Assembly (NCBI GenBank): GCA_012838385.1
Contig: DUPL01000062.1
Span: 1-41,939, forward strand
DNA from: Clostridiaceae bacterium
GTDB lineage: Bacteria > Bacillota > Clostridia > UBA1212 > DUPL01
DNA length: 41,939 bases
Reading direction: 5' to 3'
Below, piece after piece: positions 1 to 41,939 of this stretch. Each line of letters starts with the position of its first letter. Position 1 is the stretch's first letter. Below the pieces are notes generated by a model. That model saw only the letters and a list, made by a program, of their open reading frames with translations. It did no database searches and was not told the DNA's origin. The position numbers and the translations under genes were made by a program.

Positions 1-2
1 CT

Positions 3-128
3 GTGTCTTGGTTTCCATGGGGAGACGAGGCTTTTGAGAAAGCAAAAATAGAAGGGAAGCCAATCTTTCTTTCGATTGGGTATTCGTAGTTTTGCTGTTA
101 TTAGCCGACTTGCCACTGGTGCCATGTA
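3..128 (+). pseudogene. 5' part of the DUF255/YyaL gene, cut off from the rest by two TAG codons
   Basis: Reading from base 3 in the frame of the downstream gene gives a typical DUF255 N-terminal stretch: a WFPWGDEAFEKAK-like segment, then KPIFLSIGYS. In this family that is followed directly by TCHWCHVMAEESF. Here TCHWCHV resumes in the same frame at base 108, but bases 87-107 are extra and read stop-Phe-Cys-Cys-Tyr-stop-Pro. Removing exactly these 21 bases restores the family sequence without a frame change. The true gene start lies before the window. The gene is either a pseudogene with a small insertion, or the insert is an assembly or sequencing error. Confidence 0.75.
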
Positions 129-2015
129 ATGGCGGAAGAATCCTTTGAAGATGAAGAAGTTGCTTCCCTATTAAACAAATATTTTGTATCCATTAAAGTG
201 GACAGGGAAGAAAGACCTGACATTGACATGGTGTATATGAATGTATGCACCATGCTGACCGGTTCAGGTGGATGGCCTTTGACGGTAATCCTTACACCAG
301 ACAAAGCACCAATCTATGCAGGCACATACTTTCCAAAGAGAACCAAGTACGGAAGACACGGACTTATTGACATTCTTGCAACTATTGCCGAGAAATGGCA
401 AACAGACAAGGAATCTTTACACAGAGTAGGCAATGAAATAATCAATGCAATTTTGGAAAGTCAAGCTGTGGAATCCGGCAAGGAAGAAATGACCCTGGAG
501 TATTTTCACAACTCTAGAAACCACTTTGCGAGCATATATGACGAAAAACATGGAGGCTTTGGAAGTGCACCCAAGTTCCCAACGCCACACAATCTTTTAT
601 TTCTTTTAAGATATGGTGTTTTTGAAAACGACAAAAAGGCTATTGAAATGGCTGCTAATACTCTCATACAAATGTACAAAGGAGGCATATTTGATCATAT
701 CGCAGGAGGTTTCTCACGATATTCAACAGACAATGAATGGCTGCTTCCTCATTTTGAAAAAATGCTATACGACAACGCTCTATTAATAATGGCATACCTT
801 GAAGCATATCAGATAACAAAAAACGAGTTATTCAAGAACATAGTTGTAAAAACATTTAAATATATTTCCCAGGAAATGGTCAGCGTTGAAGGAGGATTCT
901 ATTCCGCTCAGGATGCTGACAGCGAAGGTGTGGAAGGAAAATACTATGTATTTACACCTTCTGAAACCATTCTGGTTCTGGGAGAGGAAGATGGAAAACA
1001 GTTTAACGCCAACTTCGACATAACACAAGAAGGAAACTTTGAAGGAAAAAGCATACCAAACTTGATAAACAACCCGAACTATGCAAACTTCATTGATCAA
1101 GTCCATCCCATAGGAGCCAGATTTAATGAAATATTTGCTGAGCTGTATGAATACAGGAAACAAAGAACGAGCCTTTCACTTGATGACAAAATCCTTACCG
1201 CCTGGAATGCATTAATGATAGCAGCTTCAGCAAAAGCATATTCCGTTCTCCAGAATCCGAAATATTTGATTCTTGCCAGAAATGCTGCATGTTTCATTGA
1301 AAACCACTTGTCTGATGGTCAAGGCAATCTGTATGTAAGCTACAGGGAAGGAACAAAGAATGTTGATGGTTTTTTGGATGATTATGCATTCACCATATTT
1401 GCCTACTTGACCCTTTACCAAACGGTTTTTGAAGTAGAATGGCTGGTTAAGGCAGTAACATATGCACAAAACATGGTTAAGAAGTTTTATGATGAAAAAG
1501 ATGGAGGCTTCTACTTTTACTCGGACCAAAACGAGACACTCTTTTTGCGTCCTAAAGAAACGTACGATGGCGCTCTTCCCTCCGGAAACTCCGTTGCTGC
1601 ATATATTATAAACTTGCTTGCTAAAATAACTGCTGACCCTTATTGGGAAGAGTTGGCGTACAAACAGCTTCAATTTATCGCAAGGACTACAAAACATTAT
1701 CCTTCAGGTCATTCTTTTGGCATGATGGCTGGCATGATGAATCTTTATCCTGCCAAGGAGCTGATTGTGGTTCTGCCTGGCGATGAAGTCGATATGTCGG
1801 ATATAAGGAGACTTTTTGCAAAACATAGTTTGTACAATGTAACCTGTATTGTAAAGACTCCGGCCAATGCAAAAACAATAGAAAAAATTGCACCGTATAC
1901 AAAAAACTACGATGCAAAAAAATCTAATACAACGTATTATCTTTGCCACAATAAAGTATGTCACACACCGGTTATCAGTGTAGAAGAACTGGAGAAACTT
2001 CTCTTCAAGGACTAA
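129..2015 (+). CDS. DUF255/YyaL (SPATA20-like) thioredoxin-domain protein, open portion
   Basis: From the first ATG after the insert the frame is open for 628 codons. Family members are usually about 670-690 residues and begin about 60 residues earlier, so this start is not the ancestral one; it falls three codons after the CHWC thioredoxin-like motif, which it leaves out. The N-terminal part (about 1-110) is the rest of the thioredoxin-fold DUF255 domain. The remainder resembles an (alpha/alpha)6-barrel of the GlcNAc 2-epimerase type, with motifs such as GGGFSRYSTD-like, HFEKMLYDNA, DADSEG and DDYAF. The cellular role of the family is not established. The stop overlaps the 3' end of convergent yhbY by 4 bases. 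Without the redox motif the product may be inactive. Confidence 0.8.
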   Translation: MAEESFEDEEVASLLNKYFVSIKVDREERPDIDMVYMNVCTMLTGSGGWPLTVILTPDKAPIYAGTYFPKRTKYGRHGLIDILATIAEKWQTDKESLHRVGNEIINAILESQAVESGKEEMTLEYFHNSRNHFASIYDEKHGGFGSAPKFPTPHNLLFLLRYGVFENDKKAIEMAANTLIQMYKGGIFDHIAGGFSRYSTDNEWLLPHFEKMLYDNALLIMAYLEAYQITKNELFKNIVVKTFKYISQEMVSVEGGFYSAQDADSEGVEGKYYVFTPSETILVLGEEDGKQFNANFDITQEGNFEGKSIPNLINNPNYANFIDQVHPIGARFNEIFAELYEYRKQRTSLSLDDKILTAWNALMIAASAKAYSVLQNPKYLILARNAACFIENHLSDGQGNLYVSYREGTKNVDGFLDDYAFTIFAYLTLYQTVFEVEWLVKAVTYAQNMVKKFYDEKDGGFYFYSDQNETLFLRPKETYDGALPSGNSVAAYIINLLAKITADPYWEELAYKQLQFIARTTKHYPSGHSFGMMAGMMNLYPAKELIVVLPGDEVDMSDIRRLFAKHSLYNVTCIVKTPANAKTIEKIAPYTKNYDAKKSNTTYYLCHNKVCHTPVISVEELEKLLFKD

Positions 2016-2311
2016 TTGATATATTCATCGTATTTGCCCTTTTCCGGATTCCTGCGGAATAACACTATTCTGCTTCCGATAACCTGAATAACCTCACTGT
2101 TAGTTGCTTCTGCCAAAATGTCGGCAGCTTCTCTAGGTGTCAGTGCAGAGGTTTCAGTCAGCACCCTTACCTTTATCAATTCTCTTGCTGCAAGGGCATC
2201 ATCAACCTGTTTTATCAAGGGCTGCTCAATATTCCCTTTGCCTATTTGTATTATTGTATCTAGATTGTTTGCAAGTTTTCTTAGATTTGCTCTCTGTTTT
2301 CCTGTCAGCAT
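2012..2311 (-). CDS. yhbY: YhbY family RNA-binding protein (CRM domain)
   Basis: A 99-residue protein covering a whole CRS1/YhbY (CRM) domain. It begins MLTGKQRANLRKLA, then has the family's IGKGNI (GxxG-type loop) and RELIKV segments, and ends IGSRIVLFRRNPEK. YhbY proteins bind RNA and are associated with ribosome large-subunit assembly; that role comes from the family. The ATG is preceded by AAAGGAAG, and a sigma-A-like promoter lies just upstream on the minus strand. The gene meets the DUF255 gene tail to tail with a 4-base overlap. Confidence 0.93.
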   Translation of the reverse strand: MLTGKQRANLRKLANNLDTIIQIGKGNIEQPLIKQVDDALAARELIKVRVLTETSALTPREAADILAEATNSEVIQVIGSRIVLFRRNPEKGKYDEYIN

Positions 2312-2343
2312 AATTATACTTCCTTTATAATTTTGTCTAACGT

Positions 2344-2372
2344 ATAATAATTGTTTCTTCCTCTATTGTCAA
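2344..2372 (-). promoter_or_regulatory. sigma-A-like promoter for yhbY
   Basis: On the minus strand TTGACA (2372-2367) is followed after 17 bases by TATTAT (2349-2344), 33 bases before the yhbY ATG. Confidence 0.7.
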
Positions 2373-2483
2373 GAAATCTGATTTTTGCAGGGATTACATA
2401 TTTGGGGGAAAGTTATTAATTATTTGTGTATAATATACAACACCTGCAACATTTCACAATTGTAGTTAGTGTTACTAATGAAA

Positions 2484-2495
2484 AGGAGGCCTCCT
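2484..2495 (+). promoter_or_regulatory. perfect palindrome covering the ribosome site of the ECF sigma gene
   Basis: AGGAGGCCTCCT is a perfect 12-base inverted repeat whose left half is the Shine-Dalgarno sequence of the GTG start at 2497. It could lower initiation through a short hairpin or RNA pairing between transcripts, or be the chance extension of a strong ribosome site. Confidence 0.35.
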
Positions 2496-2496
2496 A

Positions 2497-2997
2497 GTGA
2501 TAATCAATAATACATCGGACGATTATATCGAAAAGTGCTTTTTAGCACATGCAAACATGATATATCGTCTGGCATATGCACGAACAAAAAACAAACATGA
2601 TGCAGACGATATTCTGCAGGAAGTATTTATAAGGTTTATGACCAGCAATACTAGATTCAACGACGAGGAACACATGAAGGCATGGTTTATAAGAGTTACC
2701 ATAAATTGTTCGAATACATACCTGAAAAGTTCCTGGCGAAGAAGAATAGTAGCAATGGAGGAAGTTAAGGACTACAAACATGCCATATATATAGAAGAGA
2801 AGGGCGATTTGTACTACGCTGTTCTCGACTTGCCAATTAAACAAAGAACCGTTATACACCTTTTCTATAACGAGGATTACTCTACAAAGGAAATTGCAGA
2901 ATTTCTTGATATGAAAGAAGGAACAGTACGCTCATTACTGAGCAGAGCTAGGAGCACCCTTAGAAAGAAACTACAAGGAGTTGATTTTGATGTTTAG
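2497..2997 (+). CDS. ECF-type RNA polymerase sigma factor
   Basis: A 166-residue protein with the two domains of ECF sigma factors. Region 2 lies at about residues 10-85, with DADDILQEVFIRF as the region 2.2 core and MKAWFIRVTIN following. Region 4 lies at about 108-160: LPIKQRTVIHLFY, then the helix-turn-helix STKEIAEFLDMKEGTVRSLL. It should direct RNA polymerase to a small regulon that the sequence does not identify. The GTG start has AAAGGAGG nine bases upstream, inside a palindrome. The downstream propeller gene overlaps it by 8 bases, the usual arrangement for a sigma factor and its membrane anti-sigma partner. Confidence 0.93.
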   Translation: MIINNTSDDYIEKCFLAHANMIYRLAYARTKNKHDADDILQEVFIRFMTSNTRFNDEEHMKAWFIRVTINCSNTYLKSSWRRRIVAMEEVKDYKHAIYIEEKGDLYYAVLDLPIKQRTVIHLFYNEDYSTKEIAEFLDMKEGTVRSLLSRARSTLRKKLQGVDFDV

Positions 2998-4891
2998 GGA
3001 GGATTATAAACAATGCAATGAACAAATCAAGCCCGACCCTGAATTGATTGACAATATACTAAAATTAAACAGAAGAAAGGTTAAAATAAAGTACAAGAGA
3101 ATAAAGCGCAGCTTACTTGATAAGATGGGAGCTGTGGCTGCTTGTTTGCTGATTATATTCTCATTCATTTCTATATCGTATCGACTTAATGTTAACAAGG
3201 ATTTTGTACTGTCTGCTAATAGCTACAATCAAATATATACTGTTGCGCAGGCAATGAAAAGAGGAGATCTGGACAAATTCATTGACCGTTTTTTTGATGT
3301 TCTTAAGGGTCCCTTTGCCAGGAAAGACGTCCTTCTAATATCAGGAGATGTGCCTGCAAATGATATTAATTTGGCAATAAATCAAAACTACTCCGATACC
3401 AACATACAGGTTAGTGGAGTCCAGGAAGCAGATATCATGAAAACTGACGGAGAGTACATTTATACCATATCCAAAGCTTATAGGAATGTTATAATCTACA
3501 AAGCGGAAGGAGATGATACAAAAGTAGTATCAACCATAAAATTCTACGATGATGATATTAGGGATATGAAATATTATCCGTGGGAGATGTATGTAACAAA
3601 CAATAGAATTGTAATTATCCGTAGTACTGTATGCGGTGAAGAAACAAGGGTAGACATATACGATATTTCAGACAAAACGAAGCCAAAATATATAAACGGT
3701 TTGGGTCAGGGCGGGTACTGCCTGTCATCAAGGATGATAGGAGACACCTTGTACCTTCTGACAAACTTCGTATTTGATGAAAACTATACGAAAGATCCTA
3801 ACACATTCATTCCTTACCTTATAAATTTTCAGAACAATAAAGGCGAAAAAACTCTGATGGATCCTTCTGATATAAGCATGATTCCGTATCCCAAACAGTA
3901 TAGATACCTGGTTGTAACAGGTATCGACACTCAGAATCCGGAGGAGCACATATCATCCAAAGCAGTGTTTGGATCCGGAGATAACGTATACGCTAATCTT
4001 GAAAACATATATGTAGCTTCTGTTACAAGAAAGGATTTAAAGGATACAACAAGACTCCTCCGACTGTCACTTGACAAGGGGGTAGTAGATGTTGAGAATG
4101 TTGGCAGCGTTCCTGGAAGAATTCTAAACCAGTTCTCGATGGATGAATATGATGGATATTTCAGAATAGTAACACAATCAGACAATGAAGGCAGCAATCT
4201 GTTTGTGTTGGATGATAAATTAAAAATTATCGGACGACTTGAAGGTCTTGCAAAAGGTGAATCAAACTTTTCAGTACGTTTTAACGGTGACATCGGCTAC
4301 TTTGTTACCGCAAAAATGATAAATTACAAATTCTATGATCCTCTTTTCACAGTAGACCTAAGCGACCCTGAAAATCCGACAATAATGAGCGCACTTGACA
4401 TTCCAGGATATTCAAGCTATCTTCATCCATACGGAGAAAACCTGCTTTTTGGACTGGGAAGGGACACTGTGACTATCAAGTTATCAATGTTTGACGTATC
4501 CGACAAAACTAAAGTATTTGAAAAGCACAAGTTCATTTTGGACAGCAAATACCGTTATTCTTCTGCTTTGGATAGTCACAAGGCCTTATTGGTTGCACCC
4601 AATAGAAATATTATTGGGTTTTCTGCAGAGACTGATTACCTTGTCTTTACTTATGATGAAAATGAAGGATTCGGTCTTGCTGCAGTCATCAACATAGATG
4701 ATCTTGTCAAGATAAATCGGGACAGTTCGAATGTTGCAAGAGGATTATATATTGGAGATTACCTGTACGTTTACTACCCTGAGGCAGGTTTGGTTGTATG
4801 CCGTATGGATGATTTTGAAAGAGTCACATTTGTATTTAATGTTTTGAGCAAGTCTAATAACGATTTGCATAATAACAGGGTACACGATTGA
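2990..4891 (+). CDS. membrane-anchored beta-propeller protein, probable anti-sigma factor/sensor
   Basis: About 633 residues from the ATG at 2990, chosen because AAGGAG ends 9 bases upstream; an earlier in-frame TTG at 2981 directly abuts that ribosome site. A cytoplasmic segment of about 45 residues contains PELIDNIL and a basic stretch, followed by one membrane segment (about 48-68). The large exterior part carries the hallmark of the Beta_propel family (PF09826-type): NIQVSGVQEADIMKTDGEYIY-like around residues 137-157, with repeated DISDKTKP, LSDPENP and DVSDKTKV blade motifs. Position, overlap with the ECF gene and topology suggest it holds the sigma factor at the membrane and senses an envelope signal. 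The anti-sigma role is inference; no known anti-sigma domain such as a zinc motif is visible. Confidence 0.85.
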   Translation: MFREDYKQCNEQIKPDPELIDNILKLNRRKVKIKYKRIKRSLLDKMGAVAACLLIIFSFISISYRLNVNKDFVLSANSYNQIYTVAQAMKRGDLDKFIDRFFDVLKGPFARKDVLLISGDVPANDINLAINQNYSDTNIQVSGVQEADIMKTDGEYIYTISKAYRNVIIYKAEGDDTKVVSTIKFYDDDIRDMKYYPWEMYVTNNRIVIIRSTVCGEETRVDIYDISDKTKPKYINGLGQGGYCLSSRMIGDTLYLLTNFVFDENYTKDPNTFIPYLINFQNNKGEKTLMDPSDISMIPYPKQYRYLVVTGIDTQNPEEHISSKAVFGSGDNVYANLENIYVASVTRKDLKDTTRLLRLSLDKGVVDVENVGSVPGRILNQFSMDEYDGYFRIVTQSDNEGSNLFVLDDKLKIIGRLEGLAKGESNFSVRFNGDIGYFVTAKMINYKFYDPLFTVDLSDPENPTIMSALDIPGYSSYLHPYGENLLFGLGRDTVTIKLSMFDVSDKTKVFEKHKFILDSKYRYSSALDSHKALLVAPNRNIIGFSAETDYLVFTYDENEGFGLAAVINIDDLVKINRDSSNVARGLYIGDYLYVYYPEAGLVVCRMDDFERVTFVFNVLSKSNNDLHNNRVHD

Positions 4892-4918
4892 AAATACAAA
4901 CCCTATACCAGGATGGTT

Positions 4919-4948
4919 AAAAAGGACGCTCTAGCGTCCTTTTCTCTT
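4919..4948. terminator. bidirectional rho-independent terminator
   Basis: AAAGGACGCT (4921-4930) and AGCGTCCTTT (4933-4942) form a 9-10 bp stem with T-rich sequence on the right and A-rich on the left. It sits between the convergent propeller gene and the SH3b/C39 gene and can serve both. Confidence 0.85.
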
Positions 4949-4963
4949 TCCAATACTTTTCTT

Positions 4964-5938
4964 TTATGCATAGTATGCAATTTTGTAGTAAACCGGATAT
5001 GCAGCGAAGAATTCTGACAAAGTGGAGCGATTTGCTGTGCCTGGATCTGCAATAGTGAAATTGGAAGCACTCAAACTGTTTCCACCTTTAAAGCCCGTTA
5101 CAAGAACCCAGTGCTGACCGCCGCTGTAAGTCCTTGCTCCGACCAAAACGGGTTTTCCCTGCTTGAGCAGATTGTATATCGCAGACAGATAGTTTGTGGT
5201 ATATGAGTTTATGTAATTAGAAGGCCAGTACATTGCACCTGATGCTGTGTATCTCAAATTTCTGGACATTACATCTGGCGTTATTGTTCTACCCTGCCTG
5301 TAGGACTCTGCCATGGCAACAGCCGTAGTCAGACAGCCAATACTTCCTATGGTCTTTCCACTTATCCCAAGTTTCACATTTGCCCATCTAATATCTCCCT
5401 GAGCCATCCTGTTTATATTCAGGCTTATTGCAGGATACTCGTGACTTTTTGTTGTACTGTTTTGTGCCAAATATGCAAAGCTTACATAGCCTTGTTTTGT
5501 TCCGTCAAAAAGTACTTTTGCCCAGCCGTTGGATAAAGACAAAACCACCACGTAGTCTCCTTTGTTAAGCTTTCCAATTATTCCGTAATTGGTGCCAGGG
5601 CCTTTTCTTACATTCAATCTTGTCGATTGAGTGTTTACCAAATATGCTTTTGATTCTTTTACTTCATTTATGTAATCGCTTGATACGTAACCTTCTTTTC
5701 CATCAGCATACTCTATTCTCCACCAACCGTTTGACTCGTTTTGCAATGTTATGTAACTGCCTTTTTGCAATTTCCCTATAATTTTGTGCCCTGTACCAGG
5801 ACCGCTTCTAATATTAAGTGCCGTTGACTTGGTAGCGACAACTCCCGCACTGCTGCTTTCTCCCGCTGCAAAACTAAAGTTCATAAGAACTGTTGATATT
5901 ATCATTACTAACGCAATTAGTTTTGCTGTTTTTTTCAT
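4964..5938 (-). CDS. secreted protein with two SH3b domains and a C39-like peptidase domain
   Basis: 324 residues. A signal peptide (KK-rich start, hydrophobic 7-22, likely cut after SFA at about 24) is followed by two bacterial SH3 domains (about 33-92 and 98-158; each has the LN-[IV]-R-x-GPGT and GYVS motifs) that probably bind the cell wall. The C-terminal part (about 168-324) is a C39-type papain-like fold with candidate catalytic residues Gln180 (AQGDIRW), Cys202 (IGCLTTA), His276 (GQHWVLV) and Asp298 (IADPG). The likely role is cleavage of a wall or extracellular peptide; the substrate cannot be told. The ATG is preceded by GGGAGG. A 154-base AT-rich gap lies upstream with no clear promoter consensus. 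Confidence 0.88.
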   Translation of the reverse strand: MKKTAKLIALVMIISTVLMNFSFAAGESSSAGVVATKSTALNIRSGPGTGHKIIGKLQKGSYITLQNESNGWWRIEYADGKEGYVSSDYINEVKESKAYLVNTQSTRLNVRKGPGTNYGIIGKLNKGDYVVVLSLSNGWAKVLFDGTKQGYVSFAYLAQNSTTKSHEYPAISLNINRMAQGDIRWANVKLGISGKTIGSIGCLTTAVAMAESYRQGRTITPDVMSRNLRYTASGAMYWPSNYINSYTTNYLSAIYNLLKQGKPVLVGARTYSGGQHWVLVTGFKGGNSLSASNFTIADPGTANRSTLSEFFAAYPVYYKIAYYA

Positions 5939-6040
5939 AACAACCTCCCAAATTTATTAATTTTTTGTGACTGCTTTTACATTTTAACACATGCTTTACA
6001 AACTTAACATGGTAAATGTATGAAATATGTAAATGTCTGT

Positions 6041-6081
6041 AAAATACAAAAACTAGACCGGAGTATATGATAACTCCGGTC
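6041..6081 (-). terminator. terminator after the M23 peptidase gene
   Basis: GACCGGAGT (6056-6064) and ACTCCGGTC (6073-6081) form a 9-bp stem with an 8-base loop. On the minus strand it is followed by CTAGTTTTTG and more T-rich sequence, just past the stop codon at 6093. Confidence 0.75.
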
Positions 6082-6092
6082 GTATATTTATC

Positions 6093-7079
6093 TCATGCAA
6101 AATTCTTAATTATACCCAACGCATTCTTGACTTGGTCAACTTGTTGGCTCAGGTTGTTATAATCCGACTGCAGTTTTGTGACAGTTTTTGAAAGTGTGTC
6201 AACTTCTTTTGATTTGTCGTTTAAGCCTTTGTACAAGGTAATAAAATCTGAATTGAGGAAATCCATTGTTTGCTTGTCAAGCCTGCCCGTTTCAGATAAA
6301 CCCGCCAGTTTTTGCACTTTATTAAGTGTATTCTGTGTACCCGTTCCAAAACCACCATCGGGAGAGCCGTCGCTCTTAAATGAATGACTCTTCATTTCCG
6401 CTTCAATTTCTGCAGAAAGCTGGCAGAGCCTCAGCTGTAGAAGCATTACGTCCTCACCTTTATCACCGTATTTTAATTCCTTTGTAAGCTTAATATAGCC
6501 CATGTATGCACCTCCTTGGTTTTCATAATCGGAAACAACATTTATTTCACCGAGCAAGTATGGTATTGGGTCTACGTGCTTTCCATCCATAATAACTTCA
6601 AAATGCAGATGAGCCCCCACTGCCATGCCCGTCATTCCCATATAGCCGAGCCTTTCTCCTTTTTTAACAATATCTCCGACTCCTTTTGACGTCACTGTGC
6701 CATACGCCAAGTGTATCATTCTTGTTTCCACTCTATCGTTATGCCTAAGTCTAACATAGTTACCGCTGCCTATACCCAATTCACGTATCTTTTTTGCACG
6801 CTCTTCCTGGGTTTCTTCTCCTGCGCCTGCGCTAAGGGTTACATCTTTTTCTATTGATACGATTTTTCCACTCCACGGGGCGACAACCCAGTCAAGAGCA
6901 TTCCATCCATAGGCTCCTGTCATATCCACCCCTAGGTGTTCAATGATTTCACCGGTAACCGGATGATCTCTCTTTGGCAAAAAGTCCGAGGTAACTCTAT
7001 AACCGGCATAGCCGATGTTCATATAATATTGTGCATTTTCCAGCACATGAATTTTTACGTCTCTTAATTCATAAGACAT
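6093..7079 (-). CDS. M23 metallopeptidase with peptidoglycan-binding domain and coiled-coil tail
   Basis: 328 residues without a signal peptide or membrane segment. The M23 (LytM) domain at about 35-180 carries the zinc and active-site pattern: His48 and Asp52 (HLGVD), His123 (MIHLA), and His157-x-His159 (AHLHFEV). A peptidoglycan-binding-type domain follows (about 198-290; ELKYGDKGEDVMLLQ, then DGGFGTGTQNTLNKVQ). The end (about 292-325) is a heptad-rich coiled coil. It should cleave peptidoglycan cross-bridges. Lack of an export signal is typical of endolysins or proteins released by lysis or a holin, but no phage genes surround it. Start ATG with AAGGA ten bases upstream. Confidence 0.88.
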   Translation of the reverse strand: MSYELRDVKIHVLENAQYYMNIGYAGYRVTSDFLPKRDHPVTGEIIEHLGVDMTGAYGWNALDWVVAPWSGKIVSIEKDVTLSAGAGEETQEERAKKIRELGIGSGNYVRLRHNDRVETRMIHLAYGTVTSKGVGDIVKKGERLGYMGMTGMAVGAHLHFEVIMDGKHVDPIPYLLGEINVVSDYENQGGAYMGYIKLTKELKYGDKGEDVMLLQLRLCQLSAEIEAEMKSHSFKSDGSPDGGFGTGTQNTLNKVQKLAGLSETGRLDKQTMDFLNSDFITLYKGLNDKSKEVDTLSKTVTKLQSDYNNLSQQVDQVKNALGIIKNFA

Positions 7080-7141
7080 ACAAGCACCATCCTTAATACG
7101 TCTGGTACTATGATATGTAATGAGAATAAAACTTGCGAATT

Positions 7142-7180
7142 AAAAAGGAAAAGCCACTAATTTGTTGAAATTAGTGGCTT
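7142..7180 (-). terminator. terminator of tRNA-Arg
   Basis: AAGCCACTAATTT (7151-7163) and AAATTAGTGGCTT (7168-7180) make a 13-bp stem with a GTTG loop. On the minus strand it is followed by TTTTCCTTTTT and lies directly after the tRNA 3' end. Confidence 0.9.
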
Positions 7181-7187
7181 TTATTGA

Positions 7188-7264
7188 TGGCGTGCCCAGC
7201 AGGAATTGAACCCACAACCTTTTGGTCCGTAGCCAAACGCTCTATCCAGTTGAGCTATGGGCAC
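7188..7264 (-). tRNA. tRNA-Arg (anticodon ACG)
   Basis: Reading the minus strand, GTGCCCA (7264-7258) pairs with TGGGCAC near the 3' end to form the acceptor stem. GCTC/GAGC forms the D stem, TTTGG/CCAAA the anticodon stem around the loop CTACGGA (anticodon ACG), and GTGGG/CCTGC the T stem around TTCAATT. The gene ends GCCA, so CCA is encoded; length 77. Expressed from its own promoter and closed by its own terminator. Confidence 0.96.
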
Positions 7265-7277
7265 ATCGCACTATATA

Positions 7278-7306
7278 ATAATACTCTTATTATTACTTTT
7301 TGTCAA
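7278..7306 (-). promoter_or_regulatory. promoter of tRNA-Arg
   Basis: On the minus strand TTGACA (7306-7301), 17 bases, TATTAT (7283-7278). The predicted transcript start is a few bases before the tRNA 5' end at 7264. Confidence 0.85.
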
Positions 7307-7401
7307 GAAAAAATGCTTCCATTATGGCTGAACGAATTCATAATTTATTACATGAATTACATTAAAATTAAAAAAAGTTTGAAGTTTTTATGATTTACCT
7401 A

Positions 7402-7430
7402 TTCACAAATTTGAAAATTAATGTTATTAT
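7402..7430 (+). promoter_or_regulatory. candidate promoter of the Spo0A-like tandem genes
   Basis: TTCACA (7402-7407), 17 bases, TATTAT (7425-7430). It leaves a leader of about 85 bases before the GTG at 7522. I see no exact TGTCGAA (0A box) in this intergenic region. Confidence 0.5.
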
Positions 7431-7521
7431 AGTTATCAGCTCACTTTGTATTACCATATATTACATATTCGCAATAACATTTGTAACACTGAGCACTTAC
7501 AAAGGATAAAAGGTGATTTGA

Positions 7522-8319
7522 GTGTATGAAAAAGTTATTGAGATTGTAATAGCTGATAGTGATACAAATTTTATTAACACTTTTTGTGAATATGCGAAAG
7601 GAGAGATAGGTGTTTCCGTTGTTGACTACGTTAACAGTGGACAAGATGTTATACCATCAGTAAAAAGAAATGATCCGGATGTATTGATATTGGACGCCTT
7701 ATTACCTGTGGTAGATGGGCTCGGTGTATTAAGAAGGTTGCAGCACCAGACTTACAACAAACCAATAACCATCATGACTTCAAACTTTTCACAAGACATT
7801 TATGTCCAAACAGCAATGTCTCTGGGTGCGGATTACTACTTGCTAAAACCTGTAAACTTTGATTTCTTATTTGAACAAATAAGGTTTCTTACGAGAGGAA
7901 CCCGAACAAGCTTACCAAGCGGTTTAAAAACGCAAGGAGTAACATCCCTTTTGTTTGATAGTAAGGAACTCTCTGAAGAAATAACAAAGATTCTACACCA
8001 ATTGGGAATACCTGCACATCTCTTTGGACACAACTATTTGCGGGAAGCCATACTGATGGTTGTACATGACAGAACTCTGGCAACCAAATTAAGCAAGACC
8101 GTTTACCCGGTCATAGCAAGGAAATATGGAAAGAGCGCTGCGAGTGTTGAAAAAGCTATGCGAAATGCTCTGGATATTGCATGGGAGCGTGGAAGAACGG
8201 ACTTGTTAAACGAGCTTTTTGCATATACAATAAATATCAACAAGGGACGGGCTACAAATTCAGAGTTTATTGCACTGATAGCAGACAAACTTAGCCTCAA
8301 GTATTCAGGACACTCTTAG
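7522..8319 (+). CDS. Spo0A-like response regulator, paralogue 1 (receiver largely intact)
   Basis: 265 residues with the full Spo0A plan: receiver (about 5-125), variable linker, and Spo0A C-terminal DNA-binding domain (about 150-262). The receiver keeps Asp12 (IADSD; the second acidic residue of the usual DD is Ser), the phosphoacceptor Asp58 (VLILDALLP), Thr86 and Lys109 (LLKPV), so phosphorylation is plausible. The C-terminal domain follows Spo0A closely: ITKILHQLGIPAHLFGHNYLREAI, YPVIARKYG, a recognition-helix segment SAASVEKAMRNALDIAW, then ATNSEFIALIADKL. Recognition-helix changes relative to Spo0A (VERAIRHA becomes VEKAMRNA) suggest altered operator preference. GTG start with AAAGGTG seven bases upstream. 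First of three tandem genes spaced 16-17 bases apart. It may be a paralogue rather than the master Spo0A, because the genes normally beside spo0A are absent. Confidence 0.9.
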   Translation: MYEKVIEIVIADSDTNFINTFCEYAKGEIGVSVVDYVNSGQDVIPSVKRNDPDVLILDALLPVVDGLGVLRRLQHQTYNKPITIMTSNFSQDIYVQTAMSLGADYYLLKPVNFDFLFEQIRFLTRGTRTSLPSGLKTQGVTSLLFDSKELSEEITKILHQLGIPAHLFGHNYLREAILMVVHDRTLATKLSKTVYPVIARKYGKSAASVEKAMRNALDIAWERGRTDLLNELFAYTININKGRATNSEFIALIADKLSLKYSGHS

Positions 8320-8335
8320 AGGAAGGAGGGTTTCT

Positions 8336-9202
8336 TTGGAGAAAGACAATTTAAGTTTGGTAATTGCACTAGATGTTAATAGCGCACAATACTATAGCGA
8401 GCTTCATAAACTTCTGTCGTACATAAAAAACATATCGATTACAGGTGTTTTTAATGATGTAGACAGTGTTCTAAAGCTAATGGAAGTACAGCACACCGAT
8501 GTGTTGGTTGTGGATTGTGCTTTGTTTTATCATGGTCTTAATGAGATTATTCAGAATGCTCATGACCACAATTTGGATACATACATAATTGAATTTCACG
8601 AGAACAGGAAGAGTGAAACAGGCTTTGACGCATATCTGTACAAGCTTACAAAATGCTTTAATCTTACTCAAATAATCCAAGGCAATGGACAGACAAAAAC
8701 AATACCAAGACAAATTGATACAAAGCTGGACAATTATTCATTATACATGGACTACCTGTTGAATGACAGACATAACACAAGCTGTGTTTGTGACGTAAAC
8801 GAACCTGTAAAACTCGATGAAATCAAAAGAATACAAGACGGTATTACGTATCTATTTAAATTGCTAGGTGTTCCCACACACCTGAAAGGTTACATGTATC
8901 TTAAGGCTGCAGTAGAAATGCTGTATGTCAACCCCCACAGATACAATGAACTAAAACATTCCATGTACAAAATATTATCTTTTAAGTTTCAAACAACACA
9001 AATAAGAATAAGCAAAGGCATGAGACTTGCTGTTCTGCAGACGCTTCAAAAAGGAGATGCTGACGTTCTGCAACAGCTGGGCTTCAGAAAGTATACCATT
9101 ACTGAAATTGGCAATGATGAACATATAAACAACCTGCCTTCAACCTACTGTTTTGTTGATGCGTTGGTAAGCGAATTGTATAGAATTCTTCATGAACACT
9201 AG
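8336..9202 (+). CDS. Spo0A-like protein, paralogue 2 (diverged DNA-binding helix)
   Basis: 288 residues; the same order of domains but much altered. The receiver-like part keeps Asp13 (IALDVN) and Asp60 (VLVVDCALF), but the KP motif and flexible-loop signature are not recognisable. The C-terminal domain is identifiable from GVPTHLKGYMYLKAAVEML (compare Spo0A GVPAHIKGYxYLREAI). The recognition-helix segment reads QIRISKGMRLAVLQTLQ, with almost none of the VERAIRHA contact residues left, and the usual TNSEFI stretch is replaced. It probably does not bind standard 0A boxes and may act by heterodimerising with its neighbours, or bind another site. TTG start with GGAAGGAGGG five bases upstream. 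Confidence 0.8.
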   Translation: MEKDNLSLVIALDVNSAQYYSELHKLLSYIKNISITGVFNDVDSVLKLMEVQHTDVLVVDCALFYHGLNEIIQNAHDHNLDTYIIEFHENRKSETGFDAYLYKLTKCFNLTQIIQGNGQTKTIPRQIDTKLDNYSLYMDYLLNDRHNTSCVCDVNEPVKLDEIKRIQDGITYLFKLLGVPTHLKGYMYLKAAVEMLYVNPHRYNELKHSMYKILSFKFQTTQIRISKGMRLAVLQTLQKGDADVLQQLGFRKYTITEIGNDEHINNLPSTYCFVDALVSELYRILHEH

Positions 9203-9219
9203 ATGAAAGGATTGATACG

Positions 9220-9981
9220 ATGTCAATAGATGCAAAGATAATAATTGCTTACACACACCTTGGAACGACAGCTGAGTTTTTAAGAAGGATAATGGCTGAA
9301 AATGTGTTAAAAGTTGTCGCTTGTGTTAGTTCTGGGGAAAAGGTTTTATCACTGGTAAGGAAATACAAACCCGATTTTCTTGTTTTGGATTCAGCCCTGA
9401 CAGGAGTATGCGGGCTTGATATTCTAAGGCAAATATCGGCTCAAATTGAAGATCGACCGTTTATTATAATGTACTGTGAAAAACAGAACGACATATACTG
9501 GCAGCTAGCATATAGATACTCGGCTGATTTGATTTTGGAAAAACCAGCCGACCCTGCCGGTTTGATAGAAAAGATATATACATATTTAACTAGCAAACAA
9601 GCCCCTATATGCATAGACGACTGCGATTTTACAAGCAGATGTCTGGAAGTGAAAGTCACAAAAGTTCTTTACACCCTAGGACTTCCCCCCAATTTCAAAG
9701 GTTTTCATTATCTACGTCATGCACTTATACTTGTTGCACAAGATAGCGAAAAGCTGTTCTCCGTTACAAAAATACTTTATTCTCAAATAGCCGAACAATT
9801 CGGAGTATCCAACCGCAGTGTTGAACATTCAATACAAACCGCCATACAATCCATATGGAATTCATGTAATTTCGAAAATCTAAAAGAAGCTCTAGGCTTC
9901 ACAATAAACACCAATCAATCCCCCACAAATGTGGAATTCATTTCACTTTTATCCGACGCAATAAGACTGAATATGATTTAA
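9220..9981 (+). CDS. Spo0A-like protein, paralogue 3 (receiver without its acidic pocket)
   Basis: 253 residues. The receiver has Asp57 (FLVLDSALTG) and the conserved lysine (ILEKPAD), but the Mg2+-binding acidic pair is replaced by IAYTHLG, so normal phosphotransfer is unlikely. The C-terminal Spo0A-type domain is clear: VTKVLYTLGLPPNFKGFHYLRHAL, ILYSQIAEQFG, recognition segment NRSVEHSIQTAIQSIW, then PTNVEFISLLSDAIRL. ATG start behind AAAGGA. It ends 5 bases from the end of the convergent paralogue 4, and there is no terminator between them. Confidence 0.87.
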   Translation: MSIDAKIIIAYTHLGTTAEFLRRIMAENVLKVVACVSSGEKVLSLVRKYKPDFLVLDSALTGVCGLDILRQISAQIEDRPFIIMYCEKQNDIYWQLAYRYSADLILEKPADPAGLIEKIYTYLTSKQAPICIDDCDFTSRCLEVKVTKVLYTLGLPPNFKGFHYLRHALILVAQDSEKLFSVTKILYSQIAEQFGVSNRSVEHSIQTAIQSIWNSCNFENLKEALGFTINTNQSPTNVEFISLLSDAIRLNMI

Positions 9982-9985
9982 GTAA

Positions 9986-10768
9986 TTATCCGTTGAGTTC
10001 CCGTAGAATATCTGTAAAACAGGATATAATAACTGAATTTGTTGGTCTGTCATCAAACCGATACTTAATTCCAAACTTGGACAAGGGTTCCAGGCGGTTC
10101 GTTTGCCAAACCTTGGACACAGCATGCCTAATTGCCCTTTCCACACTTTCATCGCTTACATTGTACCTGTTTGCAATAACAGGATAAATATCCTTGGAAA
10201 GACTTCCTCCCCTTATTTCAAGCAGTGTCATAATAGATGCGTCACGCAAGTATAAAAAACCCTTGTGCTTCGGATTAAAGCCACAATTGACAAGAAGTTT
10301 TGTTGCCTGCCTGTACATTTCAATTGGAAACTCCGCATGGTCAAATATGGAGATCTTTGATTTTGTCTCCACATCCGTCATGCCATGCTGTATAACCAAA
10401 TTGATGTGCTTTATTACCTCTTCTTTGTTTAACGTCTTGTCTACGAAAAAAACATTCTCATATTTCCCAATATCCTTGCATTTATATATGTCACTGCCTG
10501 CAAAAACAATGGTTGTTCCATTGTATTCTGCTCTTTCAATTTCATTTTTAAGTTGCCTGCAATCCACCTCAATAAACGAGTCGTCGATTATTACTAAATC
10601 AGAATCTAGTTCTACTGCCATGGGGAAAGCTTCTTTGAGTTTTTCTGCGAAACCTAGGTTTTTAATAGTATGATGCGAGATTATATATGATACAAACTCT
10701 TTAAAAAAATCTGATTCTGGTAGCGCGATTATAATATTTAGCGGTTTGGTAACACCAGAATTTTGCAT
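9986..10768 (-). CDS. Spo0A-like protein, paralogue 4 (receiver decayed, recognition helix conserved)
   Basis: 260 residues. The receiver-like half has IALPESD where the acidic pair should be and LVIIDDSF around the phosphoacceptor position (Asp62/63); Lys follows in FVDKTL. The DNA-binding half keeps the Spo0A recognition segment nearly exactly: SDESVERAIRHAVSKVW, preceded by KHKGFLYLRDASI and YPVIANRYN, followed by RPTNSVIISCFTDIL. This protein is therefore the one most likely to bind 0A-box-like DNA, but without phosphate control. ATG start behind GGAGG, 18 bases after the XRE gene, with which it forms a two-gene operon. Confidence 0.87.
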   Translation of the reverse strand: MQNSGVTKPLNIIIALPESDFFKEFVSYIISHHTIKNLGFAEKLKEAFPMAVELDSDLVIIDDSFIEVDCRQLKNEIERAEYNGTTIVFAGSDIYKCKDIGKYENVFFVDKTLNKEEVIKHINLVIQHGMTDVETKSKISIFDHAEFPIEMYRQATKLLVNCGFNPKHKGFLYLRDASIMTLLEIRGGSLSKDIYPVIANRYNVSDESVERAIRHAVSKVWQTNRLEPLSKFGIKYRFDDRPTNSVIISCFTDILRELNG

Positions 10769-10786
10769 TGATAAAAACCTCCATGA

Positions 10787-11101
10787 TTACTCAAACTTGT
10801 CATTCTCAGCAACGCTTGAAGCTTTCTTATCCCTGCTGCGGTAAATCTGCCCGTCTCCTCCCTTGTTAATCTCGTTCCAAAACTCCTGTAAAAGGTTCTT
10901 ACCCAAAATTCTTACGAAACCAGCAAGTTCTTGATCCGTTATGTACCTGTATCCTTTCTCGATCTTGCTTATTTGAACACGCGAGAGCATTATACCATCA
11001 AGTTGAAGCTTTGCTGCCAATTGTTCCTGCGTCATATTCGCAGCATTCCGGGCATGTTTTATTAAATTGCCACAGATGTTCATTGGATAATGATTGCTCA
11101 C
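10787..11101 (-). CDS. XRE-family helix-turn-helix regulator
   Basis: 104 residues with a Cro/C1-type HTH at about residues 10-68: NLIKHARNAANMTQEQLAAKLQ, then SRVQISKIEKGYRYITDQELAGFVRILG. The short charged tail holds no recognisable second domain. GTG start with AAGGGGG five bases upstream. It precedes Spo0A-like paralogue 4 in the same operon. A small XRE protein paired with a Spo0A-type regulator next to polysaccharide genes recalls the SinR/Spo0A control of matrix genes in Bacillus, but this is only an analogy. Confidence 0.9.
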   Translation of the reverse strand: MSNHYPMNICGNLIKHARNAANMTQEQLAAKLQLDGIMLSRVQISKIEKGYRYITDQELAGFVRILGKNLLQEFWNEINKGGDGQIYRSRDKKASSVAENDKFE

Positions 11102-11160
11102 ACTTTTGCCCCCTTGTGTCCAGCTAAATATTATAAACTACATGATTTTAACATTTATAA

Positions 11161-11187
11161 AGGGCAAAATTGTTCCCACAGGGAACA
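11161..11187 (-). terminator. hairpin after the flippase gene: terminator, possibly also an operator
   Basis: TGTTCCC-ACA-GGGAACA (11171-11187) is a 7-bp perfect inverted repeat. On the minus strand it follows the flippase stop and is followed by ATTTTG, so a terminator is the simplest reading. It also lies 70 bases upstream of the XRE start and could be a repressor site. Confidence 0.55.
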
Positions 11188-11195
11188 TGAGGCAG

Positions 11196-12776
11196 TTAAC
11201 GCTTAAAAATATGTGTGAGCAAATCCTTCCCGATCAACTTAATATATCGAAATTCTTCGGTGTTTCTAAAGATTGTCAGGAAAACCACGTTAGGGATAAA
11301 AAAACATACTATTCCTTTTACCATCCATAAAATCAGATTGGTTACCTCAATCATGTTTGCAACAGGATAAACTATCAAAGCCGTTGCAACGATAATTGCC
11401 AGATACCTAAGGTATCTGAAATAGTAACCTGCTGGCGATTTATTGAAAGCTCTTTTATGGACAAGCAAAGCATCAAACCACCATGTTGTCAGGAATCTGC
11501 TAATAATTGTACCTAGAATTACACCAGCAATACCCAGATATCTGACCATGATAAGTGAGACAACAACGTTCAGCAAGGCGGAAGCAATAGGTCTGAACTT
11601 ACCCTCCCAAAACAAGCCGCAGGCGTCCTTATATGATATGACCGCATTTTGAAGACCGTCGGTCAAAAAATTTGCCACAATGACAACAACAACAGCTATG
11701 GGGAACAGGTAATCTTCTCCCACCCACAACCTGATAAACGGATTCACAAGATAAAAGAAACAAATACCGCATGCACCATATACCCAAAAATTTAATAGGT
11801 TTAAACATCTGAAAATAAACTCACTCTTTTCTTTGGACTCTGTTACATACAGATTTCCAATACCTGCGGTAAAAGCGCCAAAAACAATACCAACAAGGGT
11901 AATGACTATATTAAGGATTAATACATAGTTTGAGTATATACCAACCGCTGCCACATTAATATAGCTGGAGATAATGATACTGTCAGCAGAAGAAAGAGTA
12001 ACATTGCTTATCTTGTAACAGGCAAGCCCAATGACATTCTTGAAAATACTGCGTTTTTCCTCCTCATTGAGTTCCTGTGTTTGTCTGGCCAGCTCTCGGT
12101 CAGACAAGTGCGGGTACAGTTTGTCCACTCTTTTTGAGATGACAATATTCTTCACAACCACAAAAACAAGATTAACAATAAGATAGACTACAAAACCCGT
12201 CTGTGCTTTTATCAGATTTGTATACTGCACCAAGAGCAGTACCGAAATTTGAAGTAGATGCACAGACAAGGTTATGAAATAACCTACCAGTGTTGCAACG
12301 TACTGCCTCTGGTCTGCCTGAAGAATAGTGTTTTTATAGGAATAAAACCAGTACGACAAAGCAGACTGCAAAAGGTAAATAATGTAGATTACTTTAATAT
12401 TTGCAACTTCGGTATTCCCCTTGATTATATATGGTAGGAAGGGCATTATGGAAAGCCCTATACCTAGAACAACAATTCCGATGACCGCATATATTTTCTT
12501 TAGCAGTTTTAAAAGTATCTGACATTTTTCATAATCCTTTTCTGCCAATGGTTTGTACAGACTGAAAACAATGGCAGTGGAAATACCAAGCTCTGAAATG
12601 TTAAGCATGGTAAGAATGGTGGTAAACAAACTGCTTACACCCAGGTATTCCTGTCCCAAAGCATTAATAAAAAAGGTTCGGGCAACAAAACCCAACACAA
12701 TATTTATTATCTGTCCACCAATACCCGTTATGATATTTTTAGTTGAATAAAGGCTTCTTGATTTTCTCGCTGCCAT
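11196..12776 (-). CDS. polysaccharide flippase (MOP superfamily, Wzx-like)
   Basis: 526 residues, almost entirely hydrophobic, with about 12-14 membrane segments and the N-terminal pattern of polysaccharide transporters (IGGQIINIVLGFVARTFFIN, then LGVSSLFTTILTMLNISELG). It should move a lipid-linked glycan across the membrane. It is the last gene of a tight minus-strand cluster and starts 4 bases after the GT2 stop; the ATG follows GAGGG. Which polymer it carries cannot be seen, but the CDP-glycerol-type and LicC-like genes beside it suggest a phosphate-containing one. Confidence 0.9.
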   Translation of the reverse strand: MAARKSRSLYSTKNIITGIGGQIINIVLGFVARTFFINALGQEYLGVSSLFTTILTMLNISELGISTAIVFSLYKPLAEKDYEKCQILLKLLKKIYAVIGIVVLGIGLSIMPFLPYIIKGNTEVANIKVIYIIYLLQSALSYWFYSYKNTILQADQRQYVATLVGYFITLSVHLLQISVLLLVQYTNLIKAQTGFVVYLIVNLVFVVVKNIVISKRVDKLYPHLSDRELARQTQELNEEEKRSIFKNVIGLACYKISNVTLSSADSIIISSYINVAAVGIYSNYVLILNIVITLVGIVFGAFTAGIGNLYVTESKEKSEFIFRCLNLLNFWVYGACGICFFYLVNPFIRLWVGEDYLFPIAVVVVIVANFLTDGLQNAVISYKDACGLFWEGKFRPIASALLNVVVSLIMVRYLGIAGVILGTIISRFLTTWWFDALLVHKRAFNKSPAGYYFRYLRYLAIIVATALIVYPVANMIEVTNLILWMVKGIVCFFIPNVVFLTIFRNTEEFRYIKLIGKDLLTHIFKR

Positions 12777-12780
12777 TTAC

Positions 12781-13755
12781 TTACCCTCTATCCTTGAAAA
12801 TATAATGCCATAGTCTTGGACTTGTACACATTAACAGCGCATGTATCTTCTGCTTCAAACCTCTGTCTGATGACAGGTAACCAGTTAAATTGCTTCTTAG
12901 AAAGCGAATAAGATAATCATACAATTCTCGAATCGGAAATCCTGCATGAGCAAGAAACATCATGGTTCTCAAATTTACATAATACAATTTGTTTATAAAG
13001 CTTTTTCTTGCCCCACAGTCAGGCAGCATTTCCAAAACAATTTCATGGGCTTTAATCTCATTCACGAAACTTTCATCAAAGCTCCCTTTTACAATCCGCT
13101 TGTGATATGCAGAGTCTTTTCTTGTCACGTAGTGGTACAAAGGATTTGGATCATATACTCCTTTTTCACAATTAAGGACGTACTGGCACAGCATAATCAT
13201 GTCCTCTCCAATCTTGATACCCTCCGGAAACCGAATGCCATGCTCCCTTACAACATCCCCTCTTAATAGTTTGTTACAAACGTTTGGCGCACACCCCCCT
13301 TGCTCAAACATGCATTTCAGTATATCATTCCGAGTTTCCATTTCTTTTATACTTCCACTCGTAGATTGCTCTCTTTCACCTTCCTCGGTTTCATAAATCC
13401 AACCGCAGGAAGCAAAATCATTACCTTCCTCAAGAAGACCGACCAAATATTCAATCATATATAAAGAAATGTAATCATCGGAATCAACAAACCCTATATA
13501 CTTGCCCCTGGCCGCCTCAAGTCCTCTGTTTCTCGCTCCGGAGACCCCCTTGTTCTCCTGTGGTATCACAAAAACCCTGGTGTCCTGCCTTTCGTATTCA
13601 CGCAATATTTCAAGGCTATTGTCAGTGGAGCCATCATCTACAAGAATCAGTTCAATTTCCTTGTACGTCTGGTTGAGAATTGAATCTATACATTTTTTCA
13701 GATATTTTTCAGTATTGTATACCGGAACAATAACACTTACCAATTCCCTTTTCAT
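12781..13755 (-). CDS. glycosyltransferase family 2
   Basis: 324 residues. The N-terminal GT-A domain carries VSVIVPVYNTEKYLKKCIDSI, LVDDGSTDNSLEI (nucleotide site), NKGVSGARNRGLE and GFVDSDDYI (DxD-type metal site). The C-terminal part has no membrane segment. It probably adds a sugar to a lipid-linked surface polymer. Its ATG overlaps the stop of the CDP-glycerol-type gene (ATGA), so the two are translated together. Confidence 0.92.
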   Translation of the reverse strand: MKRELVSVIVPVYNTEKYLKKCIDSILNQTYKEIELILVDDGSTDNSLEILREYERQDTRVFVIPQENKGVSGARNRGLEAARGKYIGFVDSDDYISLYMIEYLVGLLEEGNDFASCGWIYETEEGEREQSTSGSIKEMETRNDILKCMFEQGGCAPNVCNKLLRGDVVREHGIRFPEGIKIGEDMIMLCQYVLNCEKGVYDPNPLYHYVTRKDSAYHKRIVKGSFDESFVNEIKAHEIVLEMLPDCGARKSFINKLYYVNLRTMMFLAHAGFPIRELYDYLIRFLRSNLTGYLSSDRGLKQKIHALLMCTSPRLWHYIFKDRG

Positions 13756-14930
13756 TTCAATCCCACCAGCTTCCTGGTTATTTCTTTGACACGGTTTTTG
13801 TAAACTCCTATGCCCGGATAAATCTCTTTTCTGTACTTTTCTAGAATATCAGAAAAATCCGCAACCTTTATTTCATTCAAGTGCCATCCAAGCTCTTTTA
13901 TATCTTCCCTTCTCAAAACCTTGATTTCATTTCTCAAGAAATTGGCAATGGATAAATCCCCCACTGAAGTTTCCGGAAAATAGCTGAGACAAAGCTTCTT
14001 TCCTGCAAGAATTGCATTTTCATAAAGGGATGTGTAGTCGGATATAACTATATCTGATGCAATAAGATAGGGAATATAGCTGTCCTTTGGATGCCTAACA
14101 ATAAATCCATATTTTTGGGCATACTCCTCCAGCACATGGCCCATAGGTTCGACATCCTCGTCGTATTTGACATACTCCCTGGGGTGGATTGATAGAACAA
14201 ACTTGTAACCCTTGTCTGTCATACTGCCCATCGCTTCGAGAAACTCCTTGCCAAGATACTGAAAGAGACTTTCCTTTCTCCAGGTCCCAAAAACACAAAC
14301 CAAAGTCTCTTCTTCCTCTATGCCAAGTTTTTTTCTGTACATACTGTAATTATCAACTTCTCGTTCGATAATGTCTCCGTCTTTTGCTCCCACATGCATT
14401 ACAAGTCCCTTAAAAGGCTCTCTTTTGTTCATAACATTGGCTATGCGCATATTTGCCTCGAGTATACAGGAAAACTTGCATCTTCCCTTATCATCCAATG
14501 CTCTTTCCCCATAAGCATATAAATTTCTATCATTGTCTATGCTTACTATGTGAAAGCCATGATTTACATATAAAATAGGGACGATATCTTTTGTGTACCT
14601 TAAGGGTTCATAATCAAGATCCGCTGTCACAATCAAATCCAGCGGAACGAGTACAAGTCTTTTCTTGTTTGTTATTGGTTCTATGCGTGTTCCCTTTGTT
14701 ATCTCGTATGTTCTTCTTGTTCTTGTTTCGTTACCTGTTTTAGCATCGCCGTAGTATAAGTAGAAATTGTATACAGGGTTCTCCTTTACCTGGTCATAAT
14801 AATTGAGAATGTGCCAAACCATGGTATCGGAGGCACAATATAAAAGTATGTTTCTTTTCCTTCTAAGATACTTTATTCTCTTATTGAAAAAAACCTGATA
14901 GTGATTTAAAAGCTTGTCGTAAATCTTCAT
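13752..14930 (-). CDS. CDP-glycerol:poly(glycerophosphate) glycerophosphotransferase family protein
   Basis: 392 residues with the GT-B-like fold of TagB/TagF enzymes. The diagnostic C-terminal segments are FVLSIHPREYVKYD, then LIASDIVISDYTSLYENAILAGKKL, and an earlier ILYVNHGFHI and CVFGTWRKESLF. Family enzymes transfer glycerol- or ribitol-phosphate from CDP donors onto wall polymers. It starts 4 bases after the racemase-family gene and overlaps the GT2 gene by 4 bases. No CDP-glycerol synthase gene (tagD-like) is present in the window, so the donor is unknown. Confidence 0.85.
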   Translation of the reverse strand: MKIYDKLLNHYQVFFNKRIKYLRRKRNILLYCASDTMVWHILNYYDQVKENPVYNFYLYYGDAKTGNETRTRRTYEITKGTRIEPITNKKRLVLVPLDLIVTADLDYEPLRYTKDIVPILYVNHGFHIVSIDNDRNLYAYGERALDDKGRCKFSCILEANMRIANVMNKREPFKGLVMHVGAKDGDIIEREVDNYSMYRKKLGIEEEETLVCVFGTWRKESLFQYLGKEFLEAMGSMTDKGYKFVLSIHPREYVKYDEDVEPMGHVLEEYAQKYGFIVRHPKDSYIPYLIASDIVISDYTSLYENAILAGKKLCLSYFPETSVGDLSIANFLRNEIKVLRREDIKELGWHLNEIKVADFSDILEKYRKEIYPGIGVYKNRVKEITRKLVGLK

Positions 14931-14934
14931 CTCT

Positions 14935-15654
14935 CTACATCAGTTCTTTCTTTAATTTGGTTATTAAATATTCAAGAGGGTCATGCAGATTCACATTCGG
15001 CATCCTGCTCATATATCTTAAAAATACAGGAAATTCTGTGCAGCCAAGTATTACATCTCTGCAACCAAGATTTTCAGCACTATTGATAAAACGATTTACC
15101 GCCTCCTCGTCTACCTTGTTCTGCTTGACACATTCAATAAGATAACGAAACTCTACATAATCTTCCTTTTTAGGAGGTATGACCTCAATTCCGTACTTTG
15201 ACAAATACTCGTCATATATCTTCGAGTCCATTGTTCCTTCCGTTGCCATCAAAGCAACCTTTTTTATACCTTGGGCATGAAGACTTTCTGCAATTATCTC
15301 AATCATGTTCATAATATTACAGTTCTGATTACCTGTCTTTTTCTCATACAGTTCGTATATCTCCTCAAGAAACACATGGGATGTGTTGCAGGCCAGTATT
15401 ATCTTGGTGCATCCCATGTTTCTAAGATTGATAACTGACTCTGTCAAAAGTTCTACAAGCTTTGGTCTTTCTTCTTTATAAATTATTGCTCTAACCCGGC
15501 TTGGCATTGTGCAGTTGTTGTCAATAACTATTCTTGGTCTGTCCCACTCCTTCTCAGCAGGGAAAGCCTCAATAAGTCGTCTAAACAGATCACAGGTCGC
15601 AAAGGAACCCATTCCTCCCACAATACCAATTACATCCTTGTACAATCTACTCAC
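14935..15654 (-). CDS. aspartate/glutamate racemase family protein
   Basis: 239 residues with both catalytic cysteines of PLP-independent Asp/Glu racemases: ACNTSH and GCTEFP. The N-terminal GIVGGMGSFATCDLF loop matches the aspartate racemase branch more than MurI. It probably interconverts L- and D-aspartate or glutamate. GTG start overlapping the nucleotidyltransferase stop (GTGA), and only 4 bases before the CDP-glycerol-type gene: clearly part of the surface-polymer operon. A D-amino acid or amino-acid-derived substituent on the polymer is a reasonable inference; the substrate is not proven. Confidence 0.87.
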   Translation of the reverse strand: MSRLYKDVIGIVGGMGSFATCDLFRRLIEAFPAEKEWDRPRIVIDNNCTMPSRVRAIIYKEERPKLVELLTESVINLRNMGCTKIILACNTSHVFLEEIYELYEKKTGNQNCNIMNMIEIIAESLHAQGIKKVALMATEGTMDSKIYDEYLSKYGIEVIPPKKEDYVEFRYLIECVKQNKVDEEAVNRFINSAENLGCRDVILGCTEFPVFLRYMSRMPNVNLHDPLEYLITKLKKELM

Positions 15655-16388
15655 CTTTTAAACTTTTTTTCTGCTCTTGCAAGGTCTTCAGCATTATCAA
15701 TTTCCGCCCACGCATCTTCCTCAATCATAACAACCCTGATATCACTGTTTCCATAATAGATCAAAGAACCGAGAACAAGTTCGTAATAGCTGTTTACTGA
15801 CTCATATTGCACATAGGTACTGACAGCCGGCAAGAAATGATTAAGCATGAAGTCCTTCTTAAACTTGTACACATTTACTGTTTTCATGTAGCCTGAATAA
15901 TCAAAGTCTTTAATTTGGTGCTTTTTGATAATAAGAGCCTTTGCCTTGTCGCCATCTGTGCGAATAACTGTTCCATCCATGGTTGCCCTGTTATATGGGC
16001 TTACCAGTATGCTGCAGTCTCCTTCACCTCTGACAACCTTTTCTAGCAACGGCTTGTCAAAAAACAAATCACACTCAAGCATGATTACGTCATCTCTAAT
16101 ATAATCCTTGGTTAGATAGAAGGAGTACACATTGTTGGTTTCCCTGTAGCGGGGGTTATCCACGTAAGTTATCCTCATACCCTTGTAGACAGTTCCTATT
16201 CTCTGGATAATTTTTTCACGAAGATGTCCTACTACAATTATTACCTCGTCTATGTCGAATTCCGACAAAAGATTAAGCGCATTCACAAGCAAAGGATGCC
16301 CGTTGACTTCAACAAGCGCTTTTGGCAGATCTTCCGTTACAGGGGCCAATCTCTGCCCGAAGCCCGCAGCAAGAATTATAGCTTGCAT
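15651..16388 (-). CDS. sugar/alcohol-phosphate nucleotidyltransferase, LicC-like
   Basis: 245 residues with the nucleotidyltransferase signature AIILAAGFGQRLAPVTEDLPKALVEVNG (G-x-G-x-R-x9-PK) and the NPRYRETNNVYSFYL segment typical of the phosphocholine cytidylyltransferase (LicC) branch, plus ECDLFFD and the late WAEIDNAEDL metal site. It would activate a phosphorylated alcohol, amino-alcohol or sugar with CTP or another NTP. First gene of the minus-strand run 16388 to 11196; ATG behind GAGGTGG. Confidence 0.85.
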   Translation of the reverse strand: MQAIILAAGFGQRLAPVTEDLPKALVEVNGHPLLVNALNLLSEFDIDEVIIVVGHLREKIIQRIGTVYKGMRITYVDNPRYRETNNVYSFYLTKDYIRDDVIMLECDLFFDKPLLEKVVRGEGDCSILVSPYNRATMDGTVIRTDGDKAKALIIKKHQIKDFDYSGYMKTVNVYKFKKDFMLNHFLPAVSTYVQYESVNSYYELVLGSLIYYGNSDIRVVMIEEDAWAEIDNAEDLARAEKKFKR

Positions 16389-16524
16389 TTAATACCACCT
16401 CAAAAGATACAATAACACTTTGGAATAGTTTTTGCAAGAAAATTGTAAATTTATTCTACCTGAAATGCATAATTTTAAAAATTGCGTACAGAATAATAAT
16501 ACTAAATTTTGGAGGTTGTTTACA

Positions 16525-16608
16525 ATGATGTTTTTGTTGGGATTAATAGTTGGCGGCATAATAGGCGTAACAGTTATGGCAATGTTTCAAATAAACAGAA
16601 TCGACTAG
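16525..16608 (+). CDS. 27-residue DUF3789-like membrane microprotein
   Basis: An ATG at 16525 behind GGAGGTT encodes 27 residues: one glycine-rich membrane helix (FLLGLIVGGIIGVTVMAMF) ending QINRID. This matches the short DUF3789 pattern (G-x3-G membrane helix, then a Q-x-N-R tail). Function unknown. It lies alone between two minus-strand genes, and its stop overlaps the end of the convergent GT4 gene. The 136 bases upstream hold only AT-rich sequence. Confidence 0.7.
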   Translation: MMFLLGLIVGGIIGVTVMAMFQINRID

Positions 16609-17759
16609 ATGTTATTGTTTATAAATTCCAAAATCTTGGCAATTCTGTTTTTCAATGAAAACTTTGAGGCTTTTTCAAGGGCTCCTTCGGAAAGCCTTTT
16701 TTTAAGCTCCTCATCCTCCTTAAGACGAAGAATGGCACTATATATCTCATCTTTGTTCTTCGGATTCACCAAAATCGAACAGCTGTCATCAAGTACATCG
16801 TAGTTGAAGGGCAAATCGGAAGATATAACTGGCACACCACATGCCAGCGCTTCAAGGATTGCATTGCACAACCCTTCCGCCAGTGTGGGAAGTACAAACA
16901 CGTCAGATGCATTCAAATACATGTATACCTTTTCATGGGGTACGGTACCACAGTGGAGCATGTTCTTAATATCCGGAACCATAGGACCTCTCCCGATGAA
17001 TATCGAGTATACATCATCCATATCCTTTAAAACTTCCGTCAAAACTGCAGTGCCCTTTCTTTCAATAAAATGGCCAATAAAGCTTACGATAAATGCATCC
17101 TCTGGAAAACCAAGCTCTTTTCTCATCTTTTGTTTGTCGGTTTTGTAAAACATGCTTTCATTAATACAATTAACAGCAACAATCATTCTATCTTCAAACT
17201 CGGGGCTTACATAACCGCTCTCCAAAAGAACCCTTTTGTTCTCACTAGATACTGATATTATGCCTGAAAGCTTTTTGATTCTCTCGACAACCATCTTCCT
17301 ATTCAATATGTCAAGGCTGCTTAATGTACTTTCACCGTTGTCCACAAAAGCAGGTATACCGAACATGTCCCCCAGCTTTGCCGCAGCAAGACCGCCCAGA
17401 GAAAAGAACTGTCCATACAACACATCCGCCTTAATATTTCTTTTAACATACTCTTTCAATACAACTCTTTCATAACTTCTTTGCGTTAGTCTTGCTGTAT
17501 TGAACCCCAATATGCTCTTTGCCGACCAGGAGTTGTAAACTGGTGAATATATCGTTATCTTGTTGCCATTGGGTGCTGTTTTCTCCCTTACCAGTGGAGC
17601 AGGCTTGGTCTTCCAAAAAAAATGTTCCGTCCTGCTCTGTGGCGCAATAACCACGCAATTAACACCCTGGTTTGCCATTTCGGTAACCAACATGTCAGTA
17701 AACGCATTAATTGGATTTTCATCAGTTGGATAAGGTCCCATCAAGATGCATATGGTCAA
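16605..17759 (-). CDS. glycosyltransferase family 4
   Basis: About 384 residues from the TTG at 17759, chosen because AAGGAG lies 8 bases upstream; an in-frame GTG at 17768 would overlap that site. The GT-B fold is shown by MGPYPTDENPINAF (donor loop), FIGHFIERKG, IGRGPMVPD and the EGLCNAILEALACGVPVISSD (E-x7-E) block. It probably builds the same surface glycan as the operon downstream, although a 216-base gap separates it from the nucleotidyltransferase gene. Confidence 0.92.
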   Translation of the reverse strand: MTICILMGPYPTDENPINAFTDMLVTEMANQGVNCVVIAPQSRTEHFFWKTKPAPLVREKTAPNGNKITIYSPVYNSWSAKSILGFNTARLTQRSYERVVLKEYVKRNIKADVLYGQFFSLGGLAAAKLGDMFGIPAFVDNGESTLSSLDILNRKMVVERIKKLSGIISVSSENKRVLLESGYVSPEFEDRMIVAVNCINESMFYKTDKQKMRKELGFPEDAFIVSFIGHFIERKGTAVLTEVLKDMDDVYSIFIGRGPMVPDIKNMLHCGTVPHEKVYMYLNASDVFVLPTLAEGLCNAILEALACGVPVISSDLPFNYDVLDDSCSILVNPKNKDEIYSAILRLKEDEELKKRLSEGALEKASKFSLKNRIAKILEFINNNI

Positions 17760-17820
17760 AACAATCACTCCTTGACATTTCTACCATTAATCGTACCCAG
17801 TTACACGTAATTAGTCAAGC

Positions 17821-17849
17821 TTGAATTATTTACTTGTATTGCATATAAT
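17821..17849 (+). promoter_or_regulatory. promoter of the GT2-cardiolipin synthase operon
   Basis: TTGAAT (17821-17826), 17 bases, TATAAT (17844-17849), about 33 bases before the chosen GTG at 17882. The region is shared with the divergent GT4 gene. Confidence 0.75.
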
Positions 17850-17881
17850 AACAGTGTTCATTGAGAGAGGTGGATTTTATC

Positions 17882-18937
17882 GTGCTTTTTAGTATAATTA
17901 CTCCCGTTTACAACGAAGAAAAATATATAACACAGTGCATAGAATCGGTATTGAACCAGACCTATGCCAACTTTGAGCTGATACTTGTAGATGACGGCTC
18001 CACAGACAACTGTGTACAGATAATGGATGATTACGCAAAAAAGGATGCGCGTGTCAAGGTCCACCATCAGGAAAACCAAGGCCCCATTGCTGCAAAAGAC
18101 AAGGCAATTTCACTTGCAACAGGAGAATATTGTGTTTTTTTGGACTCAGACGACTACTTTGAGCCCATATTGCTCGAAACAGTGTATGAAGCCATAAAGA
18201 GAACAAACTGCGATTTGTGCATGTACAAATGGTACAATGTCGATGAAAAAGGAAAATTTACAATAGAAGGCGTGTTTGAGCACAACACCTTCTTTGACAA
18301 GCATAACATGCACGAATTCTACAAAAAACTCATAACAGTAAACGAGCTCAATTCCGTTTGGATAAAGGCAATAAGGGCAGACATTTTAAAAAGCATAAAA
18401 AGGGATCCAAACTTCCTATGGATAAGAAGAGAAGAAGATTTATACATTTCCCTTCAGATATTCACAAGAGCTGAAAGTATTCTATATCTTGATGTGCCTC
18501 TTTACAACTACAGAACCACAAACCGTGAAAGTATGACCAAAAAGTTTGATCCAACAATTTTCAAAAGCAGCACTGCGGTTAGAAAAGAAGTTTTCAGGCA
18601 TCTGGGCATATGGGGTATAGACGATGAGCAATCCAAAACAACCTTTTACAACTGGTTTGTAAAAAACGCCTTCAGGCTTATGAAGGGCTCGTTTATGCTT
18701 GGAATATCAAGAAAAGAAAAGCTTGTTCTTTTGAGGGAAATGGTTCAAGACGATTTCTTTAATGATGCTTTAAGAAAAGTCGACAAATCATATTACTCCA
18801 AATTGGACAGGATAGAAATATTTTTATTCAAACATAAGTTAGTAGTTTTACTTTACCTTTTCAATACAATGATTTTTAACAGATATGCGGCAAAACCATT
18901 GATTGAAAGAAAGGAAATGAGGAAAAGAAATGCATAA
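17882..18937 (+). CDS. glycosyltransferase family 2 (second copy)
   Basis: About 351 residues from the GTG at 17882, eight bases after GAGAGGTGG; an in-frame TTG at 17861 precedes that site. The GT-A domain has SIITPVYNEEKYITQCIESVL, LVDDGSTDNCVQIM, NQGPIAAKDKAI and FLDSDDYFEP. The C-terminal 120 residues are rich in basic and aromatic residues but have no clear membrane helix. It overlaps cardiolipin synthase by 8 bases, so it may glycosylate a membrane lipid or a polymer anchor; that link is inference. Confidence 0.9.
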   Translation: MLFSIITPVYNEEKYITQCIESVLNQTYANFELILVDDGSTDNCVQIMDDYAKKDARVKVHHQENQGPIAAKDKAISLATGEYCVFLDSDDYFEPILLETVYEAIKRTNCDLCMYKWYNVDEKGKFTIEGVFEHNTFFDKHNMHEFYKKLITVNELNSVWIKAIRADILKSIKRDPNFLWIRREEDLYISLQIFTRAESILYLDVPLYNYRTTNRESMTKKFDPTIFKSSTAVRKEVFRHLGIWGIDDEQSKTTFYNWFVKNAFRLMKGSFMLGISRKEKLVLLREMVQDDFFNDALRKVDKSYYSKLDRIEIFLFKHKLVVLLYLFNTMIFNRYAAKPLIERKEMRKRNA

Positions 18938-20522
18938 AAAGACTGAGTTGGACAAATTGCACACAATGGACCTTCCAAAGAGAAAAAAAGCAAGTCTGGT
19001 AAGAATAATTGCTGCTTTAACAGTGTTTCTTGTGCAGATTGTCTTCCTTATATATGCCCTTTATTCATTAAATGTTTTTGCCTTGTCCGCATATATCGTA
19101 TTTCAAGGAATAAGTGCCGTTACCGCTATGAGAATTGTATCAAACCAGTCCAATCCGTCATACAAGATTGCCTGGATTGTATTGATACTATCCATCCCTT
19201 TTTTGGGACTTCTTTTCTATATCATGTGGGGAAGAGGAAGAAACCCCAATAATACAAAAAGAAGAATTGCGCAACTTAGTACAATGACGGTACCTTTGTA
19301 CAAAAGATTCAAGGACGTCGAGGAATCCATCCTGAAGGAGTATCCTTCCCAAAGCAGGGTCACAAAGTTCTTGCTTGAATCCGGATTTCCTGTATACAAC
19401 AATACGGAAACCGTATATTTCTCTGAGGGGGACAAGTTTTATGAAGCAATGCTGGAAGAAGTCAAGAAGGCAGAAAAATTCATTTTTCTTGAGTTTTTTA
19501 TAATCTCAAAAGGACACATGTGGGACACTCTTCTTGAGGTTCTCAAAGAGAAGGTGTCCAAGGGTGTGGAGGTAAGACTTGTTTACGACGACTTTGGCTG
19601 CATATCCACGCTACCAAAAAAGTATTACCTTGAACTTCGCAAGCATGGCATAAAGGCTGTTGTTTTTAATCCGATAAAGCCTTTAATAAACAACTTTTAC
19701 ATGAATTACAGGAACCATCAGAAGATTTGTGTAATTGATGGAAACACCGCTTTTACCGGTGGGATAAATATTGCGGATGAGTATATTAACAGGGTTGAAG
19801 CATATGGCCACTGGAAAGACTCAGGAATTATGTTAAAAGGCGAAGGTGTCTGGAGTCTTACGGTCATGTTTCTGCAGATATGGAGCTATGCTGCAGCAAA
19901 ATCATATCCAGCGGATTGTGATTATACAAAATTTAAGCCTACGTATATACATAATTCAGGTATAATTCATAAAGGCTATGTACAGCCTTTTTCTGACGGG
20001 CCACTTAACAACCCAAACAATCCGGCAGAATTTTCATACATGCAGATGATAAACACTGCAAGAAGATATATTTACATTACAACGCCGTATCTCATTCTGG
20101 ACAATGAAATGGTAACCAGTCTTAGGCTGGCTGCCCAGAGCGGTATTGATGTAAGGATAATAACTCCAGGTATTCCTGACAAGAAGTATGTTTTTGCGGT
20201 AACGCGAACCTTCTACGGTGTGCTTCTTGAAACCGGTGTGAAAATTTATGAGTATGTGCCAGGATTTATACATTCGAAAAATGTGGTGTGTGATGACGAG
20301 ACGGCAATAGTTGGCACAATTAACATGGATTTCAGGTCGTTTTATCTGCATTTTGAAAACGGTGTATGGCTGTGTGGTACCGATTCCGTGTTTGATATAA
20401 AGAAAGATTTCCTGGAAACTCTGGACATGTGCAGGGAAATAACGTATGAAGAGTGGAAAAAAAGACCTTTGTACTATAGATTCATCCAGTCCATTTTGCA
20501 TGTCTTTGCACCCATGCTCTAG
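18930..20522 (+). CDS. cls: cardiolipin synthase (phospholipase D family)
   Basis: 530 residues. Two N-terminal membrane segments (about 25-50 and 68-92), the latter followed by MWGRGRN, precede two PLD domains with HxKx4D motifs: NHQKICVIDGNTAFTGGINIADEY (about 265-290) and HSKNVVCDDETAIVGTINMDFRS (about 448-470). It joins phosphatidylglycerols into cardiolipin at the inner membrane. The ATG lies inside the end of the GT2 gene, with GAGGAAAAG upstream. No terminator is visible directly after the stop. Confidence 0.94.
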   Translation: MHKKTELDKLHTMDLPKRKKASLVRIIAALTVFLVQIVFLIYALYSLNVFALSAYIVFQGISAVTAMRIVSNQSNPSYKIAWIVLILSIPFLGLLFYIMWGRGRNPNNTKRRIAQLSTMTVPLYKRFKDVEESILKEYPSQSRVTKFLLESGFPVYNNTETVYFSEGDKFYEAMLEEVKKAEKFIFLEFFIISKGHMWDTLLEVLKEKVSKGVEVRLVYDDFGCISTLPKKYYLELRKHGIKAVVFNPIKPLINNFYMNYRNHQKICVIDGNTAFTGGINIADEYINRVEAYGHWKDSGIMLKGEGVWSLTVMFLQIWSYAAAKSYPADCDYTKFKPTYIHNSGIIHKGYVQPFSDGPLNNPNNPAEFSYMQMINTARRYIYITTPYLILDNEMVTSLRLAAQSGIDVRIITPGIPDKKYVFAVTRTFYGVLLETGVKIYEYVPGFIHSKNVVCDDETAIVGTINMDFRSFYLHFENGVWLCGTDSVFDIKKDFLETLDMCREITYEEWKKRPLYYRFIQSILHVFAPML

Positions 20523-20568
20523 TCTTGCCTAAGAAAGTCTCCGGATGGTATAATTAAGCAAGTAGATT

Positions 20569-20597
20569 TTGTCATACGTCTGTTTTTGGGGTATAAT
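20569..20597 (+). promoter_or_regulatory. promoter of the sigma-propeller fusion and lipid kinase genes
   Basis: TTGTCA (20569-20574), 17 bases, TATAAT (20592-20597). It rules out the in-frame TTG at 20569 as the gene start, because that codon is part of the -35 hexamer. Confidence 0.8.
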
Positions 20598-20628
20598 ATA
20601 TTGTTATAATTTTTTGGGAGTGAATGGA

Positions 20629-22317
20629 TTGGATTTTGCATACCTTATAGTTGGCATATCAAAAAACGAGGAGAAAGATCTAAAAGAACTCTACGACAAG
20701 ACTCATCACACTGTCTATGGTCTTGCCCTTTCTCTTGTACGAGACAGAGTGCTGGCAAGGGACATTACTATCGAAACCTACAGACGAGTAAAACAGTTTG
20801 CCAACACATATGATACTGATATTAACGCTGAATATTGGCTTTTGGATATTACCAAAAACCTTTCTATTAACGCACTTCACGACAAGGACATACATGCGGC
20901 CTTGAAGGAAGGAAAGCTCGACAATGTGTCAAAAGCTGTAAGAGACACCGTGTCATCTTTGAAAAACGATAGAGGCTCCATTATTGTCCTTAAAGCCATG
21001 TCTGGTTTATCCATGAAGGAGATTGCAAATCTTCTGTGGTATTATCATGCATCTGCCAGAAATGAGTACAAGCGTGGATTAAAAGAACTTCGCAAAAAGG
21101 ATAATGTAAAAAGAAGTGCAAGTGATATCCTTGAATATATCAGGAGGGATATTACATCCTCCGCACCTGATGTTTATGACCAGATTCTTTCAGACAAACA
21201 GACAAGGGTCTCTTTTGTAAGTCACGAAGTATTAAATCTGTCGGAGGATGAAATTACCTTTACCGACAAGGATGCGGAGCTGGAATATATCAGAAGGCTT
21301 GCCAAATCAGGCAAGAGCGCAAAAAGAGCCCGCTTGGGAGGTATTGCAGCCATGGTTCTTGTCTGTGTGGTTTTGGTTTCCCTTGTCATATATGCGATAG
21401 TTGAAAACTACAAAAAGAATTATGACAGGGACAGATACAATCTAGGTTATGAGATAGCACTAGTGGAGGTAGATGGAGTTGTTTACTTCCAGAATTACAA
21501 GGACAAATCAAAACTTTATTCTTTCGATTTGAAAACAAAGAAGCTGGTGAAACTGTCTGATGATTTTGTCAAAGAGCTTGTAACAGACGGAGAGTATCTG
21601 TTCTACAGAAACAGAAACGACGGACGTATTTACAGAATTAACAAGGATGGTTCCGACAGACAACAGATATCTACAGAAGCAGGTTCGTCAATCTTTCTTT
21701 ACAACGATTATATCTACTATACCTCTCCGGATGGCATCAGCAGGATGAAGAAGGACGGCCAGGATGTGGAACTTGTGTACCATAACACAAAGGAGGACAT
21801 GTTCTTCTACGACATATTCGTTCATGATGACACTATTTTCTTCTCAGGCGGAGCAGGCCTTGGAATCTATTATCTGGATGAAACGGGAGAGGAAACTGAA
21901 GTCAACGTGCTGTACTTCGATGAGGCTTATGACCTACACATACTGGGCGGGAATATATACTTCAATACCTTCAAGCAGCATGCAGCTACAAACCGCCAAA
22001 TGCCTATGTACAGGTACGACTTGGATGAAAAAACTTATCATGCGGTTTCAGATATTAATTTGAACTCCAGCGCATATTATATCAATGATAAGTATTTGTA
22101 TATTGATGGATACGTAAGAAGCACATCCGGATTGAAGAAAGACCAGGGCTTGTACAGGATAGATACCGAGACTGGCGCAAGCAGCCTATTAATTGACAGA
22201 AAATCCACAGACATATATGTATCCGAAACATTTATTTACAGCTATACAACCGACAACGGAGGCAGCTTAATTGCCTATGATATAAATGATATTAATAAAA
22301 CCATTGTTATATTTTAA
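20629..22317 (+). CDS. sigma-70-like domain fused to a membrane segment and an exterior propeller (DUF5050-like)
   Basis: About 562 residues from the TTG at 20629, behind GGGAGTG and 31 bases after the -10 box. Residues 17-85 match sigma region 2 (LYDKTHHTVYGLALSLV, then ARDITIETYRRVKQF and YWLLDITKNLSIN). Residues 103-157 match region 4, including GLSMKEIANLLWYYHASARNEYKRGLKEL read as a helix-turn-helix. A cytoplasmic linker includes PDVYDQIL, like the PELIDNIL of the propeller protein at 2990-4891. One membrane helix (238-259) is followed by about 300 residues of repeated YFxN/YRINKDGS-type blades (DUF5050-like). It reads as sigma factor, anti-sigma linker and sensor in one chain. The sigma part could also be decayed into a signalling or adaptor domain. 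Confidence 0.8.
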   Translation: MDFAYLIVGISKNEEKDLKELYDKTHHTVYGLALSLVRDRVLARDITIETYRRVKQFANTYDTDINAEYWLLDITKNLSINALHDKDIHAALKEGKLDNVSKAVRDTVSSLKNDRGSIIVLKAMSGLSMKEIANLLWYYHASARNEYKRGLKELRKKDNVKRSASDILEYIRRDITSSAPDVYDQILSDKQTRVSFVSHEVLNLSEDEITFTDKDAELEYIRRLAKSGKSAKRARLGGIAAMVLVCVVLVSLVIYAIVENYKKNYDRDRYNLGYEIALVEVDGVVYFQNYKDKSKLYSFDLKTKKLVKLSDDFVKELVTDGEYLFYRNRNDGRIYRINKDGSDRQQISTEAGSSIFLYNDYIYYTSPDGISRMKKDGQDVELVYHNTKEDMFFYDIFVHDDTIFFSGGAGLGIYYLDETGEETEVNVLYFDEAYDLHILGGNIYFNTFKQHAATNRQMPMYRYDLDEKTYHAVSDINLNSSAYYINDKYLYIDGYVRSTSGLKKDQGLYRIDTETGASSLLIDRKSTDIYVSETFIYSYTTDNGGSLIAYDINDINKTIVIF

Positions 22318-22332
22318 CCGGAGGTAACATAA

Positions 22333-23271
22333 ATGAAGTGTAAGGTTATTGTCAATCCATCTTCTGGAATGAAGAACTTCCAACGCTCTGCCATAATGGC
22401 AATGCACAAGCTATCTTCGGAAGGAGTTCTTACAGGTGCATATCTGCAGTACACAACAGAAAAGTATGACGCATACAAGATTGCACTTGACATCAAGCCT
22501 GGAGAGTATGACTTTGTTATGGTGGTTGGTGGGGATGGTACGGCAAACGAAGCTGTAAATGGTCTTATAAAAGGAGGATCTAAAACTCCATTATGCATCC
22601 TTCCCGCAGGTACCATGAACGATTTTGCTACACACCTGGGACTCCCCAGAGATACAGTCGGACTGTGCAAAATGATAAAAAGCTTCAATGTTGTTCCTTG
22701 TGACGTAGGCAAGGTGAACGACGACGAATATTTTCTTAATGTTACTGCAGGAGGCACCTTGAGCGAGGTAGCCCACAAGGTTTCCATAGAAGCCAAAACA
22801 GCCCTGGGCAGATTTGCATACTATCTGGAGGGTGCAAAGGACTTTACCACATACAAATTCAAGAGCTTCCCTATAAAGGTTGAGTATGACAACAAAAAGA
22901 TTGAAGAAGATGTCTTTCTTTTTATTGTTTCGAATTCTCCCAATGTAGGTGGTTTTTCCGGCCTTCTGCCTAAGGCAAGAATTAATGACGGTTTGTTGGA
23001 TGTGATACTAATAAAAAAGCCGGATTTTGTGGATATCATCCCTATGATGATGCAGATTAGGATGAACACACATATCCAGCATCCGAAAGTAAAGTATTTT
23101 CAAACAAAATCCCTAACCATCTCATGTATGGATGAATCCATCTCAATTCCTTACGATTACGATGGGGAACTGGGAGGTAGTCTACCTTTCAGGGCAGAGG
23201 TTGTGCCAAATGCAATCAATGTCCTGGTGCCTGATCACAAACTAAAGAATCTTAAAAGGATTGAATCCTAA
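22333..23271 (+). CDS. diacylglycerol/lipid kinase family protein (YegS/DgkB-like)
   Basis: 312 residues with the lipid kinase fold: CKVIVNPSSGM at the start, the nucleotide motif VVGGDGTANEAVNGL (GGDGT), then LPAGTMNDFATHLGLP (the GTxNDFA motif), and the beta-sandwich C-terminus (SFPIKVEYDN, PYDYDGELGG). It phosphorylates diacylglycerol or a related lipid. The ATG follows GGAGG 16 bases after the sigma-propeller stop, so the two are likely co-transcribed. Its 3' end overlaps the convergent metallophosphoesterase by 30 bases. Confidence 0.9.
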   Translation: MKCKVIVNPSSGMKNFQRSAIMAMHKLSSEGVLTGAYLQYTTEKYDAYKIALDIKPGEYDFVMVVGGDGTANEAVNGLIKGGSKTPLCILPAGTMNDFATHLGLPRDTVGLCKMIKSFNVVPCDVGKVNDDEYFLNVTAGGTLSEVAHKVSIEAKTALGRFAYYLEGAKDFTTYKFKSFPIKVEYDNKKIEEDVFLFIVSNSPNVGGFSGLLPKARINDGLLDVILIKKPDFVDIIPMMMQIRMNTHIQHPKVKYFQTKSLTISCMDESISIPYDYDGELGGSLPFRAEVVPNAINVLVPDHKLKNLKRIES

Positions 23272-23964
23272 ATAATCGCATGAAACCAGATAATATTCCG
23301 TCAAGCTCTCATCATTAAGTTTTCCAATGAGAGCTTTTTCATGCACCATTTTGCCGTGCAAATGTCCATAAAAACATCTATTAATCCCATATCTCTCCAA
23401 TATTTCAGTAAATCCCGACTCCTCCTTTTTATTGTTAAAAGGTGGATAGTGTATAAACACCAGCATTTCCCTATCTCCATTCCTTCCTTTCTTGATGGAG
23501 GTTTCAAGCCTTTGCATCTCCCTTTTATACACTTTCATGTCATCCTGGGTAAAATCACTATCACCAGGACACTTCCATCCTCTGGTTGCACAAATGGCGT
23601 ATTCCTTTCCTTCATGCTCAAAAATGTAAGCATTGTTGTGAAGAAAAGTAACAGTCTTAATATTATGCTGGTTTTTAAACTCCCTTAATTTTTTAGCTGT
23701 CTGCCACCAATAATCGTGATTGCCTTTTGATATTATTTTATATCCCGGCAATTCCTCGATGAACATAATGTCTGAAAGAAACTCATCCAGAGTCATTGCC
23801 CAAGATATGTCCCCAGGCAGGACAACCAAATCGTCCTCCCTAATGACCCTTGTCCAGTTTTCCTTTATCTTGGCTGCATGATCTTCCCAATGTTCACCAA
23901 ATATGTCCATGGGTTTCTCGGTGAAAAAAGCTAGATGAAGGTCTGATATGGCGTATACGGACAC
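23242..23964 (-). CDS. calcineurin-like metallophosphoesterase
   Basis: 240 residues with the full dinuclear metal motif set: Asp8-x-His10 (SDLHLAF), Asp52 (LPGDISW), Asn82-His83-Asp (GNHDYWW), FIHYPPF and GHLHG near residue 198. The substrate is unknown. The GTG start shares a base with the uvrC stop (TAGTG) behind GGAGGTG, so it is translated with uvrC. Its 3' end overlaps the lipid kinase gene on the other strand and contains that gene's terminator hairpin. Confidence 0.92.
   Translation of the reverse strand: MSVYAISDLHLAFFTEKPMDIFGEHWEDHAAKIKENWTRVIREDDLVVLPGDISWAMTLDEFLSDIMFIEELPGYKIISKGNHDYWWQTAKKLREFKNQHNIKTVTFLHNNAYIFEHEGKEYAICATRGWKCPGDSDFTQDDMKVYKREMQRLETSIKKGRNGDREMLVFIHYPPFNNKKEESGFTEILERYGINRCFYGHLHGKMVHEKALIGKLNDESLTEYYLVSCDYLGFNPFKIL
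23303..23339 (+). terminator. terminator of the lipid kinase operon, inside the opposite coding sequence
   Basis: AAGCTCTCAT (23303-23312) and ATGAGAGCTT (23327-23336) form a 10-bp stem followed by TTTTT. It lies 32 bases past the lipid kinase stop but within the metallophosphoesterase reading frame on the minus strand. Confidence 0.75.
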
Positions 23965-25766
23965 TAGTCCACCTCCTCCGAATGAAAATGTTTATACACA
24001 TTTTCCGCAGCTTGTTTTGTCATTCCCTTGACTTTTAGAAGATCTTCAATTTTTGCATCCTTTATACCTTGCATTGAGCCAAAATGCTTGTAAAGATTCA
24101 TCTTTCTTTTCTCTCCTATGCCGGGAATGTCATCTAGTGCACTTTTCTTGTACCTCTTTTCTGTCAGCTTTCTATTATATTCTATCGCAAACCTGTGAGC
24201 TTCGTTTTGTATGGACGATATGAATCTCCACAAGTCAGGGTCCTTGTTCAGCTGAAACTCACCGCTTTCGCTTACTATTCCCCTCGTCCTGTGCTTGTTG
24301 TCCTTAACCATTCCATACACAGGCACAGTTATATCAAGCTCCTCCAGCGCTTCCAGAGCCGAGTTTACCTGTCCAAGACCTCCATCTACAAGTACAAGGT
24401 CGGGCAGCTGTTCCTCACTGTTTCCAAAGCGTCTGGATATGACCTCTCTCATTGCTCTATAGTCGTCCCTTCCATCCAAGGTCCTTATCTTGTATCTTCT
24501 GTATTCCTTCTTGTTAGGCCTTCCTTTTTCAAAAACAACCCTGGAAGCATTTATCTCGCTGTCACCGGTGTTGGATATGTCAAAGGCCTCTATTCTAAGA
24601 GGTATGCTTTCTAGTTCCAACACTTCCTTTAGTCTTTCCAAAGAGTCAAAATTCTTGACATCCATGTTCTTCAGGGATATTTTTGCATTCTCCTTCACCA
24701 TATGGGCAAGCTTGTGCTTGTCTCCTCTTTGAGGGATAATTATTTCGCATTTGTATCCTCTTTTTTCTGTCAGCCAGCTGCTAAGCAGACTCTTCTCCTC
24801 TTCCTCTATATGTGTTTCGGAATATATTCTTGGGGGTATGAATTTGTTATCATCATAAAACTGCTTTATAAACGATACAACAATCTCAGCATCCTCTTCC
24901 AGTCCGGAACCCGGGAAGAAGTAATTATTCCTGCCTGATACCTTTCCATCCCTTACATAGAATATCTGCAAAGATGCATCCACATCATTCTTTGCTATTG
25001 CAACTACATCAAAATCATCTTCAGATATGGACGCCATTTTCTGTTTTTCGGTTATCATATTCAAAGCCTTCAATCTTTCCCTGTATACCGCTGCCATCTC
25101 AAAGTCCAGCCTTTCAGCATGCTGAAGCATTTGCCGCTCCAACATATCCTTGATGTAATCAGCTTTGCCGGATAGAAAGTCAATTACCTGCTGAACTATC
25201 TCACCATACTCTTTCTTGGTGATATGACCGCCGCAAGGTCCCGAGCACAACCCAATATGATAATTAAGACAAACCCTGTCCTTTTTTCCTTCCCTTATGT
25301 CCTTTTTGCAACTTCTTAATGGGAAAATTCTATTCAATGCGTCAATTGTAGTATATACGCTTGCCGAGCTGTAGTAGGGTCCAAAGTATTTTGCACCATC
25401 GTTTTCAACCCTTCTTGCCAAAAGAACTCTTGGAAAATCTTCATTGACTGTTACCTTGATATATGGGTAGTCATTGTCATTTTTGAGAAGGACGTTGTAT
25501 TTGGGTTTATAGCGTTTAATCAAATTACATTCAAGAATTAATGCTTCATATTCGCTATCCGTTACTATATATTCAAACCTCTTTATATTCGAAACCATTT
25601 TTGTAACGCGCTCGTTGTGAGCACCTTTTTGGAAGTACTGCCTCAGTCGGTTTTTCAACACTTTTGCTTTTCCAACGTATATTACCGTATCTTTTGCGTT
25701 TCTCATCAGGTATACGCCGGGTTTTGAAGGAACCTTGTTTAACTCTTCCTGTACATTGAATTCCAT
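23964..25766 (-). CDS. uvrC: UvrABC system protein C
   Basis: 600 residues, the normal size. In order: GIY-YIG nuclease (KPGVYLMRN, then VIYVGKAKVLKNRLRQYF, residues 14-45); a Cys-containing segment; a UVR motif (about 200-235, LDFEMAAVYRERLKAL); the RNase H-like UvrC domain (RIEAFDISNTGDSEINASRVVF, then LPDLVLVDGGLGQVN); and a C-terminal double helix-hairpin-helix (DDIPGIGEKRKMNLYKHFGS and VKGMTKQAAENV). It makes both incisions in nucleotide excision repair. ATG behind GGAGG. It sits between a Ca2+-type P-ATPase gene and the phosphoesterase gene on the same strand. Confidence 0.97.
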   Translation of the reverse strand: MEFNVQEELNKVPSKPGVYLMRNAKDTVIYVGKAKVLKNRLRQYFQKGAHNERVTKMVSNIKRFEYIVTDSEYEALILECNLIKRYKPKYNVLLKNDNDYPYIKVTVNEDFPRVLLARRVENDGAKYFGPYYSSASVYTTIDALNRIFPLRSCKKDIREGKKDRVCLNYHIGLCSGPCGGHITKKEYGEIVQQVIDFLSGKADYIKDMLERQMLQHAERLDFEMAAVYRERLKALNMITEKQKMASISEDDFDVVAIAKNDVDASLQIFYVRDGKVSGRNNYFFPGSGLEEDAEIVVSFIKQFYDDNKFIPPRIYSETHIEEEEKSLLSSWLTEKRGYKCEIIIPQRGDKHKLAHMVKENAKISLKNMDVKNFDSLERLKEVLELESIPLRIEAFDISNTGDSEINASRVVFEKGRPNKKEYRRYKIRTLDGRDDYRAMREVISRRFGNSEEQLPDLVLVDGGLGQVNSALEALEELDITVPVYGMVKDNKHRTRGIVSESGEFQLNKDPDLWRFISSIQNEAHRFAIEYNRKLTEKRYKKSALDDIPGIGEKRKMNLYKHFGSMQGIKDAKIEDLLKVKGMTKQAAENVYKHFHSEEVD

Positions 25767-25795
25767 TGTTTTTCTCCTCCAATGGTATCATTGTA

Positions 25796-28303
25796 CTACT
25801 TTTTGTGTTTCTTATCAAGGCGGGCAAAAATATGTCCAGGAAACAATCCTCCCAGTACGGGACCTATGGCTGTAAATACGAGTATTACCATCCACTCGGT
25901 TATTGATACCGGTACCGTTCTGAAAATTATTTGCAGGGGAGTTATGTACACTACCGCCAGCATCATTAGAAGCGATATTGCATTGGCTGCAATAAGGAGC
26001 ATGTTTTCACGTATATCAATTTCTCCCAATACCTTTGTATCGCTTCTGCACTCAAAGGAGTACACCAGCTGGATAAGAACCAGTGTAATGAAGGCCGCCG
26101 TTCTAGCATAAGATACCAGCTGCGTCATTTCATACACCGCCAAATATGAGCCTAGTGTACACAATCCCGTAAGAATACCTCGGAAAGTTATGTTCCAAAG
26201 CATTACCATGTTGAAAATGCTGTCCGTTGCCTTGACGGGAGGTTTTTCCATTATGTCTTTGTCCGCTGGGTCAAGACCCAAGGCAATACCGGGAAGACCA
26301 TCCGTTACAAGGTTTACCCACAGAATCTGTATAGGAAGAAGTGGAAGAGGTATACCTATCATAATACCTACAAACATTGTTATAACTTCGCCCAAATTGC
26401 ATGAAAGCATGTATCTAATAAACTTCTTGATATTTGAATATATTCCTCTACCTTGTCTTACTGCCGAAACTATTGTGGCAAAATTATCATCCATAAGAAC
26501 CATGGCTGATGCTTCTCTTGTTACATCCGTACCACTAATACCCATGGCAATCCCTATATCTGCTTCTTTAACGGCAGGCGCATCGTTTACACCATCACCT
26601 GTCATGGCGACTATATGGCTTTTCTTTTTAAGCGCTCTTACTATTCTAAGTTTATGTACCGGCAGAACTCTTGCAAATACTGCTGTTTTTTCAACAACAT
26701 TTTCAAGTTCTGTATCACTCATCCTTTCCAGTTCTTCTCCCGTAATTATTCTATCGCCCTTTTGCATTATATCCAGTTCTTTTGCAATCACACTGGCAGT
26801 AATCTTATGGTCGCCCGTTATCATAATTGTCTTTATACCAGCCTTTTTGCACAAGGCAACCGCATCCTTGACCTCGGGTCTTGGAGGATCAATGAGACCT
26901 GCCATACCTACAAAGACAAGATCCTTTTCCAGATCATCATAAGGTAGATTATCACCAGGACCGAGCTTTCTCCACGCCATGGCAAGAACCCTCAAACCGT
27001 CCCGGGCAAGCTGGTTGTTATGCAGCATGATTTTTCTTTGAGTTGAAGTTGACATTTTTCTTGTTGCTCCGTTTTCCTGATAAAACGTGCTTTTCCTTAC
27101 AACCACATCCGGAGCGCCTTTTGTGAAAATGTACCGAGCACCGTTTTTATCCTGTACTATAACAGACATGCATTTTCTGGCTGAATCAAAAGGTATTTCT
27201 CCTATTCTTTCAAACCTGTCGTCTCCATGGGCTTCCGTTGCTTTAATCAATGCGAGTTCTGTTGCGTCACTGTGATTGTTGGCGTATCTGGATATATCAA
27301 AGAGTCTCTTTTCGTCCACTTCATAGTTTGTGCCCGAAAAAACTTCGCCCAGTGTAACGAATTTTCTGACTGTCATTTTATTCTGGGTAAGTGTACCGGT
27401 TTTGTCCGAGCAGATTATGTTGGTGCTTCCCAGGGTCTCCACAGCAGGAAGTTTTCGTATAAGAGCGTTTCTTTCTGCCATCTGCTGAACTCCTAGAGCA
27501 AGGGAGATGGTCACAATTGCAGGCAATCCTTCCGGCACCGCAGCCACAGCCAGGCTTATTCCCGCAAGTAGCATTTCAAGTGCTGGCTGACCTCTTACAA
27601 GACCAACTATCACAACACCAATACAAACAACAATACAGCAAATTACAATATATTTACCAATTGCAGCAAGTCTTTTCTGTAAAGGAGTTTCCTCTTCCTT
27701 TACATCCTGTATCATTTGCGAGATTTTTCCCATCTCGGTTTTCATTCCCGTCTCTGTTACTTCCATTATTGCATGCCCGCTGGTTACAAGTGTGCCTCCA
27801 TAAAGAGTACCTTCCTCCTTGAATACAGCTATTGATTCCCCGGTAAGCATGGATTCGTCCACATTAACTCCTGGCGACTCGATAATTTTACCGTCAGCAG
27901 GCACCTTGTCTCCGGAGTTTACCACAACCAAATCTCCCGGCACTATGTTTTCAGCAGGTATATGGATTTCCGCTCCGTCACGAATAACCGTTGCCTTTTG
28001 AGCACTCATGTTCCTTAATGCTTCTATGGTTCTTTCCGTTCTGAACTCCTGGACAAAACCCAGTATAGCATTTAAAACAACAATTGATATCATGACAACA
28101 GCTTCTACGAGATCTCCCATGAATGCGGATATCACGGTACAGAACATAAGTATTATTGTCATAACGTCAATAAATTGCTGAAAGAAAATGGCAATAGCAG
28201 GCACTTTTTTCTTTACCTGAATATTGTTTTTCCCATACTTCAAGAGTCTGTTATGCGCTTCTTTTGAAGTAAGTCCTATCATTTTATCCACCAAGTAACT
28301 CAA
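25796..28303 (-). CDS. P2A-type cation-transporting ATPase, probable Ca2+ pump
   Basis: 835 residues. Actuator motif TGES (154-157); M4 ion-site motif AAVPEGLPA (PEGLP at 257-261); phosphorylated Asp300 in SDKTGTLTQ; nucleotide-site KGAPDVV; hinge TGDGVNDAPA; and M6 WVNLVTDGLPGIALG. These match SERCA/PMR1-like Ca2+ pumps of bacteria. It probably expels Ca2+, but Mn2+ cannot be excluded. The longest start is TTG at 28303, very close to AAAGGTGAG; GTG at 28291 is a better-spaced alternative. uvrC follows after 29 bases. Confidence 0.94.
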   Translation of the reverse strand: MSYLVDKMIGLTSKEAHNRLLKYGKNNIQVKKKVPAIAIFFQQFIDVMTIILMFCTVISAFMGDLVEAVVMISIVVLNAILGFVQEFRTERTIEALRNMSAQKATVIRDGAEIHIPAENIVPGDLVVVNSGDKVPADGKIIESPGVNVDESMLTGESIAVFKEEGTLYGGTLVTSGHAIMEVTETGMKTEMGKISQMIQDVKEEETPLQKRLAAIGKYIVICCIVVCIGVVIVGLVRGQPALEMLLAGISLAVAAVPEGLPAIVTISLALGVQQMAERNALIRKLPAVETLGSTNIICSDKTGTLTQNKMTVRKFVTLGEVFSGTNYEVDEKRLFDISRYANNHSDATELALIKATEAHGDDRFERIGEIPFDSARKCMSVIVQDKNGARYIFTKGAPDVVVRKSTFYQENGATRKMSTSTQRKIMLHNNQLARDGLRVLAMAWRKLGPGDNLPYDDLEKDLVFVGMAGLIDPPRPEVKDAVALCKKAGIKTIMITGDHKITASVIAKELDIMQKGDRIITGEELERMSDTELENVVEKTAVFARVLPVHKLRIVRALKKKSHIVAMTGDGVNDAPAVKEADIGIAMGISGTDVTREASAMVLMDDNFATIVSAVRQGRGIYSNIKKFIRYMLSCNLGEVITMFVGIMIGIPLPLLPIQILWVNLVTDGLPGIALGLDPADKDIMEKPPVKATDSIFNMVMLWNITFRGILTGLCTLGSYLAVYEMTQLVSYARTAAFITLVLIQLVYSFECRSDTKVLGEIDIRENMLLIAANAISLLMMLAVVYITPLQIIFRTVPVSITEWMVILVFTAIGPVLGGLFPGHIFARLDKKHKK

Positions 28304-28396
28304 CTCACCTTTCCAGTATTGTTGGCGGCAGATGCCTCAGTGAATTTTATTCATGACAAGCAAATATTATACAGGTTTGTACAAGTAAAATTACAT

Positions 28397-28429
28397 AAAA
28401 AAAGACAAGCCCGTGTTCTTGAGCTTGTC
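28397..28429 (-). terminator. terminator after the lipoprotein gene
   Basis: GACAAGC (28404-28410) and GCTTGTC (28423-28429) form a 7-bp stem. On the minus strand it is followed by seven T residues, just past the lipoprotein stop. It separates the 31087-28455 operon from the P-ATPase gene. Confidence 0.85.
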
Positions 28430-28454
28430 AGTTAATCAATATACAAAAGAGATA

Positions 28455-29000
28455 TTATTTACTTTCAAATATTTCAAAGGAAGATATTGCTGCATTGAAA
28501 CTGGTTGCATATTCATCAAACTCATTCTTCGGAGCGTTGCATATTATCTCAAAAGCGTATTCAGCATGCAATACAATAACGACCCAGTACTTTCGCATCA
28601 CTTTGTCCTGAAGAGCTTCAAAGGCTATTGCATCCTTGTCGCTGCCTGAATATTCTAGTCCATCCGTGTCCACAAACTCAAACTCCATGAAGTGAAGTAC
28701 ATCGTCTTCATACTTTTCCCTACTGTCCCTCACATACTCTTCAAGCGTTTCATCAGAACCAACATAGGTGCGCAGTAGAGTAATGTTGGCCATGTCCTTT
28801 TTGTACGTCGCCATAACATTCTCTGTCTCACTCGTTCCTTCCACAAACCCTTCTGGAGGAACAATTCTTCCATACAGCTCTTTCTCTTCATTGTCCATAT
28901 GCTTGCCATCTTCCTTTTGTGGCGATGAGCAGCCTGCAAAACTTATTGTAAGAAAGATAGCTATTATCATCACAAGAATGCCACAATGATTCCTTTTCAT
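28455..29000 (-). CDS. lipoprotein of unknown function
   Basis: 181 residues. The start has a lipoprotein signal peptide ending in the lipobox FAGC (Cys at 24). The mature part has a LYGRIVPPEGFVEG stretch and alternating beta-type sequence with no catalytic motif I recognise. It resembles small surface lipoproteins of clostridia that share a DUF-type fold. Its ATG overlaps the stop of the E2-like gene (ATGA), so the two are translationally coupled. Confidence 0.8.
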   Translation of the reverse strand: MKRNHCGILVMIIAIFLTISFAGCSSPQKEDGKHMDNEEKELYGRIVPPEGFVEGTSETENVMATYKKDMANITLLRTYVGSDETLEEYVRDSREKYEDDVLHFMEFEFVDTDGLEYSGSDKDAIAFEALQDKVMRKYWVVIVLHAEYAFEIICNAPKNEFDEYATSFNAAISSFEIFESK

Positions 29001-29986
29001 ATTATCTCCTTCTTTAACTCTCCTATATCCATGTCTTCTTTTGGTACAGTATATGAATAGTCATCAAGACTCTCCATTTGCTCTTTACTTAATCTTCCCT
29101 TTAATATTATACCATCATCCAGCATTATAGTATCAGGTTTATCCAAAAGAATTTCAGGATTTTTCAGAATTTTAGAAAGCATCCTCATTGACAAAGCGTA
29201 ATAATAGCCGTCACATATACGTTCATCTGCCACCACTTTTATATCAATATACTTTCTTTTTATAGCATTACCATCATTGTCCAATTCCATTCTTGAATAT
29301 TTCTTTCCCATTGCTACAAATATCGAAGTGGTTCCAAATTCATATATGTGATGGTATATTGATTTGATTCCAAGAGAGCCCATGTTGGTTATGAATACAC
29401 TTGTATGGAAGGGACTTACCTTGTTTATGGCCTTTGGAAGAAGACCAATCTTGTCCATGTTGTGAAGTATTGTGATGACTCCCCTGATTAAGAAACTTGG
29501 AAGGCGCCCTATTAGTTTTGCTGTAAAATCCGTCTGGTTCTGAGCTTCAATTATCTTGTTCTTATCTACTTCTTCACTGAATTTCCGTACTATGTCCGAA
29601 AGTGAATCCGTAGGCTCAAACATTGGCTTTACTACTGTAGTTTCAGCCTCTTCCGTCATGTTCTTCTTCACCGACATGGAAATGCTGATGTGGTTGCGTG
29701 CGTATAACTTGTTTCCTGATACAAATCTGTTCAGATAAGGTCTCTGGGATAAAAGTCTTACAATGGCAGCGGTTAGAACATGGTACATTTTCAATCCTTT
29801 AATGTCCGTTCCCGCATGTTTCCTCACAAACCTCTCCAATTCTGTTATCTCTATCCTGTCGGAAAAATAGACCTGGCTGTCTACTCTTGTTTTCATTATA
29901 TAAGGTATGAGGAGAAAAAACGGATCTACATTTCTTACTCTATATCCGTCATATCTGTCTCCAAACTTCCTTTTTAACTTAACCAT
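28997..29986 (-). CDS. 2-oxoacid dehydrogenase acyltransferase (E2 catalytic/CAT-like) domain protein
   Basis: About 329 residues from the ATG at 29986, six bases after AGGGGG; an in-frame ATG at 30034 has no ribosome site. The chain is a stand-alone chloramphenicol-acetyltransferase/E2 catalytic domain, lacking lipoyl and subunit-binding domains: SISMSVKKNM, then FITNMGSLGI and KVVADERICDGYYYALSM. In true E2 enzymes the last motif is DHRxxDG with catalytic His; here the His position is Glu255 while Asp259-Gly260 remain. It may use another mechanism or serve as a non-catalytic acyl binder. Operon: deacetylase, this gene, lipoprotein. Confidence 0.82.
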   Translation of the reverse strand: MVKLKRKFGDRYDGYRVRNVDPFFLLIPYIMKTRVDSQVYFSDRIEITELERFVRKHAGTDIKGLKMYHVLTAAIVRLLSQRPYLNRFVSGNKLYARNHISISMSVKKNMTEEAETTVVKPMFEPTDSLSDIVRKFSEEVDKNKIIEAQNQTDFTAKLIGRLPSFLIRGVITILHNMDKIGLLPKAINKVSPFHTSVFITNMGSLGIKSIYHHIYEFGTTSIFVAMGKKYSRMELDNDGNAIKRKYIDIKVVADERICDGYYYALSMRMLSKILKNPEILLDKPDTIMLDDGIILKGRLSKEQMESLDDYSYTVPKEDMDIGELKKEII

Positions 29987-30052
29987 ATTTTTCCCCCTAA
30001 AAAAGTTGGTCCCTAAATTATATTGCACTGCCATTTACACTATGTTGATTAT

Positions 30053-31087
30053 TTACACGCTTTGACGTGGCCATATTGTATCGTATACATGTCCTGATAC
30101 CGGAACGATTCCTTCTGATTCTATAGCCTCGCTTACAGTTAGGAATACATATTCATCGGATTCCATCAGCTCATCAACCAAGGCAAGAACCAAATCTACA
30201 GTAGCATCATACAAGTCATGGAAAAGCAGGATTGACCCATGCTTTATGCTGTTGTATGAAATCTCCGTATCATATATTCTTCGCATTAGAGCATCCAATA
30301 TATATTGGATTCTATCCTGTCTTGCCTCCTCATACGTCATATCATTTTCTTCTGCGTATTTCATCAAGGCAGTCTCGTTCAGATGCTCCCAATCTCTTGT
30401 GTCCACGCTCCACTTGATGGATGGCATATTTGCAACCTCACGTACGGCTTCGTTATCATCCCCCCCAGGCGGCCTGAAAATTTTTATATCATAACCTGTC
30501 ATTTCTTTGACACGTTCATGTACTATTCCAAGCTGTTCCCTGATTTCTTCATCGGATATCTCAGTCAACCTTTTGTGTTCCTGCGTGTGATTTCCTATCT
30601 CATGTCCTTCTTCTATCATTCTATTAAGTATCCTTTTATCAGATTCCCAGTCTGAATTAGTTCTTCCTATTGCTGTTACAAAAAATGTTGCTTTAACTCC
30701 TCTCTCCTTCAATCCGTCCAACAGCCTGTCTGTGATTATTCTATGCGGACCGTCATCAAAGGTTAACACAATAACTTTCTTCCCAAAATACTTTTCATTT
30801 TGCGAGTATTCGCCATCAGGAACGAATGTTGGTGTTGGGGTTGGAGTAGGTGTCGGTGTTGGAGTGGGCTCTTCTGTTGCAGTCTCAGTTGGATTCGGTG
30901 TAGGGCTTGCTTCAGGGGTCGCCGTATTAATCGGCTCGTCCGTAGGTGAACTTGTTGGTTTATGTGCCAATGAGTCCAAGTCTCTTGCGCATTCATTTAA
31001 AATTGTTGCCATAACAAGACACATTGCTGCTATTGCCAAAATAATTATAAATTTTCTGAGTTTGATTTCTTTTTCTTCGCTCTTCAT
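30053..31087 (-). CDS. membrane-anchored polysaccharide deacetylase (CE4, NodB domain)
   Basis: 344 residues. An N-terminal membrane anchor (about 12-31), then a Thr/Pro-rich linker (about 41-92, with a run of TP pairs), then a complete NodB domain with all five motifs: TFDDGP; GNHTQEH (metal His pair); RPPGG; WSVDTRDW; and LLFHD. Family enzymes remove N- or O-acetyl groups from peptidoglycan or other glycans outside the cell. ATG behind AAGAAGGAT. First gene of a three-gene minus-strand operon; E2-like gene follows after 66 bases from the chosen start. Confidence 0.93.
   Translation of the reverse strand: MKSEEKEIKLRKFIIILAIAAMCLVMATILNECARDLDSLAHKPTSSPTDEPINTATPEASPTPNPTETATEEPTPTPTPTPTPTPTFVPDGEYSQNEKYFGKKVIVLTFDDGPHRIITDRLLDGLKERGVKATFFVTAIGRTNSDWESDKRILNRMIEEGHEIGNHTQEHKRLTEISDEEIREQLGIVHERVKEMTGYDIKIFRPPGGDDNEAVREVANMPSIKWSVDTRDWEHLNETALMKYAEENDMTYEEARQDRIQYILDALMRRIYDTEISYNSIKHGSILLFHDLYDATVDLVLALVDELMESDEYVFLTVSEAIESEGIVPVSGHVYDTIWPRQSV
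30831..30868 (-). repeat. short tandem repeat coding for the Thr-Pro linker
   Basis: Near-perfect hexamer-type repeats (GGTGTT/GGAGTA variants on +) encode the TPTPTP run of the deacetylase linker. Such repeats can change length by slippage. Confidence 0.6.
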
Positions 31088-31294
31088 CTCATCAATCCTT
31101 CTTTTTGTATGTAATATATATATATTATACCATTAGGTACAATATTTCATAGTCTTTTTTTGATATATAATTATCCCAATTTGGTATGTATTATATCATT
31201 TGAAAATTGCATTTGTAAATATTTTTAATTTATTACCTTTAATTTCAAATTATAGCATCTATGCATTTCGTGTGAAATATATTAAAATTAAAGG

Positions 31295-31323
31295 TTGACA
31301 ACATATGTTTTTATGTTTAATAT
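31295..31323 (+). promoter_or_regulatory. near-consensus sigma-A promoter
   Basis: TTGACA (31295-31300), 17 bases, TAATAT (31318-31323), about 34 bases before the GTG at 31358. The rest of the 270-base gap is AT-rich and also must hold the divergent deacetylase promoter, where a TATAAT is visible near 31126-31131 on the minus strand. Confidence 0.85.
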
Positions 31324-31357
31324 ATAACTATCAATAACGAAAAAAAGGAGGAATAAA

Positions 31358-32275
31358 GTGGATATTAGTAAAGTGTATTGTTCTGATTATGTTTTAGACG
31401 GTGAACTGGACATACCTGAATTTGGCTTTCATGTAAAACTTCAAGGCGATGATCTCTTTTTAGGAAACAACTCAAAACATCGTTGTTTCAGAACCTTGAG
31501 GAGGCATTTTGCAGAAAAAGGCTATAAGATTTATGCAGTGAGTTGTTCAGACGATTCGTTACAACTGATTATAGGCAATTGCACTCTTTGCAATATCCAA
31601 AAAGATCTTAGGCTTTTCTTTGCAAGTTACTCGGTTTTTATGGCGATGATTGATAATTTTGCCGAGCACAGTGCGTTAATTCGCATGATAAGGTCTGTCG
31701 ACGATTTCATGAACACATTTTTTGCTATTGCCATTGATGGCAAGAAAGACTTTGCAGATTGTATTACATACCAATGGAGCGGAATTAAAGCATTCCTGAC
31801 AGACAAATGGGAATACGGAGACCTGATTTCAAAGGATGAAATCTACATGGTTTATAATTGCGGGAAGACTCCATACGAATTTGCAAAGGCTGTTTTCAAC
31901 AGGGGATATCCCGATTATCAAGAAGTTTTATCTGAGTCAAAGAGTATTAATATGGAAGAGGATCCTAATCAAAAGCTGATCAATTCCATACTAGCTGATT
32001 ATTTCAAATTACCGGAGAATCTCTTTTCAATGTTCCCAAAGACACGCGAGAAAATCTTATCCAAGTCCTTGAATGATGAAAATATGTTTGGGTATATAGT
32101 CTTTTCCCTCGTCAGCAAGGGCAATTCGTTTAGAAAATGCGCCGGACTCTTGAAATGCAGCTATACTAAAGTGTATAATGCTTATAACAATTATATGTTT
32201 AAACGTACTTTTAACAACTTCAGCGAAATGAACAAGAAGTTCAAAGATTTTATTGAGAAAAATGAAAGGAGCTAG
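31358..32275 (+). CDS. REP-type (Y1) transposase-like protein lacking the HUH residues, with C-terminal HTH
   Basis: 305 residues; no confident family name. The first 130 residues follow the outline of TnpA_REP/Y1 transposases: a LFLGNNSKHRCFRTLRRHF segment, GYKIYAVSCSDDSLQLII where the family has a MDNHYHLL-type HUH strand, then a helical region ending YQWSGIKAFL. The two metal histidines would be Ser67 and Gln69, so the nuclease is not functional. The tail (about 208-290) resembles the DnaA-like or MerR-like helix-turn-helix found in some of these proteins (SKGNSFRKCAGLLKCSYTKV). Likely a domesticated DNA-binding relative. GTG behind AAAGGAGG, and its own strong promoter. A lipoprotein gene follows 4 bases later. 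Confidence 0.5.
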   Translation: MDISKVYCSDYVLDGELDIPEFGFHVKLQGDDLFLGNNSKHRCFRTLRRHFAEKGYKIYAVSCSDDSLQLIIGNCTLCNIQKDLRLFFASYSVFMAMIDNFAEHSALIRMIRSVDDFMNTFFAIAIDGKKDFADCITYQWSGIKAFLTDKWEYGDLISKDEIYMVYNCGKTPYEFAKAVFNRGYPDYQEVLSESKSINMEEDPNQKLINSILADYFKLPENLFSMFPKTREKILSKSLNDENMFGYIVFSLVSKGNSFRKCAGLLKCSYTKVYNAYNNYMFKRTFNNFSEMNKKFKDFIEKNERS

Positions 32276-32279
32276 TTCA

Positions 32280-32624
32280 ATGAAAAAGCATTTCAAGATT
32301 TTATTGCCATTATTGTTGATTGTTGCTCTTGTGTCCTGTCAACAAGAAAAAAAGCCCTATGTCGGCACATGGGCGGATGACAACATGACGATCATCCTGA
32401 AAGACGACAATACGTTTGAAATAAAGGACAAGGACGGAGCAATAAAGGGGACATACAAGGTTAATGATGATGAGCTAAGCCTTGTCGTCGAAGAAGTGTT
32501 TGAGGAAAATCCGGTAAACGAAAACATCAAAGTCGGGGATGAAATCAAGGTTAAGTTCAAAGTTGAAAATGATGTATTTTCAGTAACATACGATGGCAAA
32601 GTCTACGACTTTCCGAAGAAATAA
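32280..32624 (+). CDS. small lipoprotein with a beta-rich domain
   Basis: 114 residues from the ATG at 32280 (AAAGGAG nine bases upstream; an in-frame ATG at 32253 lies within the preceding gene). The signal peptide ends in lipobox LVSC (Cys at about 20). The mature part reads as a small beta-barrel: VGTWADDNMTIILKDDNTFEI, GTYKVNDDELSL, VTYDGKVYDF, similar to DUF5640/lipocalin-like clostridial lipoproteins. Function unknown. Co-transcribed with the transposase-like gene, only 4 bases upstream. Confidence 0.85.
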   Translation: MKKHFKILLPLLLIVALVSCQQEKKPYVGTWADDNMTIILKDDNTFEIKDKDGAIKGTYKVNDDELSLVVEEVFEENPVNENIKVGDEIKVKFKVENDVFSVTYDGKVYDFPKK

Positions 32625-32666
32625 GAAAAGGGGCGGTGCATTGTTCCAATGTGCGGCCCTTTTCTT
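32623..32666 (+). terminator. long hairpin after the lipoprotein gene
   Basis: AAGAAAAGGG (32623-32632) pairs with CCCTTTTCTT (32657-32666), with further inner pairing (CATTG/CAATG around a 3-base loop). It begins at the stop codon. A T-rich arm makes it a terminator, although the run of T is interrupted. Confidence 0.7.
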
Positions 32667-32777
32667 ATATGTGCTTCTTTTGTGCAAAAAGTCAATATAA
32701 GAATGTAATTGTTTCTTGCCTCTCTTTATCATTTGCTTCACCTGCCTGAGCGACATGTAATATCGCCGACTACAAGG

Positions 32778-32797
32778 CCACCTTTGGGTGGTTTTTT
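32778..32797 (+). terminator. second rho-independent terminator
   Basis: CCACC-TTTG-GGTGG followed by TTTTTT. It stands 110 bases after the first hairpin, with no gene between that I can support, so it is a backup terminator or closes a small untranslated RNA. The rest of 32670-32975 shows no convincing gene. Confidence 0.65.
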
Positions 32798-32975
32798 CTT
32801 TATAAAGGCGCTTATATACAGACGCATATATACATATGAATCTGGCGAACTTGAAAAAGCACTTTTTAATTTTTCTCATTTGGTGGTTTAATTTTGCATC
32901 TGGAGAAGATCGGATATGCGGTGCCAATATATATAAGTAGAAAATTAAAACCGTAAAATGAATTAAGATCGACAA

Positions 32976-33003
32976 TTGACAACCCTGTCTGCCTTGATAT
33001 AAT
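32976..33003 (+). promoter_or_regulatory. sigma-A promoter of the esterase gene
   Basis: TTGACA (32976-32981), 16 bases, TATAAT (32998-33003), about 37 bases before the ATG at 33041. Confidence 0.85.
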
Positions 33004-33040
33004 CACATCGCTATTTTATATATAAAAAGGAGTTAAGGTT

Positions 33041-33796
33041 ATGGATTTACTTATATTCAGTGGTCAAAGCAATATGCAGGGACAGACAGAAGCTGTTCCT
33101 TGTGATGAAGCAGTAAAAAAAGCAGTTGAATACAGGCTGCTAACAGATGAACTTGTAGAACTTAAGAACCCTGTCGGAGAAGATATAGAGGATATGTTAC
33201 TGAGATCCCATCTGAACAGAGGATCACTCGTTCCGTATTTCTGTGATGAATATATAAAAATTTGCGGGAATGAAGTCTTAGCTGTTCATACAGCCAAAGG
33301 AGCAACAATACTTGCTCAGTGGCTTGACAATAATCCGGACGGAGCAAGACGTTACGGAAAGATGCTGGAAAAGATACGTGCTGCAATGAAAAAAGCCGGT
33401 AACGTTGACAGAAAGTATTTCATATGGCTCCAGGGCGAAAGTGATGCCTGGGCAAAAACAGACGGCGTGTCATACATTGAAGGTATGATAAGTTTGAAAA
33501 ACAATCTGAAGCGTGATATAGGGATAGATAAATTTATGATAATCTGCGTCGGATATTTTGCCATACATAATGTGGGCAGAGAATATGATGAAGTAATAAT
33601 GAATGCACAGCTGAATCTTCCTGACATTGATCCTGACTTTATAGTCCTGACCGATATAACCCGTGAACTTTCACTGGATGAAAAATGGATCAATCCTGAA
33701 GCTGTAGGCCATTATAACAACGCTGCCATGAAACTCATAGGTACCACTGCCGGAAGAGCAGCAGGAAATCATACATTAAGTGATATGAGCAAATAA
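33041..33796 (+). CDS. SGNH-type carbohydrate esterase (CE6/sialate O-acetylesterase-like)
   Basis: 251 residues with the CE6/DUF303 pattern: LIFSGQSNMQGQ near the start (catalytic Ser in GQSNM), a central FIWLQGESDAW, and a late GHYNNAAMKLIG holding the probable catalytic His. No signal peptide, so it acts inside the cell. It should remove acetyl esters from sugars or glycan fragments. ATG behind AAGGAG. It opens the carbohydrate-related region that runs to the window end; 188 bases of AT-rich sequence without a gene follow it. Confidence 0.85.
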   Translation: MDLLIFSGQSNMQGQTEAVPCDEAVKKAVEYRLLTDELVELKNPVGEDIEDMLLRSHLNRGSLVPYFCDEYIKICGNEVLAVHTAKGATILAQWLDNNPDGARRYGKMLEKIRAAMKKAGNVDRKYFIWLQGESDAWAKTDGVSYIEGMISLKNNLKRDIGIDKFMIICVGYFAIHNVGREYDEVIMNAQLNLPDIDPDFIVLTDITRELSLDEKWINPEAVGHYNNAAMKLIGTTAGRAAGNHTLSDMSK

Positions 33797-33984
33797 TGAT
33801 AAAATAAATTGATTTTAGGGCGTTAGAGGTATTCTTCCAATAATTTTTCATTTAGTTCCTTGTTCCTGGTGAACAGTTTGTTAATAAAGCATGTGAATAT
33901 TGTGCATGCAAGTGAAAATAATGCATTTAATTACTAAAGTACAATGATAATATCGAGTTAAATAACATACAGGAGGTTATTTGT

Positions 33985-35037
33985 GTGAAAAAAATAATGA
34001 TAATAGCAGTAATCCTACTACTTAATATTTCATTATGCTTAAATGTATTTGGAATCAAAGTAGAAGAGAAATTTGACTTTGAAAGCGATAATGAAGGGAC
34101 TACTATGCTTGATACAGAACTATATGAGCTGTTTGAAACATCAAGCCTGATAGGTGAAATTAAAGTAGTCAGTGAGGCAAATAATCAGTATCTGGAGTAT
34201 TCTGGGTATTCAGATAGCTTCTTAATTAATCCTATAGTAGGACCCTATACATTCTCCATTGATGTTAAGAAGACTGACCTGAACGAAAATCACGCAATTT
34301 TTGTAAGAGCGGTAAGACCTGAGAATTTGTTCTATAACGGTGTATTCAGCGGTGATAGTGTAGTACCCTTTTATGAGTCAGACTGGTATTCACAAAACGG
34401 TGGTTCAGGACCAAGCGGTCTCGGAGCAAGCGGTATAGCAGTTACCTTATTGCCAAATGTAATAAGAGTAATAACAAAAATATACACAGAAGAAGCAATG
34501 ACCATAACTCAGAAGACCACAGACATTCCTTTTGAGTTTCCTGCAAGTGCTTTTGTAAACCTGAAGTTTGTAGATGACGGGGAAAGCAAAGTTGAAATTT
34601 ATGCAAACAGCACCCTGATCGCAAAAGTTGAGATGTCAGGTACAGGCATCAAATATGATACTGATACAAACGATTCTGATGAATATTTCAAGACAGTAAC
34701 CGTAAAGGATAAAGATGATAATGTCCTTTATACTGTTGAAAATACGAGAGTATCATCTAACGGATCCACTATTGCAATCGGCAACAGAGAAACAATTACT
34801 CAGGTCGATAACATTATCCTTGAATATGAAGAACCGGATCCAACACCAACACCGGAGGCAACTGCTGCTCCTGAAGAAACTGCGACTCCAAAGGTAAATC
34901 CTACAGCAACAAAGAGCGGAACTAATAATACAGATAAAGCTTCTGTTGATCCGCTGATAATTGTCTTCGCAGCAGTCGGAGCCGTTTCCTTAGGTGTAAT
35001 AATATTTATAATCGTAAGAAGAACAAAAGAAAAATAA
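33985..35037 (+). CDS. surface-anchored protein with a concanavalin-like beta domain
   Basis: 350 residues. Signal peptide (about 1-21), beta-rich exterior domain (about 25-275), a Pro/Thr/Ala linker (about 277-305, TPTPEATAAPEETATP), and a C-terminal membrane helix (about 320-345) with a basic end; no LPxTG. The last part of the exterior domain (KVEMSG, then YFKTVTVKD and VDNIILEYEE) is shared with the protein at 37529-38545, so the two are paralogues. The fold looks like the concanavalin-A-like sugar-binding domains around carbohydrases; the ligand is unknown. GTG behind AGGAGG. The GH99-like gene starts 18 bases later. Confidence 0.8.
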   Translation: MKKIMIIAVILLLNISLCLNVFGIKVEEKFDFESDNEGTTMLDTELYELFETSSLIGEIKVVSEANNQYLEYSGYSDSFLINPIVGPYTFSIDVKKTDLNENHAIFVRAVRPENLFYNGVFSGDSVVPFYESDWYSQNGGSGPSGLGASGIAVTLLPNVIRVITKIYTEEAMTITQKTTDIPFEFPASAFVNLKFVDDGESKVEIYANSTLIAKVEMSGTGIKYDTDTNDSDEYFKTVTVKDKDDNVLYTVENTRVSSNGSTIAIGNRETITQVDNIILEYEEPDPTPTPEATAAPEETATPKVNPTATKSGTNNTDKASVDPLIIVFAAVGAVSLGVIIFIIVRRTKEK

Positions 35038-35055
35038 TAAAAACCGGAGAAGCAA

Positions 35056-37494
35056 ATGAGAAAACGATATCTGATATTCCTTTTCGTTATTATGGGTCTT
35101 GCACTTTCCTGTTCTGTCATATATTCAAAATCAGGAAGCACAATAAACCTCTACAATACAACAGGAGATAAGAGTGACTTCAATATCGAGAAGAATGGAT
35201 CTGCCGGAACAAGGTTCAACGCAACTGATAAACTAACCCGTGTAAGTGTGTACATAACAACTTTTGGTGCAACAAAGGACTGCAGGATCGCCCTGTATAA
35301 ATGGGAGGAAAGCTATTCAAAGACCGTATCCTCAGCGCCGGTTGCAGTAGAGGATTTTAAAGATGTATTAGGCAACAGATGGCTGAACCTTAATGTTGAA
35401 GCCGAAAAAGGTGAATATCTTGCAGTTGTATATTATGTTAAAGGAAGGATAGGGGTTAGTCAGACCAGGACCCATATTGAGCATACAGTAACTTATACGA
35501 ATGGGTATAAAGGACTTGGAAATATCTCGATGAAGATAACATACGACGGTGAACCTTCAACTAGCCTTGCTCCTTTATCAAAAGAAAAGGAACCGGAAAA
35601 GGTCAGTGATCCCAGGAAACCAAAATTACCGAAGGATCATCCGATCAACCAACGTAATGTAAAACCGGAAACATGGCATGCAATCGATGCTCTGGGAAGA
35701 GAGTTACCGGATTATGAGGCTGTAGGTAGCAGCAAGAAAAACAAATATGTGGCTATGTTCTACTGGATCGCTCATGATTACTTTGAAATAGAAGGTATGC
35801 CCATCAACTTAACAAATCTGATGAAGCAGTATCCTGAGGCTAAGAATGACTATAAGCACAGGATATGGTATGAGCAAAAGGCAGCCGCATATTTCTGGGA
35901 TGAACCGCTATACGGTTACTACACATCTTTAGATAAATATGTATACCGTAAGCATGCTGAAATGCTTGCAAATGCAGGTGTTGATGTTATTGTATTTGAC
36001 TGTACAAACGCAAACTACACCTGGCGCGGTGGTTATACAACATTGCTTGAAGCCTTTGCAGAAGCAAGGCAGGCAGGTGTCAACACTCCTAAAATAGCAT
36101 TTATGCTGAACTTTGCGCCTTTTGTTGCAACTGCTGAGATGATGTACAACCTTTATCTTGACATATACAGGAGTGGAAATTACCAGGACCTGTGGTTCTA
36201 TTGGGAAGGTAAGCCCCTTGTTATGGCATACCCCGAGATACTGGGTCAGCAGTCTGATCCGTTATTTAAAGAAATGCTTGATTTCTTTACCTTCAGACCC
36301 TGTGACCCGTCATACTTTACAACGAAGCCTGCCCACAGCACTTACTGGGGATGGTTATCCGTTTATCCACAGTGCAAATACGGTGTAAGACCTGACGGAA
36401 CTGTTGAACAGATCACTGTTGGAGTTGCACAGAATGCAAATGCCCTGTACGGCGGTACAGCAATGAATGGTATAGATGTCTATGGAAGAAGCTTTTCTAT
36501 GATAAACGGCTTCTCTACAGATCCCAACTCGAAATACTATGGGATCAACTTTCAGGAGCAATGGGATTATGCAATTGAAGTAAATCCTGACCTCATATTT
36601 GTTACCGGATGGAATGAATGGCAGGCAAGCAGACATGAAGACTGGGGATATACTGAAAATGCTTTCCCCGACGTATTTACAGATGAGTATTCAAGGGATG
36701 TTGAACCGACTAAAGGTGATCTGAAGGATAACTACTATTATCAGCTGATCTCCAATATCAGAAAATACAAAGGTGTAAGCAAACCTGATATAACATATAC
36801 ATACAAGACAATAGATATAACTAACATAAAAGCTTTTAATAAAGCCTATGCATATACCCACTATGTTGGATATGCTGAAGACAGGGATGAAGACGGCTAC
36901 GGAGATACACACTACACAAACAAAGGTGTTCGTAACGATGTTGTTGTATCCAAAGTGATTTATGATAAGGATTACATATATTTCTACGTAGAGACTTTAA
37001 ATAATTTAACTGATCCTAAAGATCCGGACTGGATGCGTTTATTCATTAGCACGAAAAACATGAGCCTGGATAAGAGCTGGGAAGGTTTTGACTATGCAGT
37101 GAATATAACTTCCCCGGAAAATGGTTACAGCACCATCGTGAAAAGTACTGGAGGCTGGAACTGGGAAGAAACAGGTAAAGCAAAATATTACATCAAAAAC
37201 AATGTAATGACATTAGCAGTACCGCGCAGTGCCATTGGTCAGGAGGGCGGCAAACCCCATCTGTACTTTAAGTGGGCGGATAATAATTGCAGTGACGGTG
37301 ATATATTGTCCTTCTATACAGACGGAGAAGCAGCACCTGACGGAAGATTTACTTTTGTATTCACACCTGCAAATGGAAAGCACACATTTCAGGTATCTAC
37401 TATGTTTATAGTTATCCTGGTTTCTTCACTGCTTTTTGCCGGTGCAATCGGATTATTGATCTCAGATACAATTAGGAGAAAAAAGAAAAAGTAA
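35056..37494 (+). CDS. surface-anchored GH99/GH71-like glycoside hydrolase with CBM9/DOMON-like module
   Basis: 812 residues. Signal peptide; a beta-sandwich of about 150 residues; a catalytic barrel (about 228-560) beginning YVAMFYWIAHDYF, then AAAYFWDEPLYGYY, DVIVFDCTNA, WFYWEGKPLVMAYP and FVTGWNEWQASRHEDWGY; a C-terminal CBM9/DOMON-like domain (about 578-770, ending LYFKWADN); and a membrane helix (about 777-800) with KKKK. The FYW, WEGKP and GWNEW motifs are those of GH99/GH71-like enzymes, which cleave alpha-mannosides or alpha-glucans; the exact glycan is not determined. Probably co-transcribed with the two flanking surface proteins. Confidence 0.85.
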   Translation: MRKRYLIFLFVIMGLALSCSVIYSKSGSTINLYNTTGDKSDFNIEKNGSAGTRFNATDKLTRVSVYITTFGATKDCRIALYKWEESYSKTVSSAPVAVEDFKDVLGNRWLNLNVEAEKGEYLAVVYYVKGRIGVSQTRTHIEHTVTYTNGYKGLGNISMKITYDGEPSTSLAPLSKEKEPEKVSDPRKPKLPKDHPINQRNVKPETWHAIDALGRELPDYEAVGSSKKNKYVAMFYWIAHDYFEIEGMPINLTNLMKQYPEAKNDYKHRIWYEQKAAAYFWDEPLYGYYTSLDKYVYRKHAEMLANAGVDVIVFDCTNANYTWRGGYTTLLEAFAEARQAGVNTPKIAFMLNFAPFVATAEMMYNLYLDIYRSGNYQDLWFYWEGKPLVMAYPEILGQQSDPLFKEMLDFFTFRPCDPSYFTTKPAHSTYWGWLSVYPQCKYGVRPDGTVEQITVGVAQNANALYGGTAMNGIDVYGRSFSMINGFSTDPNSKYYGINFQEQWDYAIEVNPDLIFVTGWNEWQASRHEDWGYTENAFPDVFTDEYSRDVEPTKGDLKDNYYYQLISNIRKYKGVSKPDITYTYKTIDITNIKAFNKAYAYTHYVGYAEDRDEDGYGDTHYTNKGVRNDVVVSKVIYDKDYIYFYVETLNNLTDPKDPDWMRLFISTKNMSLDKSWEGFDYAVNITSPENGYSTIVKSTGGWNWEETGKAKYYIKNNVMTLAVPRSAIGQEGGKPHLYFKWADNNCSDGDILSFYTDGEAAPDGRFTFVFTPANGKHTFQVSTMFIVILVSSLLFAGAIGLLISDTIRRKKKK

Positions 37495-37528
37495 AATAGA
37501 AAATAACTAAATAACGGGAGGAAAAACA

Positions 37529-38545
37529 ATGTGTAAACGAGTAATTACAATTGTGAGTGTGTTTATGCTATCGATAGCCATGACTTTTAGCGTACAGGCA
37601 AGCGATCTGGACACTCATCTTGGAACATGGGGTGAACTCATTAATGGAACAAAGGGTATCGATGTTTTAATGGATGATTTTGAAGATCTGCCCGACGGCG
37701 AAAGCCTTGTTGGACAGGCAAACATCGAAGACCACTGGGTATTGGAAAGAGGAAGCGGAGAACCGACTCATAACATGACAGTATTTATGGACGGAGGTCA
37801 AAAGGCTGTAAACTTTGGTCCTTTTACCCAGATGGTTTCCAAGTACAAATTAACTAACAGATACATATTTGAAATCGAAGGAAAAGGTACAGGTCAGTGC
37901 TTTGGGATGTTTGTAAGAACTACCGGAGAACACTTTACAATAGGTAACGGAGAAGTAATTGCCTTCTACTCCCACGATCTGTCCGACTGGTCAAGTAACG
38001 TACATATGGGTTCATCAGGGATTTTCCTTGTACCCGGAGGCTGGGGTTCTGACATTATTAGCATATATGTTAAAGTTTATAGAGATAACCTTGAAACTAA
38101 ACTGGCTAATGAAAGGATCGATATAAAGCTTGAGGGTGTAGATTTCGGAAGTGCTTATCACAAGATCACAATGACCGATGACGGATCTGTTTTAAATTTC
38201 TTTGTTGATGAACAGAAATTTGCATCAGTTGAGATGTCCGGTGAAGCAACTTATCCTGATTTAAGTGCAAATAAGTTCTTTAAATCGGTAGTAGTAAAAG
38301 ACAGTGCAGGAAATGTACTGAGGAATGTGGATAATGTTCTTCTCAGCAAGGATTTCAGCGTACCCCTTATTGCACTCCGTATCAGCAACTATGCTGTTAA
38401 CAGCGTTTCATTACGCGAGTATGCTGCATATACTGAACCGAATACAGAAACAGGAGATAATGCTAGTTTGTACAGTGTTTTTGCCCTATTAACAGCCGGA
38501 GCTTTATTGAGCCTTGTTTTTAAGAAAAAATTATACAATGTTTAA
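37529..38545 (+). CDS. second surface-anchored beta-domain protein, paralogue of 33985-35037
   Basis: 338 residues. Signal peptide (about 1-24), exterior beta-rich domain (DDFEDLPDGESLVG through LREYAAYTEP), then NTETGDNAS followed by a membrane helix and KKK. The NTETGD stretch before the helix resembles a non-standard sortase signal (LPxTGD-like), so it may be wall-linked. It shares the VEMSG, FFKSVVVKDSAGNVL and VDNVLL pattern with the protein at 33985-35037. ATG behind GGGAGG. Last gene before a strong terminator. Confidence 0.8.
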   Translation: MCKRVITIVSVFMLSIAMTFSVQASDLDTHLGTWGELINGTKGIDVLMDDFEDLPDGESLVGQANIEDHWVLERGSGEPTHNMTVFMDGGQKAVNFGPFTQMVSKYKLTNRYIFEIEGKGTGQCFGMFVRTTGEHFTIGNGEVIAFYSHDLSDWSSNVHMGSSGIFLVPGGWGSDIISIYVKVYRDNLETKLANERIDIKLEGVDFGSAYHKITMTDDGSVLNFFVDEQKFASVEMSGEATYPDLSANKFFKSVVVKDSAGNVLRNVDNVLLSKDFSVPLIALRISNYAVNSVSLREYAAYTEPNTETGDNASLYSVFALLTAGALLSLVFKKKLYNV

Positions 38546-38561
38546 CTGAACAAAAAAAATG

Positions 38562-38595
38562 AAGCTATACATCTAAAAAGGTGTATAGCTTTTTT
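38562..38595 (+). terminator. terminator of the surface-protein operon
   Basis: AAGCTATACA (38562-38571) and TGTATAGCTT (38582-38591) form a 10-bp stem with TTTTTT at 38590-38595. It ends the 33985-38545 operon. Confidence 0.92.
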
Positions 38596-38638
38596 GCTTT
38601 TAAAAGTTGTATAGTTATTCACTGAAATTGGCATAATG

Positions 38639-38666
38639 AATTAAAATTGTGCACATAAATTAAAAT
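38639..38666 (+). repeat. direct repeat upstream of the AraC-family gene, candidate operator
   Basis: AATTAAAAT occurs at 38639-38647 and 38658-38666, same orientation, 19 bases apart (about two helical turns), ending 6 bases before the -35 box. This is the geometry of AraC-family sites, but the motif is AT-rich and could be chance. Confidence 0.35.
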
Positions 38667-38672
38667 AGTTCA

Positions 38673-38701
38673 TTGATAGCAAAAGGGATAAAAGATATAA
38701 T
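38673..38701 (+). promoter_or_regulatory. sigma-A promoter of the AraC-ADH-glycyl radical enzyme operon
   Basis: TTGATA (38673-38678), 17 bases, TATAAT (38696-38701), 34 bases before the ATG at 38736. Confidence 0.85.
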
Positions 38702-38735
38702 TGCCTTATAGAATAACAAGGAGGGACGTTTAGGT

Positions 38736-39611
38736 ATGCACTTTAATATATATACTTTTAAGAATATACCGTTAATTGAATTTGCCCATTTCTTTTCAAC
38801 GGACAGGTACAACTTTAATTTTGGTGTAATACCTAATGCCTTTGAAATTGTTCTGTGTGAAAGAGGAAAAATGAATATTCAATATGAGGATCATACATAT
38901 ATAATCCAAGAAGGAGGATTAAATATTATACCTCATAATAAGCCACTTAAAGCATATTCGGATAATCCCGGACATGGTCATGCGACTATTTCAGTTAATG
39001 TACCCTATGAGCTTGAGCAGATCACTGAGGATGAAGTAATTGAAATAAGTAAGGCAAATAACCGGCCAGGAGTGTTTTTGATTGTTGCATCGGAAATGCC
39101 CAGCGGTATGCAGGTAGAAAAGATAACCGTTGCAATGAAAAAACTTATAAAAGAATTTGAGACAGATATAAATTCAGATAAAACATACTTTATATCAGGA
39201 CTATTTAACCTCTTTTCAATGATAACCGCAGAATCAGTACGCATCGCAAGATTAAAGTATGACCTTACCCCGATGCCAATATATTCATTATACAGTAAGA
39301 AGGCCATCGGTTATATTGCGGAGAACATAAAGGAGAATATATCTACAAATGATATTGCATCCTATCTCGGTATATCAACAGGCTACCTGTGTAAGATATT
39401 CAAGATCTTTACAGGTAAAACAGTAGTAGAATATATTAACAGCTACAGGATCAAAAGAGTAGCGGAGATGATACTGGTTTACAATATGTCACTTAAAGAA
39501 GCAGGAGAAAAGGTCGGCTTATATAACGAGCCCTACTTAAGCCGCTTATTTAAAAAATACACGGGTTACAGCACCCAGGAATATAAGCTGATTCATAAAA
39601 TAAAAGTATAA
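38736..39611 (+). CDS. AraC-family transcriptional regulator
   Basis: 291 residues. An N-terminal cupin-type sensing domain (about 20-100; FEIVLCERGKMNIQYEDHTY, then GGLNIIPHNKP) and a C-terminal pair of helix-turn-helix motifs (about 190-288; TNDIASYLGISTGYLCKIFK, then AGEKVGLYNEPYLSRLFKKYTGYSTQEY). It should activate the genes behind it in response to a sugar or metabolite. The alcohol dehydrogenase gene starts 12 bases after its stop with AAAGGAG between them, so regulator and enzymes form one operon. Confidence 0.93.
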   Translation: MHFNIYTFKNIPLIEFAHFFSTDRYNFNFGVIPNAFEIVLCERGKMNIQYEDHTYIIQEGGLNIIPHNKPLKAYSDNPGHGHATISVNVPYELEQITEDEVIEISKANNRPGVFLIVASEMPSGMQVEKITVAMKKLIKEFETDINSDKTYFISGLFNLFSMITAESVRIARLKYDLTPMPIYSLYSKKAIGYIAENIKENISTNDIASYLGISTGYLCKIFKIFTGKTVVEYINSYRIKRVAEMILVYNMSLKEAGEKVGLYNEPYLSRLFKKYTGYSTQEYKLIHKIKV

Positions 39612-39623
39612 AGGAGAAAAAAT

Positions 39624-40718
39624 ATGGCAAAGGCAGCTGTGTTTACAGGAGTAAATGAACCTTTTGAGATCCGTGAGTATGAGCTTACGACTCCACCAAA
39701 GGGATATGCAAGGATTTCTATATTAGCAAGCGGAGTATGTGGCACGGATATGCACATACACAGAGGAAAGCTTGGGATTGTCCCTCCTAAGATAATCGGA
39801 CATGAGTATGTTGGAAAAGTAGAAGAGATATCAGCTGAAGACAGCAATAAATATGGTATTAGTGCAGGCGACAATGTTATTGTAAACATTGCATGCCCCT
39901 GTGGTGAATGCCTGCTTTGTAAAACCAGTGATGATGCAAACTGCATCAATATGGGTGTTACAAATGGCGGAGATCCTGAGGAAAGCCCTCATTTCTGGGG
40001 TGGCTATGCTGAAGTTAACTATTCACCTGTAAAGAACCTGATTAAAGTACCAAAGGGTCTGGATCCTAAGACTGTAAGTGTATTTGCCTGTGCAGGTTCA
40101 ACTGCAATACATGCTTTTAATTTAGGCAAACGTGCGAATGTTAGCATGGAAAATGTTAATGTGGCCGTAGTACAGGGATTAGGACCTGTTGGTATGTTTG
40201 CAGCAGGATATCTGGTTGCTATGGGTATTGAGCATGTTATTGCAATAACAGGATTTGTGGATGAAAAAAGAGAAGAGATTGCAAGAAGCTTCGGTGTAAG
40301 TAAAGTATTTTCTCTTGATATTAACTCACTTGATGATGTAATAGCATATATAAAAAGCATAAGTGACGGACTCGGAGCTGATTTAGTGTTTGAAGCAAGC
40401 GGAAATGTGCATGCAGTGCCCCAGGGTATACAGATGCTCAGAAACAGAGGCGTATATTTAGTACCCGGACAGTATTCTGCAAGCGGCGGTGTTATGTTTA
40501 ATCCTGAACTTATAACATTTAAAGCTATTCAGATAATAGGCTCATCCCAGTATTCCGTTTCTGATGTTATAAGCTATCTTGAATTCCTTGAGGAAAATCC
40601 GGGACTTCATCCTGTTATTGACTCGATGATAACAGAATATCCGGTAAGTAAGGTAAATGAAGCGTTTGAGGATATTAAGGCTGCAAAGAATATAAAGACC
40701 ATTTTAGTAGGTGAATAA
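39624..40718 (+). CDS. zinc-dependent medium-chain alcohol/polyol dehydrogenase
   Basis: 364 residues. Catalytic zinc ligands Cys39 (GVCGTD) and His60-Glu61 (GHEYVG); the structural zinc loop Cys93, Cys96, Cys99, Cys107; and a Rossmann segment GLGPVGMFAAG at about 176. The outline is that of threonine/sorbitol dehydrogenases. It oxidises or reduces an alcohol with NAD(P). It sits between the AraC gene and a glycyl radical enzyme: in other such loci a dehydrogenase handles the aldehyde or alcohol made or consumed by the radical enzyme, so a diol or deoxysugar pathway is a plausible inference. Confidence 0.92.
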   Translation: MAKAAVFTGVNEPFEIREYELTTPPKGYARISILASGVCGTDMHIHRGKLGIVPPKIIGHEYVGKVEEISAEDSNKYGISAGDNVIVNIACPCGECLLCKTSDDANCINMGVTNGGDPEESPHFWGGYAEVNYSPVKNLIKVPKGLDPKTVSVFACAGSTAIHAFNLGKRANVSMENVNVAVVQGLGPVGMFAAGYLVAMGIEHVIAITGFVDEKREEIARSFGVSKVFSLDINSLDDVIAYIKSISDGLGADLVFEASGNVHAVPQGIQMLRNRGVYLVPGQYSASGGVMFNPELITFKAIQIIGSSQYSVSDVISYLEFLEENPGLHPVIDSMITEYPVSKVNEAFEDIKAAKNIKTILVGE

Positions 40719-40720
40719 AA

Positions 40721-41939
40721 GTGACGAATAAACTGGATTGTCTGAAACAGGAGATCGCAGAAAAGAAACCCAACAGCTCCAGAAAAGTAACCTTTGCATA
40801 TATGTACGAAGGCTATAGAGACCACCTGGACTGTGAGGTTCCTGTAGCAAAGGCCTATGCGATTGCATCCCTGTTTACTAAACATAAAAAATATGTATAT
40901 GACAATGATCTGATTGCAGGAACAGTCAGAGGCCTTATAGATGACGAAATAGATCAGGCCTATCTGAACCACTGCACAGGTATTGTTGCAAGCTATGGTT
41001 TAAGATCCTTTGTAACAAATGCGGATCATTATGCACCTGACTACAATACATTCCTTGCGGATGGTATTGGGGGGACTCTTGAGAAGATAGAAAAATCGAA
41101 GATTGTTCACAAGGATGACCCGGACTCCAAAAAGAAAATGGTCTTTCTGGAATCTGCTGAAATTACTATGAAGGCCTTTAGCCAAATGATCCTTCAATAT
41201 GCAGAGGCAGCTTTGAACAGAGCGAAGAAATTCAGTGAGGATTCTGAAAAGTACAGAAGCCTTATGAAAGTGCATGATGTTTGCAGAAAGATATCCTTTG
41301 CGAAGCCTTCATCATTTCAGGAAGCTCTGCAGCTTGTATGGTTTACATATATAGCATTTTTCTATGAAGGCAGAGGAGCAATGGCTCTCGGCCGTCTGGA
41401 TCAATATCTATATCCTTTCTATATTAAGGATATAGTAGAAAAAAGATTAAGCAAAGAAGAAGCAATCGATCTGGTTGCATGCACTTTGTATAAAATAGGG
41501 GAAGTAAGATATTTCGGCGGAGACGATGTTGTTAATATTGCAATAGGCGGAGTAAAGAGAGACGGGAGCGGCGGAGTCAATGAACTCTCCTACGTTATTC
41601 TTGAAGCAGTAAAAAGATGCAATATCCCTGGACCTAATCTGTCTGCAAGAATATACAGCGGTATACCCGATGAATTCCTTGATGAGTGTCTCAAGGTCAT
41701 AGGAACAGGACTCGGATATCCTGCTCTTATGAACGATGATGTAAATATCCCTGCACTATTAAAGCACGGATATTCCCTTGAAGATGCAAGGGATTACTGC
41801 ATGGTAGGCTGTATAGAAAACTTCATCCCAGGCAAACAACCGCCCTGGTCGGATGGAAGATTCAACTCACCCAAGTATATAGAGCTTGTTCTTAACAATG
41901 GGGTGTGCATGCATACGGGCGTGCGCCTTGGGCCTTCAA
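40721..41939 (+). CDS. glycyl radical enzyme (pyruvate formate-lyase-like), C-terminus beyond the window
   Basis: The first 406 codons are open from a GTG at 40721, two bases after the dehydrogenase stop, with GGTGA within that gene's end as ribosome site. Conserved glycyl radical enzyme segments include AGTVRGLIDDEIDQAY, NADHYAPDYNTFLADG, FQEALQLVWFTYIAF, GRLDQYLYPFY, then the active-site loop DYCMVGCIEN with candidate thiyl Cys364 and base Glu366 (GCxE, as in glycerol dehydratase and choline lyase). The glycyl-radical loop near the C-terminus and the activating enzyme would lie beyond the window. The N-terminal part before the Cys is about 50-120 residues shorter than in PFL or CutC. Substrate not assignable; a dehydratase/lyase is more likely than pyruvate formate-lyase. 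Confidence 0.87.
   Translation, partial: MTNKLDCLKQEIAEKKPNSSRKVTFAYMYEGYRDHLDCEVPVAKAYAIASLFTKHKKYVYDNDLIAGTVRGLIDDEIDQAYLNHCTGIVASYGLRSFVTNADHYAPDYNTFLADGIGGTLEKIEKSKIVHKDDPDSKKKMVFLESAEITMKAFSQMILQYAEAALNRAKKFSEDSEKYRSLMKVHDVCRKISFAKPSSFQEALQLVWFTYIAFFYEGRGAMALGRLDQYLYPFYIKDIVEKRLSKEEAIDLVACTLYKIGEVRYFGGDDVVNIAIGGVKRDGSGGVNELSYVILEAVKRCNIPGPNLSARIYSGIPDEFLDECLKVIGTGLGYPALMNDDVNIPALLKHGYSLEDARDYCMVGCIENFIPGKQPPWSDGRFNSPKYIELVLNNGVCMHTGVRLGPS

Follow-up and report, generated by a model that had tools for sequence, protein, structure and literature searches.

Why should four proteins with a Spo0A-type C-terminal domain (Spo0A_C) lie side by side in one bacterial genome, accompanied by a small XRE regulator? 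To our knowledge, the usual view of Spo0A is that of a single switch, driven by phosphorylation and conserved in all spore formers. The locus is part of a 41,939-nucleotide contig (DUPL01000062.1; the window), in which the initial annotation delineated four Spo0A_C reading frames, three in tandem and one convergent, together with an XRE gene, and the PF08769 matches, in four intact frames, and the HTH_3 match agreed with this layout. The parts of the locus are as follows.

7188-7264: tRNA-Arg gene.
7402..7430, + strand: promoter-like TTCACA-17-TATTAT with TG ahead of the second hexamer, before P1-P2-P3 (from a consensus scan only).
7522..8319, + strand: P1, the sole Spo0A orthologue; 265 aa, GTG start; PF08769 E = 6e-34; TIGR02875 250.6 bits.
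8336..9202, + strand: P2, a diverged Spo0A paralogue; 288 aa, TTG start; PF08769 2.5e-13; TIGR02875 63.7 bits.
9220..9981, + strand: P3, a diverged Spo0A paralogue; 253 aa; PF08769 4e-28; Response_reg 5.8e-13; TIGR02875 127.1 bits.
9986..10768, - strand: P4, a convergent Spo0A paralogue; 260 aa; PF08769 5.8e-21; TIGR02875 81.0 bits.
10787..11101, - strand: XRE/HTH_3 regulator; 104 aa; PF01381 9.1e-10.
11171..11187, no strand: perfect palindrome TGTTCCCTGTGGGAACA, a candidate auto-operator (GTTC-N7-GAAC) upstream of the XRE gene.

The genus comparison consisted of two genomes, our own and G001 (contig JAAYLF010000272.1). In both of them P1-P2 and P2-P3 were separated by 16-17 bp and P3-P4 by 4 bp; P2 starts 16 bp behind P1 and P3 17 bp behind P2 in our genome, and the gaps were 17, 17 and 4 bp in G001. 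P1, P2 and P3 apparently form a single operon. The XRE gene is located upstream of P4 on the same (-) strand with a gap of 18 bp, and P4 is probably co-transcribed with it.

Spo0A_C matches in the whole genome (2.57 Mb, 92.5% complete) were confined to P1-P4. We counted as a Spo0A orthologue a protein with a receiver, a Spo0A_C domain and a TIGR02875 score above the cut-off of 200 bits. Among all proteins of the genome this cut-off was passed by P1 alone, while P2, P3 and P4 did not reach it (63.7, 127.1 and 81.0 bits). In the C-terminal-domain tree P1 clustered with the single canonical Spo0As of the order (support 99/95); its grouping with canonical Spo0As was weaker in the full-length tree (84/63). 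The usual site of spo0A is recN-spoIVB-[spo0A]-cinA, and linkage to spoIVB is usual rather than required. In our genome recN-spoIVB-cinA (genes named from sequence) was empty of spo0A, whereas G003 of the same order retained recN-spoIVB-spo0A-cinA, indicating that spo0A has been relocated out of its usual spoIVB site. An assembly gap hiding a spo0A gene at spoIVB was ruled out, as a single contig carries both spoIVB and cinA, with 97 bp between them. P1 is the vertically inherited single Spo0A and not an extra copy. The genome also encodes spoIIAA, spoIIGA, spoIIE and a spoIIIA-type operon, so its source organism is likely a spore former.

The initial annotation had proposed a multi-partner circuit and considered that the idea would fail if one of the four proteins was the only Spo0A of the genome. 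By its TIGR02875 score and the empty spoIVB site P1 is indeed the only one, and the locus is therefore spo0A with three satellites rather than four extra paralogues; however, this does not by itself exclude a circuit of several partners. The accompanying view that Spo0A is normally a single-copy protein is correct for true Spo0A, not for Spo0A_C proteins: 318 genomes of the class have a Spo0A_C match, and by hand count about 124 of them carry at least two such proteins and 17 at least four. In the other 16 genomes with at least four copies, none of the copies lay within 8 kb of the copy with the best score. Clustering with spo0A itself is the unusual feature. Among the open-licence papers searched for Spo0A paralogues or multiple Spo0A, no such cluster was described.

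The receivers of the four proteins differ in their pocket residues. P1 keeps D12, D58, the Ser/Thr and K109 while its second acid is gone (DD to DS), so the earlier description of a nearly intact receiver was correct for D12, D58 and K109 and overlooked that the acidic pair is half lost. In P2 the acidic pair DD is replaced by LD, with the phospho-site Asp and the Lys kept. The pair became YT in P3, which keeps D57 and K108 and whose receiver was recognised by its Response_reg match, and LP in P4, which keeps the phospho-site Asp62 and Lys111. The receiver of P4 had been called fully decayed. This was wrong, because a full receiver fold is predicted and the phospho-site Asp and Lys are retained, although the acidic pair is lost. 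The AlphaFold model of P4 contained a complete (beta-alpha)5 receiver (pLDDT mostly 75-94) and Spo0A_C, with 1fc3/1lq1 as the closest PDB entries. In the model of P2 the receiver was without helix alpha4; the predicted structures thus place the most eroded receiver in P2, not in P4. The C-terminal domains of both models matched solved Spo0A structures. From their pocket residues, the receivers of P2-P4 are probably incapable of normal phosphorylation. A set of active and inactive partners, as first suggested, would fit these residues, with D12/D58/K109 kept in P1 and an incomplete acidic pocket in P2-P4. Elsewhere in the order, four genomes have a Spo0A whose own phospho-site Asp is replaced, by Glu in G015 and G025, Gly in G020 and Asn in G026.

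The recognition helices are VEKAMRNA in P1, ISKGMRLA in P2, VEHSIQTA in P3 and VERAIRHA in P4. The aligned residues confirmed the earlier reading that VERAIRHA is kept in P4 and lost in P2; it was almost invariant among the canonical Spo0As of the class sample. P1 is also without the canonical helix, which the TIGR02875 model does not require. In order-type Spo0A, H218 was changed to T or N in 14/14 genomes and R214 to K in 12/14. The 0A core TTCGNC (sense strand) was present upstream of spoIIGA in 10/10 order-type-Spo0A genomes (15 sites versus 2.7 expected) and upstream of spoIIE in 11/13 (20 sites versus 2.3 expected). Spo0A makes specific contacts at G2, C4 and G5 of TGTCGAA (PMC3485338), and the TTCGNC boxes of the order retain these positions. 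Since residues of the DNA-reading helix are changed in P2 and P3, these two proteins may make no contact with 0A boxes. Neither a 0A box nor the TTTCCC motif was detected in 7265-7521 ahead of P1. No 0A box was found upstream of P1 or the XRE gene, and there is thus no sign of Spo0A feedback on the cluster.

The arrangement P1-P2-P3<-P4 was found in the same order and with the same spacing in G001, so the cluster is not absent from all close relatives, an outcome that had been set against the circuit idea beforehand. The XRE gene of G001 lies at the contig end and adjoins the same flippase gene as here, consistent with the same arrangement. A scan of genome contigs matched only JAAYLF010000272.1 and two distant proteins. 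Compared with G001 (Nei-Gojobori), dN/dS of P1-P4 was 0.034, 0.091, 0.063 and 0.158, respectively, at dS of about 0.5-0.7. Values of 0.03-0.16 indicate purifying selection on each of the four genes, and hence that P2-P4 are maintained working genes. In P2 and P4 the C-terminal domain (dN/dS 0.03 and 0.10) was more constrained than the receiver. P2-P4, which sit on long branches and are about 15-33% identical to P1, are, as far as the sequences tell, old and diverged duplicates. Rooting of P2-P4 on the C-terminal and full-length trees gave no resolution with these long branches, and in the full-length tree the closest relatives of P4 in our sequence set were canonical Spo0As of other groups, not P1. 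The G+C content of the region was flat and gave no support for horizontal acquisition of the cluster.

We give about an even chance to the reading that P2-P4, together with the XRE protein, form a conserved accessory module that modulates the output of Spo0A (P1), for which competition or mixed dimers would be plausible modes. P1 would remain the phosphorylated sporulation switch acting at the 0A boxes of spoIIG and spoIIE, and would head an apparent operon with P2 and P3 that faces a second operon, XRE-P4. The activity of P2-P4 would be set by their amount and not by phosphorylation. P4, which carries VERAIRHA, may compete at 0A boxes or bind them jointly, independently of phosphorylation, its level being set by the XRE protein, perhaps autoregulated through TGTTCCCTGTGGGAACA at 11171-11187. 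P2 and P3, produced along with P1 and bearing altered helices, could be partners or binders of other sites.

Not far behind is the explanation that P2-P4 are regulators with regulons and signals of their own, which do not act on Spo0A output and whose location next to spo0A is a relic of tandem duplication or reflects shared timing; we regard it as a tentative but serious possibility. The low identity to P1, the long branches and the changed recognition helices of P2 and P3 would fit it. Furthermore, a Spo0A_C protein was still found in 9/11 genomes of the order without spoIIGA and true spoIIAA/spoIIE, so diverged Spo0A_C proteins can serve non-sporulation roles, and in other genomes of the class several Spo0A_C proteins are encoded at unlinked positions. 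However, P4 has kept the full ancestral helix, P2 and P3 trail P1 at gaps of 16-17 bp in both species, and several genera of the order have a paralogue near spo0A, divergent to it in G002, G008, G013, G017 and G027 and part of an XRE-Spo0A_C pair 2.5-3 kb away in G019 and G026. A broader proposal, which is possible but rather doubtful, is an order-wide rewiring of sporulation entry, in which spo0A left the spoIVB locus, its pocket and helix were eroding, and control was partly passed to phosphorylation-independent paralogues, a co-occurring XRE protein and a new operator; the four-gene cluster of this genus would then be its most elaborate form.

That P4 and the XRE gene came as a unit from a prophage or other element, and landed beside the spo0A operon near tRNA-Arg, is quite improbable. 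XRE repressors are common in phages. The tRNA-Arg gene at 7188-7264 and the position of P4 nearest to canonical Spo0As of other groups would agree with such an origin, but the combination of an XRE gene and a Spo0A paralogue beside spo0A recurs in G013, G019 and G026, the base composition is flat, and no integrase or transposase was recognised by eye among the listed window ORFs, only some of which were scanned. Phage-borne Spo0A_C homologues do exist, and they are without a receiver (PMC10294663), whereas P4 was modelled with one. The likeness is that a Spo0A DNA-binding domain is found in a protein other than the main Spo0A of the host; P2-P4 differ from the phage proteins in being full length (253-288 aa), with receiver regions, and chromosomal beside spo0A. 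That P2-P4 are functionless duplicates becoming pseudogenes is hardly credible and was rejected on dN/dS, since in spite of the lost pocket residues and the helix missing from the modelled P2 receiver both species have intact frames, dN/dS is 0.06-0.16 (dS 0.5-0.7), and P2 and P4 are more constrained in their C-terminal domains than in their receivers.

In comparison with known systems, P1 is like Spo0A of the B. subtilis / C. difficile type (PF00072 + PF08769, TIGR02875) in domain order, phospho-site Asp and Lys, and shares with it the passed TIGR02875 cut-off and the 0A boxes at the spoIIG and spoIIE promoters. It differs in having no spoIVB linkage, in the changes DD to DS and VERAIRHA to VEKAMRNA (an order-wide trend), and in the two paralogues behind it. 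P2-P4 resemble pseudo-receiver (atypical, phosphorylation-independent) response regulators in their incomplete acidic pocket (LD, YT, LP) and DNA-binding output, but their output domain is Spo0A_C and their genes surround spo0A; a search of open-licence literature found no described case of such regulators with Spo0A_C output around spo0A. A moved spo0A, altered DNA-reading residues and apparently non-phosphorylatable siblings would show a master regulator split into cooperating or competing parts, and P1-P4 offer ready natural variants with which the importance of individual Spo0A residues could be tested.

SinR-like small XRE repressors adjust sporulation entry. The XRE protein of this locus is likewise a small single-HTH (HTH_3) protein adjoining a sporulation regulator, with candidate autoregulation, but no SinI-like partner was noticed and a sequence search against the PDB gave no relative at E<=0.001. 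Its family (E<1e-12) occurred in 14/14 genomes with order-type Spo0A versus 0/15 other genomes of the order, counts that are not independent as the genomes share ancestry, and in only 4-5 of the 14 did the XRE gene have a Spo0A_C gene nearby. The palindrome TGTTCCCTGTGGGAACA was identical in G001, and GTTC-N7-GAAC was also present upstream of the XRE genes in G019 and G026. Genome-wide the pattern was not enriched (8 forward sites versus 14 for a control pattern); it was therefore rejected as marking an XRE regulon and is only a candidate auto-operator.

A different palindrome was observed at spo0A in the relatives. The exact sequence ATTTCCCGGGAAAT occurred ten times, every time upstream of spo0A, in 300 kb from 12 genomes of the order, this DNA being centred on Spo0A_C genes rather than whole genomes. 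It was mostly located directly ahead of a TTGACA-type promoter. It is present upstream of spo0A in most relatives and absent there in our own genome. TTTCCC repeats were found at spoIIAA in 13/14 genomes (21 sites versus about 1 expected), where 0A boxes were not enriched in order-type-Spo0A genomes. In this genus the TTTCCC motif is gone from spo0A and still present at spoIIAA. The short motif TATTTCCCRR gave 41 sites across our genome versus 35 for the control and is therefore uninformative alone. The XRE protein as the binder of the spo0A/spoIIA TTTCCC palindrome was not supported, the upstream regions of XRE genes being generally without the motif. The ATTTCCCGGGAAAT/TTTCCC motif may be a more testable lead than the role of the cluster.

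Most genomes of the order carry the palindrome ATTTCCCGGGAAAT 5' of spo0A. In 300 kb of DNA from the order, centred on genes for the Spo0A DNA-binding domain (Spo0A_C), all exact ATTTCCCGGGAAAT matches (10/10) were located upstream of spo0A, at the following positions (locus:position):

L037:5076, L038:9204, L039:5829, L041:9457, L042:8121
L043:8813, L044:12180, L045:10427, L048:9154, L049:2092

In the window's genus, no ATTTCCCGGGAAAT palindrome was present upstream of spo0A. The upstream regions of spoIIAA carried TTTCCC repeats in place of 0A boxes, the Spo0A binding sites, in 13 of the 14 genomes (spoIIAA loci L107-L122, L118 among them). The palindrome and the TTTCCC repeats are candidates for a new operator of sporulation entry. 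Across the order, the recognition helix of Spo0A was changed from the ancestral VERAIRHA to a VEKAIRTA type, and four relatives (G015, G020, G025 and G026) retained sporulation genes though the phospho-site Asp of their Spo0A was replaced.

Genomes of the order lacking spoIIGA and true spoIIAA/spoIIE (G009-G012, G014, G016, G018, G024 and G028) nevertheless retained diverged Spo0A_C proteins, one or two in each, which often consisted of the DNA-binding domain alone. The relative G006 has spoIIAA, spoIIGA and spoIIE and gave zero Spo0A_C matches in a genome 92% complete, indicating either that Spo0A_C was lost to an assembly gap or that G006 is a spore former without recognisable Spo0A.

In the window, the cluster flanks one side of a tRNA-Arg gene and an M23-like peptidase gene the other:

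7188-7264, minus strand, tRNA-Arg gene; it lies upstream of P1 (the genome's only Spo0A), at a distance of about 257 bp

In two related genomes, a short Spo0A_C gene was overlapped by an XRE gene, 2.5-3 kb from spo0A:

L044:8417-9192, XRE gene overlapping the short Spo0A_C gene
L045:6484-7312, XRE gene overlapping the short Spo0A_C gene

This arrangement appears to be a reduced form of the window's pair of XRE gene and P4, the convergent Spo0A paralogue.
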